A DNA stretch of 64,000 nucleotides from Verrucomicrobium sp. GAS474 (GTDB lineage: Bacteria > Verrucomicrobiota > Verrucomicrobiia > Methylacidiphilales > GAS474): NCBI RefSeq assembly GCF_900105685.1, contig NZ_LT629781.1:868001-932000 (forward strand), written 5' to 3'. The notes under the pieces are model-generated. The model searched no databases. It had not been told where the DNA came from and saw nothing but the letters and a program-made list of their open reading frames with translations. Every line of letters begins with the position of its first letter. Position 1 is the first letter of the stretch. Made by a program: the position numbers and the translations under genes. Positions 1 to 64,000 of the stretch are shown piece after piece.

Positions 1-35
1 GGCGAAGCGGCTCCGGGCGGGGGTGTAGGGAGGGC

Positions 36-599
36 CTACTTCCCTCCCGGCAGCACCCGGCCGTGCATCTCGATCGTCAGCGCCTCGATGCGCTGGCTGA
101 GGTTGCGGATCAGCTCGGTCATCTCGTTGTTCTGGCTGACGAGCTCGACGAGCTGGGCGGTCTGCGTCGCCGAGACCATCTGCCGTTCCTCGCTCGCCTT
201 GGCGAGGGCCTCGCGGTGCTGCGCGTCGGCCTCGGCGTGGGCCTTGTCGCGGTCGGCCTGCCGAGTCTGGGCGAGGAGGATGAGCGGGGCGGCGTAGGCG
301 GCCTGGAGACTGAAGGCGAGGTTCAGCAGGATGAAGGGGTAGGCGTCGAAGTGGAAGACCCCCACGATGTTCAGCACCATCCACGCGAAGACGACGACGG
401 TCTGCGCGATGAGGAAGACCGGCGTCCCGAAGAAGCGGGCGAAGGCCTCGGCCTTCAGCGCGAACCAATCGTTCCCGAAGGCGTTCTGGAGGTGGAAGTG
501 GGGAAGATGGAACCGGACGTGGTGCCGGGGATGGTGGGGGTGATGATGATTATCGTGGGCGTGGGGGGCGGCGGGAGCGGGCGAAGGGATGAGGGACAT
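36..599 (-). CDS. DUF1003 family membrane protein with His-rich N-terminus
   Basis: Predicted inner-membrane protein of 187 aa; biochemical role of the DUF1003 family is unknown. Two hydrophobic helices (about residues 60-80 and 87-110) are followed by the family-typical stretch PFILLNLAFSLQAAYAAP and AQTRQADRD, then a charged helical, probably coiled-coil tail (about 115-180). The N-terminus is remarkable: 12 histidines fall within residues 13-36, which suggests metal binding, though this is inference. It is transcribed away from the lytic transglycosylase gene; the shared upstream gap is about 230 bp. The start is the ATG at 599; the family core is complete, so the gene does not look truncated. 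Confidence 0.85.
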   Translation of the reverse strand: MSLIPSPAPAAPHAHDNHHHPHHPRHHVRFHLPHFHLQNAFGNDWFALKAEAFARFFGTPVFLIAQTVVVFAWMVLNIVGVFHFDAYPFILLNLAFSLQAAYAAPLILLAQTRQADRDKAHAEADAQHREALAKASEERQMVSATQTAQLVELVSQNNEMTELIRNLSQRIEALTIEMHGRVLPGGK

Positions 600-828
600 G
601 GGGTTTCTCCGGGTGGGGGGTTGGGGAGGCGGGGGGCGGATAAGGAGTTGGTTGAGAGTCGTTTCAGGATCTTTCGGAATCTTCCTAAGCGATACTCCGG
701 CCCGCCCCGTTGTCGATCCCCTTTTGGGTTACATTCACGTGCCGGAGGAGGGAGGGGGGAGGGAAATGTCGGGAGACTTGCGGAGCGCCCGTTTTTCGCG
801 AACATTTGGCTTCGCCTTTTTTCACCCC

Positions 829-1479
829 ATGCGCCTCCGCCTCTTCATCGTCGCCCTGATCGTCGCCCTCCTCGGGGGGGGCCTCGGCGCGGCGGCGTGG
901 GCGTGGCAGCTCCGCTCGATCGCGCGGCAGACCCAGTTCGACCAATACATCGGCCCCGCGGCGCTGGAGAACAACATCGATCCGCTCCTCATCCGGGCGA
1001 TCATCTGGCGGGAGAGCCGCTTCCAGCCCCGCGTCCGGGGACTGAACCGGGAGCGGGGCCTCATGCAGCTGACGCCCGGCGTGGCGGCGGAATGGGCCCG
1101 GGTCCGGCAGGTCGATCCGGTCGATCCCGACGCCCTCTTCGACCCGAAGGTGAACATCGAGATCGGGACGTGGTATTTCGCCCGGATGCTGAAGCACTGG
1201 GAGGGGGTCGAGAACGCCGAGGTCTTCGCCCTCGCCGAGTACAACGCGGGCCGGAGCAACGTGCTGAAGTGGGTCGACCCCGCCGCGCCGACCGACGCCG
1301 CCGCCCTCCACGACCGGATCGGCTTCCCCTCGACCCGCCGCTACGTCGACGCGATCCTGGTGAAGTACGAGGCCTACCAGCGGAACTATTTCCGCCCGCC
1401 GTGGCTCCTCTACTGGGACCGGCTGACGAAGAAGAGCGACCAGCCGACGCTCGTCGGCAGCGCGGCGAAGGCGCTCTAG
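829..1479 (+). CDS. Lytic transglycosylase (SLT domain), membrane-anchored
   Basis: Small peptidoglycan-cleaving enzyme (216 aa) of the Slt/MltC-like GH23 fold, expected to act on periplasmic murein. The N-terminal helix (residues about 3-24, rich in L/V/A) is a signal anchor. The catalytic glutamate is in WRESRF (about E62), followed by the hallmark GLMQLTP (about 76-82) and AEYNAGRS (about 136-143). I start at the ATG at 829, which directly precedes the anchor; the reading frame is open further upstream to 589, but that part is Pro/Arg-rich and unlike the family. It is divergent from the DUF1003 gene and followed by a REPIN-like repeat. Confidence 0.9.
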   Translation: MRLRLFIVALIVALLGGGLGAAAWAWQLRSIARQTQFDQYIGPAALENNIDPLLIRAIIWRESRFQPRVRGLNRERGLMQLTPGVAAEWARVRQVDPVDPDALFDPKVNIEIGTWYFARMLKHWEGVENAEVFALAEYNAGRSNVLKWVDPAAPTDAAALHDRIGFPSTRRYVDAILVKYEAYQRNYFRPPWLLYWDRLTKKSDQPTLVGSAAKAL

Positions 1480-1500
1480 GCTAGATCGGGCATCGGGGTA

Positions 1501-1770
1501 GCATCCCGGAGGGATGCCAGCCATTAGCCGGGGGTCGAGCGCAGCGACACCCCCGGAATCGGATCGAAAGAAAGAGCGCGCCGCAAAAGGGCTTTTTCCC
1601 TCATCACACCAGCCGGAGCGCACCTCGAAGACAGAATGACGGGAGGACCGCCCGGGCAGGTCTCCTAAAAAGGCGAGCGGCGTTTCGGGGCGAGTTTTTT
1701 TGTCTCTTTCTACCGGGGGTGTCGCTGCGCTCGACCCCCGGCTAATGGCTTCGACCCCTTCAGGGTCGAG
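1501..1770. repeat. REPIN-like element, copy 1 (two inverted REP arms with ~155-bp core)
   Basis: Fills the gap between the transglycosylase stop and the next gene. Left arm 1501-1556: a tip hairpin GCATCCCGGAGGGATGC and a second hairpin closed by CCGGGGGT/ACCCCCGG around GTCGAGCGCAGCGAC. Right arm 1711-1770: the exact reverse complement of the 27-nt inner arm motif, then GCTAATGG and a different tip hairpin (TCGACCC..GGGTCGA). The core between the arms is not coding. A second copy at 32692-32958 is the same element in reverse orientation, with an alignable core. Consistent with a non-autonomous REP/RAYT-type mobile repeat; no transposase is in this window. Confidence 0.85.
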
Positions 1771-1789
1771 GTCGAGTCCGAGGGCGGGC

Positions 1790-2758
1790 CTAGCTCTTCG
1801 CCGGGGCGGTCTTCCCGGTGACCCACTGGACCAGCTTGTCGGTCACTTCCTTGTATTGCGGGTAGGCCGGGAATTTCTGGATGACGACTTTCAGCGTCTC
1901 GATCGCCTCGGTCTTTTTTCCGACCTTCATGAGGGAGTCGGCCTTCAGGACGAGGAGGCGGGGATTGTCGACGACGGGGAAGTTGTCGGCGGTCTTCGGA
2001 TCGGCCTGGGCGGCCTGGCCGATGGCGGCGATGGCGGCGTCCCATTCGCCCGCGAGGGCGGCGGGCGACTCGTCCTCGTACCACGGCTCGACCATCGCGG
2101 TGAAGAGCTTCTCGACGTCGGCCGGGCTCCCGTAGTAGCCGCCCTTGTCGTTGAAGTAGCCTTCCTCGAGGTCGTAGTACTTGAAGAAGATCGAGGAGGT
2201 GAGGCTGTCTTTGAAGAGGGGATAGGCGGTGAGGGTCGGCGGGCCGGAGCGGACGGCGTCCATGAGGGTGTCGAAGACGGCGGCGGCGGCCTTCGCGTCC
2301 CCCTTCGCATATTGGATCTGGCCGCGGAGGTAGAGGACGTAGATGTCGGCGGCGGGGCCGAGGCGGGGGTCGTCGAGGAGGTCCTTGTATTTGATCTTCC
2401 AGTCGCTGAAGGCCTTCTGCGGGCCGTCGCTCGCCTTCTCCTTGTCCTTGGCGCGGTCGGCCCTTCCCTCGGCGACCGCCTTCTCCTTGTCCTGCGCCTC
2501 CTTGGCTGCCAGCGCGGTCTTGTCGAACTGGACCTGCTGGACGGCCTGGAGGTAGAAGGAGCGGCCGTCGCCGTGCTGGCCGAGGTCGGAGAGGATCGGG
2601 GCGAAGCGGGCGTTCATCGCCTCGCGCCGCTTGCCCTCGGCGTCGTGGAGGAGCTTCGCGATCTCGGGCGGGAGCTCGTCGTCGGCCCGGGCGGGCAGCG
2701 GGAGGGTCGAGGAAAGCCCGAGCACGAGGGGAAGCAAAAGACTCCGAAAGAAGCGCAT
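1790..2758 (-). CDS. Secreted hypothetical protein with C-terminal TPR-like repeat
   Basis: Exported protein of 322 aa with no function I recognise. The ATG at 2758 begins a textbook signal peptide (MRFFRSLLLPLVLGLSS, cleavage probably after ARA-D); the frame is open upstream to 2845, but that part is a basic, non-signal-like sequence. The body is helical and charged. A Lys/Ala/Glu-rich segment (about residues 75-105) may be a coiled coil. The C-terminus, DSLMKVGKKTEAIETLKVVI followed by FPAYPQYKEVTDKL, looks like one or two tetratricopeptide repeats, hinting at a protein-protein interaction role in the periplasm. Single-gene unit on the minus strand, bounded by the REPIN-like element downstream. 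Confidence 0.75.
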   Translation of the reverse strand: MRFFRSLLLPLVLGLSSTLPLPARADDELPPEIAKLLHDAEGKRREAMNARFAPILSDLGQHGDGRSFYLQAVQQVQFDKTALAAKEAQDKEKAVAEGRADRAKDKEKASDGPQKAFSDWKIKYKDLLDDPRLGPAADIYVLYLRGQIQYAKGDAKAAAAVFDTLMDAVRSGPPTLTAYPLFKDSLTSSIFFKYYDLEEGYFNDKGGYYGSPADVEKLFTAMVEPWYEDESPAALAGEWDAAIAAIGQAAQADPKTADNFPVVDNPRLLVLKADSLMKVGKKTEAIETLKVVIQKFPAYPQYKEVTDKLVQWVTGKTAPAKS

Positions 2759-2853
2759 CGCCGCCCATTCTCCACGGATCGGGACGGGAATCAAAACACT
2801 TTTAAGCGCGTCGCCGCCGAGGCGGATGAGGCGGCGCGCTTTCAATTCGGCCT

Positions 2854-3654
2854 CTAGACCGTCAATGCACGGCGGCGGCGGACGACGAGGAAGAGGAACG
2901 GCAGGCCGAGGAGGGCCAACGCCCAGACCGGCACTTCGGGGACGGCGACGACGGCCCCGGTCAGGGTGATTTCGTCGAGGCGGAAGCCATCGGTGCCGGT
3001 GGGGGAACTGCCGTAGAAATAAAGCTCAAAGGTCGTCGAGGAGGTGACGTTCTGAAGGGCGGAGTTGCCGGAGAGGGTCGCCGTGACCAAGCTGAAGTTG
3101 TAGACGCCCGCACTCTGGACCGTGGGCATTGTACCGCTGGCCAACGCGGTGGTGAAGTTGTCGGCGCTCGACATGAGGAACCAGTTCGACGCCGCCGTGG
3201 AGACGCCGCTGGTACCGTCCCGCTCATACTCGAAGGTGAGGGTCGACACGTTGATGGCGTACCCGGAAGAGGGAGTGACAGTGAAGGCGAGATAATCCTG
3301 TCCGGTGATGGCGTCCGCCTGGGTGGCGGTGGAGAATTCGTTGACGATGCCGGTCGTTGAATTAGCAGTGGAGAAGTAGAGGGATAAGGGAGGCAAGCCC
3401 TTGCTGCTCGACCCGACGCCGTAGAGCTGGCCGATGCTCAGCGAAGAGGCCGTGTAGTTGACGGCAGTCACCGTGGAGGTGCCGTTGACTCCGGGAATGA
3501 CCGTCCCGGGAGCGGAGACATATCCGGCATAGAGGCCGATCCCGGTGAATGAAGCGGTCCCCATGTTGTAATCAATCAACGTCGCCGCCGAAGAAGAGAA
3601 GACGACGGCCGTCGCCAAAGAAAAGGCCAGGGAAAGAAGTTTGAAGGCTTTCAT
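2854..3654 (-). CDS. PEP-CTERM-like sorted secreted protein
   Basis: Surface or exported protein of 266 aa. It has an N-terminal signal peptide (MKAFKLLSLAFSLATAVVFS, cleavage near SSAA), a Ser/Thr/Gly-rich beta-strand body typical of exopolysaccharide-associated PEP-CTERM proteins, and a C-terminal tripartite signal: VPEVPVWALALLGLPFLFLV followed by RRRR. The motif reads VPEV rather than the canonical VPEP, so it is a variant sorting signal. The family knowledge is that such tails are processed by exosortase/archaeosortase-type enzymes; none is in this window. Codon use is less GC-extreme than its neighbours, which is common for such low-complexity surface proteins. It lies 92 bp downstream of the AraC/PocR regulator on the same strand, with a palindromic site between them. 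Confidence 0.8.
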   Translation of the reverse strand: MKAFKLLSLAFSLATAVVFSSSAATLIDYNMGTASFTGIGLYAGYVSAPGTVIPGVNGTSTVTAVNYTASSLSIGQLYGVGSSSKGLPPLSLYFSTANSTTGIVNEFSTATQADAITGQDYLAFTVTPSSGYAINVSTLTFEYERDGTSGVSTAASNWFLMSSADNFTTALASGTMPTVQSAGVYNFSLVTATLSGNSALQNVTSSTTFELYFYGSSPTGTDGFRLDEITLTGAVVAVPEVPVWALALLGLPFLFLVVRRRRALTV

Positions 3655-3690
3655 GGGAGGACCCCATCGTATCCCCAAACGGGGCTCCTC

Positions 3691-3727
3691 CGTTATTACC
3701 CAAGTGAGGCGATTCTGGTAATTACCA
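3691..3727. promoter_or_regulatory. Palindromic operator-like pair upstream of the PEP-CTERM gene
   Basis: A perfect 12-bp palindrome TGGTAATTACCA lies at 3716-3727, and a related half (minus-strand reading GGGTAATAACG) at 3691-3701, so the element GGTAATNAC occurs twice about 25 bp apart, centre to centre. The pair sits in the 92-bp gap between the regulator stop and the PEP-CTERM start, where a promoter for the latter is expected. Spacing near two and a half helical turns fits a dimeric regulator. Which protein binds is not visible. Confidence 0.45.
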
Positions 3728-3746
3728 CAGATTCTCTCCTTAAAAG

Positions 3747-4763
3747 TCAGGGAATCTCGACAATCGCCCCCCCTCGGCTCGCCGCGCGGAACTGGGCCGG
3801 GGTCTGCGAGGTGATGCGGCGGAAGACCTTCCCGAAGTAGCTCGGATCGGTGAACCCGCACTTGTAGGCGACCTCCCCGATGCTGAGGCGGGGGGACGGG
3901 AGAAGGCGCTTCGCCCGCTTCACGCGGATGAGATTGACGTAATCGCCGATCTCGCAGCCCATGCATTTCTTGAAGGTCGCCCCCAGGTAGTTCGCGTTGC
4001 AGCGGAAGTGGCGGGCCAGGTCGATGACGCGGCAGGGCTGGTCGAGGTGGCGGTAGACGTAGGCCTCCACCTGCCGGATGAGGACGGGCATCACCTCGAA
4101 GTCCCGCCAGCGGACGGCGAGCGGGCCCGAATGATAACGCTCCGTCGGCAGGGCGAGGGCCTCGCAGCAGAGGGCGATCATCGCGACGACGGTCTTCAGC
4201 CGTTCCCGGTGCGGCTCCGCCTCGGCGAGGGAGAGGACGGGGAGCCTCTCGTACGCGGCGCGGAAGGGGCCGGGGGCGAGGCCCCGGCGGCGGCAGTAGC
4301 GGGCGATGCGGGCGAGGGAGGCGGCCTTCCACTCCCGGATGGCGACCTGCCCGTAATAGAAGACGCCGAGGACGCCGCCGTGGTAGACGAGGGGCTCGAC
4401 GATGTCGAAGACGCCGAGGTGGCAGAGCCCCTCGAAGCCCTTCGCCCGGCGGAGGGCGATCTCGTTCGTCGCCCGCTTGTTGAGGGAGCAATCGGTGTGG
4501 GCCCCGCTGAGGCGGTCGTCGGGGAACTGCTTCGCGAAGGTGCAGAAGGCGCAGGCATGGCGGTCGTTCGGCGCGGGGAGGGCCAGCTCCGGGTAATCGA
4601 GGGTGATGCCGCTGAGGTCGTCGAAGTTGACCCGGAGCGGTCCTCCCTCCTCCAACAGCCGGATCGCCCGGGCCAGAAGAGGGCGCGTCGAGGACGGAGG
4701 CGGAAGCGCAGCCGACGGCAACGGCGCGGGCGCTTTCGGGCGGGCGGAAGGCTTGGCGGGCAT
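3747..4763 (-). CDS. PocR-domain AraC-family transcriptional regulator
   Basis: Cytoplasmic regulator of 338 aa. The N-terminal half is a PocR sensory domain (about residues 35-215) with the Cys-containing core HACAFCTFAKQF and TDCSLNKRATNEI; the family binds small ligands such as hydrocarbon derivatives, but the ligand here is unknown. The C-terminal AraC DNA-binding domain (about 235-330) has two HTH units: VIDLARHFRCNANYLGATFK and the hallmark EVAYKCGFTDPSYFGKVFRR. It is followed on the same strand by the PEP-CTERM-like gene, with a palindromic site in the gap, so it may control that gene (inference). The first 30 residues are Ala/Pro-rich, and the true start might be slightly downstream. 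Confidence 0.88.
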   Translation of the reverse strand: MPAKPSARPKAPAPLPSAALPPPSSTRPLLARAIRLLEEGGPLRVNFDDLSGITLDYPELALPAPNDRHACAFCTFAKQFPDDRLSGAHTDCSLNKRATNEIALRRAKGFEGLCHLGVFDIVEPLVYHGGVLGVFYYGQVAIREWKAASLARIARYCRRRGLAPGPFRAAYERLPVLSLAEAEPHRERLKTVVAMIALCCEALALPTERYHSGPLAVRWRDFEVMPVLIRQVEAYVYRHLDQPCRVIDLARHFRCNANYLGATFKKCMGCEIGDYVNLIRVKRAKRLLPSPRLSIGEVAYKCGFTDPSYFGKVFRRITSQTPAQFRAASRGGAIVEIP

Positions 4764-4909
4764 CGGAGGGGCAGTGTCTGTGGAAAACAGACCCTGTGAA
4801 TGGAACCTGGGTACAGTGTGCCGCGCCGCCGCTCAAAAAGAAACCGCCGAATCCGCCGTCCGTACCAAGGCCGCCTGGGGAGGGTACCAGCGCCTCTTCC
4901 GGCCCGCCG

Positions 4910-5971
4910 CTATTTCACCGCGTCGGGGAGGAAATCCTGGAGTTGCTTCACGCCCTGGGCCTTGCTGCGGGGGCAGACGAGGATGGCGTCGGGGGTCTCG
5001 ACGACGATGAGGTCGCTCGCGCCGTAGAGGGCGATGGTGCGGCCCGTCGAGATGACGATGTTGTTCCCCCCCTCGACGACGATGGCCTTCCCCTGGAGGG
5101 TGTTCCCGTCGCCGTTGCGGCCGAAGTGGGCGGGGAGCGCCGTCCACGCGCCGACGTCGTCCCAGTCGAACTTCGCCCACGTGGTGAGGACGCGGCTCGC
5201 CTTTTCCATGAGGGCGTAGTCGACCGAGATCTTCGGGAGGAACGGGAAGCGGCGGGAGAGGTAGACCTCGCGGTCGCCGCCCGGGGCGGGGTAGTTCCGG
5301 ACGAACTCGGCGAGTTCCGGGACGAGGCGGCCCGCCTCCTGGATGAAGTAGTCGGCCGACCAGGCGAAGATCCCGGCGTTCCAGCCGTAGCGGCCCGTGG
5401 CGAGGTACTCCCGCGCCTTCTCCTCGCTCGGCTTCTCGACGAAGCGGACGACGGGGTGGAAGCCCTTCGTCCCGGCGTGGACGTCGTCGCCGAGCTCGAG
5501 GTAGCCGAAGCCGGTGGCCGGATAGATCGGGTGGACGGCGAGGGTGACGAAGGCGTCCCCGGCGGCGGCGACGGCGAGGGCCTCCGTCAATTGCCTCGCG
5601 TAGGTCTCCCCGTCGTGGATCAGCGCGTCGGCCGGGGCGACGGCGACGACGGCCCGGGGATTCTGCGAGCGGGCCAGCGCGGTCGCCAGGGCGCAGGCGG
5701 GGGCGGTGTCCCGCTTCTCGGGCTCGGCCTCGATCTGGTCGGGCGGGAGGAAAGGGAGGACGCGGCGGGTCTCGTCGAGCTGGTCCTGGTTCGTGAGGAC
5801 GAAGATCCGCTCCTTCGGGACGACGGCCTGGGCGCGGCGGACGGCCTGCTCCAGCAGCGTCGTTTCGCCGAAGAGGGTGACGAGGTGCTTCGGCTTGTCC
5901 TTCCGGCTGATCGGCCAGAAACGCTCGCCAGTTCCCCCGGCGAGGATGCAGATGTAGAAGCGGTCGTCCAT
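4910..5971 (-). CDS. manC: Mannose-1-phosphate guanylyltransferase
   Basis: Makes GDP-mannose from mannose-1-phosphate and GTP for polysaccharide or glycan synthesis in the cytoplasm. The protein is 353 aa, the size of the nucleotidyltransferase domain without the C-terminal isomerase domain of bifunctional AlgA/ManC enzymes. It shows the pyrophosphorylase signature AGGTGERFWP (residues 11-20), the KPKHL motif with its catalytic Lys, a VAPADALIHD nucleotide/sugar loop, the FVEKPSEEKA signature and GYGWNAG-like NAGIFAW. It is divergent from the Gfo/Idh oxidoreductase, with a 112-bp shared upstream gap. Confidence 0.92.
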   Translation of the reverse strand: MDDRFYICILAGGTGERFWPISRKDKPKHLVTLFGETTLLEQAVRRAQAVVPKERIFVLTNQDQLDETRRVLPFLPPDQIEAEPEKRDTAPACALATALARSQNPRAVVAVAPADALIHDGETYARQLTEALAVAAAGDAFVTLAVHPIYPATGFGYLELGDDVHAGTKGFHPVVRFVEKPSEEKAREYLATGRYGWNAGIFAWSADYFIQEAGRLVPELAEFVRNYPAPGGDREVYLSRRFPFLPKISVDYALMEKASRVLTTWAKFDWDDVGAWTALPAHFGRNGDGNTLQGKAIVVEGGNNIVISTGRTIALYGASDLIVVETPDAILVCPRSKAQGVKQLQDFLPDAVK

Positions 5972-6083
5972 AGGCGTGAGGGGGCCATTTTAGGACGGGG
6001 CCGCCGATGATGACAAGAGCCGCGCGCGGGGAACCGGAGGAAATTTTGTGGCGGGAGCGGGGAGCGCGGGTAAGATGCCCGCC

Positions 6084-7103
6084 ATGATTCGCTGGGGCTT
6101 TATCGGAACCGGGGCCATCTGCCGGACGTTGGCGCAGGCCGTCGGCTCGCTCGAACGCCAGGGCGTCGCGACCCGCCTCGCCGCCGTCGCCTCCCGCAGC
6201 CGGGAAGGGGCCGACGGCTTCGCCCGCTGGCACGCCGCCGAGGTCCCCGGCGCGGGGAAGCTCACCGCCCACGCCTCCTACGAGGCCCTCTTCGCCGACC
6301 CGGAGATCGACGCCGTCTACGTCGGCACCCCCCATCCGGCCCATGCGGCCAACGCCCTCGCCGCGCTCCGGGCGGGGAAGGCCGTCCTCTGCGAGAAGCC
6401 GCTGACGATGAACGCGCGGGAGGCCGGGGAACTGGTCGCCGAGGCGCAGGGGCGACGGCGCTTCCTGATGGAGGCGATGTGGACCCGCTTCCTCCCCGCG
6501 ACCCTCCGGGTCCGGGAGTGGATCGCCGCCGGGGAGATCGGCGAGGTCCGCCTCCTCCAGGCCCGGTTCGGCTTCCCCGTGGCGCGGAACCCCGACGGGC
6601 GGCTCCTGAACAAGGCGCTGGGCGGCGGCGCCCTCCTCGACATCGGCATCTATCCGGTCTCCTACGCGGCGATGCTCTTCGGCACCGCGCCGCTCTCGAT
6701 CCAGAGCGCCGTCCACATCGGCGAGACCGGCGTCGACGAGCAGGCCTCGATCCTCCTCCACTATCCGGGCGGGGCCCAGGCGCAGCTGACCTGCAGCCTC
6801 CGGGCCCTCGTCGGATCGGGGGCCGAGATCTACGGGACGACGGGGAGCATCACCCTGCCCCAATTCTTCGGCCCCGCCGAGGCGACGCTCCACCGGCAGG
6901 AGCGGGAGCCCTTGCGCTTCGAGAGCCCGCTCCCCCACGGCCACAACGGCTACGAGCCGATGCTGCGGGAAGTCCTCCGCTGCCTCGCCGCCGGGGAGAT
7001 CGAGAGCCCCGTGATGACCCACCGGGAATCGCTCGAGATCATGGGGATGATCGATGCGATCCGGAAAGAGTGGCCGCTGCGGTACGAGGCGGACGAAGGA
7101 TAG
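6084..7103 (+). CDS. Gfo/Idh/MocA family oxidoreductase
   Basis: NAD(P)-dependent dehydrogenase of 339 aa acting on a sugar, sugar nucleotide or cyclitol; the substrate cannot be read from sequence. The N-terminal Rossmann fold begins IRWGFIGTGAICRTLAQAV, has the DPEIDAVYVGTPHPAHA strand-turn, and the family's catalytic-lysine motif CEKPLTMNAREA. The C-terminal alpha/beta substrate domain contains GGGALLDIGIYPVSYA, the usual dehydrogenase motif of the GFO_IDH_MocA C-terminal domain. I take the ATG at 6084 because it puts the Rossmann strand at residue 2; an in-frame ATG at 6075 would add only three residues. Convergent with the next gene across a strong hairpin. Confidence 0.9.
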   Translation: MIRWGFIGTGAICRTLAQAVGSLERQGVATRLAAVASRSREGADGFARWHAAEVPGAGKLTAHASYEALFADPEIDAVYVGTPHPAHAANALAALRAGKAVLCEKPLTMNAREAGELVAEAQGRRRFLMEAMWTRFLPATLRVREWIAAGEIGEVRLLQARFGFPVARNPDGRLLNKALGGGALLDIGIYPVSYAAMLFGTAPLSIQSAVHIGETGVDEQASILLHYPGGAQAQLTCSLRALVGSGAEIYGTTGSITLPQFFGPAEATLHRQEREPLRFESPLPHGHNGYEPMLREVLRCLAAGEIESPVMTHRESLEIMGMIDAIRKEWPLRYEADEG

Positions 7104-7106
7104 GGG

Positions 7107-7135
7107 CGCGGGGGGGAGCGTCCCTCCCCCCCGCG
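7107..7135. terminator. GC-rich hairpin between convergent genes
   Basis: A near-perfect inverted repeat (arms reading CGCGGGGGGGAG and CTCCCCCCCGCG) occupies the 43-bp gap between the stops of the oxidoreductase and the Spy-like gene. There is no T-tract on either side, so this is a termination or insulation hairpin by position and stability rather than a classic intrinsic terminator. Confidence 0.4.
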
Positions 7136-7146
7136 ATCCCCCGGCC

Positions 7147-7920
7147 CTACGGCTTCGCCGGGGCGGGCAGCGCGGGCGGCGGCGGGAGGAAGCCGAGGTT
7201 CCGCAGGGAGAGGAAGAGCCGGTCGAAGGGCAGGGGATGGGTATCGGCGAGTTTCAGGAAGGCGACGCGGCGCGCTTCCATCAGCTTCTCGGTGGCGGCG
7301 GTCTGCTCCGGGGTGAGGTGGAAGGAGTCGGCGGTGAGGCGGAGGAAGGGCTCGTACATCACGATGTGGAGGAGGGCGCGGAAGAGGCGCTCCTGCTGCC
7401 GGCGGCGGGTCCGCCCGTCGTTGTCCCCCGCCGCGCCGGGGGCCGCGCCGAAGGGGGCGGGCTGGGCCTGCTGCGCCTGGGGCCCCAGGCGGTTCTCGGC
7501 GAGGCCGTGGAATTCGGCGATCCAGTCGACGCCGCCGGAGCCGCCGCCGCCGGGGCCGCGCATCTGCTCGCGGAGCTTCTTCTGCTCGTCGGTGAGGAGG
7601 GCGGCGAAGCGGTCGTCGTAGTCCTTGGTGAGGGCGAGGTAGTCCTTCTGGAAGGCGGCCAGTTCGGGCTCGATCTCGGCCATCTCGGCCCGGAGCTTGG
7701 CGATCTGCTCGGCCGTGGGCGCGGGGCGGCGGTTCTTGTCCTTATCCTTGTCGCGATCGTCCCGTGCCGCGTCGCCGGGCCGGGGAGGCGCGCCGGGGCC
7801 GGTCCACGGCACGGGAGGGAGGAGGGGCGGCGGGAGGTGGAGGGTGATCCACCAGCCGAGCGCGACCCCGACGAGGAGGATGGCGACGCTGCCGAGGATG
7901 AGGGGGAGCCGGGTTTTCAC
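7147..7920 (-). CDS. Membrane-anchored Spy/CnrX-like periplasmic sensor candidate
   Basis: Protein of 257 aa with one N-terminal membrane helix (LILGSVAILLVGVALGWWIT) followed by a Pro-rich linker, a highly charged stretch (DKDKDKNRR) and an all-helical domain. Two LT-x-EQ elements, LLTDEQKKLREQM and HLTPEQTAATEKLMEARR, are typical of the CpxP/Spy/CnrX helical-hairpin family, which senses metals or misfolded proteins. A Gly-rich loop lies between the halves and a Pro-rich tail ends the protein. It is the last gene of an operon with an ECF sigma factor and a one-helix protein, the same three-part composition as CnrYXH. Function by analogy only; few His or Met ligands are visible. Confidence 0.7.
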   Translation of the reverse strand: MKTRLPLILGSVAILLVGVALGWWITLHLPPPLLPPVPWTGPGAPPRPGDAARDDRDKDKDKNRRPAPTAEQIAKLRAEMAEIEPELAAFQKDYLALTKDYDDRFAALLTDEQKKLREQMRGPGGGGSGGVDWIAEFHGLAENRLGPQAQQAQPAPFGAAPGAAGDNDGRTRRRQQERLFRALLHIVMYEPFLRLTADSFHLTPEQTAATEKLMEARRVAFLKLADTHPLPFDRLFLSLRNLGFLPPPPALPAPAKP

Positions 7921-7947
7921 GAAAGGGAGGGGCGGGGTTGAAGGAAG

Positions 7948-8244
7948 CTATTCCAGGGTCTCGACCCACTGGGCGAGGCCCTTCCATTCGTCGACGCGGG
8001 CGTTGGCGGTCGAGGAGGCGCTCCAGCCGTTGAACTCGACGTAGCCGAGGAGGACGAGGGAGAGGGCGAAGGCCGACATGACCATGACGCGGGCGTTTTC
8101 CCGGGCGGTGACGGCCTCGGCGCGGAGCCGGGCGGTTTCGGCGAGGATGCGGGCGGCGAGGTTCGGCGCGAAGGCGGGCGCGGCCTGGAGTTCGAGTTCC
8201 TGCCAGGGCAGGCGGCCGGAGGGGGAGTCGGGATTAGGGTTCAT
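7948..8244 (-). CDS. Small one-helix protein, putative anti-sigma factor
   Basis: 98-aa protein with a soluble N-terminus (residues 1-50, helical, ending in LRAEAVTARENARV), one membrane helix (about 51-70, VMVMSAFALSLVLLGYVEF) and a short C-terminal extracytoplasmic tail. No zinc-finger (HxxxCxxC) anti-sigma motif is present. Its start overlaps the end of the sigma gene by 11 bp, implying translational coupling and probable functional pairing. Size, topology and context resemble CnrY-type anti-sigma factors, which bind sigma through a short cytoplasmic N-terminal segment. Sequence similarity to CnrY is not evident by eye, so the assignment rests on context. Confidence 0.6.
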   Translation of the reverse strand: MNPNPDSPSGRLPWQELELQAAPAFAPNLAARILAETARLRAEAVTARENARVMVMSAFALSLVLLGYVEFNGWSASSTANARVDEWKGLAQWVETLE

Positions 8245-8974
8245 GTCGCGTCCTTTCGATTCTGAGCTTCAGCAGGGCCTTGGCGCGGTGGACGCGGGTC
8301 TTCAGCGCCCCCACCGTGATGCCGTAGCCGGCTGCGATTTCTTCGTAACCGGTTTCCCGGTCCTGCACAAGGAGAAGGAGGGCGCGGTCCCGCGCGGGGA
8401 GGGTCTTCAGCGCGGCGCGGAGGAGGAGGAGGTCGTCGCTCGGCTCCTGGTCGACGGCGGGGGTCTGGGCGGCGACTTCCTCGTGCCGGTCGGAAAGGGG
8501 GGAGAAGAGGCGGCGGAACCGCTCGCGCCGGAGGTGGCTGAGGCAGGCGTTGCGGGCGGCCTTGAAGAGCCACGCCTCGAAGCGGGCCGTCTCGCGGAGG
8601 CGGTCGAGGGAGAGGAAGATGCGGACGAAGACGGTCTGGGTGAGGTCGTCGACGTGGGAGGAATCGCCGAGCATGCCGTAGATGAATCCGCCGAGGCGGC
8701 GGCGGTAGGCGGCGATGAGGGCCTCCTGGGCCGCGCCCTCGCCGCGGCGGGCGCGGACGACGAGGTCTTCCAGCTCCTTGGCCTGGGCGGCTTCGGCGTC
8801 GAGCTTGGCATCGGTCGTCTTGCCGTGGGCGTCGTCCATCATGGGATGCGGGCGTTGGAAGGGGGCGGGACGGACGCGGGTCTGGGAGGCGCGCTGGGCC
8901 GCGACCCCGTCGAAGGCCGAGAGGAATGTGTAGAGTTCATCCCAAGCAGGGTTGGCGGCAAAGCCCGTGTTCAT
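8234..8974 (-). CDS. ECF-type RNA polymerase sigma factor
   Basis: Group IV sigma factor. Region 2 contains LGGFIYGMLGDSSHVDDLTQ and TVFVRIFLSLDRL with FEAWLFKAARNACLSHLRR (core binding and -10 recognition). A linker of about 45 residues follows. Region 4 is LPARDRALLLLVQDRETGYE followed by an HTH, EEIAAGYGITVGALKTRVHR. The reading as given is 246 aa; the first 44 residues precede the conserved domain and are Pro/Arg-rich, so the real start may be the ATG at 8842 (MMDDAHGK), and neither start has a clear Shine-Dalgarno sequence. First gene of the three-gene signalling operon, overlapping the next gene by 11 bp. Confidence 0.88.
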   Translation of the reverse strand: MNTGFAANPAWDELYTFLSAFDGVAAQRASQTRVRPAPFQRPHPMMDDAHGKTTDAKLDAEAAQAKELEDLVVRARRGEGAAQEALIAAYRRRLGGFIYGMLGDSSHVDDLTQTVFVRIFLSLDRLRETARFEAWLFKAARNACLSHLRRERFRRLFSPLSDRHEEVAAQTPAVDQEPSDDLLLLRAALKTLPARDRALLLLVQDRETGYEEIAAGYGITVGALKTRVHRAKALLKLRIERTRHEP

Positions 8975-9064
8975 CTGATCGGCATGACCGCCCGACCCGA
9001 GAGGAGGTTACACCAAATGTCACGCCAGTGGCGAGGGCGGACTAGGGGACAGAACCGAAGCGGC

Positions 9065-9300
9065 CTTCTCCCAATAGGAGTCTAGGCGTCTTGGTCCCAT
9101 CTCCCCCCGCAATCCGTACCCTCGGACGCTCGGGAAGCAGCCGATTTTAATCCAGTTCGGAAATAAGGCGCCGCCCAAGCGCGTCCGCCTAGCTAAGGCC
9201 CTCAGAGGGGGAGGTTCGAGGAGGGGCGAAGCCCCTCTTGGGCTATAAAGCGGGTTACCTCCACCTGTACAGGGTCGCCCCCGCCAGCCCCAAAGGGCCG
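9065..9300 (+). repeat. Composite repeat family, solitary half-unit A (copy 1)
   Basis: About 236 bp in the sigma/dnaB intergenic region (gap 8975-9415), matching half-unit A at 22633-22870 and the A halves of the two full composites. Shared landmarks in order: CAATAGGAGTCTAGGCG, GATTTTAATCCAGT, GCGTCCGCCTAGCTAAGGCC, the strong hairpin GAGGGGCGAAGCCCCTC, TATAAAGCGGGTTAC, CTGTACAGGGTCG and GCCAGCCCCAAAGGGC. No coding potential is believable. The remaining bases of the gap (8975-9064, 9301-9415) hold the two promoters but no motif I can assign. Confidence 0.85.
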
Positions 9301-9415
9301 CCCCCACCCCACTTACTCACCACTATTCACAAGTTCTTCACCTTCAGCACCCCCAAGTCCCTCCAGAAGAAAGACTTGCGCCCATCCCAAAACCGCCCAA
9401 TATCGCCCTTCTTTT

Positions 9416-10909
9416 ATGGCTCAGCAATTTTCCAAAGGCGGCAAGGGCAAGCCGACCCCTCCCCCTCCCCTCGGCGCCTCGGTCAATGCCGACGACCTCG
9501 CCACGCCGCTCTATTCGACCGAGGCGGAGCAGGCCGTCCTCGGCGCGATGCTCAGCCATCCCGACGTGGTCATGTACCAGGTGCTGGAGAAGAACGTCAT
9601 CCGGAATGACTTCTTCGTTCCCTCCCACCAGGAGATCTTCGAGGCGCTGAAGGAACTCCACAGCCGCCAGCACGCGATCGACATCACGACGGTCCACCAG
9701 TACCTCGTCGACCGGAAGCTCGACGAGATCGCGGGGAGCCCCGGGAGCCTCGTCGGGATGGTTTCCTCCCTCGTCTCCCACCTGAACGTGGGGACCTACA
9801 TCAAGCTGGTGAAGGACAAGAGCCTCCTCCGCCACCTCCAGCAGGCCTGCATCAACATCGTCCAGGAGATCTCCGACCAGCCCCACGCCGTCGAGGGGAT
9901 CCTCGACCGGGCGGAGACCGAGGTCTTCAAGGTCACCGACCTCGGCCTCACGCAGAGCACCGTCCCGGCGAAGGAGGAGCTGGCGAAGGCCCTCGACATG
10001 ATCGAGCGGTTCCGCGCCCGGCAGGGGAAGATGACCGGCATCCCGACGGGCTTCACCCAGCTCGACCAGATGACGACGGGGTGGCAGCCGGGCGACATGG
10101 TCGTCCTCGCCGCCCGTCCGGGCGTCGGCAAGACGGCGCTCGCCCTCAGCTTCGCCCGCTACGCGATGAAGGAACGCTACGACGAGAAGCGCGACGCCTG
10201 GGTGAAGCCCGGCTACGGCGTCGGCTTCTTCTCGCTCGAAATGACGAACGCCCAGCTCATCCTCCGTCTCATGGCCTCGGTCGCCGGGTTCGACCTGAAG
10301 AAGATCCGCACGGGCGACATCGACGAGTTCGAGATGAGCGGCCTGCGGCAGATGTCGGAGGACATGAAGCAGTGGCCCCTCTACCTCGACGATTCCTCCC
10401 ACCTCACGATCAACCAGCTCCGGGGCAAGGCGCGGCGGATGAAGCAGCGGTACGACATCGACCTCCTCGTCATCGACTACCTCCAGCTCCTCCACTCCGA
10501 ATCGGCCCAGGCGAAGGAGAACCGGCAGAACGAGGTCGCCGAGATCTCGCGCGGCATCAAGGGCCTCGCGAAGGACCTCGGCATCCCGATCATCGTCCTC
10601 GCCCAGCTGAACCGGCGCGCGGAGGAAGGGAAGACCGAGCCCGCGCTCCACAACCTCCGCGAATCGGGCGCGATCGAGCAGGACGCCGACATGGTCCTCA
10701 TGCTCCATCGGCAGGAGCAGGAGGAGGACGCCGCCCCCTCGGCGACGCGGAACTATTCCCTCATCATCGCGAAGCAGCGAAGCGGCCCGACGGGGAAACT
10801 CGACGTCCGCTTCAACCCCGCCTACACCCGCTTCGAGGACCCCGTCCGCCACGAGTCCCGCTCCCACGCCTCCCCGCAGGGCGGCGGCGACGGGAACGAC
10901 GAGGAGTAG
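9416..10909 (+). CDS. dnaB: Replicative DNA helicase DnaB
   Basis: Hexameric helicase unwinding DNA at the replication fork; 497 aa, normal family length. The N-terminal DnaG-interacting domain starts at LYSTEAEQAVLGAMLSHPDV (about residue 32), followed by the linker helix and the RecA-like C-terminal ATPase domain. Walker A is ARPGVGKTALA (about 232-242), Walker B LLVIDYLQLL (about 348-357), and the family signature GAIEQDADMVLMLHR is near 420. A short Lys/Pro-rich N-terminal extension (residues 5-25) precedes the conserved part. No intein is present. The next gene is convergent and ends 30 bp away. Confidence 0.96.
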   Translation: MAQQFSKGGKGKPTPPPPLGASVNADDLATPLYSTEAEQAVLGAMLSHPDVVMYQVLEKNVIRNDFFVPSHQEIFEALKELHSRQHAIDITTVHQYLVDRKLDEIAGSPGSLVGMVSSLVSHLNVGTYIKLVKDKSLLRHLQQACINIVQEISDQPHAVEGILDRAETEVFKVTDLGLTQSTVPAKEELAKALDMIERFRARQGKMTGIPTGFTQLDQMTTGWQPGDMVVLAARPGVGKTALALSFARYAMKERYDEKRDAWVKPGYGVGFFSLEMTNAQLILRLMASVAGFDLKKIRTGDIDEFEMSGLRQMSEDMKQWPLYLDDSSHLTINQLRGKARRMKQRYDIDLLVIDYLQLLHSESAQAKENRQNEVAEISRGIKGLAKDLGIPIIVLAQLNRRAEEGKTEPALHNLRESGAIEQDADMVLMLHRQEQEEDAAPSATRNYSLIIAKQRSGPTGKLDVRFNPAYTRFEDPVRHESRSHASPQGGGDGNDEE

Positions 10910-10939
10910 GGCGGAGTCGGGGGGGGGGACGCGCCCCCC

Positions 10940-11539
10940 TTACTTCTTCGCGGGCGCGGCGGTCCCGGCCTGGGCCTGGTCCCGGTCCTTCAGCAGCGCC
11001 GCGAGGGCGCGGTTCAGGTCGCTCCCTTCCAGCATGCCGGTCGCGTAGAGGGCGATGCGGCCCTCGGCATCGATGAAGAACGTCGTCGGGATGACCTCGA
11101 CGCCCCCGTAGAGATCGAGGACCCGCTGCGTCGCGAGGGCGATGGGGTAGGTCACCCCCGCCGTCTTCGCCATCCGGGGGACCTGGTCGAGGTCGCCTTG
11201 GAGGGGATTCACCGCGTCGAGGGAGAGGCCGATGAACTGGACCCCCTTGTCGGCATAGGCCTTCTGCGCGGCGGCGAATTCGGGCATCTCCGCGAGGCAC
11301 GGCGGGCACCACGTCCCCCAGAAATTCAGCACGACGATCTTCCCCTTGTAATCGGCGAGGGAAACCGGCTTCGCCATCGGCCCGACGCCGGGGAGGGTCC
11401 AGGCCGGGGCCGCCGTCCGCTTCGCGCCCGGGGCGAGCTTCACCGGGGCCGGGGCCGCGCCGTCGGCCCCCTTCGAGCAGGCGGTGAGAGGGAGGAGGGC
11501 CGCCAGCAGAAGCGGCAGAAGGGAACGAACCGGTGTCAT
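10940..11539 (-). CDS. TlpA-type thioredoxin-like lipoprotein
   Basis: Periplasm-facing thiol-disulfide reductase of 199 aa. From the ATG at 11539 there is a lipoprotein signal with lipobox LTAC (Cys21), so it is predicted to be lipid-anchored; two codons of alternative leader exist upstream (11557). The thioredoxin fold carries the redox motif GTWCPPC (Cys78, Cys81) after LNFW, and the cis-proline region EVIPTTFFIDAEGRI. This is the ResA/TlpA pattern used in cytochrome c maturation or envelope thiol reduction; the partner is not visible here. It stands alone between dnaB (convergent) and dxs (divergent, 160-bp gap). Confidence 0.9.
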   Translation of the reverse strand: MTPVRSLLPLLLAALLPLTACSKGADGAAPAPVKLAPGAKRTAAPAWTLPGVGPMAKPVSLADYKGKIVVLNFWGTWCPPCLAEMPEFAAAQKAYADKGVQFIGLSLDAVNPLQGDLDQVPRMAKTAGVTYPIALATQRVLDLYGGVEVIPTTFFIDAEGRIALYATGMLEGSDLNRALAALLKDRDQAQAGTAAPAKK

Positions 11540-11699
11540 GTCGTTAAACGCTAGCACGCTTTTCGACCTGCCGGAAAGAGAACCCTTTCAGGAACAGATC
11601 GGAATCATTCATCTTCGCTAACCTTAACCGATTCCCGTCCTTGCCATTTCCGCCCCGCATGCATACCGTTTTCGTCTCACCACCTTCCGTACCAATCCT

Positions 11700-13598
11700 A
11701 TGGGCACCCTCCTGAACGCGATTTCCTCCCCTGTCGACCTCAAAAAACTGAGCGTCGACCAGCTCACCCCCCTTGCCGAAGAGATTCGTCAGGAACTGAT
11801 TACGACGCTTTCCAAGACCGGCGGCCACCTCGGGCCGAACCTCGGCGTCGTCGAGCTCACCCTCGCCCTCCACTACGTCTTCAATACCCCGCAGGACAAC
11901 TTCGTCTTCGACGTCAGCCACCAGGCCTACGTCCACAAGCTCCTCACCGGCCGCCGCGACCGCTTCCACACCATCCGCCAGCCCGGCGGCCTCAACGGCT
12001 TCATGCTCCGCGAGGAGAGCGAGCACGATTCCTTCGGCGCGGGCCACGCCGGCACCGCCCTCTCCGCCGCCCTCGGCATGGCGACGGCGCGCGACATGCG
12101 CGGGACGAAGGAACACGTCGTCGCCCTCTGCGGCGACGCCGCCTTCACCTGCGGCATCACCTACGAGGCGATGAACAACGCGAAGTCCCACGCCAAGGGC
12201 CTCATCTGCGTCCTCAACGACAACGAATGGTCGATCGACAAGAACGTCGGCGCCATCGCCGACTACTTCAACAAGATCGTCACGAACCCGAAGTACTCCC
12301 ACCTCCACGAGAAGGCCGAGAGCTTCATCTCCTGGCTCGGCGAGCGGACCATCGGCAAGGACAACGCCCTCCGCTTCGTCCACAAGATCGAGGAGGGGAT
12401 CAAGGGCCTCGTCCTCCCCAACGTCATCTTCGAGGAACTCGGCTTCCACTACTACGGCCCGATCGACGGCCACGACACGAAGCTCCTCATCCAGACCTTC
12501 GAGTTCCTGAAGACCCTCGACCACCCCGTCGTCCTCCACGTCCTCACGAAGAAGGGGAAGGGCTTCGACCCCGCCATCGACAAGAAGAAGAAATTCCACG
12601 GCGTCGCCCCCTACAACGTCGAGACCGGCGAGACCGCCTCGGCCGGCCAGCGGACCTACTCCGAGGTCTTCGCCGACACCCTCTCCCACCTCGCCGACAT
12701 CAACAAGAACGTCGTCGCCATCACCGCGGCGATGCCCAACGGCACCTGCCTCGACCGCTTCCAGCCGAAACACCCGGACCGCTACTTCGACGTCGGCATC
12801 GCCGAGGAACACGGCGTCCTCTTCGCCTCGGGCCTCGCCACGAAGGGCTTCAAGCCGTTCTGCGCGATCTACTCGACCTTCCTCCAGCGCGCCTTCGACC
12901 AGATCGTCCACGACGTCTGCCTCCAGAACCTCCCCGTCGTCTTCTGCATGGACCGCGGCAGCCTCTCCGGCGACGACGGCCCGACCCACCACGGCCTCTT
13001 CGACATCTCCTACCTCCGCAGCGTCCCGAACATGGTCCTCTTCCACCCGACCAACGAGGACGAGCTCGCCGACATGATGTTCACCGCCATGCACCACCCC
13101 GGGCCGAGCGCCATCCGCTACCCCCGCGGCCTCGGGCCGGGCGTCAAGGTGAAGGACCATCCCCAGCTCATCCCGATCGCGAAGTCCGAGGTCGTCAAGC
13201 ACGGCCAGAAGGTCGCCATCTTCGGCCTCGGCCAAATGCTCCCCGTCGCCAACGAGCTCGCCGCCGAGCTCGAGAAGCAGGGCCACTCCGCCGCCGTCAT
13301 CAACCCCCGCACCGTGAAGCCGTTCGACCTCGGCACGCTCGAGTTCTTCGCCCGCGGCGCCGAGGCGATCGTCACCCTCGAGGACCACGTCCTCGCGGGC
13401 GGCTTCGGCAGCATCGTCCTCGAATCGCTGAGCCTCCTCGGCCTGAAGACCCCCGTCGTCCGCGTCGGCTGGCCCGACCAGTTCATCGAACACGGCAAGC
13501 CCGACGCCCTCAAGGCGAAGTACGGCCTCACCGCCGCCGCCGCCCTGGAGCGCGTCCTCCCGCTCCTCTCGAAGAAGAGCGCCGCCGCCGTCGCCTAG
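11700..13598 (+). CDS. dxs: 1-Deoxy-D-xylulose-5-phosphate synthase
   Basis: First enzyme of the MEP isoprenoid pathway: joins pyruvate and glyceraldehyde-3-phosphate with thiamine diphosphate; 632 aa, family length. The thiamine-binding segment is CGDAAFTCGITYEAMNNA (G145-D146-A147), with Ala in place of the usual Gly of GDG; the paired Asn is retained. Other signatures: HLGPNLGVVELTLALHYVF, FDVSHQAYVHKLLTGR, YYGPIDGHD, DVGIAEEH and the pyrimidine-domain FCMDRGSLSGDDGPTHHG. C-terminal transketolase domain complete (VINPRTVKPFD, LEDHVLAGGFGS). A strong intrinsic terminator follows the stop. Confidence 0.95.
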   Translation: MGTLLNAISSPVDLKKLSVDQLTPLAEEIRQELITTLSKTGGHLGPNLGVVELTLALHYVFNTPQDNFVFDVSHQAYVHKLLTGRRDRFHTIRQPGGLNGFMLREESEHDSFGAGHAGTALSAALGMATARDMRGTKEHVVALCGDAAFTCGITYEAMNNAKSHAKGLICVLNDNEWSIDKNVGAIADYFNKIVTNPKYSHLHEKAESFISWLGERTIGKDNALRFVHKIEEGIKGLVLPNVIFEELGFHYYGPIDGHDTKLLIQTFEFLKTLDHPVVLHVLTKKGKGFDPAIDKKKKFHGVAPYNVETGETASAGQRTYSEVFADTLSHLADINKNVVAITAAMPNGTCLDRFQPKHPDRYFDVGIAEEHGVLFASGLATKGFKPFCAIYSTFLQRAFDQIVHDVCLQNLPVVFCMDRGSLSGDDGPTHHGLFDISYLRSVPNMVLFHPTNEDELADMMFTAMHHPGPSAIRYPRGLGPGVKVKDHPQLIPIAKSEVVKHGQKVAIFGLGQMLPVANELAAELEKQGHSAAVINPRTVKPFDLGTLEFFARGAEAIVTLEDHVLAGGFGSIVLESLSLLGLKTPVVRVGWPDQFIEHGKPDALKAKYGLTAAAALERVLPLLSKKSAAAVA

Positions 13599-13618
13599 GC
13601 GACGCGGGCTGCTTCGGC

Positions 13619-13650
13619 AAAAAGGCCGCCCCTTTCGGGGCGGCCTTTTT
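13619..13650 (+). terminator. Rho-independent terminator after dxs
   Basis: Stem AAAAAGGCCGCCCC with the complementary arm GGGGCGGCCTTTTT and a 3-4-nt loop, starting 20 bp after the dxs stop. The A-run and T-run make it usable from both strands, but it directly serves dxs. Confidence 0.9.
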
Positions 13651-13654
13651 CGTG

Positions 13655-13897
13655 AGGAGATAGGATTGCCTCTGGATGCCACTTCCCATGGCTCGGCCCT
13701 CATAGAGGTTAGATCCAGCGGAGTAGAGCGGGCGTAGGGCAGATTAGCCTTTAGGATTGCGCTCTATCTACACCACGGCCTATCAGAGGGGGCGGTGCAG
13801 GAGGGGCGCAGCCCCTCTTGCATCTCTAAACGCGCGGGTTACATCCACCTGTACAGGGAGATGTACCCGGTCCCGAAGGGCTGCCCCTCCCCCGCGG
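13655..13897 (+). repeat. Composite repeat family, solitary half-unit B
   Basis: About 243 bp between the dxs terminator and the prepilin peptidase stop, ending 5 bp short of that stop codon. It matches the B halves of the composites at 35335-35862 and 59518-60058: CCCATGGCTCGGCCCTCA, GGTTAGATCCAGCGGAGTAG, GCGCTCTATCTACACCACGG, the hairpin-forming GAGGGGCGCAGCCCCTC, AACGCGCGGGTTACATCCAC, CTGTACAGGGA and GATGTACCC with TCCCGAAGGGCTGCCCCT. The segment GGGTTACATC..GATGTACCC can form a stem around CCTGTACAGG. No gene seen. Confidence 0.85.
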
Positions 13898-13901
13898 CCC
13901 C

Positions 13902-14768
13902 TTACAACACCCCGGCCATCCCTTGCCGCCACCACTGGAAGAGGAGCCGCCACAGCGTCCCCCCGCCGAAGAGCCAGACGACGGCGGCGAGGGCGAGGAA
14001 GGGGCCGTAGGGAATGCGCGAGCCCCAGACCTGCTTCCGCAGGAGGAGCATCGCGCCGCCGAAGAAGGAGCCGAGGAAGGAGGAGAGGACGATGACGAAG
14101 AGGACGGCTTCCCAGCCGAGGAAGGCGCCGATCCCGGCGAGGAGCTTCACGTCGCCGAGGCCCATGGCCTCTTTCTTCAGCGCCTTCGATCCGACGACGA
14201 CGACGACCCACAGGAGGAAGCCGCCGAGGAAGGCCCCGCCGAGGGCGTGGTTGAATCCGGCCCACGGCTTCCCCGCGAGTTCGGCGCCGTGGAGCGTCGG
14301 GACCAGCGCCCCAAGGCCGAGGCCGACAAGGGCGCCGCCGATGGAGAGCCGGTCGGGGATGATGAAGTGGTCGATGTCGATGAGGCTGGCAACGAGGAGG
14401 CCGGAGACGAAGAGGGCGTAGACGGCGGCGAGGAGGGGGGGGAAGCGGAGGAAGAGAAGGGGGAAGGCGATCCCCATGGCGGCCTCGACGACGGCGTAGC
14501 GGGCGTCGATGCGGACGCCGCAGCACTTCGCCCGACCCCGCAGGAGGAGCCAACTGACGACGGGGATGTTCCACCAGCCGGGGATCGCCCGCCCGCAGGC
14601 GTGGCAATGGGAGCCGGGGGTGACGACGGAGAGGCCGAGGGGGATCCGGTAGATGCAGACGTTGAGGAAGGAACCGATGCAGGCCCCGGCGAGGGCGAGG
14701 CCGACGAGGAAGAGGGGGGCGAGCTCTTGCGGGAAGAGCGCGGGGAGAAGATCGGAAAGGGAGGGCAT
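13902..14768 (-). CDS. Prepilin peptidase / N-methyltransferase (PilD-like)
   Basis: Inner-membrane aspartic protease cleaving and methylating type IV pilin and pseudopilin leaders; 288 aa with about seven hydrophobic helices. Catalytic aspartates are visible in SLIDIDHFIIPD (D131, D133) and MGLGDVKLL (D206). The N-terminal methyltransferase zinc loop has a first CxxC (C55, C58 in HCHACG), but the second pair reads GRAKCCG: the expected first Cys is Ala80 and the remaining cysteines are adjacent (C82, C83). Zinc binding or methylation may therefore be altered. A pseudopilin substrate lies about 11 kb away at 25046-25921. Confidence 0.93.
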   Translation of the reverse strand: MPSLSDLLPALFPQELAPLFLVGLALAGACIGSFLNVCIYRIPLGLSVVTPGSHCHACGRAIPGWWNIPVVSWLLLRGRAKCCGVRIDARYAVVEAAMGIAFPLLFLRFPPLLAAVYALFVSGLLVASLIDIDHFIIPDRLSIGGALVGLGLGALVPTLHGAELAGKPWAGFNHALGGAFLGGFLLWVVVVVGSKALKKEAMGLGDVKLLAGIGAFLGWEAVLFVIVLSSFLGSFFGGAMLLLRKQVWGSRIPYGPFLALAAVVWLFGGGTLWRLLFQWWRQGMAGVL

Positions 14769-14864
14769 GGGCGATTTTGCCTAAAGGGTATAGCCCCCGA
14801 CGCCGCCGGTTCCAAGGAGATTGGTGCGGACGCGCCGGCTCCCCGAGCCGCCCCTATTGCCCCC

Positions 14865-15455
14865 TCAATTCTGCTGGACGTTGCGGACGTGGATGGTCCC
14901 GGTGCCGGGAGGGAACATGAAGGTCAGGGTGTGGTCCTTGTTCTTCAACATCTCGTAGTTGACCTTGATCGTCCGCCACGCGCCGTCGGAGGGGACGGTC
15001 TGCGGGGCATAGCACAGGAAGTTGTCGCTGAGCCGGACGACGAGGGGGGCCTTCGGGAAGACGACGGCGGGGGTGCGGTAATGCCAGTGGGTCGTCTTCC
15101 ACTCGGCGACCTCGCCGCCCGTGTAGGTCGGCGACGTTTCGAGGGGGGCGTAGTCGGGCATGGCCTGCACCTCGAAGGAGATGTGGAGTTCCTTGGTCTC
15201 CTCGGGGGTCCGGGCGGTGTTGAGCCGCTGCTCGACGATCGTCCAATCGCTCGCGTGGATCGTCACCTCGAGGGCGTAGCCGGGGGGATTCTCGACGGGC
15301 GCGATCTTGTTGCCCTCGGCGTCGACCTGGATCACGTCGCCCGCGCCCGACCAGCGGTCGCGCCCCTTGGCGAAATCGCCGTTCTCGATCATCGCCGCCT
15401 GGAGGGCCAGAGCGGAGGAGAGGGTGAGGAGGAGCGCCGCGCAGAGAGGTTTCAT
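14865..15455 (-). CDS. Secreted hypothetical protein, carbohydrate-binding-module-like
   Basis: Exported protein of 196 aa. The signal peptide MKPLCAALLLTLSSALALQA is followed by a beta-rich domain opening with MIENGDFAKGRDRWSG, a start typical of CBM4/9-like jelly-roll modules (NGDFE..W). Internal strands such as HISFEVQAMPDYAP and LTFMFPPGTGTIHVRNV agree with a beta-sandwich. No catalytic domain is attached, so binding to a glycan or polymer is the most that can be suggested. It is transcribed alone; the short gap to the prepilin peptidase start holds no motif I recognise. Confidence 0.65.
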   Translation of the reverse strand: MKPLCAALLLTLSSALALQAAMIENGDFAKGRDRWSGAGDVIQVDAEGNKIAPVENPPGYALEVTIHASDWTIVEQRLNTARTPEETKELHISFEVQAMPDYAPLETSPTYTGGEVAEWKTTHWHYRTPAVVFPKAPLVVRLSDNFLCYAPQTVPSDGAWRTIKVNYEMLKNKDHTLTFMFPPGTGTIHVRNVQQN

Positions 15456-15509
15456 AAGTGCTACTTTGGGGTTATAAGGGTTCCCCAGGCAGCGTCAAGC
15501 CGGGAGGAG

Positions 15510-16427
15510 CTACTCCGGGTCGGCACCCTCGACGCCAGCACCCGTGGCGGCGGCGGCGATCGCCTCCTCTTCCGCGACCGGGACGGAGGCCGGGACCGGA
15601 GCCAGCGGCTCGGCCCCGGCCTGGACCAAGAGGGCGTCCCAGCCCTCGACGACGCCGGAGGCGAAGGGGAGCCCGGCGGTGTAGCCGCCCTGGGCGAGGA
15701 CGACGGAGCGGACTGGCTCGATGGCGTTCCCGGGGCAGACGAGCCAATGGGCGCTGCGGCGGGTGAGCATCGGGAGGTCGTTGTAATGGTCGCCCGCGGC
15801 GAGGGTCGCCGAGGGGGGGACGCCGACGATTTCCTGGAGGTAGCGGAGGCAGCTCCCCTTGTCGTAGTCGGAGTGGCAGAAGCGCATGTAGACGCCGTTG
15901 CGGACGATGGAGAGGCCGGGCCAGGCGGCGAGGCGGGTCTCGGCGAACTGGGAGATCCGGTCGGCCTCGTGATCGGTCCGGGAGCGGAGGGCGACGGGAG
16001 AGCCGGGATCGGGGAGCAGCTCGGCCCCGGTCTGGCTCTCGATGAAATCGCGCAGTTCCTTCCAGAAGGGCTCGGCCGAGGCGAAGAGCTCCCGGTGGAC
16101 CTCGGCGCAGCGGCGGTTCCAGCCGTACTCGCCGAGCGCCCGCCCGTTGTGGATGCGGTAGATCTCCCGCTCGGTGAGGATGACCCAATCGGGCATCAGG
16201 GGGAAGTTGCGGACCATCATCTCGACCGAGAGGCTCTGCCACCAGCGCCCGGTGTTCATCGTCCAGAGGAACGGCTCCCCGCCCCGGGCCCGGCTCCGCG
16301 CGGTCTCGATCCGGTCGAAGAAGACGGCGTCGGCCGGGATGTTCGGTCGGAAATCGATCAGCGTCCCGTCGAGGTCGGTGCTCACGAGGCGGACGGGCTG
16401 CAGGAAGGAGGCGGGCGTATCGGTCAT
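15510..16427 (-). CDS. HAD-superfamily hydrolase (Cof/sucrose-phosphatase-like)
   Basis: Phosphatase of 305 aa. Motif I is STDLDGTLID (nucleophile and acid/base Asp), motif IV is AAGDHYNDLPML with the Mg-binding GD-x3-ND pattern, and the large C2-type cap between them (about residues 80-200) is characteristic of Cof, MPGP and sucrose-phosphate phosphatase-like enzymes acting on sugar phosphates. The substrate is not readable. I start at the ATG at 16427, just ahead of the first strand; the longer frame reaching 16535 would overlap the Rieske gene start and adds non-conserved residues. The last 25 residues are Pro/Ala/Glu-rich and probably disordered. Confidence 0.85.
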   Translation of the reverse strand: MTDTPASFLQPVRLVSTDLDGTLIDFRPNIPADAVFFDRIETARSRARGGEPFLWTMNTGRWWQSLSVEMMVRNFPLMPDWVILTEREIYRIHNGRALGEYGWNRRCAEVHRELFASAEPFWKELRDFIESQTGAELLPDPGSPVALRSRTDHEADRISQFAETRLAAWPGLSIVRNGVYMRFCHSDYDKGSCLRYLQEIVGVPPSATLAAGDHYNDLPMLTRRSAHWLVCPGNAIEPVRSVVLAQGGYTAGLPFASGVVEGWDALLVQAGAEPLAPVPASVPVAEEEAIAAAATGAGVEGADPE

Positions 16428-16533
16428 TCGGTTCGGGTTCGGGGCAAAGAAGGGTTCTACCTGCTCCGGGCTCGCATGCCAATAGAGCAGGCCGCTTGCC
16501 ATCGGCAGGGGGGAAGCGCAACGTAACGGGACC

Positions 16534-16854
16534 ATGGCCTGGACGCGCCTCTGTTCCCGCGAAGAACTCCCCCCCGTCGGCCAGACCCGGCTCTGCGAGA
16601 TCGCCGGGGAAGGGGGGGCCGTGGTGAGGATCGCCCTGGCGCGGACCGAGGCCGGGCTCTTCGCCCTCGACGACCATTGCCCCCATCGCGCCGGACCGAT
16701 GAGCGAGGGATGGCTCGACGGCGAAAAAATCGCCTGCCCCTGGCATCAATGGACCTTCGACCTCCGCACGGGCCACTGTACGAACATCCCGGGACAAAAA
16801 ATCAGGACGTTTGAAGTCATTGAAAACGAAGGAGTTGTGGGAATCGATCTCTGA
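16534..16854 (+). CDS. Rieske [2Fe-2S] ferredoxin-like protein (NirD-like)
   Basis: Small soluble electron-transfer protein of 106 aa binding one Rieske cluster: ligands C49 and H51 in DDHCPHRAG, and C68 and H71 in IACPWHQWTFD. Length and lack of a membrane anchor match the NirD/biphenyl-dioxygenase-ferredoxin type rather than the bc1 type. The partner reductase or oxygenase is not adjacent; no nitrite reductase large subunit is in the window. Divergent from the HAD gene. An intrinsic terminator follows at 16949. Confidence 0.9.
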   Translation: MAWTRLCSREELPPVGQTRLCEIAGEGGAVVRIALARTEAGLFALDDHCPHRAGPMSEGWLDGEKIACPWHQWTFDLRTGHCTNIPGQKIRTFEVIENEGVVGIDL

Positions 16855-16948
16855 TTTTGAAGAAAATCGGAACTTTTTTTGAACGAAACCCCCGCTGCGG
16901 CATCTATCCCTCTGTAAGCTTTACGTTTTACACTCCTTTTAAAGAACA

Positions 16949-16980
16949 AGGCACCATCCGGTCGGAGGTGCCTTTTTCTT
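16949..16980 (+). terminator. Rho-independent terminator after the Rieske gene
   Basis: Stem AGGCACC / GGTGCCT with an 11-nt loop, followed by a T-rich run (TTTTTCTT), about 95 bp after the Rieske stop and just before the convergent permease stop at 17000. Confidence 0.8.
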
Positions 16981-16999
16981 TGCCCACGCGGGGTGGCCG

Positions 17000-19072
17000 C
17001 TAGCGGGAGAGCGGTTCTTCCACCGGCTCGAAGATCGCGACCCGGTCCGCCGGGACGGGTGCGGCAGCCGTCCGCCGCACCGGCCACGGCGCGAGGACCG
17101 GGAGGGCGAAAAGCGCCCCCGGGCCGAACCAGAAGAGGCCGAACCCCCACGCGACGCGGTTCCGCCATCCCCCGGGCTGCCCGGCGAGGGTGAGCCAGAG
17201 GAGGCCGAGGAGAAGGACGGCGGCCCCGCCCGTCGCGCTCCGCAGGAGGAAGGCCTTTTCCCTCTCCGGGTTCTGGACGATCTTCCCCCACCACGCCGTC
17301 TCGACCGTTTCCCGGCCGGCGGCGCGATCGAGGCGGGCATGGGCGTAGTTGTTCGTCCACTTCCACGCCACACCGAGGAAGGGCGGGAGGAGGTCGCGGT
17401 TCCGGACCCACCACGTCTTCGGCGGATCCTGGTTCGGGGCGTAGGGGAGGACTTCCTCGGAAAGGAGCCGCCCCTGGGCGTCGAGGCGATCGAGGTAACC
17501 GGGAAGGCGATGCTCCCAATTGCGCGGCGGCCAGTAGGTGAGGAAGAAACCGGTGCCGGTGCCATCCACCTTGATCGCCCGGATCGCGCCGTAGACCTTC
17601 GGATCGTGAAGATGGGGCGTCCGGGCGAGGAGGGTGCCCTCGGCGTCGTAGAAGAGGATCTCGTCGGCCAGCGTCACGGCGTAGAAGCTCCCCCGTTGCT
17701 CCGGATGGCCGGGACCCTTCGGAACCAGGATATTCGAGACTGTGGAGAGGTCGTAGATTTCGCGCGGGCTCTGGCCTTGCACCGCCCTCGGATCGCGGAG
17801 CGGGGTCAACGTTCCCGTTTTCTGATCGAAGGCAAAGGCGGCATGAGGGAAGGCAAGGCCGTCGCCCTGGAAAGTGAACGCCGCCTCGGGGAAGGGAGCC
17901 ACGGCGCTTCCGTCCGCGCCGACACTCCCGCCGAGGCGGACGAGGGGGCGGCGATGGACGTAACCATAGCCGACCAGCGCCCGTTCCCCGGGCAGATAAA
18001 ACCATTCGGGGAGCGGCCTCCCGTCGGACCCGAGCTCGCTCCCGCTCCGGCCTCCCTCCATGTAGTGCTGGATGGAGCGATAAGCCTGATTGTGGGGGAG
18101 CGTCCCGGGACGACGGAGTTCGGAGGTGAGCTGGCTGTCCTCGGCGAAGTAATGAAAGGAGAAATCCCAGGCGGAGAGCCGGGGCTCAACGAGGGTCTGA
18201 CCGGTGAGGTCGGTGTAGGTGATCTTCCCGGCGTTCCGGTCGTCGGTGCGGAGGAAGGGCCGTCCGTCGCGGGTGATCTCGTAGCGGCGATAGATGCCGC
18301 GCGGTTCCTTCGGATCGAGAAGCGCCGGAAGGAGGAGGCCGCCGCCCTGGGAGAGGAGCGCGTAGCCGCCGAGCGCCGCCGTGACAAAGAGGCCGAGACG
18401 GCCTGTGCGCGGGAGCCGCCGCAGCCCGCCGCTCGTCGTCGTCACCGCCCAGGCCGCGAGGGCGAGGGCGGCGCCGACGTAGGCGACGTAGCCGACGACG
18501 CGGCCCGCCTCCCACCGTTCCTGCGCGTGCCAGGTGACGAGCCACGCGGCGGCGACGGGAAGGAGCCGCGTCCCCCACCAGCGGACCTCGCGGAGCCCGA
18601 CGAGCATCCCGGCGAAATACCACGCGATCCCGCAGGCGAGGTCGATCGCCCCCGGCGTCATCGTCGCGGGAACGAAGGGACTCCGGATATTCCCCGGCAC
18701 CGCCACCCACGCCACGGCAGCGAGGAACGGCGGGACCGTGGCCAGCAGGTAGAGGGCGAGGCCCGCCGCCGCCTTGCCCGCGAAGATCGATCCCGCCGTC
18801 ATCGGACGATGGACGAGAAAGGCCCACCGGTCGGCGGCCCGTTCCGGCAACGTCTGGAGAAGGCCGAGAAGGAATCCGCCGACGATCCCGCCCCACATCG
18901 TCACCGTGAGGAAGAGAGGGGCGCAGAGCGACTCATACTCCGGATGATCATAGGGATTCAGCGGGCTGATCAACTCGTGGAGGACATAGGCGAGTGCGGC
19001 ACCGAAGAGGGCCATGCCGAGGCAGGCCCAACGGACATTCTCTCTCCACTCTTTCCAAAACAGGGTTTTCAT
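17000..19072 (-). CDS. ABC-2-type permease with large soluble insert (paralogue 1)
   Basis: Membrane component of an ABC exporter, 690 aa. It begins MKTLFWKEWRENVRWA, the cytoplasmic start of ABC-2 permeases, followed by about six hydrophobic helices (residues 15-255) with LLQTLPERAADRWAFLVHRP. A soluble region of roughly 370 residues (about 265-630) comes next; its repeated short beta-like segments (for example YGAIRAIKVDGTGTGFFLTY) suggest a propeller-like fold on the outer face. Two final helices are near the C-terminus. The upstream gene encodes a similarly built paralogue. Last gene of the gntR-ABC operon. Transported substrate unknown. Confidence 0.75.
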   Translation of the reverse strand: MKTLFWKEWRENVRWACLGMALFGAALAYVLHELISPLNPYDHPEYESLCAPLFLTVTMWGGIVGGFLLGLLQTLPERAADRWAFLVHRPMTAGSIFAGKAAAGLALYLLATVPPFLAAVAWVAVPGNIRSPFVPATMTPGAIDLACGIAWYFAGMLVGLREVRWWGTRLLPVAAAWLVTWHAQERWEAGRVVGYVAYVGAALALAAWAVTTTSGGLRRLPRTGRLGLFVTAALGGYALLSQGGGLLLPALLDPKEPRGIYRRYEITRDGRPFLRTDDRNAGKITYTDLTGQTLVEPRLSAWDFSFHYFAEDSQLTSELRRPGTLPHNQAYRSIQHYMEGGRSGSELGSDGRPLPEWFYLPGERALVGYGYVHRRPLVRLGGSVGADGSAVAPFPEAAFTFQGDGLAFPHAAFAFDQKTGTLTPLRDPRAVQGQSPREIYDLSTVSNILVPKGPGHPEQRGSFYAVTLADEILFYDAEGTLLARTPHLHDPKVYGAIRAIKVDGTGTGFFLTYWPPRNWEHRLPGYLDRLDAQGRLLSEEVLPYAPNQDPPKTWWVRNRDLLPPFLGVAWKWTNNYAHARLDRAAGRETVETAWWGKIVQNPEREKAFLLRSATGGAAVLLLGLLWLTLAGQPGGWRNRVAWGFGLFWFGPGALFALPVLAPWPVRRTAAAPVPADRVAIFEPVEEPLSR

Positions 19073-19111
19073 GAGGCTGGGGTATCTTTCGTGAAAGAGT
19101 TCCTGAAAGAA

Positions 19112-21148
19112 TCAGGCGAAAATTTCCCGCCGATCCGGGACCGAAGGCCGGTCGGAGGCCGGTGTGGGGAACGCGGCATGGCGCGGACCGGTCAACGCGA
19201 GGGCGACGACCCACAGCGGACCGAAGAGGAGAAGGAGGGCCGCCCCCGCGACGGTGAGCCGCAGAGACACCGCCTTTCCCCTCCAAGCGAAGAAGAAGAA
19301 AAAGGCGAGGACGGAAGAGAGTAGAGAGACGCCGTTTTCCCAAAGCTGCGACGCACGCGACAAGCGATCACCGCTTCCCAGCGGAGGGAAGATCGTTTCG
19401 AGTGCCGGACGGATCGCCGCCGCGAGAGTCTTTGCGAACCGGCTCGGCCCCTTCTCCGGGCTCTCCCGCAGCGTCGCGTCTTTCCGGTCGATCACCTGGC
19501 CTTGGGAGTCGTAGGCGACGAAGTGCGCCGTCGCCAGGAAAGGATCGGCCGAGGTGGCGTCGGAGGCCGCATATTCGATGAGGAACCAGCGCCAATTTTT
19601 CCCATCGGGCAGCGCGCCCACTTCGATCAACCGTATTCCTCCCTTTTTCAGTGCCGGGAAGGGGACGAACGGCAGCGTGATCTTTTTCAGTGCCGTGGCA
19701 TCCGCATCGAGGGGAACGACGGCCACGTGGTCTTCAAACAGAACGAGGGCCGTCTCAGGGCTCTCTGCCAACGGCGTGACGGGATTCTCACCACCGATGC
19801 GGAAGTAGGCGGCCCCCTGCGCCCGCGTCGCTGTCGCGGACGCTTCGCTCCCCGCGAGGCGCGTCGCCGTCCGCCCGCGCGGATCGAAGAGATAGAGGCC
19901 GTCGCGGTAGAGACGGCAGGGATGGGTGCCCCAGATTTGGGTCGCCAGCGTCACCTCGTCTCCGGCCGCCTTCCGCACCGGCTCGGGCGAGCCCGAAGGG
20001 ACGAAGCCGTGGGGATCGAGGAGGCCCGCCGGTTTCCGGTCGGTCCGGGCGAAGGCCTCGTATCGGCCCCGGGCGGCGACGTAATACCACGTCGGCCCCT
20101 CCGAGGCGTTGAGGGAATCCTGATCGGCTTCGACGTAGGAGGAAGGCTGTCGATAGCGGCTTACGGAAAGACCTCTGTTGGAAAACTGGACGAAATCCTT
20201 CATCGGCAAGGCGCTTTCCCAAGGGCTCGCCGGACGCTTCGCGCCCGATGCGAAAGGGATTGGATTGCCCGCGAAATCGCGCACTTCGAGTCCCGTTTCC
20301 TGCCCGCCGACCACGGAAAGATGCCAGATCAACGGCGTCCCGTCGAAGTTGACGGTGGCGATCTCCTCGAACCTCCCCTCCCCCTTCTCGCCCCATCCGC
20401 CGACGATCCCCCCGATCCATTGCACGAACGCGACCCCGAGGAGAAGACCGGGAACGAGGAGCGCGGCCACGATCATCCGCGAGCCGGTCGTCGGAGACCG
20501 GTCGAGGCGATAATCAAGGAAACTCCGCCGCGCCGCCCATACGAGGGAGCCGCAGGCGAAGGCCGTCGCCACGCAAGCGAGGGGCGAGAGCCACCCGTCC
20601 CGGAGCAACAGCGCCAAGGCGACCGGCACGAGGAGCGGCGCGATCTTCGTCCCCGCCCATTGCGCCCGTCGGAGGAAAAAGAGGAGACCCGCAAAATAGG
20701 TCACGACGCCGACGGCGACATCGCACCCCCCGGGAATCAGCATCGCCAGAGTGAAGGGAGCAGCGAGATGCCCTGGCACCGCCGTCCACCACGCCGCGAG
20801 AAAAAAGGGGACGAGGGTGACCGTGAAGTAGAGGGAGAGCCCCGCCGCCACCTTGCCGCCGAAGATTCCGGCCCGCGTGAGAGGGCGATGGATGAGGAGG
20901 GCCCAGCGGTCGGGCGATTGCTCCGGCACCGTCTGGAGGAGGGCGAGAAGAAAGGCGGCGAGCGGAAATCCGAACGTCGTCACCAGCAGGAACGACGCAC
21001 CGCAGGGAAGATGGGTCGTCACCCCCTGGCCGTTCCCCGTCGAGGGATTCTGGCTGACGGCCCAGGCGAGGGCGGCGCCGAGCCCGGCCAAAAGCAGCAC
21101 GGCCCAGACAAGGTTCTGCCGGATCTCTTTCCAGAAAAGGGTGCGCAT
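19112..21148 (-). CDS. ABC-2-type permease with large soluble insert (paralogue 2)
   Basis: Second permease of the operon, 678 aa, starting MRTLFWKEIRQNLVWAVLLL at 21148, 11 bp after the ATPase stop; the frame is open much further upstream, but that is antisense shadow of the ATPase gene. It shares with paralogue 1 the N-terminus, LLQTVPEQSPDRWALLIHRP, the GGKVAAGLSLY helix and overall layout: about six N-terminal helices, a large soluble region (about 250-590), and two terminal helices. The two permeases probably pair as a heterodimer with the ATPase dimer (inference). The soluble regions have diverged strongly from each other. Confidence 0.75.
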   Translation of the reverse strand: MRTLFWKEIRQNLVWAVLLLAGLGAALAWAVSQNPSTGNGQGVTTHLPCGASFLLVTTFGFPLAAFLLALLQTVPEQSPDRWALLIHRPLTRAGIFGGKVAAGLSLYFTVTLVPFFLAAWWTAVPGHLAAPFTLAMLIPGGCDVAVGVVTYFAGLLFFLRRAQWAGTKIAPLLVPVALALLLRDGWLSPLACVATAFACGSLVWAARRSFLDYRLDRSPTTGSRMIVAALLVPGLLLGVAFVQWIGGIVGGWGEKGEGRFEEIATVNFDGTPLIWHLSVVGGQETGLEVRDFAGNPIPFASGAKRPASPWESALPMKDFVQFSNRGLSVSRYRQPSSYVEADQDSLNASEGPTWYYVAARGRYEAFARTDRKPAGLLDPHGFVPSGSPEPVRKAAGDEVTLATQIWGTHPCRLYRDGLYLFDPRGRTATRLAGSEASATATRAQGAAYFRIGGENPVTPLAESPETALVLFEDHVAVVPLDADATALKKITLPFVPFPALKKGGIRLIEVGALPDGKNWRWFLIEYAASDATSADPFLATAHFVAYDSQGQVIDRKDATLRESPEKGPSRFAKTLAAAIRPALETIFPPLGSGDRLSRASQLWENGVSLLSSVLAFFFFFAWRGKAVSLRLTVAGAALLLLFGPLWVVALALTGPRHAAFPTPASDRPSVPDRREIFA

Positions 21149-21159
21149 AGAAAAGAAGG

Positions 21160-22137
21160 TTAGGCGATGGAAGGGCTGAGTCCTTCGATTCCGCTGATTC
21201 CATCGAGGAAGAACGTCTTCTCCCCCCGGTCGCCGACGTAGGCGATGAAGGCCTCCTCCATGCCGAGGGGCCGCTCCTCGATCCGCTCCGCGCCGAGGGT
21301 GGCGAGCCATTGGCGCTCCGCCTCGCCCGCGTTGGCGAGGGTGAGGACGAGGTTGCGCTCGGTGCGGAAGCTCTGGAGCAGCGTCGGGTGGGCGAGGTTC
21401 GCCGGGGCGGCGATCCCCTCGGGGAAGCGGAGGGCGTATTGGCGGATCCGCTCGCGGAAGGTCTCGACGGTGCAGTTCGCGCGGAGCGTCCCCTCGTCGA
21501 GGATCACGATCCGGTCGGCCACCCGCTCCACGTCGGAGAGGAGGTGGGAGGAGAAGAGGATCGTCCGGTCGGAGCGGCGGGTCACGTAGAGCATCGATTC
21601 GAGGAGGCTCCGCCGCGCCACCGGATCGAGGCCGAGGGCGGGATCGTCGAGGATCAGGAGCTCCGGCTCCGGCGCGAGGGTCATCGCCAGGCAGAGCCCG
21701 GCCCGCTGCCCCCGGGAGAGGGAGCCCGACGCCATTTTCGGCGTGAGGCGGAAGTGGTCGACGACCGCGTTGAAAATCTTCCAATTCCACTGCGGGAAGA
21801 AGGCCGACTGGAACTTCCCGCACTCGGCGACGGTCATCCAGCCGTAGACGTGGTGCCCCTCCGGCAGGTAGCCGATCCGGGCGCGGACCTCGGGCGTCAG
21901 CGCGTCGCACGGGTGGCCGAGGATCTCGGCCGAGCCCCGCGTCGGCTCGACCAGGCCGAGGAGCATCCGGATCGTCGTACTCTTCCCCGCGCCGTTCCGG
22001 CCGAGGAAGCCGTAGATCGCCCCCTTCGGGACGACGAGGTCGAGGCGGTCGACCGTCGGCTTCGGCTTGCCCGGGAAATGCTTCGTGAGCTGGCGGAGGA
22101 CAAGGACGTTTTCGCTTTCGTTCGGGTTCGGGGCCAT
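21160..22137 (-). CDS. ABC transporter ATP-binding protein
   Basis: Cytoplasmic ATPase of 325 aa energising the two downstream permeases. Walker A is GRNGAGKST (about residues 46-54), the Q-loop region is IGYLPEGHHVYGW, the signature is SLSRGQRAG, Walker B LLILDDPALGLDP and the H-loop SSHLLSDVERVADR. In Walker B the usual catalytic Glu is Asp (LDDP instead of LDEP), a conservative change seen in some CcmA/YtrB-type exporters that may slow hydrolysis. A C-terminal extension of about 95 residues follows the domain. It is preceded by the GntR gene (31 bp) and followed by the permease (11 bp). Confidence 0.92.
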   Translation of the reverse strand: MAPNPNESENVLVLRQLTKHFPGKPKPTVDRLDLVVPKGAIYGFLGRNGAGKSTTIRMLLGLVEPTRGSAEILGHPCDALTPEVRARIGYLPEGHHVYGWMTVAECGKFQSAFFPQWNWKIFNAVVDHFRLTPKMASGSLSRGQRAGLCLAMTLAPEPELLILDDPALGLDPVARRSLLESMLYVTRRSDRTILFSSHLLSDVERVADRIVILDEGTLRANCTVETFRERIRQYALRFPEGIAAPANLAHPTLLQSFRTERNLVLTLANAGEAERQWLATLGAERIEERPLGMEEAFIAYVGDRGEKTFFLDGISGIEGLSPSIA

Positions 22138-22168
22138 GACAGGGATGCGGTGGGGGTTGGGGAATCGG

Positions 22169-22558
22169 CTACGGTTTCTCGAAACGCTTCCACGCCTTCT
22201 TCAGCAGCGCGTCGACCTGGGAGGGCGTGAAATCGAGGAAGACCGCCTCGTCGAGGAGGAGGTCGGCCGCCTCGGCGCAGCGGCGCTGGCGCTCGGCGTC
22301 GGAAAGGAGGCACTTCGGCCGCGCGATGTAATAGCCCTTTCCCGGACGCGCCTCGATCAGCCCGTCCCGGGTCAGCTCCTGGTAGGCCCGGGCGATCGTG
22401 TTCGGGTTGACGATCAGGTGTTCCGCCAAGGCCCGGACACTCGGCAACGTCTCCCCCTCCGCCCGCGCCCCCGTCAGGACCGCCCGCCGCACCTGATTGT
22501 AGACCTGCCGATAAATCGGCAGATCGCTATCGGTGGTGATATTCAGCGGCCAAGACAT
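22169..22558 (-). CDS. GntR-family (YtrA-type) transcriptional regulator
   Basis: Short regulator of 129 aa: a winged-helix domain, LPIYRQVYNQVRRAVLTGAR followed by the GntR signature LPSVRALAEHLIVNPNTIAR and AYQELTRDGLIEARPGKGYY, and a brief C-terminal dimerisation tail instead of a ligand-binding domain. This is the YtrA subfamily, which typically represses its own ABC-transporter operon, exactly the arrangement here. Start chosen at the ATG at 22558: the longer frame (from 22591) would begin inside the palindromic operator. The operator centred about 32 bp upstream supports autoregulation. Confidence 0.9.
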   Translation of the reverse strand: MSWPLNITTDSDLPIYRQVYNQVRRAVLTGARAEGETLPSVRALAEHLIVNPNTIARAYQELTRDGLIEARPGKGYYIARPKCLLSDAERQRRCAEAADLLLDEAVFLDFTPSQVDALLKKAWKRFEKP

Positions 22559-22576
22559 ACGTTTCTGATGTACGAA

Positions 22577-22603
22577 AACTGTATTAATCACTTTAATACA
22601 GTT
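22577..22603. promoter_or_regulatory. Operator of the gntR-ABC operon (perfect 11-bp inverted repeat)
   Basis: Two perfect 11-bp arms, AACTGTATTAA and TTAATACAGTT, flank a 5-bp spacer (TCACT). The site is AT-rich in otherwise GC-rich DNA and lies 19-45 bp upstream of the regulator's start codon, where the promoter should be. Form and position match YtrA/GntR autoregulatory operators. Confidence 0.8.
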
Positions 22604-22632
22604 AAGGCAGTTCAGTCAACAGAAAAGCATTG

Positions 22633-22870
22633 CTCTCCCAATAGGAGTCTAGGCGTATTGGTACCGCTCCCCCTTCAGTACGTACCCTCGGGCGTACCGG
22701 AACCATCCGATTTTAATCCAGTGAGGAAATAAGGCGCCGCCCAAGCGCGTCCGCCAAGCCAAGGCCTTCAGAAGGGGAGGTTCGAGGAGGGGCGAAGCCC
22801 CTCTTGGGCTATAAAGCGGGTTACATCCAGCTGTACAGGGTCGACCCCGCCAGCCCCGAAGGGCGCTCTG
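22633..22870 (+). repeat. Composite repeat family, solitary half-unit A (copy 2)
   Basis: About 238 bp between the gntR operator (30 bp away) and the pyrD stop (24 bp away). It repeats every landmark of the A unit at 9065-9300, including CAATAGGAGTCTAGGCG, GTACGTACCCTCGG, GATTTTAATCCAGT, the GAGGGGCGAAGCCCCTC hairpin, TATAAAGCGGGTTAC, and the terminal GCCAGCCCCGAAGGGCGC. Same orientation as that copy. No coding sequence. Confidence 0.88.
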
Positions 22871-22894
22871 AGAAGACGGCACCCCAAAACCCGC

Positions 22895-23932
22895 TCACCC
22901 CGCCAACCCCTCGCAAAGATTCCGCGCAAAGGCAGGACCCTCATAAATAAAGCCCGTATACGCCTGGAGAAGCGTCGCCCCTGCGGCGAATTTCTCCCGC
23001 GCGTCGGCAGCCGTGGCGATGCCGCCGACGCCGATGACCGGAAGCCGTCCGGCGAGGTGCCGCGCGACGAGGGAGACGACCTCGGTGCTCCGCTGGCGCA
23101 GGGGGAGGCCGCTGAGGCCGCCCTCTTCCTTCAGCGGGACGGCGCTCTTGTTCACCGTCGTGTTCGTCGCCACCACGCCGTCGCACCCCGCCTCGACGAT
23201 GGCGTCGAGGATCGGGCCGAGTTCCTCCTCGCGGAGGTCGGGGGCGATCTTGACGGCGATCGGCTTCCGCCTGCCCTTGCCGTTTTCCTCCTGCAGCGGG
23301 CCGAGGATGCTCAGGAGCTGGTCCCGGCTCTGGAGGCTGCGGAGGCCGGGGGTGTTCGGGGAGCTGACGTTGACGACGACGTAGTCGGCGAATTCCCGCA
23401 GGACGCGGAAGCTCTCGACGTAATCGCTCCCGGCCTCCTCGAGCGGCGTGACCTTCGACTTGCCGATGTTGATGCCGACGGGGATCGCGGGCCACTTCCC
23501 GGCGTCGCGCGATTTCCCGAGGCGGGCCGCCATCGCCGCCGCCCCGGCGTTCGGGAAGCCCATCCGGTTGATGAGGGCCTTCGACTCGGGGATGCGGAAG
23601 ATGCGGGGCGTCGGGTTCCCGGGCTGCGCGTGGCGGGTGACGGTGCCGAGCTCGAGGTAGCCGAAGCCGAGCTGCTCCCACGCCATCAGCGCGAGGGCGT
23701 CCTTGTCGAACCCGGCGGCGACGCCGATCGGATTCGGGAAGGTGAGGCCCCAGAGGGTCCGGGCGAGGCCCGGGAAGGGGCGGCGGTGGAGGAGGCCGAG
23801 GCCCGCGGCGACCGCCCCGTTCGCCATCGCCGCCATCGCCCAATGGTGGACCGTCTCCGGCGGGAAGCGGAAGAGCGCGGGACGGACGACGCCCTTGTAG
23901 AGCGAGGAGGAGCAGGAGGCGGCGAAAGACAT
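22895..23932 (-). CDS. pyrD: Dihydroorotate dehydrogenase (quinone), class 2
   Basis: FMN enzyme of pyrimidine synthesis that oxidises dihydroorotate to orotate and passes electrons to membrane quinone; 345 aa. The N-terminal amphipathic helical extension (LYKGVVRPALFRFPPETVHH) marks the membrane-associated class 2 enzyme. Core motifs: NPIGVAAGFDKDA, FGYLELGTVT, the catalytic-base serine loop VVNVSSPNTPGLRSLQ, VKIAPDL, ATNTTV and the FMN-phosphate site VIGVGGIATAADA with GATLLQAYTGF. ATG at 23932 fits the family start; 12 further codons are open upstream. Confidence 0.95.
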   Translation of the reverse strand: MSFAASCSSSLYKGVVRPALFRFPPETVHHWAMAAMANGAVAAGLGLLHRRPFPGLARTLWGLTFPNPIGVAAGFDKDALALMAWEQLGFGYLELGTVTRHAQPGNPTPRIFRIPESKALINRMGFPNAGAAAMAARLGKSRDAGKWPAIPVGINIGKSKVTPLEEAGSDYVESFRVLREFADYVVVNVSSPNTPGLRSLQSRDQLLSILGPLQEENGKGRRKPIAVKIAPDLREEELGPILDAIVEAGCDGVVATNTTVNKSAVPLKEEGGLSGLPLRQRSTEVVSLVARHLAGRLPVIGVGGIATAADAREKFAAGATLLQAYTGFIYEGPAFARNLCEGLAG

Positions 23933-24004
23933 GGCCCCCCTTTTTAGTAGGGTGCGGGGAAATGGCAAGCTGCCGCCGTCGGCCCGCCCCCCCGTCTGAC
24001 TCCC

Positions 24005-24997
24005 TTAGGCAATGGTCGCCATCATGTCCTCGCGGACCTGCCCGACCAGCGGCTTTCCCTTCAGGAAGCGTTCGAGCTCATCGACGGCCATCGCGCCGAG
24101 GCGGCGGCACTCGGTCCCGATCGCCCCGGCGATGTGGGGCGTGAGGATGACGTTCGGGAGGTCGTAGAGGGGGGAGTCGGAGGGGGCGGGCTCGGGCCAG
24201 GTGACGTCGAGGAGGGCGTAGAGGTCGGGGCGGCGGCGGAGCGCCCCGATCATCTCGGCCTCGTTCACCACGGCGCCCCGCGCGGTGTTGATGAAGGTCG
24301 CCCCCTCGCGCATCCGGTCGAAGTGGGAGCCGCGGATCATCCCCTCGGTCTCCTTCAGCCACGGGGTGTGGAGGGAGACGACGTGGGAGATCTCGAAGAG
24401 CTCGTCGAGGGTGACGAGCTCGATCCCGAGCTCCCGCGCCGCCTCGTCGGAAAGAAACGGATCGTAGGCGACGACGCGGAAGTGGAAGGGCCGCATGAGG
24501 GTGAGGAGGTGCCGGGCGATCGCGCCGATCGAGACGAGGCCGACGACGCTGTCGTAGGTGCCGGGCGGGGTGTGGCGGAGCGGGACGCGGGCGGCGCGGG
24601 TGTCGGCGGCATGCCGCCACATCGCCTTCAGGCTGAGGACGATCTGGGCGAGGGCATACTCGGCGACGGTGACGGAGAGGGCGCTGTTCGACGAGCTGAC
24701 GACGATGTCCCGCTGCCAGAGCGCGTCGTCGACGAAGGGGCGGATGCTTCCCGCCGCGTAGAAGACGGCCTTCAGCTTCGGGGCCTTCGCGAGGAAGGCC
24801 GCGTCGCAGGGCGGCATGCCCCAGCAGGAGAGGATGACCTCGGCCTCGGCCAGTTCGCGGGGATGGTCGAGGATCGTCTCCTTCGTGAAGAAGCGGAGGG
24901 GGGTCGGGAGGAGGGCCTCCAGGCGGGCCCGCTCGACGGGGCCGTAGGCGTCGTCCCAGAATGTCTCGTCGCAAAGAATCAGCCCCGGCGTTTTCAT
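24005..24997 (-). CDS. D-isomer-specific 2-hydroxyacid dehydrogenase family protein
   Basis: NAD-dependent dehydrogenase of 330 aa reducing a 2-ketoacid or oxidising a D-2-hydroxyacid; substrate not determinable. The nucleotide-binding motif is VGLVSIGAIARHLL, less regular than the usual GxGxxG. The substrate Arg is in FINTARGAVVNE, the Glu in VTWPEPAPSDSPLY and the catalytic His in VILTPHIAGA. The catalytic domain is interrupted by the Rossmann domain in the normal way. ATG at 24997 places the first strand (LILCDETFWD) at residue 5. Single gene between pyrD and the pseudopilin on the same strand, with 72- and 48-bp gaps. Confidence 0.88.
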   Translation of the reverse strand: MKTPGLILCDETFWDDAYGPVERARLEALLPTPLRFFTKETILDHPRELAEAEVILSCWGMPPCDAAFLAKAPKLKAVFYAAGSIRPFVDDALWQRDIVVSSSNSALSVTVAEYALAQIVLSLKAMWRHAADTRAARVPLRHTPPGTYDSVVGLVSIGAIARHLLTLMRPFHFRVVAYDPFLSDEAARELGIELVTLDELFEISHVVSLHTPWLKETEGMIRGSHFDRMREGATFINTARGAVVNEAEMIGALRRRPDLYALLDVTWPEPAPSDSPLYDLPNVILTPHIAGAIGTECRRLGAMAVDELERFLKGKPLVGQVREDMMATIA

Positions 24998-25045
24998 CGC
25001 GCCGAAATTAGGGCCTGCCGCCGCGCAAGGCAAGGCCCCGCTCCC

Positions 25046-25921
25046 CTACTTGCGGAAGAGCGTGCTGAGGCCGGTGAGGCCGCTGATGCGGATGCAGGCG
25101 ATGTCCTTCTCGTCGACGACGCCCTTGCCCTTCACCCGCTGGAAGTCGAGCCAGATCGAATCGATCGGGCTGTCGCTGACGCGGGCCGCGCCGCTGGGGG
25201 TGAAGAGGATGACGGAGAGCGCCTGCGCCGTCCGCCCGCCGGGGGGGATGCCGGAGGGGAGCCGGAGCGGGGGATTGCCGAGGCCGCGGACGGTGATCTC
25301 GAAGACGGGGGTCGAGGCGGGGCCGATGAGGGGGCTCGGCATGTTCGTCGGGAGGGAGGCGATCTGGCCGTCGCCGCTGCCCTGGGTGAAGTAGCCCTCG
25401 GTGCGGAGGGCGAGCTGCTTGAACGAGGCGAGGCGGAAGAGGGTCTTGATCGTCGTCCCCCCGGCGGCCGTCGCCGTCGTCTCCCCCGCGGCGAAGGTGA
25501 CGCTGCCGCCCCAGCCGGAGCCGGTTGAGGGGAAGGGATTGCTCCCGTCGTTCGAGGCGAAGGTGGCGACGTGGAGCGCCTCGCCGCTGTTGTCGGGCGG
25601 GTTGAGGTCGGAGGGGTCGTGGGGATAGAGGACGACCCAGACGTAGGTGTTCTGCGCCACGGCGGAAGAGCGGGCCTGCTCCAGGACGCCGACGAGCTGG
25701 CTCAGGTTCTGGCTGAATTTCTGCGAGCCGTTCAGCCCCATCGCCGGGATCGCGAGCGCCCCGAGGATCACGATGATCCCGATGACGAGCATCAGCTCGA
25801 CCAGGGTGAAGCCGTGCTGGGCGGAGCGGCGGAAGGAGTGGAAGCGGGAGGGGCGCGAGGAGGACAGGGAGGAAGCAGGCATGGGGGAAAGGGAAGCGGA
25901 GAAAGAAGCGGGGACCGGCAT
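25046..25921 (-). CDS. Type II pseudopilin-like protein (GspH/FimT-type)
   Basis: Pilin-like protein with a class III leader: QHGFTLVELMLVIGIIVILG, cleaved after Gly and methylated on Phe by a prepilin peptidase such as the one at 13902-14768. The hydrophobic stalk is followed by a globular domain of about 220 residues with VGVLEQARSSAVAQNTYVWV, typical of GspH/FimT minor pseudopilins. The pre-cleavage leader is unusually long (about 35-45 residues, Ser/Arg-rich). The start is uncertain: ATG at 25921 is used, ATG at 25882 is an alternative, and a TTG at 25948 also opens the frame. No other secretion genes adjoin it. Confidence 0.82.
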   Translation of the reverse strand: MPVPASFSASLSPMPASSLSSSRPSRFHSFRRSAQHGFTLVELMLVIGIIVILGALAIPAMGLNGSQKFSQNLSQLVGVLEQARSSAVAQNTYVWVVLYPHDPSDLNPPDNSGEALHVATFASNDGSNPFPSTGSGWGGSVTFAAGETTATAAGGTTIKTLFRLASFKQLALRTEGYFTQGSGDGQIASLPTNMPSPLIGPASTPVFEITVRGLGNPPLRLPSGIPPGGRTAQALSVILFTPSGAARVSDSPIDSIWLDFQRVKGKGVVDEKDIACIRISGLTGLSTLFRK

Positions 25922-26029
25922 CGGGTTAATAAAGGAATACCAACCCAAGATACGGTTGCTTGAGAACTTATTTTAGGCTACCGATGCGGGGAATCCAAGC
26001 CGATATTTAACCTCCTCTCCCCGCCACCC

Positions 26030-27376
26030 ATGAAAAACGATCTCCGCTTCCCGAAAAACTTCGTCTGGGGCGTCGCCACCGCGGCCCCGCAAATCGAGGG
26101 GGCCGCCTTCGAGGACGGCAAGGGGGAATCGATCTGGGACCGCTACTCCCGCGTCCCCGGCAAGGTCCTCAACGGGGACACCCTCGACGTCGCCTGCGAC
26201 CACTACCACCTCTACAAGCACGACTTCGCGCTGATGCGGAAGCTCGGCGTGAAGCACTACCGCCTCTCGATCGCCTGGCCCCGCGTCTACCCGAACGGCG
26301 ACGGCGCGGTGAACCCGAAGGGCCTCGAATTCTACAGCCGCCTCATCGACGCCATGCTGAAGGAGGGGATCACCCCGTGGGTCACCCTCTTCCATTGGGA
26401 CCTCCCGCAGTCCCTCGAGGACCGCGGCGGCTGGCGCTCCCGCGTCGTCTGCGACGCCTTCGGCCCCTACGCCGAGGCCGTCGTGAAGGCCCTGGGCGAC
26501 CGGGTGAAGAACTGGATCACCCTCAACGAGGTCTTCTGCTTCACCTCCCTCGGCTACGACGGCGGCGACAAGGCCCCCGGCACGAAGGAGACGACGAAGG
26601 TGATGAACCAGATCTACCACCACGCCATCGTCTGCCACGGCCTCGCCGTCCGGGCCGTGCGGCAGCACGGCGGCAAGGGCGCCCGCGTCGGCATCACCGA
26701 CAATCCCCTCTGCCCGATCCCCGTCACCGAGACCCCCGCCGACATCGCCGCCGCGCGGAAGGTCTACGCCGGGGCCAGCCTCCGCCTCCTCGACCCGATC
26801 CACCGCGGCTCCTACTCCCCCGCCTACCTGAAGCAGGCCGGGGCCGACCGGCCCGAGGTGCGGAAGGGCGACTTCGACCTCATCAGCCTCCCGACCGACT
26901 TCCTCGGCCTCAACATCTACACCGGCCCCTTCGTCCGCGCCGGCAAGGGCGGCAAGCCGGAGACCCTCCCCTACCCGCCCGACTTCCCCCGCACCAGCTG
27001 CCCCTGGCTCTACATCACCCCGCAGGTCCTCTACTGGGGCACCCGCTTCGCCCACGAGGTCTACGGCGCGAAGCACATCTACATCACCGAGAACGGCTGC
27101 GGCTACGACGACGAGCCCCTCGTCGACGGCGAGGTCCACGACCTCCACCGCCGCGACCTCGTCCGGAACTACCTCGGCGAGCTCCACCGCGCCATCGGCG
27201 ACGGCGTCCCCGTCCGGGGCTACTTCCTCTGGTCGTTCATGGACAACTACGAGTGGCAGGACGGCTACACCCGCCGCTTCGGCATCATCCACGTCGACTT
27301 CAAGACCCAGAAGCGGACGCCGAAGCTCAGCGCGAAGTGGTACGCCCAGGTGATGAAGGAAAACCGGCTGGTCTAG
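26030..27376 (+). CDS. Beta-glucosidase, glycoside hydrolase family 1
   Basis: Retaining beta-glycosidase of 448 aa, complete GH1 barrel, no signal peptide, so cytoplasmic. N-terminal signature FPKNFVWGVATAAPQIEGA; acid/base Glu in ITLNEVF (E167); nucleophile in YITENGCG (E354); aglycone/glycone residues in LFHWDLPQSLEDRGGW and the C-terminal LWSFMDNYEWQDGYTRRFG. These fit beta-glucosidase or beta-galactosidase activity on disaccharides. Convergent with an AraC-type regulator that probably responds to a sugar, though regulation of this gene by it is inference. Confidence 0.95.
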   Translation: MKNDLRFPKNFVWGVATAAPQIEGAAFEDGKGESIWDRYSRVPGKVLNGDTLDVACDHYHLYKHDFALMRKLGVKHYRLSIAWPRVYPNGDGAVNPKGLEFYSRLIDAMLKEGITPWVTLFHWDLPQSLEDRGGWRSRVVCDAFGPYAEAVVKALGDRVKNWITLNEVFCFTSLGYDGGDKAPGTKETTKVMNQIYHHAIVCHGLAVRAVRQHGGKGARVGITDNPLCPIPVTETPADIAAARKVYAGASLRLLDPIHRGSYSPAYLKQAGADRPEVRKGDFDLISLPTDFLGLNIYTGPFVRAGKGGKPETLPYPPDFPRTSCPWLYITPQVLYWGTRFAHEVYGAKHIYITENGCGYDDEPLVDGEVHDLHRRDLVRNYLGELHRAIGDGVPVRGYFLWSFMDNYEWQDGYTRRFGIIHVDFKTQKRTPKLSAKWYAQVMKENRLV

Positions 27377-27384
27377 GGCCCCTC

Positions 27385-27408
27385 GGCATCGGCATCAGCA
27401 TCGGCATC
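27385..27408. repeat. Short tandem hexamer repeat (GGCATC x4)
   Basis: Four consecutive copies of GGCATC (third copy AGCATC) in the 36-bp gap between the convergent glycosidase and AraC genes. Probably a chance or slippage-prone microsatellite; no regulatory meaning is evident. Confidence 0.7.
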
Positions 27409-27412
27409 GCCC

Positions 27413-28240
27413 TCACTTCCCCTTCCACGTCCCGCGCCGGTAGGCGAGCGGGGAGACGCCGATCTTCTGCTTGAACTGGCGGCTGAAGAAAAAGAGGTCG
27501 GCGTAGTCGAGCCGCTCCGCGATCTCGCCGACCGAGAGGCTCGTCTCGGTGAGGAGGTGGCGGGCCTGGGAGAGCCGCATCTCGACGAGGTAGTCGATCG
27601 GGCTGCACTGGGTGACCGCCTTGAAGACCCGGCTGAAATGGGCCGGGCTGAGGTGGAGCCGCCCCGCCATCTCGGCGACCGAGGGGAGCCGCTCCGGCGC
27701 GGCGTGGAGCGTGGCGACGAGCCGGGAGACCTCCCGGCGATGCCGCTCCGCGACGGGGACCGGCGTCCCGGGCGAGACCGGCAGGGGGGCGAGGCGGAGG
27801 AGATCGCGCACCACCCCGTTCAGCAGCGCCGCCGCGGCGGGGGCCGACTGCGGCGAGCTGGCGAGCTGGACGATGCGCCGCGTCGCGGAATCGTAAAAGT
27901 CCAGGTCGTCGACCTCGAAGAACTCGGGCCACTCCTCCCAGACCCTCTTCCGCCCCCCTTCCTCCGCCACGTCGAAGTGGATGTAGGTGATCCCGAGCGG
28001 ATGGGCCTCGTCGTGCCCGGCGTCGTAGATCCCGCCCGGACGCATCAGGGCGCAGAAGCCCGGAAGGAGAAGGAACTCCCGGTCCCGGCTCCGCATCCAT
28101 CCCCGCCCCTTCCAGACGAACCAGAGCTCCAGGTCGGCGAGGAAGAGGGAATTCTCCCGCGTCCGGCTCCACTCCGGCCCGCAGGCCAGGCGGCCGCACG
28201 GATCGTTCAGCCGCCGGACCAGGGAATTTTCGCCGCTCAT
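27413..28240 (-). CDS. AraC-family transcriptional regulator (cupin type)
   Basis: Regulator of 275 aa. The N-terminal half is the beta-barrel ligand-binding domain of the AraC/XylS sugar type (LADLELWFVWKGRGW, LLLPGFCALMRPGGIYDAGH, GITYIHFDV). The C-terminal DNA-binding domain has both HTH units, SVAEMAGRLHLSPAHFSRVF and SVGEIAERLDYADLFFFSRQ, then FKQKIGVSPLAYRR. Size and layout suggest response to a carbohydrate or aromatic ligand. It faces the GH1 gene tail to tail, with the cardiolipin synthase gene upstream on the same strand. Confidence 0.9.
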   Translation of the reverse strand: MSGENSLVRRLNDPCGRLACGPEWSRTRENSLFLADLELWFVWKGRGWMRSRDREFLLLPGFCALMRPGGIYDAGHDEAHPLGITYIHFDVAEEGGRKRVWEEWPEFFEVDDLDFYDSATRRIVQLASSPQSAPAAAALLNGVVRDLLRLAPLPVSPGTPVPVAERHRREVSRLVATLHAAPERLPSVAEMAGRLHLSPAHFSRVFKAVTQCSPIDYLVEMRLSQARHLLTETSLSVGEIAERLDYADLFFFSRQFKQKIGVSPLAYRRGTWKGK

Positions 28241-28304
28241 AAAAACACAAACCAGAGTGCCATCCCGCGCGGCGGAACGCGATCCGTTTCTGCCGTCCCG
28301 GCTC

Positions 28305-29810
28305 CTAAAGCGTCGGCCCCAACAGGCGGCAGGTCGATTCCTTCAGCCGATTCCAGAAGGGGCGGCGGACGAACGTCGCCAGCTCGATCTCCGTCGACTG
28401 GAGGTAGTAGCCGCTCAGCAGGAGCGCCATCTCCTCGACCACCGCCGGGGAGTAGAAGGCGAGGTTGAGCTCGAAGTTGAGGTGCATCGAGCGGTTGTCG
28501 AAGTTGGCCGAGCCGACGGTCACCCAATGGCCGTCGACGACCATCGCCTTGCCGTGGTTGACGCCCCGGTCGAACTCGAAGATCCGGACGCCGTAGGCGA
28601 GGAGCTCCTCGTAGTAGGAGCGGCTCACCTCGACGACGGCGCGGTTGTCCGACCGGGCCGAGACGAGGAGCCGGACGTCGACGCCCCGGATCGCCGCGAG
28701 CTTCAGCGCGTCGAGGTGGGCGAAGAGGGGGACGAAGTAGGCCGTCGCCAGCCAGAGCCGCCGCTGCGATTGGTTGATCAGCGCGAGGACGGAGAGGGCG
28801 AGCGGATCGGCCTTGTCGTCGGGGCCGTCCTCGAGGATCAGGACCGGCGTCGGCACCCGGTCGCCGCCCGTCGCCGCAGCCGATTCCGGGGCCGTCACGG
28901 CGGCGGCCGGGGGCGCCTCCAGCGGGATCTTCTCGTCGGTCGCGAAGTACCAGTCGTCGGCGAAGGTGTTCTCCAGCCCGGCGACCACCGGCCCGGTCAC
29001 CTCGACCTGGATATCGCTCCACGCGCCGAAGCACGGCTCCTGCCCGAGATATTCCCGCCCGATGTTCATCCCGCCGACGAAGGCCCTCGCGCCGTCGATG
29101 ATCTGGAGCTTGCGATGGTTCCGCAGGCCGAAGGTCCACCGGTTGCGGAGCGGATGGACGTTCCCGAACCAGGAGAAGCTCCCGCCCGCCTCGATCAGTT
29201 CCCGGAAGTAGCGGCGGTAGAGGTGGGAGCAGCCCATCTCGTCGAGGAGGAGCCGGACCCGGACACCGCGCCGCGCCGCCTCGACGAGGAGCCGCCGGAA
29301 GCGGTCCCCCGCCCCGTCCTCGCGCCAGATGTAGCATTCGACGTGGATCGTCCGGCGGGCCGCCCGGATCGCCTTCTCCAGCGCGTCGTAATAGGCCGCG
29401 CCGTCGACGAGGAGGGTGACCTCGTCGGCCCCGCTGATCGTCTGCCCGTTGATCGCCGAAAGAGTCTCGACGAGGCGCCACGCCGGATCGGGCGCGGGAG
29501 TCGCGGCGGCGACGGCGGCGGCCAGCGCCTGCCCCTCGGCCTGTTCCGCGGAGAGCGGGCCGCCCTGCCGCCCCTTCGACCGGAGCCGCTTCGGGGAGCG
29601 CCGCCATTCGAGGACGCGCCGGCGGAAGCGGCGGCGGTTCATCCGCTCGCTGCCGAGGAGGAAATAGACGAAGGGGCCGAGGTAGGGAAAGAGGAGGACC
29701 GCCCAGATCCAGGCGAGGGTGGCGGCGGGGCGCTTGTTCGCGAGGAGGATGAAGGGAACGACGCCCAGGCTCACGACATAGCTCCCGATCCAGAACAGGT
29801 GCCAAGTCAT
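28305..29810 (-). CDS. cls: Cardiolipin synthase (phospholipase D family)
   Basis: Inner-membrane enzyme condensing two phosphatidylglycerols (or related lipids) into cardiolipin; 501 aa, normal length. From ATG 29810 there are two N-terminal membrane helices (WIGSYVVSLGVVPFILLA and ATLAWIWAVLLFPYLGPFVY). Two PLD domains carry the HKD motifs: NHRKLQIIDGARAFVGGMN (near residue 235) and NHGKAMVVDGHWVTVGSAN (near residue 418). A segment of about 45 residues rich in Ala/Pro/Thr between the domains (about 285-330) appears to be a species-specific insert. Divergent from glcD across about 145 bp. Confidence 0.93.
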   Translation of the reverse strand: MTWHLFWIGSYVVSLGVVPFILLANKRPAATLAWIWAVLLFPYLGPFVYFLLGSERMNRRRFRRRVLEWRRSPKRLRSKGRQGGPLSAEQAEGQALAAAVAAATPAPDPAWRLVETLSAINGQTISGADEVTLLVDGAAYYDALEKAIRAARRTIHVECYIWREDGAGDRFRRLLVEAARRGVRVRLLLDEMGCSHLYRRYFRELIEAGGSFSWFGNVHPLRNRWTFGLRNHRKLQIIDGARAFVGGMNIGREYLGQEPCFGAWSDIQVEVTGPVVAGLENTFADDWYFATDEKIPLEAPPAAAVTAPESAAATGGDRVPTPVLILEDGPDDKADPLALSVLALINQSQRRLWLATAYFVPLFAHLDALKLAAIRGVDVRLLVSARSDNRAVVEVSRSYYEELLAYGVRIFEFDRGVNHGKAMVVDGHWVTVGSANFDNRSMHLNFELNLAFYSPAVVEEMALLLSGYYLQSTEIELATFVRRPFWNRLKESTCRLLGPTL

Positions 29811-29955
29811 CGCAAACGTTCCCACATCGCGTCCCGAAAGCAAGCGGGAGAGAGCGCCTCCCGCGCTGTTCAGCTATTTCTAAAACCCCTTTTTTAACGC
29901 CTCCCGAAGCATATTCCATCGCCCCTTCGGGGACATCGTGCCATAGTCGCTCCCG

Positions 29956-31347
29956 ATGAATTCCGCGCTGTTTGCCAAGCTTGAACATCGTCTCCCGACG
30001 ATCCCCTTCCTGAAGGAAAAGGAAGACCTGATCCCCTATTCCTTCGACGGCACGGCGACGCTGCAGCAGATGCCCGAGGCGGTCCTCTTTCCGAAGACCA
30101 CCGCCGAAGTCGTCGCCGTGGTCCGCTTCGCGGCGGAGGAAAATCTGCCCCTCGTCACGCGGGGCTCCGGCACCGGCCTCAGCGGCGGGAGCATTCCCGT
30201 CCCCGGCTCGCTCGTCCTCTGCCTCGCGAAGATGGACCGCATCGTCGAGGTCGACCGCCACAACCTCACCCTCACCGCCGAGGCCGGGGCCGTGACGCTG
30301 AAGATCGCCGAGGCGGCCGAGGCGGTCGGCCTCTTCTATCCGCCCGATCCGGGCTCGATGAAGATCTCGACCATCGGCGGCAACGTCGCCGAGAACTCGG
30401 GCGGCCTGCGCGGCTTGAAATACGGCGTCACGAAGGACTACGTCATGGCCCTCGAGGTCGTCCTCCCCTCGGGGGAGGTCCTCCATACCGGCAACAAGTG
30501 CGTGAAGGACGTCGCCGGGTACACCCTCCGCGACCTCTTCATCGGCTCCGAGGGGACCCTCGGCATCATCACGCAGGTGACGCTGAAGCTGATCCCGAAG
30601 CCCGCCGCGCGGAAGACCCTCCTCGCCGTCTATCCCCGGATGGAGGATGCCGCCTCGACGGTCTCGGCCATCGTCTCGAACCGGATCATCCCGTGCACCC
30701 TCGAATTCCTCGACCGGGTCACGATCAACTGCGTCGAGGACTTCGCCAAGGTGGGCCTCCCCCGCGACGCCGACGCCGTCCTCCTCATGGAGACCGACGG
30801 CCATCCCGCCGCCGTCGCCGAGGAGGCGGAGCAGATGGCCGCCCTCGCCACGGCGAACGGCGCGAGCTCGGTCCGCATCGCCGCCACCGCCGCCGAGGCG
30901 ACCGCCCTCGCCACCGCCCGCCGCTCCGCCTTCTCCGCCCTCGCCCGCGTCGCGCCGACGACGATTCTCGAGGACGCCACCGTCCCCCGCAGCGAGCTGG
31001 CGAAGATGGTCCGCTTCATCCAGGAATGCGCGGCACGGCACAACCTGAAGGTCGGCACCTTCGGCCACATGGGCGACGGCAACCTCCATCCGACCTTCCT
31101 CACGAACGAGCGGAACCACGAGGAGATGCATCGCGTCGAGACGGCGATGCGGGAGATCTTCGACTACGCCGTCGCCCTCGGCGGCACGATCACCGGCGAG
31201 CACGGCGTCGGCCTCGCGAAGAAGGACTTCCTCAAGGGCGCCCTCGGCGAGCTGAACCTCGACGTCATGCGCCGGATCAAGAAGGCCTTCGACCCCCGGG
31301 GCATCCTGAACCCCGGCAAGATCTTCAACCCGGCGGAGGCGAAATGA
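29956..31347 (+). CDS. glcD: Glycolate oxidase subunit GlcD-like FAD-linked oxidase
   Basis: FAD flavoprotein of 463 aa of the glycolate/D-lactate dehydrogenase type. The FAD-binding PCMH domain reads PLVTRGSGTGLSGGSIPVPG, with LTAEAGAVTLKIAEAAEAVG and FYPPDPGSMKISTIGGNVAE. The C-terminal domain ends in the family motif GHMGDGNLHPTF, with a metal-site HG in GGTITGEHGVGLAKKDFL. Its stop overlaps the start of the Fe-S subunit gene (ATGA), so the two form one complex that passes electrons from the 2-hydroxyacid toward the quinone pool. Glycolate versus D-lactate cannot be distinguished here. Confidence 0.92.
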   Translation: MNSALFAKLEHRLPTIPFLKEKEDLIPYSFDGTATLQQMPEAVLFPKTTAEVVAVVRFAAEENLPLVTRGSGTGLSGGSIPVPGSLVLCLAKMDRIVEVDRHNLTLTAEAGAVTLKIAEAAEAVGLFYPPDPGSMKISTIGGNVAENSGGLRGLKYGVTKDYVMALEVVLPSGEVLHTGNKCVKDVAGYTLRDLFIGSEGTLGIITQVTLKLIPKPAARKTLLAVYPRMEDAASTVSAIVSNRIIPCTLEFLDRVTINCVEDFAKVGLPRDADAVLLMETDGHPAAVAEEAEQMAALATANGASSVRIAATAAEATALATARRSAFSALARVAPTTILEDATVPRSELAKMVRFIQECAARHNLKVGTFGHMGDGNLHPTFLTNERNHEEMHRVETAMREIFDYAVALGGTITGEHGVGLAKKDFLKGALGELNLDVMRRIKKAFDPRGILNPGKIFNPAEAK

Positions 31348-32666
31348 GCGAACACGCCTCGCTGAAGACCCTCGATTACGCCGTCCTGCAGCAGTGCATG
31401 CACTGCGGCATGTGCCTCCCCACCTGCCCCACCTACGACCTCACGAAACAGGAGCGGAACAGCCCCCGCGGGCGCATCTCCCTCATGCGGGCGATCGCCG
31501 ACGGGCGGCTCGACGCGACCGAGGCCTTCGGCGACGAGATGTACTATTGCCTCGGCTGCCTCGCCTGCGAGACGGCCTGCCCCGCCGGGGTCGATTACGG
31601 CCAGCTCTTCGAGACCGCCCGCGCCGAGGTCGAGCACTCCGGCGTTCTCGCCAGCCCGAAGCGGTCGCTCATCCGGAATGCGATCCTCAAGGGCCTCTTC
31701 ACCCGGCCCCGGCTGTTGCGCCTCGTCGGGCGGGGGCTCCGTTTCTACCAGGCCTCGGGGATGCAAAAGGCCTTCCGCGCCCTGCGGCTGAACCGCCTCC
31801 TGCCGGGAAATTTCCGGGGCCTCGAGGCGCAGACCCCGACGGCGTGCGCCAAGTTCTCGCCCGACCTCATCGCGCCGGTCGAGACGCCGGCGGCGGGGGC
31901 GAGGCAATACCGCGTCGGCCTCCTCACCGGCTGCGTCCAGGACATCCTCTTCTCCGACATCAACCGCGACACCGCCGACGTCCTCCTCGCCAACGGCTGC
32001 GAGGTGATCACCCCGCCGATCCAGGCCTGCTGCGGCTCCCTCCACGCCCACAACGGGGAGCTGGAGACCGCCGGCGTCCTCGCCCGCCGCCTGATCGATT
32101 CCTTCGACGTCGAGCGCCTCGACGCCGTCATCACGAACGCGGCGGGCTGCGGCTCCCACCTCAAGACCTACGGGCGGCTGCTGGCCGACGACCCCGCCTA
32201 CGCCGCCCGGGCGAAGCTGTGGGACCGGAAGCTGAAGGACATCCACCAATGGCTCGGCGAGATCGGCTTCCGCAAGCCGGCCGGAGGGACCGACCCGGAG
32301 CCGTGCCGGATCACCTACCACGAGGCCTGCCACCTCTGCCACGGCCAGAAGATCACGAAACAACCGCGCGACATCCTCCGCGCCCTCCCCGGCGTCGACC
32401 TCGTCGAGCTGCCCGAATCGACCTGGTGCTGCGGCAGCGCGGGGATCTACAACATCACCCAACCCGAGACGGCGGCCCAGTTGCAGACGCGGAAGATCGG
32501 CCACATCGCGAAGACCGGAGCCGCAACCGTCGCCACCGCGAATCCCGGCTGCCACCTCCAGATTGCGAACGGCCTGGCGGCGGCGGGGCAGCCGACCGAG
32601 GTCGCCCATCCGATCACCCTCCTCGCGCGGGCCTATCGGGCGGAGAAAATTGGTGCGGTCTCCTAA
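31344..32666 (+). CDS. glcF: Glycolate oxidase iron-sulfur subunit GlcF-like
   Basis: Partner of GlcD, 440 aa. Two [4Fe-4S] ferredoxin motifs are near the N-terminus: QCMHCGMCLPTCPTY and CLGCLACETACPAG. Two CCG domains follow, with QACCGSLHAHN and STWCCGSAGIYN, as in heterodisulfide reductase/GlcF subunits. Start is the ATG at 31344, overlapping the glcD stop by 4 bp, which implies translational coupling. The third glc gene (glcE) is absent, so this is a two-subunit version. A REPIN-like element follows 26 bp after the stop. Confidence 0.93.
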   Translation: MSEHASLKTLDYAVLQQCMHCGMCLPTCPTYDLTKQERNSPRGRISLMRAIADGRLDATEAFGDEMYYCLGCLACETACPAGVDYGQLFETARAEVEHSGVLASPKRSLIRNAILKGLFTRPRLLRLVGRGLRFYQASGMQKAFRALRLNRLLPGNFRGLEAQTPTACAKFSPDLIAPVETPAAGARQYRVGLLTGCVQDILFSDINRDTADVLLANGCEVITPPIQACCGSLHAHNGELETAGVLARRLIDSFDVERLDAVITNAAGCGSHLKTYGRLLADDPAYAARAKLWDRKLKDIHQWLGEIGFRKPAGGTDPEPCRITYHEACHLCHGQKITKQPRDILRALPGVDLVELPESTWCCGSAGIYNITQPETAAQLQTRKIGHIAKTGAATVATANPGCHLQIANGLAAAGQPTEVAHPITLLARAYRAEKIGAVS

Positions 32667-32691
32667 CCCTGTCTGATGTGGCACTTGGAAG

Positions 32692-32958
32692 GCATCCCGG
32701 AGGGATGCCAGCCATTAGCCGGGGGTTGAGCGGAGCGACACCCCCGGTAAAAGAGGCGAAAAATCCCGCCCCGAAACCGAGATCGCCTATTCAGGAGGTT
32801 GGCCGGGGCGGTCTCCCGTCGTTCTCTTTCCGAGATGCGCTCCGGCAGGAATGATGCGGGGAAAAGACTCTTCTGCGGAGCGCGTTTCTTTTCGATCCGA
32901 TCCCGGGGGTGTCGCTCCGCTCAACCCCCGGCTAATGGCTGCGACCCTTTCAGGGTCA
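32692..32958. repeat. REPIN-like element, copy 2 (inverted relative to copy 1)
   Basis: Left arm at 32692-32747 (GGCATCCCGGAGGGATGCC, GCCATTAGCC, then GGGGGTTGAGCGGAGCGACA) and right arm at 32903-32958 as its reverse complement, again with a different tip hairpin (GACCCTTTCAGGGTC). The core (about 32748-32902), when reverse-complemented, aligns along its length with the core of copy 1 (shared GATCGGATCGAAA, GCCGGAGCGCA, GACGGGAG, GTTTCGGGGCG). Both arms differ from copy 1 at the same two positions. The remaining gap to the kinase gene (32959-33073) contains no identified motif. Confidence 0.85.
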
Positions 32959-33073
32959 GGGCCTTTGCGAGGTTCCACTCCAAGCGCAACACCCGCTCTG
33001 AACGCCCCCCCGTACGCCACCATTTTTCCCGACCGCCACCCGTTTGACACAATCCCCGGCGAGGCTTTTGCCC

Positions 33074-35326
33074 ATGTCCGTTGATCGCCGCCTTTCTCCC
33101 GATCTCCTCGACAGGACCGGTACCGCCGCTCTCCCTTCCCCCGCCCCCTCGGCCCCCACCTCCGTCCGGGCGGCCCGCCCTTTTCTCCCCGGCCTCGAGA
33201 TCGACGAGATCGGGGGCGAGGAAACCAAGCGCCGCCCCGCCTCCTCCCTCCACTCGGTCGACGCGATCCACCCGCACACCCTCATCGACTCGGTCCACTC
33301 GGTGATCGAGACGACGCCCGTCGAGGAGGTCTACGGCCTCTTCCAGGATTCCCGCATCGCCTACCTCCCCGTCATCGACGGCACGGGGCGGCCCCTCGGC
33401 CTCTGCTCGCGCGGGCAGATCGGGTTCCTCCTCGGCGCGCGGTACGGCTTCGCCCTCTACGCGAAGCAGCCGATCTCCCGCCACCTCATGCCGCGCCACC
33501 TCGTCGTCGGCGAGGAGGAGCCGATCCGCGACATCCTGAACCAGAGCCTCGGCCGCCTCGGCGAGGAGTTCCACCACGACGTCATCCTCGTCGACGCGGG
33601 GGGCCTCTTCCTCGGCTCGATCGGCGTCCAGACCCTCGCCCGGGTCCAGTCGATGCTCGTCCGGGAGCAGATGGACGACCTCGCCCGCCAGCGCCGGGAG
33701 CTGACCGAGGGCAACCAGATCCTCTTCCGCTCCATCACCGAGCTGCGGCAGGTCCAGGCCCGCTCCCGCATCCTGCTGGAGAACAACGCGGCGGGCGTCG
33801 CCCTCCTCGACACCGCGGGCCGGATCGAGGCGCTGAACCCGACCCTCTCCGGCTGGCTCGCCGCGCTGGGGAACGGCTTCGAGTTTCCGTCCGAGACGGG
33901 GCCGAGCCTCGCCGACGCCGTCGAGGCCCGCGACCGGAACCGCCTCTTCGACGCCCTCGACGAGGCGGAGCGCCGGGGCCGCAGCGCCCTCGAACTCCGC
34001 CTGAAGGCCGGCCCGCCGCCGCCCTCCAACGGGGCCTCCCCCCGCGCCGAGGCCCCCGTCCGCCTCCTTTCCGCCAGCCTCCGCTGGATCGAGGAGACGG
34101 GCCAGATCTGCGCCTCCCTCCTCGACATCACCCAGGAGCGCCTCTTCCTCCGCAAATCGCTCCAGAAGGAAAAGGAGACCTTCCTCGATTCCCTCGCCGG
34201 GGGAATCGCCCACGAGCTCAACAACAAGCTCCTCCCGATCCTCGGCTTCGCCGACCTCCTCCGCGCCGCCGACCTCGACGAGGCCGACCGGATCGGCCAC
34301 GCCGAGGTCATCTTCCAGAGCGCGAACGAGTCGGCGGCCATCGTCCGGCAGCTCCTCCAGTTCTGCCGTCCCACCCGGGAGGAGGCCGTCCCGTGCGACC
34401 TCGTCCAGCTCGTCTCCGAGGCCGTCGCCTTCCTCCAGTTCCGCATCCGCGAGATGCAGACCACCGTCCGCCTGGAACTCCCCGCCCATCCCGTCCCGAT
34501 CCTCGCCGACCCCGGCCAGATCAAGCAGATCGTGATCAACCTCGTGATCAACGCGGTCGACGCGATGGAGAAATCGATGAAGCGCGAACTCCGCGTCCGC
34601 ATCGAGGTCGGCGAAGGCGGGGAGCAGTGCCGCCTCCGCATCGCCGACACGGGAAGCGGCATCCCGCCCGAGATCCTCACCCGCATCTTCGACCCCTTCT
34701 TCACGACGAAATCTCAGGACAAGGGGAGCGGCCTCGGCCTGAGCGTCTGCCAGGCGATCGCGAAGAGCCACCGGGGGGAGCTCCAGGCGGAGAACCTCTC
34801 CGGCGCCATGGGAAACGGCGCGCTCTTCACCCTCTCCCTCCCCGTCCACGCCGCGCCGGAGCCCGCCCCGTCCCAGGCCCTCCCCCTTCCCTCCGAGAAC
34901 GGCAAGCCGGTCTCCCCGATCGTCCCCCTCCCTCCCGCCCCCGCGCCGCCCCGGCGGCGGGCCCTCGTCGTCGACGACGAGGCCTTCGTCGGCGGCTTCG
35001 TCGGGGAAGTGCTGAAGCGGCGCTTCAACTGCCTCGTCGAGCGGGCCGCGAACGGCATCGAGGCGGTGGCGAAGCTCGAGGAAGGGACCTACGACCTCGT
35101 TGTCAGCGACGTCCTGATGCCCCGGATGAACGGCGTCGACCTCTTCCGCTGGGTGCTGGAGAACCGCCCCGCGCTGACGCCGAACTTCCTCTTCGTCACC
35201 GGCCATGACGGCGGCGGCGAGACCGGCGCGGCGCTCTCCGGCTCGGGGCGGCCGGTGGTGCCGAAACCGTTTACGGCTGATATTCTTTCGGAGCAGGTGC
35301 GGCGGTTGCCGATTCTGCAGCCTTAG
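33074..35326 (+). CDS. CBS-PAS hybrid histidine kinase with receiver domain
   Basis: Soluble signalling protein of 750 aa with no membrane helix. Order: disordered N-terminus, a CBS pair (about residues 60-200, SVIETTPVEEVYGLFQDSRI with IAYLPVIDGTGRPLGLCSR), a coiled linker, a PAS-like domain (about 235-345), HisKA (phospho-acceptor H380 in GGIAHELNNKLLPIL), HATPase (NLVINAVDAME, DTGSGIPPEI, GSGLGLSVCQ), a Pro-rich linker, and a C-terminal receiver (DD near residue 635, phospho-acceptor D679 in VVSDVLMPRMNG). CBS domains usually sense adenine nucleotides. No response regulator or target gene is adjacent. ATG 33074 chosen; ten more codons are open upstream. Confidence 0.9.
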   Translation: MSVDRRLSPDLLDRTGTAALPSPAPSAPTSVRAARPFLPGLEIDEIGGEETKRRPASSLHSVDAIHPHTLIDSVHSVIETTPVEEVYGLFQDSRIAYLPVIDGTGRPLGLCSRGQIGFLLGARYGFALYAKQPISRHLMPRHLVVGEEEPIRDILNQSLGRLGEEFHHDVILVDAGGLFLGSIGVQTLARVQSMLVREQMDDLARQRRELTEGNQILFRSITELRQVQARSRILLENNAAGVALLDTAGRIEALNPTLSGWLAALGNGFEFPSETGPSLADAVEARDRNRLFDALDEAERRGRSALELRLKAGPPPPSNGASPRAEAPVRLLSASLRWIEETGQICASLLDITQERLFLRKSLQKEKETFLDSLAGGIAHELNNKLLPILGFADLLRAADLDEADRIGHAEVIFQSANESAAIVRQLLQFCRPTREEAVPCDLVQLVSEAVAFLQFRIREMQTTVRLELPAHPVPILADPGQIKQIVINLVINAVDAMEKSMKRELRVRIEVGEGGEQCRLRIADTGSGIPPEILTRIFDPFFTTKSQDKGSGLGLSVCQAIAKSHRGELQAENLSGAMGNGALFTLSLPVHAAPEPAPSQALPLPSENGKPVSPIVPLPPAPAPPRRRALVVDDEAFVGGFVGEVLKRRFNCLVERAANGIEAVAKLEEGTYDLVVSDVLMPRMNGVDLFRWVLENRPALTPNFLFVTGHDGGGETGAALSGSGRPVVPKPFTADILSEQVRRLPILQP

Positions 35327-35334
35327 GGGGGGCG

Positions 35335-35862
35335 CGGGTTGGGGAGCGCCCTTCGGGGCTGGCGGGGTCGCCCCTGTACAGCTGGAGGCAATCCGCTTTA
35401 TAGCCACAGAGGGGCTTCGCCCCTCCGTGACCTCCTGTTCTGAGGGCCTGAACTAGGCGGACGCGCTTTGTCGGCGCCTCGTCTCCTCACTGGATTAAAA
35501 TCCGCTGCTTCCCCAGCGTCCGAGGGTACGTACTGAAGGGGTAGCGGTACCAATACGCCTAGACTCCTATCGGTAGAGAAGCGTATGTGAGAGATATCTT
35601 CAGGGGTTCAGCACCGAGGAGATAGGCCTGCATCCTTGGATGTTCCTTCCCATGGCTCGGCCCTCAAGGGGGTTAGATCCAGCGGAGTAGAGTGGGCTTA
35701 TGGGAGATAGGCCTCTTGGGTTGCGCTCTATCTACACCACGGCCTATCAGACAGGAGGGTCCGGAGGGGCGTGCCCCTCCGTTCGTTCAAACGCGCGGGT
35801 TACATCCACCTGTACAGGGAAATGTACCCCGTCCCGAAGGGCTGCTCCTTCCCCCGCGACCC
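35335..35862. repeat. Full composite repeat (inverted A half + B half), copy 1
   Basis: Fills nearly the entire gap between the kinase stop and tetR. 35335-35580 is the reverse complement of unit A (ends GAAGGGCG.., hairpin GAGGGGCTTCGCCCCTC, ATTTTAATCCAGT complement, CTAGACTCCTAT). From about 35615 to 35862 is unit B in forward orientation (CCCATGGCTCGGCCCTCA, GATCCAGCGGAGTAGAG, CACCACGGCCTATCAGA, GGTTACATCCACCTGTACAG, CCCGAAGGGCTGC). Outer ends resemble each other in inverted orientation (GAAGGGC.. and CTGTACAG.. blocks). The same structure, flipped, lies at 59518-60058. Short frames inside it are not genes. Confidence 0.88.
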
Positions 35863-35902
35863 CTATTCCTCAGAGTAAAATCACCTTTTTCAAAAAAACA
35901 TC

Positions 35903-35931
35903 TTGAAACATACCGACCGGTCTAGTAAGTT
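35903..35931 (+). promoter_or_regulatory. tetR promoter with embedded TetR-type operator
   Basis: A -35-like TTGAAA (35903-35908) and a weak -10-like TAAGTT (35926-35931) are separated by exactly 17 bp; the spacer contains CCGACCGGTCTA (35913-35924) with the 8-bp palindrome GACCGGTC. The same 12-mer, one base different, recurs ahead of the pump operon (36594-36605). The -10-like hexamer ends only 7 bp before the start codon, so the tetR transcript may be nearly leaderless. Confidence 0.6.
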
Positions 35932-35937
35932 CGGCCT

Positions 35938-36564
35938 ATGAAACGAGAAGGCGATACCAAGCAGAAGCTCCTCGATGTGGCCATGCAGCTCCTCTGGGAA
36001 CAGAGCTACGGCTCGGTCGGCGTCGATGACATCTGCAAGAAGGCCGGTGTCACGAAGGGAAGCTTCTACTTCGCCTTCCCTTCCAAGGCCGACCTCGCGG
36101 TCGCCGCCTTCGAGGAATACTGGACGAAGCATAAGCGCCCGATCCTCGACACGATCTTCTCGGCCCAGGTTCCTCCCGTGGAACAGTTTGAGAACTTCTG
36201 CGCCTTCATCGTGAAGGATCAGACGGCCAAGTACGAGGAATTCGGCAAGATGTGCGGCTGCCCCGGAACGTCGGTCGGCTGCGAGGTCAGCACCCAGGAC
36301 GAGAAGATCCGGTCCGCCCTCGACCTGATGTGCGAGAAGATGCTCCGGTATACGACTGCCTCGATCTCCGCCCTCCAGTCCGAGGGGCTGATCGCGAAGG
36401 ACGAGGACCCGAAGATGATCGCCCGCCAGGTATACGACTTCACCGTCGGCCTCCTGACCCAGGCGAAGATCGAGAACGATCCCGCCGCCCTTCAGCGCCT
36501 CCGCCCCGGGATGTTCCGGATCCTCGGCCTGAAGGTATCGCAGCCCGCCCCCGCCACCGTCTAA
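35938..36564 (+). CDS. TetR-family transcriptional repressor of the RND pump operon
   Basis: Regulator of 208 aa. N-terminal HTH domain: DTKQKLLDVAMQLLWEQSYG, SVGVDDICKKAGVTKGSFYF and AFPSKADLAVAAFEEYW, matching the TetR signature. The C-terminal ligand domain has several Cys residues (FCAFIV, KMCGCPGTSVGCEV), which might make it redox- or metal-responsive (inference). It precedes the RND efflux genes on the same strand; matching operator-like 12-mers lie ahead of tetR and ahead of the pump genes, pointing to repression of both. Third positions are slightly less GC-rich than in neighbouring genes. Confidence 0.92.
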   Translation: MKREGDTKQKLLDVAMQLLWEQSYGSVGVDDICKKAGVTKGSFYFAFPSKADLAVAAFEEYWTKHKRPILDTIFSAQVPPVEQFENFCAFIVKDQTAKYEEFGKMCGCPGTSVGCEVSTQDEKIRSALDLMCEKMLRYTTASISALQSEGLIAKDEDPKMIARQVYDFTVGLLTQAKIENDPAALQRLRPGMFRILGLKVSQPAPATV

Positions 36565-36591
36565 AACCCCCTTTTTTTTGCCCTGTTACTA

Positions 36592-36606
36592 AACCAACCG
36601 GTCTAT
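36592..36606 (+). promoter_or_regulatory. TetR-type operator ahead of the RND pump operon
   Basis: CCAACCGGTCTA (36594-36605) differs at one position from the CCGACCGGTCTA in the tetR promoter and keeps the ACCGGT centre. It lies about 36 bp upstream of the start of the first small gene of the operon. Confidence 0.6.
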
Positions 36607-36641
36607 CAATCACTTCCAATACCATTTAAGGAGAACCCCCC

Positions 36642-36842
36642 ATGAACAAGCGCACTCCCAAGACCTTCGCCAACCGGCTGCAAGACCACATCGCCGCCGC
36701 CGCCGCCTTCACCCTGAACCGGACTCGGACGCAGACGGAAAACAGCCTCTCGCCCCGGCTCTCGACCCTCCCCGAAGGGACCTTCGCCTGGGCCCCGATC
36801 ATCGTGCGGCCCCGGTCGCAGGCCAGCCGCTGGATCGAATAA
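36642..36842 (+). CDS. Small basic hypothetical protein at head of RND operon
   Basis: 66-aa protein with no family I recognise. It is preceded by a clear Shine-Dalgarno sequence (AAGGAGA at 36628-36634, 7 nt from the ATG), which is better than that of most genes here and argues for real translation. The N-terminal half is basic and helix-prone (KTFANRLQDHIAAAAAFTLN); no signal peptide and no membrane helix. It sits between the operator and the OMF gene, so it is co-transcribed with the pump; it could be a small accessory protein or a leader peptide. Confidence 0.55.
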   Translation: MNKRTPKTFANRLQDHIAAAAAFTLNRTRTQTENSLSPRLSTLPEGTFAWAPIIVRPRSQASRWIE

Positions 36843-36886
36843 CGATTGAGCGATTCATAACCCCCGAACCTTCACGGACCCCCGCC

Positions 36887-38455
36887 ATGAATACCGATTC
36901 CCACTACCCCTCCGACCTCCGGGACGAGGAAGGCCTCCTCCCGATCCCGATGCTGATCGGGCTTCTCGCCATCCTCGCCCTGCTCCTCTCCGGCTGCTCC
37001 GTCGGTCCCGATTACAAGCGCGCCGACCTCGGCCCCGAGGTCCAGACCCCCGCCGCCTTCACCGAGGGCGCGGCCCCCGCGAAGGAAGCGGCCCCCGCCG
37101 ACGCCCTCGCGAAGGGGACGTGGTGGACGGTCTTCAACGACCCCGCCCTGAACGACCTCGAGGCGCAGGCCGCGGCGAGCAACCAGAACCTGAAGGCCGC
37201 CGTCTCCCGCGTCGACCAGGCCCGCGCCCTGACGAAGGTGGCGAAGTCGCAGCTCCTCCCGACGGTCGATTTCAACCCCTCGGGCTCGATCTACCGCCTC
37301 CCCGACAACAAGTCGACGACCGCGCCCGGCCTCCAGTCGAACGTCGCCACCGCGCAGGGCGATCTCAACTACGAGGTCGACCTCTGGGGTCGCGTCCGCC
37401 GCTCGATCGAGGCCTCGACCGCCTCCTACCAGGCCTCGGTCGCCGACTTCGAGAGCGTCCGCCTCGCCCTCCACGCCGAGGTGGCGCAGGATTACTTCAC
37501 CCTCCGCGCCGCCGACGGCGAGATCGCGATCCTCGAATCGGCGATCGATCTCCGCCGCCAGAGCCTCGACCTCATCAAGGCCCGCTTCCAGGCCGGGGCG
37601 AGCAACGACCTCGACGTCGCCCGGGCCGAGACCGAATACGCCACGGCGAAGGCCGCCCTCTTCGCCGTCCGGCAGAACCGCGCCGAGCTGGAGCACGGCC
37701 TCGCCGTCCTGACGGGGAAGTCGGTCGAGTCGTTCAAGCTCGCCGCCGCCCCCCTGGACAAGCTGGGCCTCCCCCCCGCGATCCCGACCGGCGTCCCCTC
37801 GGAACTCCTCGAGCGCCGTCCCGACGTCGCCGAGGCCGAGCGCCAGATGGCCGCCGCCAACGCCCAGGTCGGCGTCGCCAAGGCGGCCTTCTTCCCCACG
37901 GTGAAGCTCACCGGGGCCGCCGGGTTCCAGAGCGTCGACCTCGGCTCCCTCGTGAACTGGTCGAGCCGGATGTGGTCGGTCGGGCCGAGCCTCTCCCTCC
38001 CGATCTTCGAGGGCGGCCGGAACACGGCGAACCTCAACCGCGCCCACGCCGCCTACGACGAGACCGTCGCCCTCTACCGCCAGCAGGTCCTCACCTCCTT
38101 CAAGGAAGTGGAGGACAGCCTCTCCGGCCTCCGGAACCTCTCGGGCCAGGCCGAGGCCGAGGCGAGCGCCGTCACCGCCTCGCAGCGGTCGTCGACCCTC
38201 TCCGACCTCCGCTACCGGAACGGCAGCGCGACCTACCTCGACGTGATCGACTCCGAGCGGAGCGCCCTCGACACCCAGCGGGCCGCGATCCAGACCCTCG
38301 GCCAGCGTTACGTCGCCAGCGTCCGCCTGATCAAGGCGCTCGGCGGCGGCTGGAGCGAGTCGGCCCTCGCGACCACGCCGGCCACCGCTTCGACGACCCC
38401 TTCCGAACCTTCCTCCAACCCGGCCTCCACCACCGTCGCCCAGGCCGACCGCTAA
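36887..38455 (+). CDS. RND efflux outer-membrane channel (OprM/NodT family)
   Basis: Outer-membrane factor of a tripartite pump, 522 aa. A lipoprotein signal with lipobox LLSGCS (Cys near residue 36) follows an unusual 20-residue charged N-terminal extension; then VGPDYKRADL, the conserved start of NodT-type channels. Two OEP repeats are recognisable by WWTVFNDPALNDLEAQAAAS and by FFPTVKLTGAAGFQS with LSLPIFEGGRNTANL; helical segments contain ALAEYNAG-like DVARAETEYATAKA repeats. Paired with the adaptor and transporter genes downstream, it exports small molecules across the envelope. OMF being first in the operon is less common than last. Confidence 0.92.
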   Translation: MNTDSHYPSDLRDEEGLLPIPMLIGLLAILALLLSGCSVGPDYKRADLGPEVQTPAAFTEGAAPAKEAAPADALAKGTWWTVFNDPALNDLEAQAAASNQNLKAAVSRVDQARALTKVAKSQLLPTVDFNPSGSIYRLPDNKSTTAPGLQSNVATAQGDLNYEVDLWGRVRRSIEASTASYQASVADFESVRLALHAEVAQDYFTLRAADGEIAILESAIDLRRQSLDLIKARFQAGASNDLDVARAETEYATAKAALFAVRQNRAELEHGLAVLTGKSVESFKLAAAPLDKLGLPPAIPTGVPSELLERRPDVAEAERQMAAANAQVGVAKAAFFPTVKLTGAAGFQSVDLGSLVNWSSRMWSVGPSLSLPIFEGGRNTANLNRAHAAYDETVALYRQQVLTSFKEVEDSLSGLRNLSGQAEAEASAVTASQRSSTLSDLRYRNGSATYLDVIDSERSALDTQRAAIQTLGQRYVASVRLIKALGGGWSESALATTPATASTTPSEPSSNPASTTVAQADR

Positions 38456-38480
38456 ACCCCTTACCGAAAATCCTCCCGCC

Positions 38481-39806
38481 ATGATCACGTCCGACACCCA
38501 CGCCTCCGCCTCCACGTTCCCGCCGCTTCCCCAGAACGGCCACGCCCCGCTCCGCCCGAAACTCTCCGAACCCGCCACCCCCATGAAGAAATCGAACTCC
38601 CGCTTCCTCCTCACCGGCATCGGTGCCGTCGGCCTCCTCGGCCTCTCCGCCGGACTCTACCTCGCCTTCGCGGGCTCCCCGTCCGCGCCCAAGGCCGCCG
38701 CCGCCGGGGCTCCCGCCGGGATGCCTCCCGTCTCCGTCGTCGTCGAGACGGTGACCGAGCAGAAGATGCGCGTCTGGAACGATTTCTCCGGCCGCCTCCA
38801 CGCCGTCGACTTCGCCGAGATCCGCCCCGAGGTCAGCGGCCGGATCACCGAGATCCGCTTCACCGACGGCCAGGCCGTGAAGGCCGGGGACGTCCTCCTC
38901 GTCATCGATCCCCGTCCCTACGAGGCCGCCGTGGCGCGGGCCGACGCCGCCGTCGCCTCGGCGAAGTCGGCGCTCCAGCTCGCCCAGTCCGACCGCGAGC
39001 GCGCCCTCGCCCTCATCAAGGTCCACGCCGTGACGCAGCAGGAGGCCGACCAGGCCGAGAACGCCTTCCGCGTCGCCTCCTCGACCCTCGCCTCGGCCGA
39101 GGCGCAGCTGAAGACCGCCAACGTCGACTTCGACCACGCCTACGTGAAGGCCCCGATCACGGGCCGCGTCAGCCGGGCCGAGATCACCGTCGGCAACCTC
39201 GTCCAGCAGGGCCCGGGCGCGCCGCTCCTCACCTCGATCGTCTCGGAGAACGGCATCTACGCCGACTTCGAGGTCGACGAGCAGACCTACCTCGAGACGA
39301 TCCGCACCGCCGCCAACGGCAACGCGCAGGAGCAGCTCATCCCCGTCCAGCTGATCACCCCCGGCGACACGACCCACACCTATGACGGCTTCATCGAGAG
39401 CTTCGACAACCGCCTCGACGCCGCCTCCGGGACGATCCGGGCGCGGGCGAAGTTCGCCAACGCCGACATGACCCTCGTCCCCGGCATGTTCGTCTCGGTC
39501 CGCCTCGCCAGCGGCAAGGACCGGACGGCGATCCTCATCCACGAGCGGGCGATCAGCTCCGACCAGAGCAAGAAGTTCGTCTTCGTGGTGAACGAGCAGA
39601 ACCACGTCGCCTACCGCGAGATCCAGCTCGGCAAGAGCGTCCGCGAGATGCGGATCGTCGAGAAGGGCCTCCAGCCCGGCGACCGGGTGATCGTCGACGG
39701 CGTCCAGCGCGTCCGTCCCGACGCCGTCGTCACCGCGCAGGAGCTGACCCCCTCGGCGAACGCCGTCGCCATCCAGACCAGCGTCACGACCGAGGCGGCC
39801 CGCTAA
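38481..39806 (+). CDS. RND efflux periplasmic adaptor (membrane fusion protein)
   Basis: AcrA/MexA-type adaptor, 441 aa as given. One N-terminal helix (FLLTGIGAVGLLGLSAGLYL) anchors it. The lipoyl/hairpin region has GRLHAVDFAEIRPEVSGRIT and ITEIRFTDGQAVKAGDVLLV, a helical hairpin with VTQQEADQAENAFRVASSTL, and the second lipoyl half APITGRVSRAEITVGNLVQQ. Beta-barrel and membrane-proximal domains follow (LVPGMFVSVRLASG, GLQPGDRVIVDGVQRVRPDA). The start may instead be the ATG at 38583 (MKKSNSRFLL), which would remove a 34-residue Pro/His-containing leader. It links the transporter and the outer-membrane channel. Confidence 0.93.
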   Translation: MITSDTHASASTFPPLPQNGHAPLRPKLSEPATPMKKSNSRFLLTGIGAVGLLGLSAGLYLAFAGSPSAPKAAAAGAPAGMPPVSVVVETVTEQKMRVWNDFSGRLHAVDFAEIRPEVSGRITEIRFTDGQAVKAGDVLLVIDPRPYEAAVARADAAVASAKSALQLAQSDRERALALIKVHAVTQQEADQAENAFRVASSTLASAEAQLKTANVDFDHAYVKAPITGRVSRAEITVGNLVQQGPGAPLLTSIVSENGIYADFEVDEQTYLETIRTAANGNAQEQLIPVQLITPGDTTHTYDGFIESFDNRLDAASGTIRARAKFANADMTLVPGMFVSVRLASGKDRTAILIHERAISSDQSKKFVFVVNEQNHVAYREIQLGKSVREMRIVEKGLQPGDRVIVDGVQRVRPDAVVTAQELTPSANAVAIQTSVTTEAAR

Positions 39807-39896
39807 CCAATCCAAGCAAAAAAGTTCCCGAAAGCGCTCCCCAGGGGCGCTGCACACCCCCACCATGTCCAGCGCCCCCACTTTCCTTCCCGTCCC

Positions 39897-42800
39897 ATGA
39901 ACCTCTCCAAATTCTTCATCGACCGCCCGATCTTCGCGGGCGTCATCTCCTTCACCATCTTCCTGGCGGGGCTCATCTCCCTCTTCCAGCTCCCGATCTC
40001 GGAATACCCCGAGGTCGCGCCGCCCTCCGTCGTCGTGAACGCGCAGTTCCCCGGCGCGAACCCGAAGACGATCGCCGAGACCGTCGCCACGCCGCTCGAG
40101 GAGCAGATCAACGGCGTCGAGGACATGCTCTACATGTTCTCCCAGGCCTCGACCGACGGCCGCCTCACGCTCACCATCACCTTCAAGCTCGGCACCGACG
40201 CCAACCTCGCCACCCAGCTCGTCCAGAACCGGGTGAACCAGGCCCTCCCCCGCCTCCCCGAGGTCACCCAGCGCCTCGGCGTCACGACGATCAAGAGCTC
40301 CCCCGACCTCACCATGGTCGTCCACCTGAAGTCGCCGAACGAACGCTACGACATGCTCTACCTGCGGAACTACGCCACGCTGAACGTGAAGGACCAGCTC
40401 GCGAAGATCCAGGGCGTCGGCCAGGTGCAGCTCTTCGGCTCCGGCGACTACGCCATGCGCATCTGGCTGAACCCGGAGAAGGTCGCCGCCGTCGGCCTCA
40501 CCGCGCAGGAAGTCGTCGGGCAGATCCGCCGCCAGAACGTCCAGGCCTCCGTCGGCGTCATCGGCGGCCCGCCCTACGACAAGGGCGTCGAGCTCCAGCT
40601 CCCCGTCAACACCCAGGGCCGCCTGCAGGACCCGGAACAGTTCGGCGAGATGATCGTGAAGCGGAGCGAGGGCGGCGTCGTCACCCGGCTGAAGGACATC
40701 TCCCGCATCGAGGTCGAGGCCTCCGAGTTCGGCCTCCGCTCCCTCCTCGACAACAAGCCCGCCGTCGCCATCCCGATCTTCCAGTCCCCCGGCTCCAACG
40801 CCATCGAGATCTCCGACCACGTCCGCGCCACGATGGAGGAACTGAAGAAGAACTTCCCCGAGGGCGTCGACTACTCGATCGTCTACGACCCGACGGTCTT
40901 CGTCCGCGGCTCGATCAAGGCCGTCATCCACACCCTGCTGGAGGCGCTCGTCATGGTCGTCATCGTCGTCATCCTCTTCCTCCAGACGTGGCGCGCCTCG
41001 ATCATCCCGCTGCTGGCGGTGCCGGTCTCGATCGTCGGCACCTTCGCGATCATGCACGCCTTCGGCGGCTCGATCAACGCGCTCTCCCTCTTCGGCCTCG
41101 TCCTCGCCATCGGCATCGTCGTCGACGACGCGATCGTCGTCGTCGAGAACGTCGAGCGGAACATCCACGACGGCCACTCCCCGCGCGAGGCGACGAACCG
41201 CGCCATGAGCGAGGTGACGAGCCCGATCATCGCGATCACCCTCGTCCTCTGCGCCGTCTTCGTCCCGATCGCCTTCATCAGCGGCCTCACCGGGCAGTTC
41301 TACCGGCAGTTCGCGCTGACCATCGCCTTCTCGACGATCATCTCGGCGTTCAATTCCCTCACCCTCAGCCCCGCCCTCGCGGCGATCCTGCTGAAGAGCC
41401 ACGACGCGCCGAAGGATCCCCTCACCAAGGCGATCGACAAGGTCTTCGGCCCCTTCTTCGGCCTCTTCAACCGCTTCTTCACCCGCAGCTCGGAACGCTA
41501 CGGCACCGGCGTCGGCGGCATCGTCGGGCGGAAGACCGCCTCGGTCGGCATCTACCTCCTCCTCCTCGTCGGGGCCTACTACGCCTTCCAGATCGTCCCC
41601 CCCGGCTTCGTCCCCTCGCAGGACAAGCAATACCTCGTCAGCTTCGCCCAGCTCCCCGACGGCGCGAACCTGGAGCGGACCGAGAAGGTGATCCGCGAGA
41701 TGTCGGAGATCGCGCTGAAGGAGCCGGGCGTCGAGAGCGCCGTCGCCTTCCCCGGCCTCTCGATCAACGGCTTCATCAACAGCTCGAGCGCCGGCATCGT
41801 CTTCGTGACGCTGAAGCCGTTCGAGGAGCGCAACGGCGGCAAGGGCGCCCTGTCCGGCGGGGCGATCGCCCACAGCCTCCAGGGCAAGTTCAACGGGGTG
41901 AAGGACGCCTTCATCGCCATCTTCCCGCCGCCCCCCGTCCAGGGCCTGGGCACCATCGGCGGCTTCAAGCTCCAGGTCGAGGACCGGACCGACCTCGGCT
42001 ACGACGCCCTCAACGCGGCGATGCAGCAGGTGCAGGGGAAGGCGATGCAGACGCCCGAACTGGCGGGCGTCTTCAGCAGCTACAAGGTCAACGTCCCGCA
42101 GCTCTACGTCGACGTCGACCGGACGAAGGCGATGCAGCTCGGCGTCGACGTGCAGGACGTCTTCGACACGATGCAGATCTACCTCGGCTCCCTCTACGTG
42201 AACGATTTCAACAAATTCGGCCGCACCTACCAGGTGATCGCGCAGGCCGACAAGGAATTCCGTTCCCAGCCCGACGACATCCTCCGGCTGAAGACCCGCA
42301 ACGCCGAGGGGAAGATGGTCCCGCTCGGCTCGATGGTCCGCGTCACCGACACGACGGGGCCGGAGAGCGCGATGCGTTACAACGGCTTCCGTTCCGCCGA
42401 CCTGAACGGCGGGGCCGCCCCCGGCTTCTCCAGCGGCCAGGCGCAGAACGCCATCGTGAAGATCCTGAAGGAGACCCTTCCCGCGGGCATGGGCTACGAG
42501 TGGACGGAGTTGACCTACCAGCAGATCCTCGCCGGGAACACCGCGATGCTCGTCTTCCCGGTCTGCGCCCTCCTCGTCTTCCTGGTGCTGGCGGCGAAGT
42601 ACGAGAGCCTCTTCCTCCCGCTCGCCGTCATCCTCATCATCCCGCTCTGCCTCTTCTCGGCGATCGTCGGGGTCTGGATTTCGCACGGGGACAACAACAT
42701 CTTCACCCAGATCGGCCTCTTCGTGCTGGCCGGATTGGCGTGCAAGAACGCGATCCTCATCGTCGAGTTCGCGCGGGAGCTGGAGACGGCGGGCCGGAAG

Positions 42801-43082
42801 ACCGTCGACGCCGCCATCGAGGCCGCCCGCCTCCGGCTCCGCCCGATCCTGATGACCTCGTTCGCCTTCATCATGGGCGTCGTCCCGCTCGTCCTCTCCG
42901 AGGGGCCGGGCGCCGAGATGCGGCACGCGATGGGCGTGGCGGTCTTCTCCGGCATGCTCGGCGTGACGGTCTTCGGGCTCTTCCTGACCCCCGTGTTCTA
43001 CGTCCTGTTCCGCCTGCTCGAGAAGAAGTTCACCCGGGAGAAGGCGGTCCCGCAGGAATTGGCCTCGGTCCATCATCATTGA
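39897..43082 (+). CDS. RND efflux transporter (AcrB/HAE1 family)
   Basis: Proton-driven multidrug-type transporter, 1061 aa, full length with 12 predicted helices. Signatures: MNLSKFFIDRPIFAGVISFT, LPISEYPEVAPPSVVV, the FALVLAIGIVVDDAIVVVEN-like TM4 motif (GLVLAIGIVVDDAIVVVENV in residues about 400-420) with the essential Asp pair, GLTGQFYRQFALTIAFSTII, and FVLAGLACKNAILIVEFARE. The large periplasmic loops are intact. HAE1 members export hydrophobic drugs or host compounds; the substrate is unknown. The C-terminus ends in three histidines (SVHHH). Followed by a strong hairpin. Confidence 0.95.
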   Translation: MNLSKFFIDRPIFAGVISFTIFLAGLISLFQLPISEYPEVAPPSVVVNAQFPGANPKTIAETVATPLEEQINGVEDMLYMFSQASTDGRLTLTITFKLGTDANLATQLVQNRVNQALPRLPEVTQRLGVTTIKSSPDLTMVVHLKSPNERYDMLYLRNYATLNVKDQLAKIQGVGQVQLFGSGDYAMRIWLNPEKVAAVGLTAQEVVGQIRRQNVQASVGVIGGPPYDKGVELQLPVNTQGRLQDPEQFGEMIVKRSEGGVVTRLKDISRIEVEASEFGLRSLLDNKPAVAIPIFQSPGSNAIEISDHVRATMEELKKNFPEGVDYSIVYDPTVFVRGSIKAVIHTLLEALVMVVIVVILFLQTWRASIIPLLAVPVSIVGTFAIMHAFGGSINALSLFGLVLAIGIVVDDAIVVVENVERNIHDGHSPREATNRAMSEVTSPIIAITLVLCAVFVPIAFISGLTGQFYRQFALTIAFSTIISAFNSLTLSPALAAILLKSHDAPKDPLTKAIDKVFGPFFGLFNRFFTRSSERYGTGVGGIVGRKTASVGIYLLLLVGAYYAFQIVPPGFVPSQDKQYLVSFAQLPDGANLERTEKVIREMSEIALKEPGVESAVAFPGLSINGFINSSSAGIVFVTLKPFEERNGGKGALSGGAIAHSLQGKFNGVKDAFIAIFPPPPVQGLGTIGGFKLQVEDRTDLGYDALNAAMQQVQGKAMQTPELAGVFSSYKVNVPQLYVDVDRTKAMQLGVDVQDVFDTMQIYLGSLYVNDFNKFGRTYQVIAQADKEFRSQPDDILRLKTRNAEGKMVPLGSMVRVTDTTGPESAMRYNGFRSADLNGGAAPGFSSGQAQNAIVKILKETLPAGMGYEWTELTYQQILAGNTAMLVFPVCALLVFLVLAAKYESLFLPLAVILIIPLCLFSAIVGVWISHGDNNIFTQIGLFVLAGLACKNAILIVEFARELETAGRKTVDAAIEAARLRLRPILMTSFAFIMGVVPLVLSEGPGAEMRHAMGVAVFSGMLGVTVFGLFLTPVFYVLFRLLEKKFTREKAVPQELASVHHH

Positions 43083-43090
43083 GGAGGGAG

Positions 43091-43114
43091 GCCCCCCGCC
43101 GGGGGGCGGGGGGC
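43091..43114 (+). terminator. Perfect GC hairpin after the RND operon
   Basis: Arms GCCCCCCGCC (43091-43100) and GGCGGGGGGC (43105-43114) with a GGGG loop, 8 bp after the transporter stop. The T-tract that follows is weak, so termination strength is uncertain. Confidence 0.55.
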
Positions 43115-43164
43115 TTGAGGGGGGGCTTGTCTATTTCCCCGGCGGGCCCTTAAATCCCCCTCTG

Positions 43165-44010
43165 ATGAAGTACGCCCTTCTGGGAGACATCCACTCCAAC
43201 CTCGAAGCCCTCGAAGCGGTCCTGGCCGACGCCGAGCGTTCCGGGGCGGGGCGCGTCCTCTGCCTGGGCGACATCGTCGGGTACAACGCCGATCCCTCCG
43301 CCTGCGTCGAGCGGATCGTCGAGGCGGCGGCGACGACGGTGCGCGGCAACCACGACCACGAGGCCGCCCGCGCGGCCGAGCCCGAGGACTTCGCCCCCCT
43401 CGCCGCCGAGGGCCTCCGCTATTCCCGCAACGCGCTCGACGAGGCGCAGAAGGAATGGCTCCGCAAGCTTCCCCTCCACAAGACGATCCGGAGCACCGGC
43501 CCCCTCGGCGACTTCTCCCTCGTCCACTCGACCTTCGCCCGGCCCGATTCGTGGGCCTATGTCTTCACCGCGCTCGACGCCCAGGTCAGCCTCTCGTGGC
43601 AGAAGACCCGCATCGGCTTCTTCGGCCACACCCACGTCCCCCACTTCTTCGTCGCCGAGGAAAAGGGGAAGGTCGAGACCTACTGCTACCACCGCGTCGA
43701 CCTCCGGCACGACGCGCGGGAACCCGAGGCGAGCGCCTCGTTCGAGATCGGCGCCCTCTCCGCGATCACCGAGGGGAGCGTCGCCGAGGCGGAACCGGCC
43801 TCCGCCGGGGGCCGCCGCTACTTCGTCAACATCGGGAGCGTCGGCCAGCCCCGCGACGGCGATCCCCGCGCCTCCTACGCCCTCTTCGACACCCGGACCG
43901 GCGTCCTCGAACTCCGCCGCATCCCCTACGACCTCGCGCTGACGCAGCGCAAGATCATCCTTGCCGGGCTGCCCGAGGAACTCGCCTCCCGCCTCGAGCG
44001 GGGCCGCTGA
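43165..44010 (+). CDS. Metallophosphoesterase (calcineurin-like)
   Basis: Cytoplasmic phosphoesterase of 281 aa. All four metal motifs are present: GDIHSN, CLGDIVGYN, GNHDHE and FFGHTHVPHF, plus the C-terminal VNIGSVGQPRDGDPRASYAL, the pattern of YfcE-type or phage-lambda-phosphatase-like enzymes that cleave phosphodiesters or phosphoproteins. An insert of about 45 residues (Ala/Glu-rich, about 185-225) separates the last two motifs. It is followed 29 bp later by a GT9 gene on the same strand, so the two may be co-transcribed. Confidence 0.9.
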   Translation: MKYALLGDIHSNLEALEAVLADAERSGAGRVLCLGDIVGYNADPSACVERIVEAAATTVRGNHDHEAARAAEPEDFAPLAAEGLRYSRNALDEAQKEWLRKLPLHKTIRSTGPLGDFSLVHSTFARPDSWAYVFTALDAQVSLSWQKTRIGFFGHTHVPHFFVAEEKGKVETYCYHRVDLRHDAREPEASASFEIGALSAITEGSVAEAEPASAGGRRYFVNIGSVGQPRDGDPRASYALFDTRTGVLELRRIPYDLALTQRKIILAGLPEELASRLERGR

Positions 44011-44039
44011 TTCTCTTTTTCCCTTTCCCCTTTCCCGCC

Positions 44040-45032
44040 ATGCACGCCGCCGCGAAAAAGAAGATCCTGATCGTGAAGCCGAGTTCCTTCGGCGACATCG
44101 TCCAGGCCCTTCCCGTCGCCGTCGGCCTCCGGCAGGCGTGGCCCGACGCCGAGATCGGCTGGCTCACCTTCGACCTCTACGAGCCCCTCCTCCGGGACCA
44201 CCACGCGATCGACCGCCTCATCGTCCTCCCGAAGAAGTTCATGAAGCCGGGGAACTGGCCCCGCCTCTGGCGCTGGGTCGAGCAGCTCCGCGCGGAGAAA
44301 TTCGACATGGTCCTCGACCTCCAGGGGCTCTTCCGCAGCGGCCTCCTCACGTGGCTCTCGGGCGCGCCGGTCCGCGTCGGCCTCGCCACGGCGCGGGAGG
44401 GCTCGACCTTCTTCTACACCGAGACGATCCTCGAGCCGCCCCCCCCGGCGCAGGAGAAGTACCTCGAATTCCTCCGCCACTTCGGCATCCCGCCCGATCC
44501 CTTCGCCTTCGCGCTGAACCCGCCGCCCCTCGCCATCGCGGGGCTGGAGGCGGGGCGCTACGTCGTCCTCCATCCCCATTCCCGCTGGCGGACGAAGCTC
44601 TGGCCGTGGCGCTACTACCAGACGCTGATCGATTCGATGCCGGAGATCCCCTTCGCCGTGATCGGGGAGGGGCCGTGGTTCCCGCTCTATTCGTCGACGG
44701 GGAACCTCCACGACCTCCGGGGCCGCCTCCCGCTCCCGCAACTCATGGCGGTGCTGAAGAACGCCCGCGCCGTGCTGAGCACCGACTCGGGCCCCGCCCA
44801 CCTCGCCGCGGCCCTCGGGACGCCGACCGTCGCCCTCTTCGGCGCGACCGACTGGCGGAAGACGCGGCCCATCGGCCCCCACGTCCAGGTGGAGACCTTC
44901 CACACGCCGTGCGCCCCCTGCATGCGGCGCACCTGCCCCCAGGCGATCCCGATGGGGTGCCTGACCGAGATCACCCCGGCCCGCGTCGCCGGGCTGCTGA
45001 AGGCGATTCCCGAGCGGGTCGCCGCGCCTTAG
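44040..45032 (+). CDS. Glycosyltransferase family 9 (heptosyltransferase-like)
   Basis: Transferase of 330 aa with the GT-B fold. N-terminal KKILIVKPSSFGDIVQALPV and AEIGWLTFDLYEPLL are the classic GT9 acceptor-domain start. The C-terminal donor site has VVLHPHSRWRTKLWPWRYY, the DSGPAHLAAALGTPTVALFG signature and a Cys-rich end, CAPCMRRTCPQAIPMGCL. GT9 enzymes transfer heptose (ADP-heptose donor) to lipopolysaccharide core or related glycans. ATG at 44040; the frame upstream is antisense or overlap with the phosphoesterase gene. Confidence 0.92.
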   Translation: MHAAAKKKILIVKPSSFGDIVQALPVAVGLRQAWPDAEIGWLTFDLYEPLLRDHHAIDRLIVLPKKFMKPGNWPRLWRWVEQLRAEKFDMVLDLQGLFRSGLLTWLSGAPVRVGLATAREGSTFFYTETILEPPPPAQEKYLEFLRHFGIPPDPFAFALNPPPLAIAGLEAGRYVVLHPHSRWRTKLWPWRYYQTLIDSMPEIPFAVIGEGPWFPLYSSTGNLHDLRGRLPLPQLMAVLKNARAVLSTDSGPAHLAAALGTPTVALFGATDWRKTRPIGPHVQVETFHTPCAPCMRRTCPQAIPMGCLTEITPARVAGLLKAIPERVAAP

Positions 45033-45041
45033 CGCATCCGC

Positions 45042-46202
45042 CTAGACTCCGGCCACGACGCTCGGGCTGGCCGACGGGCCGGCGGGGATGGGGGCCGGCG
45101 TCTCCGTGCGGGCGACGGCGATCTCGACGGAACGGCCGGCGATCACTTCGGAGACGAAGCGGAGTTTCTCGACGACCTGGGTCGAGAGGACGAAGGGATA
45201 GATGTCCTTCAGCCCCATGCTCCGGTTGATGCTGTTGAGGGCGATGGAGAGCTCCGACCAGGCGGCGATCTTTTCCTCGAAGGACTTCGAGGCCGCGCGA
45301 TCGTCGGAAGGGGGAGCCCCCGGCGTCTCGAGCGCCATCCGCTTGTCGGCGAGGCCGTAGTTCATCGCGACCTCGAGCGTGTCCTGGATGTGGAGGTAAT
45401 GGGCCCAGCTCTCGGCCCAATCCTCCCACGGGTGGGCGGTGGCGTAGGCGCTGATGTACGACTCCTGCCAGTTCGGCAGCGTGCCGGTGGCGTAGTAATT
45501 CTGGAGGGCCTGGTTGTAGTCGGCCCGCTCGTCGCCGAAGAGGGCGCGGAACGGTTTCAGGTACTTCGTCCCCGCGACGAGCCGGTCCCAATAATAATGG
45601 CCGATCTCGTGCCGGAAATGGCCGAGGAGAGTGCGGTAGGGCTCCTGCATCGAGAGCCGCCGCCGCTCCCGCTCGCCGTCGTCGGCCTCGGCGATGTTCA
45701 GCGTGATGATCCCGTCCTCGTGGCCGGTGAGGACCGGCATCCCGGGGGCGTCGGCGAGGAAGCGGAAGGAGAGCCCCTGGCGCGGGTCGTCGATCCGGTT
45801 CAGCAACGGGAGGTCGAGCTTGATCAGGGTGTAGACGAGGCGGCGCTTGGCGGCCTCGATCAGCCGCCAGAGGGTCCGGTTCTGCTCGGTGGAGAGATCG
45901 GGGATCGTCTCGTCGAGGCGGCACGAGGTGCAGAACGGCTCGGCCCCCTCCTCCTCGGGGATCATCCAGTTGCAGGCGACCTCGCGGGAGTAATTCTGGC
46001 ACTTGCGATAGAGCCGCCCCTTCGCGGCGGGCGCGGTGGCGACGAAGAGGTTCGGGCGCGTTCCCGGACCCTGGCCCGGGGCCGCCTCGATCGGGCTCTG
46101 GCAGAGGAGATCGGGAAGGAACCCGAGTTCCCGCTGGCAACTGACGCACCGGACGTTCTCGAAGAAGACGAGTTGGCCGCAGACACAATGGTACGTTTTC
46201 AT
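45042..46202 (-). CDS. Putative zinc-binding metallopeptidase with N-terminal zinc ribbon
   Basis: 386-aa protein. The N-terminal zinc ribbon has paired cysteines, YHCVCGQLV and VRCVSCQRELGF. The catalytic motif FRHEIGHYYWDRL (HExxH) sits near residue 200 and is followed by the third-ligand-type region HPWEDWAESWAHYLHI. This layout is typical of a family annotated as putative zinc-binding peptidases with few characterised members; their substrate is unknown. A Cys pair before the catalytic domain (CNWMIPEEEGAEPFCTSC) may bind another zinc. No signal peptide, so cytoplasmic. Tail to tail with the GT9 gene, divergent from exbB. Confidence 0.82.
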   Translation of the reverse strand: MKTYHCVCGQLVFFENVRCVSCQRELGFLPDLLCQSPIEAAPGQGPGTRPNLFVATAPAAKGRLYRKCQNYSREVACNWMIPEEEGAEPFCTSCRLDETIPDLSTEQNRTLWRLIEAAKRRLVYTLIKLDLPLLNRIDDPRQGLSFRFLADAPGMPVLTGHEDGIITLNIAEADDGERERRRLSMQEPYRTLLGHFRHEIGHYYWDRLVAGTKYLKPFRALFGDERADYNQALQNYYATGTLPNWQESYISAYATAHPWEDWAESWAHYLHIQDTLEVAMNYGLADKRMALETPGAPPSDDRAASKSFEEKIAAWSELSIALNSINRSMGLKDIYPFVLSTQVVEKLRFVSEVIAGRSVEIAVARTETPAPIPAGPSASPSVVAGV

Positions 46203-46234
46203 CGAAAGGGGAGCTCGGGGGACAGGGGTTCTCC

Positions 46235-46351
46235 CTCAGGGATGCAGAAGGCGGGCCAAGGCGGGCGGTTTCCCCGATTTACTCTGAGAAATCACCCTCC
46301 GGCGTGCTCCGGGAGGCCTCCCGCTTTCGGGCAGCCCGCCTGAGTTTTTTT
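46235..46351 (+). ncRNA. Candidate structured leader/attenuator RNA upstream of exbB
   Basis: In the 302-bp gap before exbB: 3' arm GCCCGCC-TGAG (46334-46344) followed by seven Ts can pair with GGCGGGC at 46250-46256 (plus CTCA at 46235-46238), or alternatively with an identical GGCGGGC at 46260-46266. Inside are two further hairpins, CCTCCGG..CCGGGAGG and CCCG-CTTT-CGGG (46320-46331). Two competing 5' arms for one terminator-like 3' arm suggest transcription attenuation. No known riboswitch consensus was recognised. The rest of the gap (46352-46504) shows no clear motif. Confidence 0.3.
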
Positions 46352-46504
46352 CTCGATATTGCAAATTGCATGAAAAAGAAGTTGTCCGGGGCTCTTCATT
46401 CTCCCGCAAAGGAGCGCAATCCGAAGCTATCCGAGGGCAAGGGGGCGTTAGCGAGGAAAGGAGGGGGCCGATAGTACTTAAAAAGCCTTATCCCTTTCCG
46501 TTTT

Positions 46505-47143
46505 ATGCTTATCGAACTCTTCGTCAAAGGCGGCCCGATCATGTGGCCGATCCTCATCCTCTCTTTCGTCACCGTCGGCGTGGTCGTCGAACGGATTCTC
46601 TTCCTCGTGAAGGAAGCCCGCTACCGCGACCTCAACGAGGTCCGCCGGATCTTCTCCCTCGTCGAGCACGGCCGGATCGACGAGGCGGCGCTCGAGCTCC
46701 CCGCCAATTCGGACCGGATCGCGATCGTCCTCTCGCAGGGCCTCGCCCACCGGGACGCCTCCCTCACCGAGGCGATGATCGAGGCCTCCCAGGCCGAGCT
46801 CGACCGGCACAACCGGGGCCTCGTCGTCCTCGACACCGCCGTCACCCTCGGGCCGCTCCTCGGCCTCCTCGGGACGGTCACCGGCATGATGCGCGCCTTC
46901 AACCTCGTCGGCGGCGAAGACCTCGCCGGGAAGACGGCGGCCCTCACCGGCGGCGTCTCGGAGTGCCTCATCGCCGTCACCTTCGGCCTCGGCGTCGCGA
47001 TCCTCGCGCTGATCCCGCTCAATTACCTCAACGCCCGGCTGGAGAAAGTCCGCCGCGAGTTCGAGTCGGCGATGACCCGGCTGGAGCTCCTCGTCACCCG
47101 CCAGCAGGCGACCGCCGCCGCCCGCGACGGCGTCGGCGTCTAA
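46505..47143 (+). CDS. exbB: ExbB/TolQ/MotA-type proton channel
   Basis: Inner-membrane proton-channel subunit, 212 aa, with three helices: MWPILILSFVTVGVVVERIL, TAVTLGPLLGLLGTVTGMMR (containing the conserved GLLGTVTGM) and ECLIAVTFGLGVAILALIPL. With ExbD it energises TonB by proton-motive force. Gene order exbB-exbD-tonB with short gaps (25 and 54 bp) supports the ExbB rather than the TolQ assignment. Likely client: the siderophore receptor at 51745-54099. Confidence 0.92.
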   Translation: MLIELFVKGGPIMWPILILSFVTVGVVVERILFLVKEARYRDLNEVRRIFSLVEHGRIDEAALELPANSDRIAIVLSQGLAHRDASLTEAMIEASQAELDRHNRGLVVLDTAVTLGPLLGLLGTVTGMMRAFNLVGGEDLAGKTAALTGGVSECLIAVTFGLGVAILALIPLNYLNARLEKVRREFESAMTRLELLVTRQQATAAARDGVGV

Positions 47144-47168
47144 GCCTCCAGATTCAAGACCGGACTCC

Positions 47169-47585
47169 ATGGCCCGCCTCGTCTCACCCCGCGCGAAGTC
47201 CCGGCCCCGGCTGGAGATCATCCCGTTCATCGACGTGATGTTCTTCCTCCTGGCCACCTTCATGATGGTCTCCCTGACCCTCGTGGAGAACCACGCGATC
47301 CCCGTCAACCTCCCGAAGGCGGTCACCGCCGCCCCGCAGGAACGGCACGAGGAAGTCGCCCTCACGGTGAAGGAGGACGGGACGATCTACTGGAACAAGG
47401 AGGCCGTCGCGATCGAGGCCCTCCCCGCCCGCCTCGACGCGCTGAAGAAGACCGAGGATTCCCCCCGCATCTTCATCCACGGCGACGAGAAGGCCCTCTT
47501 CGGCAAGGCGATCGCCGTCCTCGACGCCGTCCGCTCCTCCGGCATCACCAAAGTCGCCTTCGAGACCGGCAAGAATCCCAAGTAA
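47169..47585 (+). CDS. exbD: ExbD/TolR-type proton channel subunit
   Basis: 138 aa with a short basic N-terminus, one membrane helix containing the essential aspartate (IIPFIDVMFFLLATFMMVSL) and a periplasmic domain (about residues 50-138, VALTVKEDGTIYWNKEAVAI). It partners ExbB in the channel that powers TonB. The periplasmic domain lacks the longer linker of some TolR proteins. Middle gene of the three-gene operon. Confidence 0.93.
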   Translation: MARLVSPRAKSRPRLEIIPFIDVMFFLLATFMMVSLTLVENHAIPVNLPKAVTAAPQERHEEVALTVKEDGTIYWNKEAVAIEALPARLDALKKTEDSPRIFIHGDEKALFGKAIAVLDAVRSSGITKVAFETGKNPK

Positions 47586-47639
47586 TTTCCAAGCGAAGAA
47601 CCGAACGAAGCCCCCAACCCTTCCCCGCTTCCCACCCCC

Positions 47640-48419
47640 ATGAACGCCACCCTCCCCGCGACTGCCCCGTCCTCCCGTCCCGGCTCCGCTTCCGGTTCCG
47701 TCCGGGTCGTCCGCGCCCTGGTGGCGGGCGAGGGGGCCTCGTCGTCCCTTCCCGCCTTCGTCGCGGCGGGGGACCGGAAGCCGTCGATGTGGGTCTGGCT
47801 GCCGTGGTGCCTCTCGGCCCTCGTCCACGTCATCGTCATCTGCGTCGGCCCCTTCGGCCACCGGGAGCAGGCGGTCTTCGCCATCGACGCGGGGAAGAAC
47901 AGCCTCGAGCTCGACCTCGTCGCCGCGCCGAAGGAGACGGTCCAGGAGCAGGTGGAGACCCCCGTCGTCCAGCCGCCCGACGTCCTCGATCCCGAGCCCG
48001 ATCCGATCGTCGTGAAGGTCGAGCCGCCGAAGCCCGAGGTGAAGCCCGAGCCGCCCCAGCCCCCGCAGCCCGAGAAGGGCGACGGCAGCTCCCCGAAGCC
48101 GGGCAAGGCGGCGACCACCGTCCACTCCGAGGCCGGGGCGATCCGCGACGTGAAGCCCGACTACCTCCGCAACCCCCCGCCGACCTACCCGGAGAGCGCC
48201 CGCCGCGCCCGGCAGCAGGGCCTCGTCCGCCTGATGGTGATCGTCAACGAGGAAGGCCGCCCGGAGAACATCGACGTCGCGGGGAGCAGCGGCTATTCCG
48301 ACCTCGACTCGGCCGCCGTCTCCGCCGTTCGCAACTGGCGCTTCCGCCCCGCGATGGAAGGCGGCACCCCGGTGAAGTCCCGCGTCAGCGTCCCGGTCCG
48401 GTTCCGCCTCGACAGCTGA
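47640..48419 (+). CDS. tonB: TonB energy-transducing protein
   Basis: 259 aa. A cytoplasmic N-terminus of about 50 residues precedes the single helix (VWLPWCLSALVHVIVICVGP). A Pro/Glu/Lys-rich periplasmic linker follows (VEPPKPEVKPEPPQPPQPEK, about 120-145), then the TonB C-terminal domain: PTYPESARRARQQGLVRLMV, SSGYSDLDSAAVSAVRNWRF and PVRFRLDS. It spans the periplasm and contacts the TonB box of outer-membrane receptors. The N-terminal segment before the helix is longer than usual. Confidence 0.94.
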   Translation: MNATLPATAPSSRPGSASGSVRVVRALVAGEGASSSLPAFVAAGDRKPSMWVWLPWCLSALVHVIVICVGPFGHREQAVFAIDAGKNSLELDLVAAPKETVQEQVETPVVQPPDVLDPEPDPIVVKVEPPKPEVKPEPPQPPQPEKGDGSSPKPGKAATTVHSEAGAIRDVKPDYLRNPPPTYPESARRARQQGLVRLMVIVNEEGRPENIDVAGSSGYSDLDSAAVSAVRNWRFRPAMEGGTPVKSRVSVPVRFRLDS

Positions 48420-48486
48420 TTCCGCGCTCCCGCCGGGGCGCTCAATTGATTTGAGTCCCCGCCCCGCGCGCGCCATCGTTGCACCG

Positions 48487-49884
48487 ATGGCCGCTTCCGG
48501 TTCCCCTTCCCGTCCTTCCCGCTTCTCCCGCTGGGGGACGCCGCTCCTCGTTGCCGCCGTCGCGGGGGTTTTCCTCTTCTTCTTCGTCGACCGGATCGCC
48601 TGCCTCTTCCCGAAGCCGGGGAAGGCCTTCAAGTCGGCGATCTCCGGGTGCGACAACAGCTACTATTACTTCTGGCTCCGGGGGGCGATGGTCCGCCACG
48701 ACGTCGACCTCGCCCGGGACGTCGCCGAATGCGCGACGATGCCCGACGACCTCCGGAGCCTCGTCCTCTCCTCGGAGCGGACGCCGACGGGGCTCCTCCC
48801 GAACAAATACGGGATCGGCTGGGCGCTCGGCGCGGTCCCCTGGTACCTCCTCGGCTCCGGGGCCTCGCGCCTCCTCGGCCTCCCCCTCGACGGCTACGGC
48901 GCGGCCTACCAGACGGCGCTCTTCCTCGGCCAGCTCGCCTACGCCCTCGCCAGCCTCGCCCTCGCCTGGCGGATCGCCCTCCGCTTCGTCTCCCGCGCCC
49001 GGGCGCTCCCCGGCGTCCTCCTCCTCTGGCTCGGCTCCTTCCTCGTCTACTATCAGGCGAGCGCGACGACGATGGCCCACGGCTTCGTCTTCTTCTGCTT
49101 CGCGCTCGCGACCTGGGCGGCATTGAAGATCGAGGAAACGGAGGAAGGACGCCGTCCTTCCCCCGCGCTCTGGCTCCTCCTCGGCGCGGGAGCGGGGCTC
49201 GCCGTCGTCTCCCGGTATCAGGCCGTCGTCCTGCTCCTCCATCCGGCGCTGGTCCTGGTTCGCCACGTGAGGAAAAACCCGATGGGGCCGCTCCTCGCGC
49301 TCCTCCCCTTCGCCCTCTGCGTCGCCCTCCAGATGGCGGCGTGGAAGGCGGTCTTCGGGACGTGGCTGATGCCTTCCTACGGGAACGAATCGTTCGACTG
49401 GAGCCACCCCCATTGGGGCGCGGTCCTCTTCTCCCCGTTCCACGGGCTCTACTATTGGAATCCCCTCCTCCTCCTCGGGACGGCGGGGCTCGGCTGGCTG
49501 GCCTGGCGGCAGGCCTCCGCCGCGCCCCGGTGCTGGCTCCTCTCGTGCGCGGCGCTGTGGATCGTCAACGGCGCGTGGTCGTGCTGGTTCTTCGGCGCCT
49601 CGTTCGGGCTCCGCGCCTTCGAGGGGGCGATCCTCCCGCTGATGGTCGGCTTCGGCTTCCTGCTCGACCGGGCCGCGGAGAGGACCCCTTCGGGAAAAAA
49701 GAGATGGCTGCTCGCGTTGACGCTCGCGGTGGCGGTCTTCCTCGCCGTCGCGAACGTCAGCCTCGTCTACCTCGCGCGGAAGGATCTCCTCTCCTCCGAG
49801 CGCCCCGTCACCCACGCGGAGATGGGACGGCTCCTGATCGATTTTTGGGGCGGAGGCGCTTCCAGGCCAGGACGAACCCCGTAA
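48487..49884 (+). CDS. Polytopic membrane protein, GT-C glycosyltransferase-like
   Basis: 465 aa with about 10-11 hydrophobic helices. The first extracytoplasmic loop contains DNSYYYFWLRGAMVRHDVDL and TGLLPNKYGIGWALGAVPWY, resembling GT-C (PMT/ArnT-like) membrane enzymes that use lipid-linked sugars, but the diagnostic catalytic Asp-containing motif is not obvious, so function is uncertain. ATG at 48487 chosen over a TTG 12 codons upstream. Its 3' end overlaps the convergent PepSY gene by 77 bp (49808-49884). It follows tonB by 67 bp and may belong to that transcript. Confidence 0.7.
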   Translation: MAASGSPSRPSRFSRWGTPLLVAAVAGVFLFFFVDRIACLFPKPGKAFKSAISGCDNSYYYFWLRGAMVRHDVDLARDVAECATMPDDLRSLVLSSERTPTGLLPNKYGIGWALGAVPWYLLGSGASRLLGLPLDGYGAAYQTALFLGQLAYALASLALAWRIALRFVSRARALPGVLLLWLGSFLVYYQASATTMAHGFVFFCFALATWAALKIEETEEGRRPSPALWLLLGAGAGLAVVSRYQAVVLLLHPALVLVRHVRKNPMGPLLALLPFALCVALQMAAWKAVFGTWLMPSYGNESFDWSHPHWGAVLFSPFHGLYYWNPLLLLGTAGLGWLAWRQASAAPRCWLLSCAALWIVNGAWSCWFFGASFGLRAFEGAILPLMVGFGFLLDRAAERTPSGKKRWLLALTLAVAVFLAVANVSLVYLARKDLLSSERPVTHAEMGRLLIDFWGGGASRPGRTP

Positions 49885-50923
49885 GGACGAGGACGATCGT
49901 GGCGACGGCGACGACGACCGTCACCGCCAGCCCGAGCCAGCCGCCGTATTGGCCGACGTGGACGGTGCGGCTCAGCCCGAGCGTCTTCCGCCACAGGGGC
50001 GTCTCGTCGTAGGACTCGAACTGCGCGGGCGTCTCCGAGGCGGGATCGAGCGGGAGGGTGAGGCGCGAGCTGGCGTGGGGAATCCAGCGGTCCTCCTCGA
50101 TCGTCGCCGTGATCGTCCCCGACGGCATGCCGCGCCCGCGCGGCGCGCGGAAGCTGATCTGCCGCCAGGCCGGGACCTTCGCGACGGTGGTCGCGAGGAG
50201 GGCGTCGTAATCGACGGGGGGGCGGTGCTCCTGATGCTCGCCGCCGTTGCGCCCGCCGCCAAAGCCGCCCCGTCCGCCCATGCCCGGCCCGCCCCCGCCG
50301 TTCAGGAAGACGCCGTTGACCGCCATGACGAGGCCGGTGACGACCGAGACGAGGAGGAGGGGCGAGGCGAGGAAGCCGAATTCCTTGTGCCAGCGGCGCG
50401 GGTTGCTCTTGTCCTTGAGGAAGCGGCGGTCCCACATGAAGAGGCCGCTGACGAGGAGGAGGAAATAACACGCCGTCGCGCCGAGGACGATCTTCAGCCC
50501 AAGGTCGTGGCCCTTCCCCGTGAGGGCGAGCCAGCGGTGGAGGTTCTCGACGGTGCGGAAGAACTGCTGCCCCGCCTTCGGGCTCTCCCCGAGGACCTCG
50601 CCGGTGTAGGGATTGAGCCAGAGGGTCCGCTCCTGGCCGAGGCCGAAGGCGACGGCGGCGGCGGGATCGTTGCGGACGGTGAGTGAATTCGGCTTCCGCT
50701 CGAACGTCTCCTCGGCCTTCGCGGCAAGGGTATTGAGCGGGAGGCGCTGCTCCTCGCGCTCGGCCTCGGTGGCGGGGACCGCCACCTTCGTCAGGTGCCG
50801 CTCCTGATAGGCGTCGAGGGCGGGCTGAACGGCGAGGATGAGGCCGGTCCCCCCGATGAGAAGGATGAGGAGCCCGGCGACGAGGCCGACGATGAGGTGG
50901 AAGCGGAGGAGGAAGAGGCGCAT
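49808..50923 (-). CDS. PepSY-domain membrane protein (PiuB-like)
   Basis: 371 aa with four membrane helices: FHLIVGLVAGLLILLIGGTG near the N-terminus, LGLKIVLGATACYFLLLVSG, LLLVSVVTGLVMAVNGVFL and VTVVVAVATIVLVLTGFVLA at the C-terminus. PepSY elements include TLWLNPYTGEVLGESPKAG and the paired histidines of the first helix and of VENLHRWLALTGKG. Family members near siderophore receptors (PiuB/FsqB type) are proposed inner-membrane ferric-siderophore reductases. A Gly/Arg-rich loop (about 215-240) is specific to this protein. Next to the PiuC-like gene and the receptor. ATG 50923; nine more codons open upstream. Confidence 0.85.
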   Translation of the reverse strand: MRLFLLRFHLIVGLVAGLLILLIGGTGLILAVQPALDAYQERHLTKVAVPATEAEREEQRLPLNTLAAKAEETFERKPNSLTVRNDPAAAVAFGLGQERTLWLNPYTGEVLGESPKAGQQFFRTVENLHRWLALTGKGHDLGLKIVLGATACYFLLLVSGLFMWDRRFLKDKSNPRRWHKEFGFLASPLLLVSVVTGLVMAVNGVFLNGGGGPGMGGRGGFGGGRNGGEHQEHRPPVDYDALLATTVAKVPAWRQISFRAPRGRGMPSGTITATIEEDRWIPHASSRLTLPLDPASETPAQFESYDETPLWRKTLGLSRTVHVGQYGGWLGLAVTVVVAVATIVLVLTGFVLAWKRLRPKNRSGAVPSPRG

Positions 50924-50978
50924 GGGAGGGTGAAAAGACGTTGAGGGCAAGACGATCGAAAAAGGTCGATGTTACGAC

Positions 50979-51007
50979 AAAAGCCCTTCCTTCCGGAAGG
51001 GCCTTTT
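50979..51007 (-). terminator. Intrinsic terminator after the piuC-like gene
   Basis: On the minus strand, AAAAGGCCCTTCC, a 4-nt loop and GGAAGGGCTTTT, with one mismatch in the stem and a T-run. It is 39 bp after the stop of the dioxygenase gene and separates it from the PepSY gene, so the two may be separate transcripts. Confidence 0.75.
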
Positions 51008-51045
51008 GAAAGAAAAGGAAAAGGGAGCGGGAAAGAGGCCTCCCC

Positions 51046-51738
51046 CTACATCTCGGCCCATTGCCGGAGGAGGTTGTGGTAGACCCCGGTCAGCTGGACC
51101 GTCGAGGCCTCGGCGGCCTCGTTCCCCGGGAGGTCCCGGGCGAGGCGCTGGATCCCCTGGTCGAGGTCGAAGAGGATGGCGCGCTTCCCGTCGTCGCGGA
51201 TCATGCTCTGGATCCAGAAGAACGAGCAGAGCCGCGCCCCCCGCGTGACGGGGCGGACGTAGTGGAGGCTCGTCGCCGGATAGAGGATCATGTGCCCGGC
51301 GGGGAGCTTCACCGCCTTCGGCCCGTAGGTGTCCTCGATCACCAGCTCGCCCCCGTCGTACTCTTCGGGACCGGCGAAGAAGAGCGTCGCGGAGAGGTCG
51401 GTGCGGACGCGGTGGCCCGTCCCGGGGATCTGCCGGATCGCGTTGTCGACATGGGTGCCGAACTGCTGCCCGCCCGAATAGCGGTTGAACATCGGCGGGT
51501 AGACGTGGAGGGGGAGCGCCGCCGCCATGAAGAGCGGGTTCCGGCCCAGGGCGGCCAGGATCATCTCGCCGACCTGACGGGCGACGGGATGATCCTGGGG
51601 GAGCTGCATGTTGTCCTTCGCCTTCGCCGACTGGTACCCGGCGGTCGCCTTGCCGTCGATCCACTCGGCCTTGGCGAGGGCCTCGCGGGCGGCGGCGACC
51701 TGCTCGGGATTCAGGACATCGGCGATGGGGAAGAGCAT
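51046..51738 (-). CDS. Fe(II)/2-oxoglutarate-dependent dioxygenase, PiuC-like
   Basis: PKHD-type hydroxylase of 230 aa, matching PiuC family length. The iron triad is H96 and D98 in [10 protein letters not shown] and H159 in [10 protein letters not shown]; the 2-oxoglutarate Arg is in RPVTRGARL. Other family motifs: [20 protein letters not shown] and [18 protein letters not shown]. Family members sit beside catecholate siderophore receptors and are iron-regulated; the substrate is not established. It ends 7 bp from the next gene boundary: its start at 51738 directly follows the receptor stop at 51745, so they form an operon. Confidence 0.93.
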
Positions 51739-51744
51739 CGACGC

Positions 51745-54099
51745 TTAATACTTGAAGTTCGTGCTGAAGACAACGCTGCGGCCCGCGCCGGGGACGCTCT
51801 GGCTGCCGCCGATCCGGTCGATGTATTCGACGTCCCAGAGGTTCGTCACGTTGAGCTGCATCGTGATGTTCTGGTTCAGCTTGTAGGAGAGCATCGCGTC
51901 CTGCTTCCAGTAGCCGGGCTCGCTGTTGATGTTGTTCGTGTTCTCGAAGCGACGATCCATGAACTGCGCGCCACTGCCGATCGTGAAGCCCTTCGGCAGA
52001 TCGTAGGTCGTCCAGACGGAGGCCGATTGGTCGGGCGTGTTCGGGAGGCGCTTGCCGATGCTCTGGAGGTTCGCGTAGTTCGCGGAGATGACCTTGCTCT
52101 CCATGTAGGTGTAACCGGCGAAGACCTTCCACTCTTCGGTGATGCTCCCCGTCGCGCCGACTTCGACGCCCTGGACGCGTTGCATGCCGGAGAGGCTGTA
52201 GGCGATGGAGGTCGTCGGATCGGTGATGCGGGCGTTGGTCTTGTTCGTCCGGAAGAGGGAGGTGGTGAGGGAGAGCTTGTCCTTCAGCACGTCCCACTTC
52301 GTCCCGATCTCGTAGGTCTCGTCGGCCTCGGGCTCGAGGAGCGAGGTGCCGCTGGTGAGGCCGGCGGCGCTGTTGCCGTTGGCCGTCCCCTGGATCGAGG
52401 AGTTGAACGAGGTGCCGTAGCCCGCGTAGAAGCTGCCGCTCTTCACCGGCTTGTAGACGAGGGCGGCGCGCCAGCTCGGCAGATCGTCGGTCCGGTAGAA
52501 ATGGCCCGCGCCCGTGGGCGTGATGTAGCCGAGGGTCTGGGAATCGGACTGGATGTGGTCGAACCGCATGCCGAGGCTCGTTTCCCAATGCTCGTCGAAC
52601 TTGATCGTGTCGAAGAGGGAGAAGGCCGAGGTGTAGGCCCGGGCCAGCGTCTCGTCTCCATAGTTCAGGATGTAGGGGTAGTTGTCGCCGGAGAGGGTCG
52701 ATTCCGGGACGCCGTTCGCCGTGCGGTTGTTCTCCTGCTCGCGGCTGAATTCGACGGTGCCGACGAAGGTGTGGTCGAGGTCCCAGGTCTTGAAACGCTG
52801 GGTGATCTCGGTCGCGTTCGCGATGAGGTCGTCGAGCTGGTGGCGACCCTTCGACTCGCGGGCGACCTGCCCGGCGGTGAGGGGCGTCGTCGCCGTCGGG
52901 GTGATGCCATTGCCGACGTTCTCGAACCGGGGCGAGCTGACGACGGAATCGCGGTAGGTGCGGTCGTAGCGGCTCGTGTTCGACATCTTCAGGTCGTCGT
53001 CGAAGGTGTGCTCGATCTTGAACGTGGGGATGTCGGTCCAGGTGTTCTCGTGATCGTTGTTCGAGTAGCCGAAGAAGCTGCTGTAGCGATAGGGCGCGGG
53101 CTGGCCGAAGTAGCTATGGTAGGTCGGGTTGGCGGCGAAGGAATAGCCGTTGGAGACCGTCGGGATGCCGTAGCCGGTGAGGTTCGATTCCTGCTGGTGG
53201 AGGTAGGAGAAGGTCAGCTTCGTGTCGGGCCCGATCTTGAACGTGGCCGAGGGAGCGATGGCCCAGTGGTTGTTGTAGACCGTGTTGAGGTTGGCGAACT
53301 GGTTGTACTGGTAGACCCCGTTGAGGCGGAAGGCGATATCGCTGATGTTCTCGGCGAAGGCGGGGGTCTTCATCTGCTGGTTGATGTCCATCGTCTCGCG
53401 GGTGTACTCGTCGGTACCGAGGCCCACGTTCGCGGAGTAGTAATTCTCCTGCTCCGGGGTCTTCGTCACCATGTTGAGGGAGCCGCCGGTCGAGCCGTGG
53501 CCGCTCACCGTCGAGCCGGGGCCCTTGATGACTTCGACCTGTTCGAGGTTGAAGGGATCGCGGTTGTAGACGCCGCTGTCGCGCATGCCGTCGACGAAGA
53601 TGTCGTTGCGGGCGTTGAAGCCGCGGATGTTGATGTTGTCGCCCGAGAGATTGCCACCCTCACCGGCCTGCATCGTGACGCCGGGGACGTTCTGGAGCAC
53701 CTGGCGGAGCGACGAGGCGTTCTGGTCCTGCATCACTTCCTTCGGGACGATCGTCACCGTCTGGGGGACGTCGCGGAGGGGCTCGGTGTATTTGCCGGAG
53801 GAAAGCTTGTCGGTCTGGTAGTCGCTCTTCGTCTTCGCGGTGACGACGACCTCGTCCAGGGCGGCGTCTTCCTTCTTCGTCTTCGTGGCGGTGCCGGTGT
53901 CGGCGGTGTTGCCCGGGGCCGAGGTCGAGGCGGAGGAGGAGGCCGAGGGGGTCTCGGCCTTCGCCCCGGCGGCCCCGGCGATCATGATCGCGTTGACGAG
54001 GGCCATCATCGAGATCCGGCCGTAGCGGATCGGGGAGGAAACGCCGCGGGCCAGGGGACGGACACCGGGAACAAGCTGCTCGGGATGGGATCTCTTCAT
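51745..54099 (-). CDS. TonB-dependent siderophore receptor (Fiu/PiuA-like)
   Basis: Outer-membrane receptor of 784 aa. A long N-terminal signal region is followed by the TonB-box-type LDEVVVTAKT (about residue 80), a plug with LRDVPQTVTIVPKEVMQDQN, the NIRGFNARNDIFVDGMRDSG signature and EVIKGPGSTVSGHGSTGGSL, then a 22-strand barrel ending in an aromatic C-terminus (FSTNFKY). This is the catecholate-receptor (Fiu/PiuA) pattern for ferric siderophore uptake. Energised by TonB/ExbBD encoded 4-7 kb away; the PiuC-like gene follows directly. The signal segment (residues 1-50) is atypically long and basic. Confidence 0.94.
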   Translation of the reverse strand: MKRSHPEQLVPGVRPLARGVSSPIRYGRISMMALVNAIMIAGAAGAKAETPSASSSASTSAPGNTADTGTATKTKKEDAALDEVVVTAKTKSDYQTDKLSSGKYTEPLRDVPQTVTIVPKEVMQDQNASSLRQVLQNVPGVTMQAGEGGNLSGDNINIRGFNARNDIFVDGMRDSGVYNRDPFNLEQVEVIKGPGSTVSGHGSTGGSLNMVTKTPEQENYYSANVGLGTDEYTRETMDINQQMKTPAFAENISDIAFRLNGVYQYNQFANLNTVYNNHWAIAPSATFKIGPDTKLTFSYLHQQESNLTGYGIPTVSNGYSFAANPTYHSYFGQPAPYRYSSFFGYSNNDHENTWTDIPTFKIEHTFDDDLKMSNTSRYDRTYRDSVVSSPRFENVGNGITPTATTPLTAGQVARESKGRHQLDDLIANATEITQRFKTWDLDHTFVGTVEFSREQENNRTANGVPESTLSGDNYPYILNYGDETLARAYTSAFSLFDTIKFDEHWETSLGMRFDHIQSDSQTLGYITPTGAGHFYRTDDLPSWRAALVYKPVKSGSFYAGYGTSFNSSIQGTANGNSAAGLTSGTSLLEPEADETYEIGTKWDVLKDKLSLTTSLFRTNKTNARITDPTTSIAYSLSGMQRVQGVEVGATGSITEEWKVFAGYTYMESKVISANYANLQSIGKRLPNTPDQSASVWTTYDLPKGFTIGSGAQFMDRRFENTNNINSEPGYWKQDAMLSYKLNQNITMQLNVTNLWDVEYIDRIGGSQSVPGAGRSVVFSTNFKY

Positions 54100-54470
54100 A
54101 AATTGGTCCGTCTTTGCTAGCAGTCAAAAAGGGAGCCCGCTTTCTGCGGCTTGTCATGAGAACGCGCCGGATTGTTGTCGTCCGGCAAGGGTACGGAGGC
54201 GAGAACAAGTCGAAGCCCGCCGGATAAAGCTTTCCGAAAACGGGGAGCCCTTGAAGCTGATCAGAACTTGACCAGCGCGATCAAAACCGTGTCAGGACAC
54301 GGGGCCCGAGCGGCTCGATTTGGAGCCCCGTCCGGAGACCGCAAAAAGAAAAGTCCACTCCCTCACCGATTTTTATCCTTTTTGAATTCAGCAGGTTATG
54401 AAAATCCCGATTCCCGCGCCTCCTCCCTTTTTGCCGCGTTGGCACGGCGCGTGATTCGACTCACTCGCCT
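54100..54470. other. Divergent intergenic region without identified element
   Basis: 371 bp between the receptor and a small secreted-protein gene. It is visibly more AT-rich in its right half. I searched by eye for a Fur box (GATAATNATTATC-like), repeat units and RNA landmarks and found none. It presumably holds both promoters. Confidence 0.5.
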
Positions 54471-54989
54471 ATGACGACGTTCAAGATGATCACGGTCCTT
54501 TTCCTCACTGCCACGGTGATGACCTTCTCGACCAAGGCGATCGTGGCGGCCGACGGAACCGAGAAGCTCGAAAAGCAGGTCGACGACGGCTGGGAGATGG
54601 CGAGCGCCCTCGACGTGAAGGGCAAGGGAGGGTGGACGACCTGCGGGGTCTTCGCCCTCGACCTCCAGCGCCGCTTCACCCTCGCCGGGGGCGAGAGCCA
54701 CATCATCGTCTACGATTGGACCGACTCGGCGGGCTTCGGCGACCGCCACGCGCTCTTCGTCTTCCGCGACGCCCAGGGCCATTACTGGGGGATCGACAAC
54801 CGCCATCTGGAGCCCCTGTGGCTCGCCGGGACGACCCCCGCCGAGTGGGTCGCCAGCTGGGAGCCCGACAAGGTCAGCCTCCACCTCGTCGCCGACGTGA
54901 ACCACCCGAAGCTCGCGGGGCGCACCGCCGACAAGAGCCGCTACGACCGCCTGACGGCCCAACGTTCCCTCGACCAGCCGACCCAGTAG
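54471..54989 (+). CDS. Secreted hypothetical protein (papain-like fold possible)
   Basis: 172 aa. N-terminal signal peptide with a hydrophobic core (MITVLFLTATVMTFSTKA, cleavage near VAA). The mature part has GWTTCGVFALDLQRRFTLAG and SHIIVYDWTDSAGFGDRHAL, with a Cys followed by a distant His, and HYWGIDNRHLEPL. This resembles small transglutaminase/peptidase-like secreted proteins in outline, but the match is by impression only; no function is assigned. Isolated gene on the plus strand, tail to tail with the UbiB-type kinase gene. Confidence 0.65.
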   Translation: MTTFKMITVLFLTATVMTFSTKAIVAADGTEKLEKQVDDGWEMASALDVKGKGGWTTCGVFALDLQRRFTLAGGESHIIVYDWTDSAGFGDRHALFVFRDAQGHYWGIDNRHLEPLWLAGTTPAEWVASWEPDKVSLHLVADVNHPKLAGRTADKSRYDRLTAQRSLDQPTQ

Positions 54990-55009
54990 GGCCAGTGGGG
55001 CCGGACCTC

Positions 55010-56701
55010 CTACATCTTCCCGTGCCGCAGGATGCCGACGAGCATCCAGAACCCGAGGAACCCCGCCAGGAGGTAGCCGAAGAGGCCGAGGGCCGAGACG
55101 TCGCCCCACAGCGGCGGGACCTTCGCGTGGATGATCAGCGAGGAGCCGATGACGAGGGCGGCGACGACGACGGCGAAGGAGAGGCGGTTCACCGCCCGCT
55201 CGAAGGCGTGGGCCGCCGGCTCGAGGCCCTCGTGGTGGAACTTGATCCGCATGTGGCCCCCCTTCACCTGGGTGGCGAAGCGGCGGAGCTCCTGCGGGAG
55301 GTCGCGGGCGACCTCGGTCATCTCCTGGGCGAACTCGAGCGCCCCGAGGATCATGCGTCGCGGGCGGAGGCGGCCGAGGCGGGTCCGCTTCATGAAGGGC
55401 TGGGCGTGGAGGATGAGGTCGTACTCGGGGTTGAGCTCCCGGACCAGCTGCTCCATCACGCTGATCGCCTTCAGCATCAGGACGAGGTTCGAGGGGAGGC
55501 GGAGGCCATGCTTCGTCGCCAGGTGGGAGAGCTGGGAGACGACCGAGGCGAAGCGGAGCTCCCCCGCCGGGCGGTAGAAGTGGGCGTGCATGAACTCGGC
55601 GACGTCGGCCTCGAAGGGGCCGCGAACCGGCTCGGCCTGGTTCTCGGTCAGCTTCAGGAGGGCGGTCGCCGCGCTCGCCTCGTTGTGGCGGGCGATGGCC
55701 CAGACGAAGTCGACGAAGGCCTCGCGGGTCCGGAGGTCGAGGAAGCCCATCATCCCGAAGTCGAGGAAGCAGATCCGCTGGTCGGGGAGGATGTGGAGGT
55801 TGCCCGGGTGGGGATCGGCGTGGAAGAAGCCGAACTCGAAGACCTGCTTCATGACGAGGTCGGCGATGCGGACGCTGAGGACGCGGCAATCGATGCCGAC
55901 GGCCTGGAGGGCGGCGTGGTCGGAGACCTTGATCCCGTCGATGTATTCGAGGACCAGGAGGCGCGGAGTGGTGAAGTCCCGGTAGAGGACGGGGACGTGG
56001 AGCCCGGCCTCCTCGCGGAACTGCCAGGCGAAACGCTCCAGGTGGGCCGCCTCGCAGGTGAAGTCCATCTCCTTCCGCAGGCTCTCGATCAGCTCGTCGA
56101 TCAGCGCCACGGGGCGGTGGAGCCGCCAGCCGGGCAGGTGGACCTCGGCCAGCTCGGCGAGGTGGCGGAGGATCGCGAAGTCCTCCTCGACGGTCTCGAC
56201 GATCCCGGGCCGCTGCACCTTCAGCACCACCTCCTCCCCGGTGAGGAGGCGGGCGCGGTGGACCTGGGCGATCGAGGCCGAGGCGAGGGGCGTCTCCTCG
56301 ATCGCGGCGAAGACCTGTTCCGGCGGAAGGGGAAGCTCCTCGTTCAGGATGGCGACGATGTCGGCATAGGGCAGGGGGGAGGCCTGGTCCTGGAGCTTCG
56401 CCAGCTCGGCGATGTATTCGGGCGGGAGGACGCGGGTGCGGGCGGCGGCGAGCTGGCCGAGCTTCACGAAGGTCGGCCCCAGTTCCTCGCAGACCCGGCG
56501 GACCCGCTCCGCCGGGGTCATCCGCTGGACGGCTTTCTGCGTCACCCGGACGCGGCGGAAGGGAAGCCGGTCGGCCCGGGGGAGGGGGAGGTGCCGGGCG
56601 AGGTCGCCGTAGCCGTATTTGAGGAGGACAGCGGCGACGTGGCGGAGGCGCTTCGCCTGCTGGTAGGCGGCGCCGATCTTGAGGAAACGTTGGAGGAACA
56701 T
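55010..56701 (-). CDS. AarF/UbiB (ABC1) atypical kinase-like protein
   Basis: 563 aa. UbiB family: KxGQ motif GPTFVKLGQLAAARTRVLP, Ala-rich nucleotide loop TPLASASIAQVHRARLLTGE, lysine in VVLKVQRPGIVE, catalytic FGFFHADPHPGNLHILPD and FLDFGMMGFLD, followed by two C-terminal helices (FAVVVAALVIGSSLIIHAKV and GLFGYLLAGFLGFWMLVGIL). The family supports ubiquinone synthesis or extraction of lipid quinones from membranes; members in organisms lacking the ubi pathway have other, less clear roles. ATG at 56701 is chosen; the frame upstream (to 56791) is unlike the family. Confidence 0.9.
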   Translation of the reverse strand: MFLQRFLKIGAAYQQAKRLRHVAAVLLKYGYGDLARHLPLPRADRLPFRRVRVTQKAVQRMTPAERVRRVCEELGPTFVKLGQLAAARTRVLPPEYIAELAKLQDQASPLPYADIVAILNEELPLPPEQVFAAIEETPLASASIAQVHRARLLTGEEVVLKVQRPGIVETVEEDFAILRHLAELAEVHLPGWRLHRPVALIDELIESLRKEMDFTCEAAHLERFAWQFREEAGLHVPVLYRDFTTPRLLVLEYIDGIKVSDHAALQAVGIDCRVLSVRIADLVMKQVFEFGFFHADPHPGNLHILPDQRICFLDFGMMGFLDLRTREAFVDFVWAIARHNEASAATALLKLTENQAEPVRGPFEADVAEFMHAHFYRPAGELRFASVVSQLSHLATKHGLRLPSNLVLMLKAISVMEQLVRELNPEYDLILHAQPFMKRTRLGRLRPRRMILGALEFAQEMTEVARDLPQELRRFATQVKGGHMRIKFHHEGLEPAAHAFERAVNRLSFAVVVAALVIGSSLIIHAKVPPLWGDVSALGLFGYLLAGFLGFWMLVGILRHGKM

Positions 56702-56814
56702 AGGGTTTGGGCTTGGGACAGGGTCCCACCCCCACCTTAGCACGGGATTGGGAAACCCGGCGGGGGAAAATCGACAATCCCGCCCGGGCATGGTATTCCA
56801 GCGGTTCCGGTTTC

Positions 56815-58332
56815 ATGAGTGACGCCCCCGCCCAACCCCGCCTCTCCGCCATCCTGATCGTGAAAAACGAGGAGGCGAACCTCCCCCGCTGCCTCGCCAG
56901 CCTCGCCGGATTGGCCGACGAGGTCGTCGTCGTCGACACCGGATCGACCGACCGGACCGTCGAGATCGCCCGGGAGGCCGGGGCCGCCGTCCACTTCTTC
57001 CCGTGGAACGGCGTCGAGGCCGACGCCCGGAACGTCTCCATCGCCCGCGCCTCGGGCCGCTGGCTTTTCCAGATCGACGCCGACGAGGAGGTCTCCCCCG
57101 AGCTGCGCCGGGAAATCGTCCGCGAACTGAACCGGATCGACGCCCTCGAGCCCCCCGACTCGACGGAGATCCCGAACGCCCTCAGCTTCGTCCTCCGCAA
57201 CGTCTACCTCCACGGCGCGGCGAGCCGGAGCCGCCTCTTCCGCATCGGGCGGGCCGCGCCGGACTACGCCTTCCACGGCATCGTCCACCCCACCCCGAAC
57301 TACCTCCCCCCCTACGCCAACCTCCGCGGGGAACTCCTCCACCACGGCTACCAGTGGACCCCCGAGACGCGGCGGCGCAAGGGGATCGGCCTGCTGGAGC
57401 GCCTCGCCCTCCGCCCGGCGGAGGAGCGGCGGACCCTCCGCCACTTCTCCGAGACCCTCATGGCCCTCCTCATCGTCGGCGAGGACGAGCTCTTCCGCCG
57501 CGAGTGGCAGCGGCGGCGGCAATTCACCTCGGAGGAAAAGTACGACGGCCCCGAGGCGGTCCTCTGGTCCCACGCCCTCTGCAACGCGCTGAACCACTTC
57601 GCCGCCTCGGCCGATTTCTCCTCGGGCGAAGGGGCCGCCGTCGAGATGCTCTCCCACCGGCCGACCCACGTCCGCTCCGTCCTCCACCTCACCCAGGGCG
57701 CCGTCCGGCGCGAGGAGTGGAGCAACGTCTGGAAGCAGGCCCAGCGCCTCGTCGGCATCGGGTTCGACTTCACCACCGTCGACTTCTTCCAGGCGATCCC
57801 CGTCGACGCCGCCCCCGCCCTCCGCGCCTGGCGCTGGCTCGCCGCCGTCATCGACGGCCCCGAGGAGGAGGGCAAGACCGCCCCGCCCCAATCGATCTGG
57901 CACCCCCAGCTCCTCCCCATCTTCTGGCGCGCCGAGCAGCGGCGGCCCGGCCGGATCGTCCTCCCCGACAACCTCTCCACCGGCGTCCTCGGCCTCCGCG
58001 CCGGCCTCGACGCCCTCGGCGCGCCCGGCGGGGAAGCCGCCGACCTCGAGACCGTCCGCCGCGTCGACAGCCTCACCGCCGCCGCGCTGAAGCGCCTCAC
58101 CCCCGGCGGCCCCGGCCACCTCCTCTCCCTCGTCACCCGCTTCTGGCTCAACCGCCGCTTCGTCAACCACGAGCGCGCCGCCGAGAACCTCGCCCTCGCC
58201 CGGCTGGCCGCCGAGCGGTACACCACGATCCGCTGGCTCGACCTCGCCCTCCCCCTCTCCCTGGAAGAGGAGCTGAAGCCGGGGGCCTTCGGGGCGTTCT
58301 ACCGCCGCGCGCTGGTCCGGCTCTGCGGCTAG
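56815..58332 (+). CDS. Glycosyltransferase family 2 protein
   Basis: 505 aa. The GT-A domain occupies the first ~230 residues: LSAILIVKNEEANLPRCLAS, EVVVVDTGSTDRTVEIAREA (nucleotide-binding), the DXD-type metal motif FQIDADEEVS, and the domain-end segment YAFHGIVHPTPNYLPPYAN. This resembles WaaE/lipooligosaccharide beta-glucosyltransferase-like proteins. The remaining ~270 residues are helical without an assigned domain (TPR-like TLRHFSETLMALLIVGEDEL); their role is unknown. ATG at 56815 directly precedes the domain. Followed 66 bp later by an LptF/G gene, consistent with an envelope-glycolipid neighbourhood. Confidence 0.88.
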   Translation: MSDAPAQPRLSAILIVKNEEANLPRCLASLAGLADEVVVVDTGSTDRTVEIAREAGAAVHFFPWNGVEADARNVSIARASGRWLFQIDADEEVSPELRREIVRELNRIDALEPPDSTEIPNALSFVLRNVYLHGAASRSRLFRIGRAAPDYAFHGIVHPTPNYLPPYANLRGELLHHGYQWTPETRRRKGIGLLERLALRPAEERRTLRHFSETLMALLIVGEDELFRREWQRRRQFTSEEKYDGPEAVLWSHALCNALNHFAASADFSSGEGAAVEMLSHRPTHVRSVLHLTQGAVRREEWSNVWKQAQRLVGIGFDFTTVDFFQAIPVDAAPALRAWRWLAAVIDGPEEEGKTAPPQSIWHPQLLPIFWRAEQRRPGRIVLPDNLSTGVLGLRAGLDALGAPGGEAADLETVRRVDSLTAAALKRLTPGGPGHLLSLVTRFWLNRRFVNHERAAENLALARLAAERYTTIRWLDLALPLSLEEELKPGAFGAFYRRALVRLCG

Positions 58333-58398
58333 GATGCCGCAAATCCCCAATCGACTTGGGGGCCGCGCTCGCCTTAAATAAGCCCCTCTTCGGTCGTC

Positions 58399-59517
58399 AT
58401 GCGCACTCTCTACCGTCATCTCTATCGCGAGCTCCTCGGGGTCTCCCTGGTGACGACGTTCGTCCTGACGTTCTTCCTCCTGCTGGCGAACGTCTTCCGC
58501 GACGTCTTCGCGCTCCTCCTCAACCGCGAAATCTCGTTCTTCGTCATCGCGAAACTCGTCGTCCTCCTCATCCCCTTCGTCCTCACCTTCACCCTCCCCT
58601 GGGGCCTCCTCCTCGGCGTCCTCCTCGTCTTCGGGCGGATGTCGCGCGAACAGGAGCTGACCGTGATGAAGGCGAGCGGCATCGGCCTCGCGCCGATCAT
58701 CGCGCCGGTCATCGTCCTCGCCCTCTTCGCCAGCACCCTCAGCTTCTGGATCAACGCCTCCCTCGCGCCGAAGAGCCGCCAGATGTTCAAGGAGAACTTC
58801 GCCGAGATCCTCCGGAGCGACCCCCTCAGCCTCTTCACCGCCGGGCGGGTCATCAACGAGTTCGACGGCTTCCGCCTCTACGTCGGCGAGCGCGAGGGGG
58901 CCCAGTTCCGCGACGTCCACATCTGGCAGATCGACGAGCAATCGCGCCCGCTCCGCTCGATCCGGGCCGCCCGCGCCGAGATCGTCCCCGACCTCGCGAA
59001 CGACCGGATCCTCCTCAACCTCTACGACGCCCGCCAGGACGAGCGGAACGCCGCGACGCCCGAGGACCTCCATCGCCTCTCCTCCGGGATCAAGGCGGCG
59101 CAGCTCCCGCTCGAGATCTCCCTCACCCCGATCTTCACCCGCCTCCAGCAGCACAAGAGCACCGGCGTGATGACCCTGAGCGAGATCGGCCGCCTCGTCT
59201 TCGACCCCCTCCAGATCCTGCGGACGCCGAACATGACCCCCCTCCTCACCGAGTTCCAGAAACGGGCCGCGCTCTCGCTCGCCTCGTTCACCTTCGTCCT
59301 CGTCGGGATCCCCCTTGCCATCCAGGCGCAGCGGCGGGAGACCTCCGTCGGCCTCGTCCTCTCCCTCGCCATCGTCGCGGCCTACTACCTGGTGATCCTC
59401 ATCGCCGAATCGCTGAAGACCCGCACCCATCTTTTGCCGGAACTGATCATCTGGATGCCGAACCTCCTCTTCGAGGCGCTCGGCTTCTGGCTCCTGCTCC
59501 GGGCGAACCGGCGGTAG
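58399..59517 (+). CDS. LptF/LptG family permease (YjgP/YjgQ)
   Basis: 372 aa, six helices: three N-terminal (LLGVSLVTTFVLTFFLLLAN, AKLVVLLIPFVLTFTLPWGL, GLAPIIAPVIVLALFASTLS), a periplasmic beta-jellyroll region (about 125-270) and three C-terminal. Family hallmarks are LLLGVLLVFGRMSREQELTV with MKASGIG, and the C-terminal FTFVLVGIPLAIQAQRRETS. Lpt permeases with LptB extract LPS from the inner membrane for transport to the outer membrane. Only one of the F/G pair is encoded here, so I leave the letter open. No LptB, LptA or LptC is in the window. Ends exactly where a composite repeat begins. Confidence 0.92.
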   Translation: MRTLYRHLYRELLGVSLVTTFVLTFFLLLANVFRDVFALLLNREISFFVIAKLVVLLIPFVLTFTLPWGLLLGVLLVFGRMSREQELTVMKASGIGLAPIIAPVIVLALFASTLSFWINASLAPKSRQMFKENFAEILRSDPLSLFTAGRVINEFDGFRLYVGEREGAQFRDVHIWQIDEQSRPLRSIRAARAEIVPDLANDRILLNLYDARQDERNAATPEDLHRLSSGIKAAQLPLEISLTPIFTRLQQHKSTGVMTLSEIGRLVFDPLQILRTPNMTPLLTEFQKRAALSLASFTFVLVGIPLAIQAQRRETSVGLVLSLAIVAAYYLVILIAESLKTRTHLLPELIIWMPNLLFEALGFWLLLRANRR

Positions 59518-60058
59518 GGGGGCGCGGGGGGAGGGGCAGCCCTTCGGGACCGGGTACATCTCCCTGTGCAGCTGGATGCCGGACGCGCGTTTAGAGATGC
59601 AAGAGGGGGCTGCGCCCCTCCTGCACCTCCCCCTCTGATAGGCCGTGGTGTCGATGAGGCGCAACCCAAGAGGCCTATCTCCCATACGCCCACTCTACTC
59701 CGCTGGATCTAACCCCCTTGAGGGCCGAGCCATGGGAAGGAGCATCCAAGAAGCAGGCCTATCTCCTCGATGCCGAATCCCTGAGGATATCTTTCCCATA
59801 CGCTTCTCTCCCGATAGGAGTCTAGGCGTATGGGTACCGCTACCCCTTCAGTACGTACCCTCGGGCGTACTGGAACCATCCGATTTTAATCCAGTTCGGA
59901 GACGAGGCGCAGGGGGAAACGCGTCCGCCTAGCTAAGGCCCTCAGAACAGGAGGTCACGGAGGGGCGAAGCCCCTCTGTGGCGTTAAAGCGGCTCGCCTC
60001 CAGCTGTACAGGGTTGACCGCGCCAGCCCCGAAGGGCGCTCCCCACCCCGCGCCCCCC
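59518..60058. repeat. Full composite repeat (inverted B half + A half), copy 2
   Basis: Occupies the whole gap between the LptF/G stop (59517) and the SGNH hydrolase stop (60059). The order is inverted unit B (59525-59760), then forward unit A (59809-60045); this is the reverse complement of the arrangement at 35335-35862, so both loci hold the same element flipped. Ends share GAAGGGCGC/GCAGCCCTTCGGG, CTGTACAG/CTGTGCAGCTGGA and a GC-rich terminal block. Internal hairpins include GAGGGGCGAAGCCCCTC and GGGGGCTGCGCCCC. No open frame here is a gene. Confidence 0.88.
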
Positions 60059-60706
60059 CTACCACTGATAGCCGATGGCCTTCAACAGCGCCCGCGCGAT
60101 GACCATGTGGCCCGCCGCGTTCGGGTGGATGCGGTCCCAGGCGAGGCTGGAGGAGTGGCGGTTCGTCAGCGCGTCGTCGAAGGCGGCCTGGAGATCGACG
60201 AAGACGGCGCCGTGCTTCGCGGCGAGGTCGCGGACGACGGCCCCGTACTGGTCCATCCGGGCGCGCATGAGGTCGGTCTTGATCGGCTCGATGAGGTAGG
60301 GGGTCATGAGGATCAGGCCCTTCAACGTCGGCTTCGTCTGGACGACGAGTTCTTCGAGGGTCGCGGCGTAGGTCTCGAGCGCGACGGCGGCCTCGGTGAT
60401 GAGGGGCATGTCGAACTGGCGCCAGACGTCGTTGATCCCGATGGCGATGGAGAGCCAGTCGGGCTTCAGGTCGAGGACGTCGGTCTGCCACCGCTTTTTC
60501 AAATCGAGGACGGTGTGGCCGCCGCACCCCATGTTGACGACGCGGATGGCGTGGTCGGGGATCGTCGCGGAGAGGAGGGCCTCGACGTTCGCGACGTAGC
60601 CTTTGCCGTAGGCGTTGAAGAGGCCTTCGCCGACGGGGCGGGTCCGTTCGGCGTCGGTGACCGAGTCGCCGATGAGGAGGAATTTGGAGCGGGGGGCGAG
60701 GAGCAT
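60059..60706 (-). CDS. SGNH/GDSL-family hydrolase
   Basis: Esterase-type hydrolase of 215 aa. The four SGNH blocks are visible: KFLLIGDSVTDAE (Ser15), VVNMGCGGHTVLDL (Gly), IAIGINDVWRQF (Asn) and WDRIHPNAAGH (Asp and His). No signal peptide, so cytoplasmic as read. SGNH enzymes deacylate lipids, carbohydrates or peptidoglycan. Last gene of a minus-strand run whose first visible gene is an acyltransferase, so acyl transfer and removal are encoded together, though a direct partnership is inference. Confidence 0.9.
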   Translation of the reverse strand: MLLAPRSKFLLIGDSVTDAERTRPVGEGLFNAYGKGYVANVEALLSATIPDHAIRVVNMGCGGHTVLDLKKRWQTDVLDLKPDWLSIAIGINDVWRQFDMPLITEAAVALETYAATLEELVVQTKPTLKGLILMTPYLIEPIKTDLMRARMDQYGAVVRDLAAKHGAVFVDLQAAFDDALTNRHSSSLAWDRIHPNAAGHMVIARALLKAIGYQW

Positions 60707-60724
60707 GGCTTAGGAGGGTGGAGG

Positions 60725-61534
60725 TTAGGGGTTGGGGGTGATTTCTTTGTATTGGTTCCACGCGGCGACCCACTCGGGAACGGAGAGTTCCTCCGGGCGG
60801 CGGGAATCGGCGATGCCGAGGGTGTTGGAAAGTTTCTTCCGCCGCTGGGAGAAGCCTTTCCGCACGAAAGCGTGGAAGGCGGCGCTCTCCTCCTCGGGGA
60901 CGAGGGGCGCGGCGAGGCGGTCGAGGCGGACGACGGCCGAATCGACCTCGGGGACGGGATAGAAGACCGAGGGCGGGAGGACGCGGACGAGGCGGACGGC
61001 GTAGCCGCTCTGGATGTGGATGGTGATCGCGCCGTAGTCGGAGGTGCCGTGCTTCGCCGCGAGGCGCTGGGCGACTTCCTTCTGCAGCGTCATGACGATC
61101 CGCTGCGGCGGCCGGGGGAGGGCGAGGACGGCGGCGAGGAGGGGCGTCGAGATGTTGTAGGGGAGGTTCCCGAGGAAGAGGCGGGGCCGCCCGCCCGCGC
61201 TTTCCCGGAAGGCGGGATCGGCGAGGGTCTCGAGCGCGTCGCCCTCGACGAGGGTGAAGCCGGGCTTCGCGCCGAGGCGTTCCCGGAGGAGGGCGGCGAG
61301 GCCCCGGTCGATCTCGAGGGCGGTGAGCTCGAGGCCCGCGTCGAGGATGAGCTCGGTCAACGCCCCGAGGCCGGGGCCGACCTCGAGGACCGGCCCGGCG
61401 GGGTAGAGCTCCCCGATCGCCTCGAGGACGATCGCCTTCGCGAGGTTCTGGTCGTGGAGGAAGTTCTGCCCGAAGCGCGCGAGGGGGCGCATGCCCCGCT
61501 CGTCGAGCAGGCGGCGGATTTCGGTCAGCGTCAT
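60725..61534 (-). CDS. rsmA: 16S rRNA dimethyladenosine transferase RsmA/KsgA
   Basis: Dimethylates two adjacent adenines in the 3'-terminal hairpin of 16S rRNA during small-subunit assembly; 269 aa, family length. The SAM-binding motif is VLEVGPGLGALTE (residues 49-61), an acidic ALEIDRGLAAL follows, and the catalytic NLPYNIS is at residues 123-129. N-terminal FGQNFLHDQNLA is the RsmA-specific start; FAFVRKGFSQRRKKLSNTLG-like sequence (HAFVRKGFSQRRKKLSNTLG) near the C-terminus matches the family. Only 9 bp from the degenerate alkaline phosphatase gene. Confidence 0.95.
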   Translation of the reverse strand: MTLTEIRRLLDERGMRPLARFGQNFLHDQNLAKAIVLEAIGELYPAGPVLEVGPGLGALTELILDAGLELTALEIDRGLAALLRERLGAKPGFTLVEGDALETLADPAFRESAGGRPRLFLGNLPYNISTPLLAAVLALPRPPQRIVMTLQKEVAQRLAAKHGTSDYGAITIHIQSGYAVRLVRVLPPSVFYPVPEVDSAVVRLDRLAAPLVPEEESAAFHAFVRKGFSQRRKKLSNTLGIADSRRPEELSVPEWVAAWNQYKEITPNP

Positions 61535-61543
61535 TAAGAAGGA

Positions 61544-62881
61544 TTAAAACAGGTCCTGGACGAGGCTGAAGATCTTCTCGTTCGGGATGAACCCGGAGAA
61601 GCGTTCCGCGCCGACGCCCCCGGCGGCGATCCAGGCGGGACCGGCGGTGAGGTCGGCATGGCGGGCGAAGCGGACGGCGGGGGCGGGATGGTGGAGGTCG
61701 GCGGGATTCGGGGAGAAGAGGCCGCTCGCGTATTGGGCGCGGAGCCAGGCCTTGTCGGCATCGGTCTTCGGGACGCCGCCGGGGCCGGCCAGCCACTCGT
61801 AGCCGCTCCCCTGCTCGACGGTCTCCGAGGTCGGGACCGCGGGGGGGACGAGGGCGCCGGCCGCCGTCGCCGCCGGGACGGGGGGCGGCGGGAGGGCGAG
61901 GTCCTCGCGGGCGGTGTCGAGGCTGCCGAGGCTGAAGTTCGAGGTGACGAGAATCAGGGCCTGCTTCCCGGCGTAGGAGCGGGTGGTGCCGACGGCGGCG
62001 TCGAGGGCGAAGACCTCGTCGAGGGCGACGTCGGTCCAGTTGTTCCGCGCGGCCTTCCCGATCAGGCCGTCCTCGATGACGAGGAGGTAGCCGCTGACGT
62101 TGTACTGGAGGCACTTGATCGCGGTGGCGGCCATCGAGGAGAGGCTCGGCTCGGTCGTCGCGCCGCGGTGGAAGGGGCCGAAGGTGAAGTCGCCCGGGGC
62201 GAAGAGGCCGAGGAGCTGCCGCGTCCGCCACGTCGGGATCCGGTCGAGGTCGGCCCCGGTGCGGACGAGGGTGTAGCCCTTCCCGGCGGCGTCGGCGACG
62301 AGGTCGCGGCCGTCGGTGCGGCCCCGCTCGTTCGCGAGGGTGGCGGGGGTGAAGTAGTCGGCCCCGCCGCCGAGGATGACGTCGATCCCCGAGGTGTCGA
62401 TCAGCTCGGCGGCGCTCCGCGCCTCGTAGGCGGGCTGGCCGGGGGTCCGCCCGTAGAAGGCGAGGGGGGTGGCGCGGGTCAGCTCGCGGTTCGTGACGAG
62501 GCCGGTGGAGCGGCCCGCCTTCTGCGCGGCGTAGATGAGGGAGTCGAGGTGGGTGGCGTCGGCGGTGACGCCGACGAGGCCGTTGCGGACGCGGCGGCCC
62601 GAGGCGAGGGCGGTGCTGGCCGAGGCCTCGTCGGGGACCGGCTGGTCGAGGCCCTGGACGTCGACGATGGCGACGTTGCTGAGGGCGTCGATGTTCAGCG
62701 TCTGGCCCCGGGCGGCGGCCTGGTGGCGGGCCTTGTTCAGGAGGGAGGAATCAAGGCCGTTGGCGACGATGACGATGATCCCGTCGGCCCGGTGCGCCAC
62801 GAAGGTGCGGACGTAGAAGACCCCGATGAGGCCGAAGAAGAGAATCAACAAGAGCGCGAGGAGTCCGACCCACCATTTCAT
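61544..62881 (-). CDS. Degenerate alkaline phosphatase family protein (probable pseudoenzyme)
   Basis: 445 aa. The fold is clearly alkaline phosphatase: VILGGGADYFTP, GRDLVADAAGKGYTLVRTGA, LLGLFAPG with YLLVIEDG, EVFALDAAV and ERFSGFIPNEKIFSLV. One N-terminal helix (WWVGLLALLLILFFGLIGVF) anchors it. Catalytic residues are mostly replaced: metal Asp of GDG is Asn (N41 in VANGLD), nucleophile Ser of DSA is Glu (D84-E85-A86), VEGxxID-x3-H reads IEDGLIGKAAR (Asp to G275, His to R279), and ADH reads SNF (N315-F316). The frame is intact, so it is a maintained protein rather than a pseudogene. ATG at 62881 overlaps the acyltransferase stop by 4 bp. Confidence 0.85.
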   Translation of the reverse strand: MKWWVGLLALLLILFFGLIGVFYVRTFVAHRADGIIVIVANGLDSSLLNKARHQAAARGQTLNIDALSNVAIVDVQGLDQPVPDEASASTALASGRRVRNGLVGVTADATHLDSLIYAAQKAGRSTGLVTNRELTRATPLAFYGRTPGQPAYEARSAAELIDTSGIDVILGGGADYFTPATLANERGRTDGRDLVADAAGKGYTLVRTGADLDRIPTWRTRQLLGLFAPGDFTFGPFHRGATTEPSLSSMAATAIKCLQYNVSGYLLVIEDGLIGKAARNNWTDVALDEVFALDAAVGTTRSYAGKQALILVTSNFSLGSLDTAREDLALPPPPVPAATAAGALVPPAVPTSETVEQGSGYEWLAGPGGVPKTDADKAWLRAQYASGLFSPNPADLHHPAPAVRFARHADLTAGPAWIAAGGVGAERFSGFIPNEKIFSLVQDLF

Positions 62882-64000
62882 ATATGTGAGGGGGACTCTA
62901 AGGGTGCCCGCCTCGCGGTGCAAGCGGCGGATTGGTCAACCCGGGGCGGCGAGAGGCGCTGCGCCAGCCGCCGCCCGAGGTCGATCGCCGGTTTGTCGAT
63001 CACGCGGTAGAAAAGAAGCGCCGCCAGCAGCGAGAGGCCGAGGAAGGGAACGAAGAGCGCCCCCACCGGGACCTTCCCGACCAGGAGGTAGACGAGGACG
63101 TAGAGGACGATCGCGTGGAGGAGGTAGAGGCTGTAGGAGATCCGGCCGAGGAAGAGCGGGACCGCCGTGCGGAGCCACGCCTCGAGGCCGTTCCGCCCCA
63201 GCACCGCCGCGATGAGGCCCGCCGCGCCGAGCAGCGTCGCGAGATTCGCCGCCCCCATCAGCCCGGGCGTGTTGAGGGCCCCGCTGAGGTCGGGGACCAG
63301 GTAAAGCCCGAGCGAGAAGAGGAGCCACCCCGCCCAGGCCACCGCCGAAAGGCCGTTCACCGCCGCCGCGATCCCGGCCCGGTGCCGAGCGAGGGCGATC
63401 CCGGCCAGGAACATGACGATGTAGACCGGCGTGAAGAAATGATGGGGGAGGAGCGCGACGAAGAGCGCCGCCCCGCCTCCCAGCGCCACGGCCAGGAGCG
63501 CGAGCCGGGGGGCCAGGAGGAGGAGGCCCGCGCAGAGGAAGGGGAAGATCAGCGAGATCTGCATCTCGATCCGCAGGCTCCAGAACACCATGTCGAAGAC
63601 GCGATTGGGATAGGTGCCGAGGAAGAGGATGTGCCGCGCGACGAGCCCCGGATCGACCGGCCCGGCCCACATGCTCTCGAACCAGGGGGAGATCCCCGCG
63701 AGGCCGTGGAAGCGGCTGTTTCCCCAGACCCCGAGGCCGAGGGCGACGAGGTAGGGAAGCCAGATCCGGCAGATCCGCTTCACCGCGAAGACGCCGTACC
63801 GCTCCGGCCTTCCCCCCACCCACGGCAGGGCGAGGACGAATCCGCTCAGGACGAAGAAGAGGATGACCGAGGCCTCTCCCGAGACGAGGAGCGCGAGCGG
63901 CGTCTTCTCCAGCAGGAACCCGGCCCAAGGCGGCCTCCCGCAGGCGATCCAGAGCATGTTGAAATGATGGAGGACGACGATCAGCGCCGCCACGCCGCGC
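62878..64000 (-). CDS. Acyltransferase 3 (OafA/YrhL) family protein, truncated by window edge
   Basis: Partial gene running off the right edge. The first visible residues, RGVAALIVVLHHF, are the internal continuation of the family start (DGLRGxAAxxVxxxH), so only some 10-20 codons are missing; the GTG at 63993 is a valine codon, not a start. Active-site histidine is in VVLHHF. About ten helices follow, with FFVLSGFVLALPWVGGR, ERYGVFAVKRICRIWLPYLV, YNRVFDMVFWSLRIEMQISL-type sequence (YPNRVFDMVFWSLRIEMQIS) and LGRISYSLYLLHAIVLYVLV. The family O-acetylates polysaccharides or lipids at the membrane. Stop overlaps the next gene's start (ATGA). Confidence 0.9.
   Translation of the reverse strand, partial: RGVAALIVVLHHFNMLWIACGRPPWAGFLLEKTPLALLVSGEASVILFFVLSGFVLALPWVGGRPERYGVFAVKRICRIWLPYLVALGLGVWGNSRFHGLAGISPWFESMWAGPVDPGLVARHILFLGTYPNRVFDMVFWSLRIEMQISLIFPFLCAGLLLLAPRLALLAVALGGGAALFVALLPHHFFTPVYIVMFLAGIALARHRAGIAAAVNGLSAVAWAGWLLFSLGLYLVPDLSGALNTPGLMGAANLATLLGAAGLIAAVLGRNGLEAWLRTAVPLFLGRISYSLYLLHAIVLYVLVYLLVGKVPVGALFVPFLGLSLLAALLFYRVIDKPAIDLGRRLAQRLSPPRVDQSAACTARRAPLESPSHI

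Follow-up and report, generated by a model that had tools for sequence, protein, structure and literature searches.

The window, a stretch of 64,000 nucleotides from Verrucomicrobium sp. GAS474, carries on its minus strand three open ORFs that encode, in this order, an ECF sigma factor, a 98-aa membrane protein and a 257-aa anchored helical protein. The sigma gene (8234..8974, minus strand; 246 aa when read from ATG 8974) overlaps by 11 bp (8234-8244) the gene for the single-pass membrane protein (7948..8244, minus strand), which is a candidate anti-sigma factor by its position after sigma and its predicted transmembrane topology. After a distance of 27 bp, the third gene (7147..7920, minus strand) begins with a GTG codon and encodes an N-terminally anchored, presumably periplasmic protein of the LTXXQ type, i.e. 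a candidate sensor. This arrangement bears out the first-pass annotation, which had described an ECF sigma gene overlapping by 11 bp the gene of a one-helix 98-aa protein and followed by a protein with LT-x-EQ segments. Upstream of sigma, a gap of ~440 bp precedes a divergent dnaB-like ORF, and downstream of the trio an oxidoreductase-like ORF is located on the opposite strand (both labels come from reading the translations). With such neighbours, the trio has the appearance of an isolated operon.

A search for the trio in other Verrucomicrobiota, as the first-pass annotation had proposed, revealed further copies. The window's genome (G000; one contig, 3.76 Mb) harbours another trio of this kind at 1.88 Mb, the genus-mates G001 and G002 carry two and one, respectively, and G010 and G020, which belong to another family of the same order, possess one trio each. 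In G039, the contig stops after the small gene. Screened with a profile of the sensor family, the order gave matches in 11 of 62 genomes and the class in 39 of 384. A sigma gene was present within ~1.5 kb on either side in 20 of the 35 sensor-profile loci that were fetched; the remaining 15, without a recognisable sigma gene, are mostly weak matches and one lies at a contig end. Seven more genomes, all from one family, were verified to contain a trio with a recognisable small gene. Scanning of named genomes with the sigma alignment delivered 82 loci, the best 80 of which derive mostly from Opitutaceae/Opitutae, plus the Methylacidiphilaceae UBA1321. Among these best 80 of 82, all except L173 contain a sigma ORF (79/80). 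The sensor gene is found downstream in 75 of the 79 sigma loci, the other four ending within 378 bases, and a small gene follows sigma in 77 (70 detected by profile and seven by ORF), while in the two loci without it the sequence ends 105 and 268 bases past sigma. As to the kinship of these loci, the 79 sigma factors collapse to 31 clusters at 90% identity by a crude, ungapped measure. The 11-bp overlap seen in the window is reproduced in 56 of the 70 small genes found by profile, a count in which the start codon nearest to the expected place was chosen and which is biased accordingly. As the same three genes recur across loci, their association reflects more than chance. A second tier of loci (L021, L047, L063, L064, L070 and L071) comprises divergent sigma factors followed by a protein of 95-122 aa and then by an LTXXQ-like protein. 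These small proteins, which apparently span the membrane once, reach the cut-off of no Pfam family, and their similarity to the small-protein family of the trio is weak (hhalign 62%). Thus, the sigma/small protein/sensor layout is wider than the family of the window trio. In the open-access literature, the matches listed included no paper describing the trio from Verrucomicrobiota, and a published ECF group for the trio sigma may well exist.

The window sigma has the architecture of an ECF sigma factor, that is, Pfam detects Sigma70 regions 2 and 4 (Sigma70_r2, E 2e-16; Sigma70_r4_2, E 1.7e-9) without region 3, and it shares 38-56% identity with 14 aligned relatives. ATG 8974 is positioned just 11 nt past a promoter-like GGTC, and the first ~45-60 residues are missing in most aligned relatives. 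Both observations make another start possible, and translation may actually begin at ATG 8842 or 8839, giving a protein of about 200 aa. In a tree of 45 sigma factors (20 taken from the 80 loci, 15 from trios and 10 as outgroup), in which the bootstrap had not settled and CnrH occupies a very long branch, the window copy, itself on a long branch, groups with one G001 copy (support 100/99), and this pair is set apart from the genus's second trio (97/91). In view of this separation, there seem to be two old paralogues, of which the window trio is one. A search of solved structures with the sigma sequence returned SigW as the best entry (E 2.1e-26), and CnrH (4cxf; E 1.5e-18) was placed behind ten other entries.

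Inspection of the regions upstream of the sigma genes uncovered a common promoter-like element of the ECF type with the form x-G-x-A[AT]C-TTT, variable spacer, CGTC-x-x-GC. In the set drawn from the best 80 of 82 loci, 75 of 76 have A[AT]C-N16-CGTC ahead of the sigma gene, a count that is post hoc as the widening to A[AT]C was made after viewing the sequences. L103, L158 and L166 had been left out of this set for want of an anchor match, and L157 is the locus without the motif. Any other spacing from 8 to 25 matched in at most 18 of the 76 loci, and shuffled sequences yielded a mean of 1.5 matches when mononucleotide composition was kept and of 2.0 for dinucleotide shuffles, with a maximum of 7 in either case. 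The pattern is present in 2 of 22 other ECF sigma genes, which served as control, and the 75 matched promoters comprise 68 distinct 23-mers. An initial pattern, AAC-N16/17-CGTC, picked by eye from 15 upstream regions, occurred in 10 of these as compared to at most 2 in dinucleotide shuffles and to 1 of 24 other ECF genes; in the larger set, the AAC-N16-CGTC form accounts for 14 of 72. Chance is an unlikely explanation for the element, since exact spacing and fixed bases flank a spacer of variable sequence. The window itself has a degenerate version, TGTAACC...GGTC (8986..9012, minus strand), departing from the family form by an N17 spacer and GGTC (AAC-N17-GGTC), and the sister copy of the window trio in G001 combines TGTAACC with the regular AAC-N16-CGTC. 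A shared promoter in front of the sigma gene is the expected mark of autoregulation, and probably has this meaning here. Taken together, the three genes very likely represent a real and conserved module composed of a sigma factor, an anti-sigma factor and a sensor, which is probably autoregulated.

The small protein of the window contains one strongly hydrophobic segment (residues 53-71, 8032..8088, minus strand; mean Kyte-Doolittle value 2.0) and neither His nor Cys, and it has no Pfam match at E<=1. In the set used for topology, consisting of 85 small proteins and 90 sensors with some species represented twice, a clear transmembrane segment is seen in 84 of 85 small proteins and its N-terminal side is the more positive one in 84 of 85. 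This charge distribution suggests that the N-terminus probably resides in the cytoplasm. In front of the membrane segment lies a 31-residue unit of the form W-x2-L...A-x2-L...FA-x-RVLRAA. After addition of seven small proteins found as ORFs, 84 unique sequences of 92 were kept, and 43 of these carry the unit twice, with a period of 31 in all 43 and a median identity of 47%. The window protein has a single copy (residues 13-42, 8119..8208, minus strand; i-E 9.8e-10 with the HMM of the unit), which would be its sigma-binding part. A structural model (pLDDT 86, pTM 0.39) predicts a helix at residues 13-24, a turn and a long helix from residue 29 to 97 that runs through the membrane. The first-pass annotation had seen no recognisable zinc motif in the anti-sigma candidate, and indeed HxxxCxxC is present in none of the 84 small proteins; together with the lack of His and Cys in the window protein, this led us to reject a class I zinc anti-sigma factor. 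None of 15 small proteins matched PF17524, the family of CnrY, at E<=0.1 (CnrY itself, used as control, matches at 2.2e-51), and comparison of the small-protein family with CnrY gave an hhalign probability of 0.4%. Homology to any Pfam anti-sigma family was not detectable.

The candidate sensor starts with a hydrophobic membrane anchor (residues 7-25, 7846..7902, minus strand), and such an anchor is present in 87 of the 90 sensors. It contains two LT-x-EQ motifs, LTDEQ (residues 109-113, 7582..7596, minus strand) and LTPEQ (residues 202-206, 7303..7317, minus strand), as well as the C-terminal sequence RRxxFLxLxDxxPxP...L (residues 217-235, 7216..7272, minus strand). Conserved positions among the 90 sensors include P36, L109 (99%), Q113 (98%), L202 (93%), Q206 (100%), R218 (100%) and D226 (98%), with L235 at 93%. 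A Gly-rich insert, also recorded by the first-pass annotation, spans residues 122-130 (7531..7557, minus strand) and is found only in the window's row of the alignments. Searched alone, the window sensor reaches E 0.13 and 13.4 bits against LTXXQ (PF07813), which is below the curated Pfam cut-off of 24.3; in the sensor family, 11 of the 15 members scanned hit LTXXQ with E<=0.1 (best 0.0012). Profile-profile comparison of the sensor family with the six second-tier sensors plus an LTXXQ-like protein of G001 gave an hhalign probability of 97.8%, confined to the first half, and two of the four second-tier sensors scanned pass the Pfam LTXXQ cut-off. This match suggests that the sensor family is remotely related to LTXXQ proteins. 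The resemblance to Spy is weak: PDB 3oeo was matched with E 1.2e-4, and the Spy family of NCBIfam by 3 of 15 members with a best E of 0.0014. As the best PDB profile match of the family is apolipoprotein A-I (7.9e-5), profile matches of the Spy type appear to be of low specificity. As regards the helical-hairpin fold envisaged by the first-pass annotation, which may be present, the model is all-helical (pLDDT 79, pTM 0.64); a significant match to a solved fold was not obtained, neither with Foldseek against the PDB at E<=0.001 nor with VIA, whose best Z of 6.5 (designed helical bundles) is below the ~13 named by the tool for helical bundles. CnrX and Spy are not among the Foldseek and VIA matches listed, which proves nothing either way.

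To what extent the sigma factor may serve further genes was addressed by scanning for the promoter pattern. Over 13 genomes, 101 sites were counted as compared to 81 for a reversed-pattern control, and a large regulon is unsupported by these numbers. Per genome, G000 had 7 sites versus 1 and G001 2 versus 5; in an earlier scan G000, G001 and G002 had 5, 2 and 7 sites versus 2, 6 and 5 for the control, and in another earlier scan 3, 4 and 3 versus 1, 1 and 0. Lists of targets derived from these counts carry little weight, and the sites given here are those for which something else speaks as well. In G000 and G002, the second trio is separated from a Ser-rich gene by a pair of promoters facing each other, of which G001 has a GGTC variant. 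G010 and G039 share a gene for a seemingly membrane-anchored protein with an MT-x-E-x-R motif, 58% identical between them and preceded by the promoter in both; a search of 58 other genomes, among them G020, for this putative target yielded nothing at E<=1e-8. In G001, a gene for the LTXXQ-like protein mentioned above (Pfam 23.6 bits versus a cut-off of 24.3) starts 9 nt after AAC-N16-CGTC, and its relative in G002 has AAC-N17-CGTC upstream; G000 is devoid of this putative target. An efflux-adaptor operon at the G000 match 451730 was set aside, as the region upstream of its G001 orthologue has no such site by eye, and in G002 the contig begins too near the gene to judge the promoter. Other sites of the pattern in G000 are at 3092302 (sugar-transferase-like), at 785920 beside a dispersed repeat, and at 834427.

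On balance, we favour an autoregulated ECF sigma switch with a CnrY-like anti-sigma factor and a sensor of the LTXXQ type, for which we infer sigma binding, contact between sensor and tail, mode of release, nature of the signal and target genes as follows. The three genes would form one operon. At rest, the 98-aa protein, traversing the membrane with one helix and with its N-terminus in the cytoplasm, would hold the sigma factor by means of the short two-helix 31-aa unit in front of the membrane, by analogy to CnrY on CnrH. Its short periplasmic tail, in turn, would be held by the anchored helical sensor. A periplasmic signal, with envelope or protein-folding stress being more likely than Ni/Co, would change the contact between sensor and tail, thereby freeing the sigma factor. 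The latter would then drive transcription of its own operon, using the promoter immediately ahead of it, and probably also of a few targets, some of which may be other LTXXQ-like proteins.

Release could also proceed by regulated proteolysis. In this scenario, the third protein would shield the anti-sigma factor as RseB shields RseA, and stress would expose the anti-sigma factor to membrane proteases. Such a scheme is in line with the SigAb system of Acinetobacter baumannii, which has the same layout and whose authors regard their data as consistent with an E. coli RpoE-type scheme (PMC12153292). However, the periplasmic part of the small protein comprises just about 27 residues, and the third protein is LTXXQ-like and membrane-anchored. 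We consider release by proteolysis possible, albeit doubtful.

A different question is whether a metal provides the signal. The metal ligands of CnrX-type sensors are His and Met. If the trio sensor were of this type, metal bound to Asp/Glu or to residues that vary between relatives would trigger release. The kinds of parts are indeed shared with CnrYXH (PMC4803752) and with the copper-responsive SigAb system (PMC12153292). Moreover, 7 of 15 members of the sensor family weakly match Metal_resist (PF13801) at E<=0.1 (best 0.00038), the family to which CnrX belongs (7.5e-26), the window sensor contains five His and Cys residues, and the near-invariant D226 is acidic. The window sensor itself has no match to Metal_resist at E<=1, and the sensor family aligns to the single CnrX sequence with an hhalign probability of 0.4%. 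Among the 90 sensors, however, no column has His/Cys in more than 31%, internal Met columns all stay below 40%, and the median is two His plus Cys per sensor. Without conserved His, Cys or Met columns, a His/Met metal site is not a property of the family, which substantiates the doubt about a metal signal voiced in the first-pass annotation, while acidic Asp/Glu ligands may occur. In addition, no efflux-like ORFs were seen from 4.5 to 13 kb of the window when translations were read by eye. A metal sensor of the CnrX type therefore appears unlikely. It is very improbable that the 98-aa protein is an assembly partner of the sensor rather than an anti-sigma factor, with sigma being controlled by the sensor or by its own transcription alone, for instance: even though the small protein is without detectable homology to known anti-sigma domains and AabB alone also lowered SigAb activity in E. 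coli (PMC12153292), an anti-sigma factor is what its position, its predicted topology, the overlap with the sigma gene and the co-occurrence point to.

Returning to the autoregulated switch with a CnrY-like anti-sigma factor, the layout, studied so far in a few proteobacteria, also has a branch that is conserved among Opitutaceae and among relatives of the window's genome and comes with a precise promoter code. New details are the 31-aa unit, often doubled, that constitutes the cytoplasmic part of the small protein, and an LTXXQ sensor without conserved His/Cys. Should the unit bind sigma, it would represent a natural anti-sigma module of very small size that brings its own duplication variants and lends itself to studies of how sigma domains are held by anti-sigma factors. 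Should the signal be something other than a metal, LTXXQ proteins would serve ECF sigma factors as general sensors of the envelope. Going further, one may speculate, quite tentatively, that sigma is bound by the 31-aa unit as a minimal modular element, which occurs alone or as a tandem and would define an unnamed class of anti-sigma factors, and that the Spy/CpxP-like sensor reports periplasmic folding by titration instead of metal and induces further LTXXQ-like proteins.

Several known systems resemble the trio in part. Spy and CpxP (LTXXQ) have LT-x-EQ helical segments in common with the trio sensor, but the latter is longer, membrane-anchored and fixed beside a sigma/small-protein pair. CnrY-CnrX-CnrH of Cupriavidus metallidurans likewise combines an ECF sigma factor, an anti-sigma factor with a single transmembrane segment and an anchored helical periplasmic sensor, and CnrY (94 aa, with a Trp near its N-terminus) resembles the small protein of the window in outline, i.e. 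both are zinc-free, ~95-aa, two-helix, single-pass proteins. The CnrYXH-like composition proposed in the first-pass annotation accordingly stands for the three kinds of part, but is unsupported beyond the layout: homology to CnrY or CnrX is not detectable, and CnrH is not the top match of the sigma factor among solved structures. As that annotation had also remarked, the gene order differs, being sigma-small protein-sensor here and Y-X-H on pMOL28, where cnr efflux genes follow. Because of the missing PF17524 match, the other order, the lack of conserved His/Cys and the absence of efflux genes beside the trio, membership in CnrYXH was rejected. In Azospirillum brasilense, an operon upregulated by RpoE6 and encoding RpoE8, a hypothetical protein and a periplasmic heavy metal sensor has the same order and type of annotation, judged by description (PMC12826043). 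The nearest system by layout is SigAb-AabA-AabB, in which overlapping genes encode, in this order, the sigma factor, a ~100-aa protein with a single transmembrane segment and a helical periplasmic protein: AabA is a 107-aa transmembrane anti-sigma factor modelled as CnrY-like, AabB has anti-sigma activity, and SigAb controls a small regulon and its own promoter (-35 GTCAAC, -10 CGTT) (PMC12153292). That system differs by its response to copper, a predicted signal peptide in the third protein and its occurrence in a different phylum (PMC12153292), and the likeness described here is one of layout. Nonetheless, owing to the same gene order, SigAb-AabA-AabB is a closer comparison for the trio than CnrYXH.

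Two facing ECF-type promoters lie at positions 2028–2124 of L031, the locus of the second trio in the genome of the window, with one pointing to this trio and the other to a Ser-rich 365-aa protein, for which no Pfam family was found. A facing pair is likewise present in the genus-mate G002 (L036), and also in the genus-mate G001 (L032), in the latter case with a GGTC variant. At another locus of G001 (L096), an ECF-type promoter is located 9 nt ahead of a gene encoding a small LTXXQ-like protein (967–1491, minus strand), which carries a His/Cys-rich stretch; this promoter is of the window-paralogue kind.

Upstream of the window trio, a dispersed repeat of ~211 bp (window 9080–9290) separates the trio from a dnaB-like gene and has matches across the genome. 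Scoring of 40 places out of 186 first-look candidates indicates at least 40 genomic copies, the window copy included, which extend over ~200–211 bp at 85–90% identity. The repeat is represented by shorter pieces only in G002 and has no match in G001.

In the more divergent trio at L063, the sensor gene is followed by a further, nearly identical LTXXQ segment (1889–2218), as if the C-terminal part of this gene had been duplicated.
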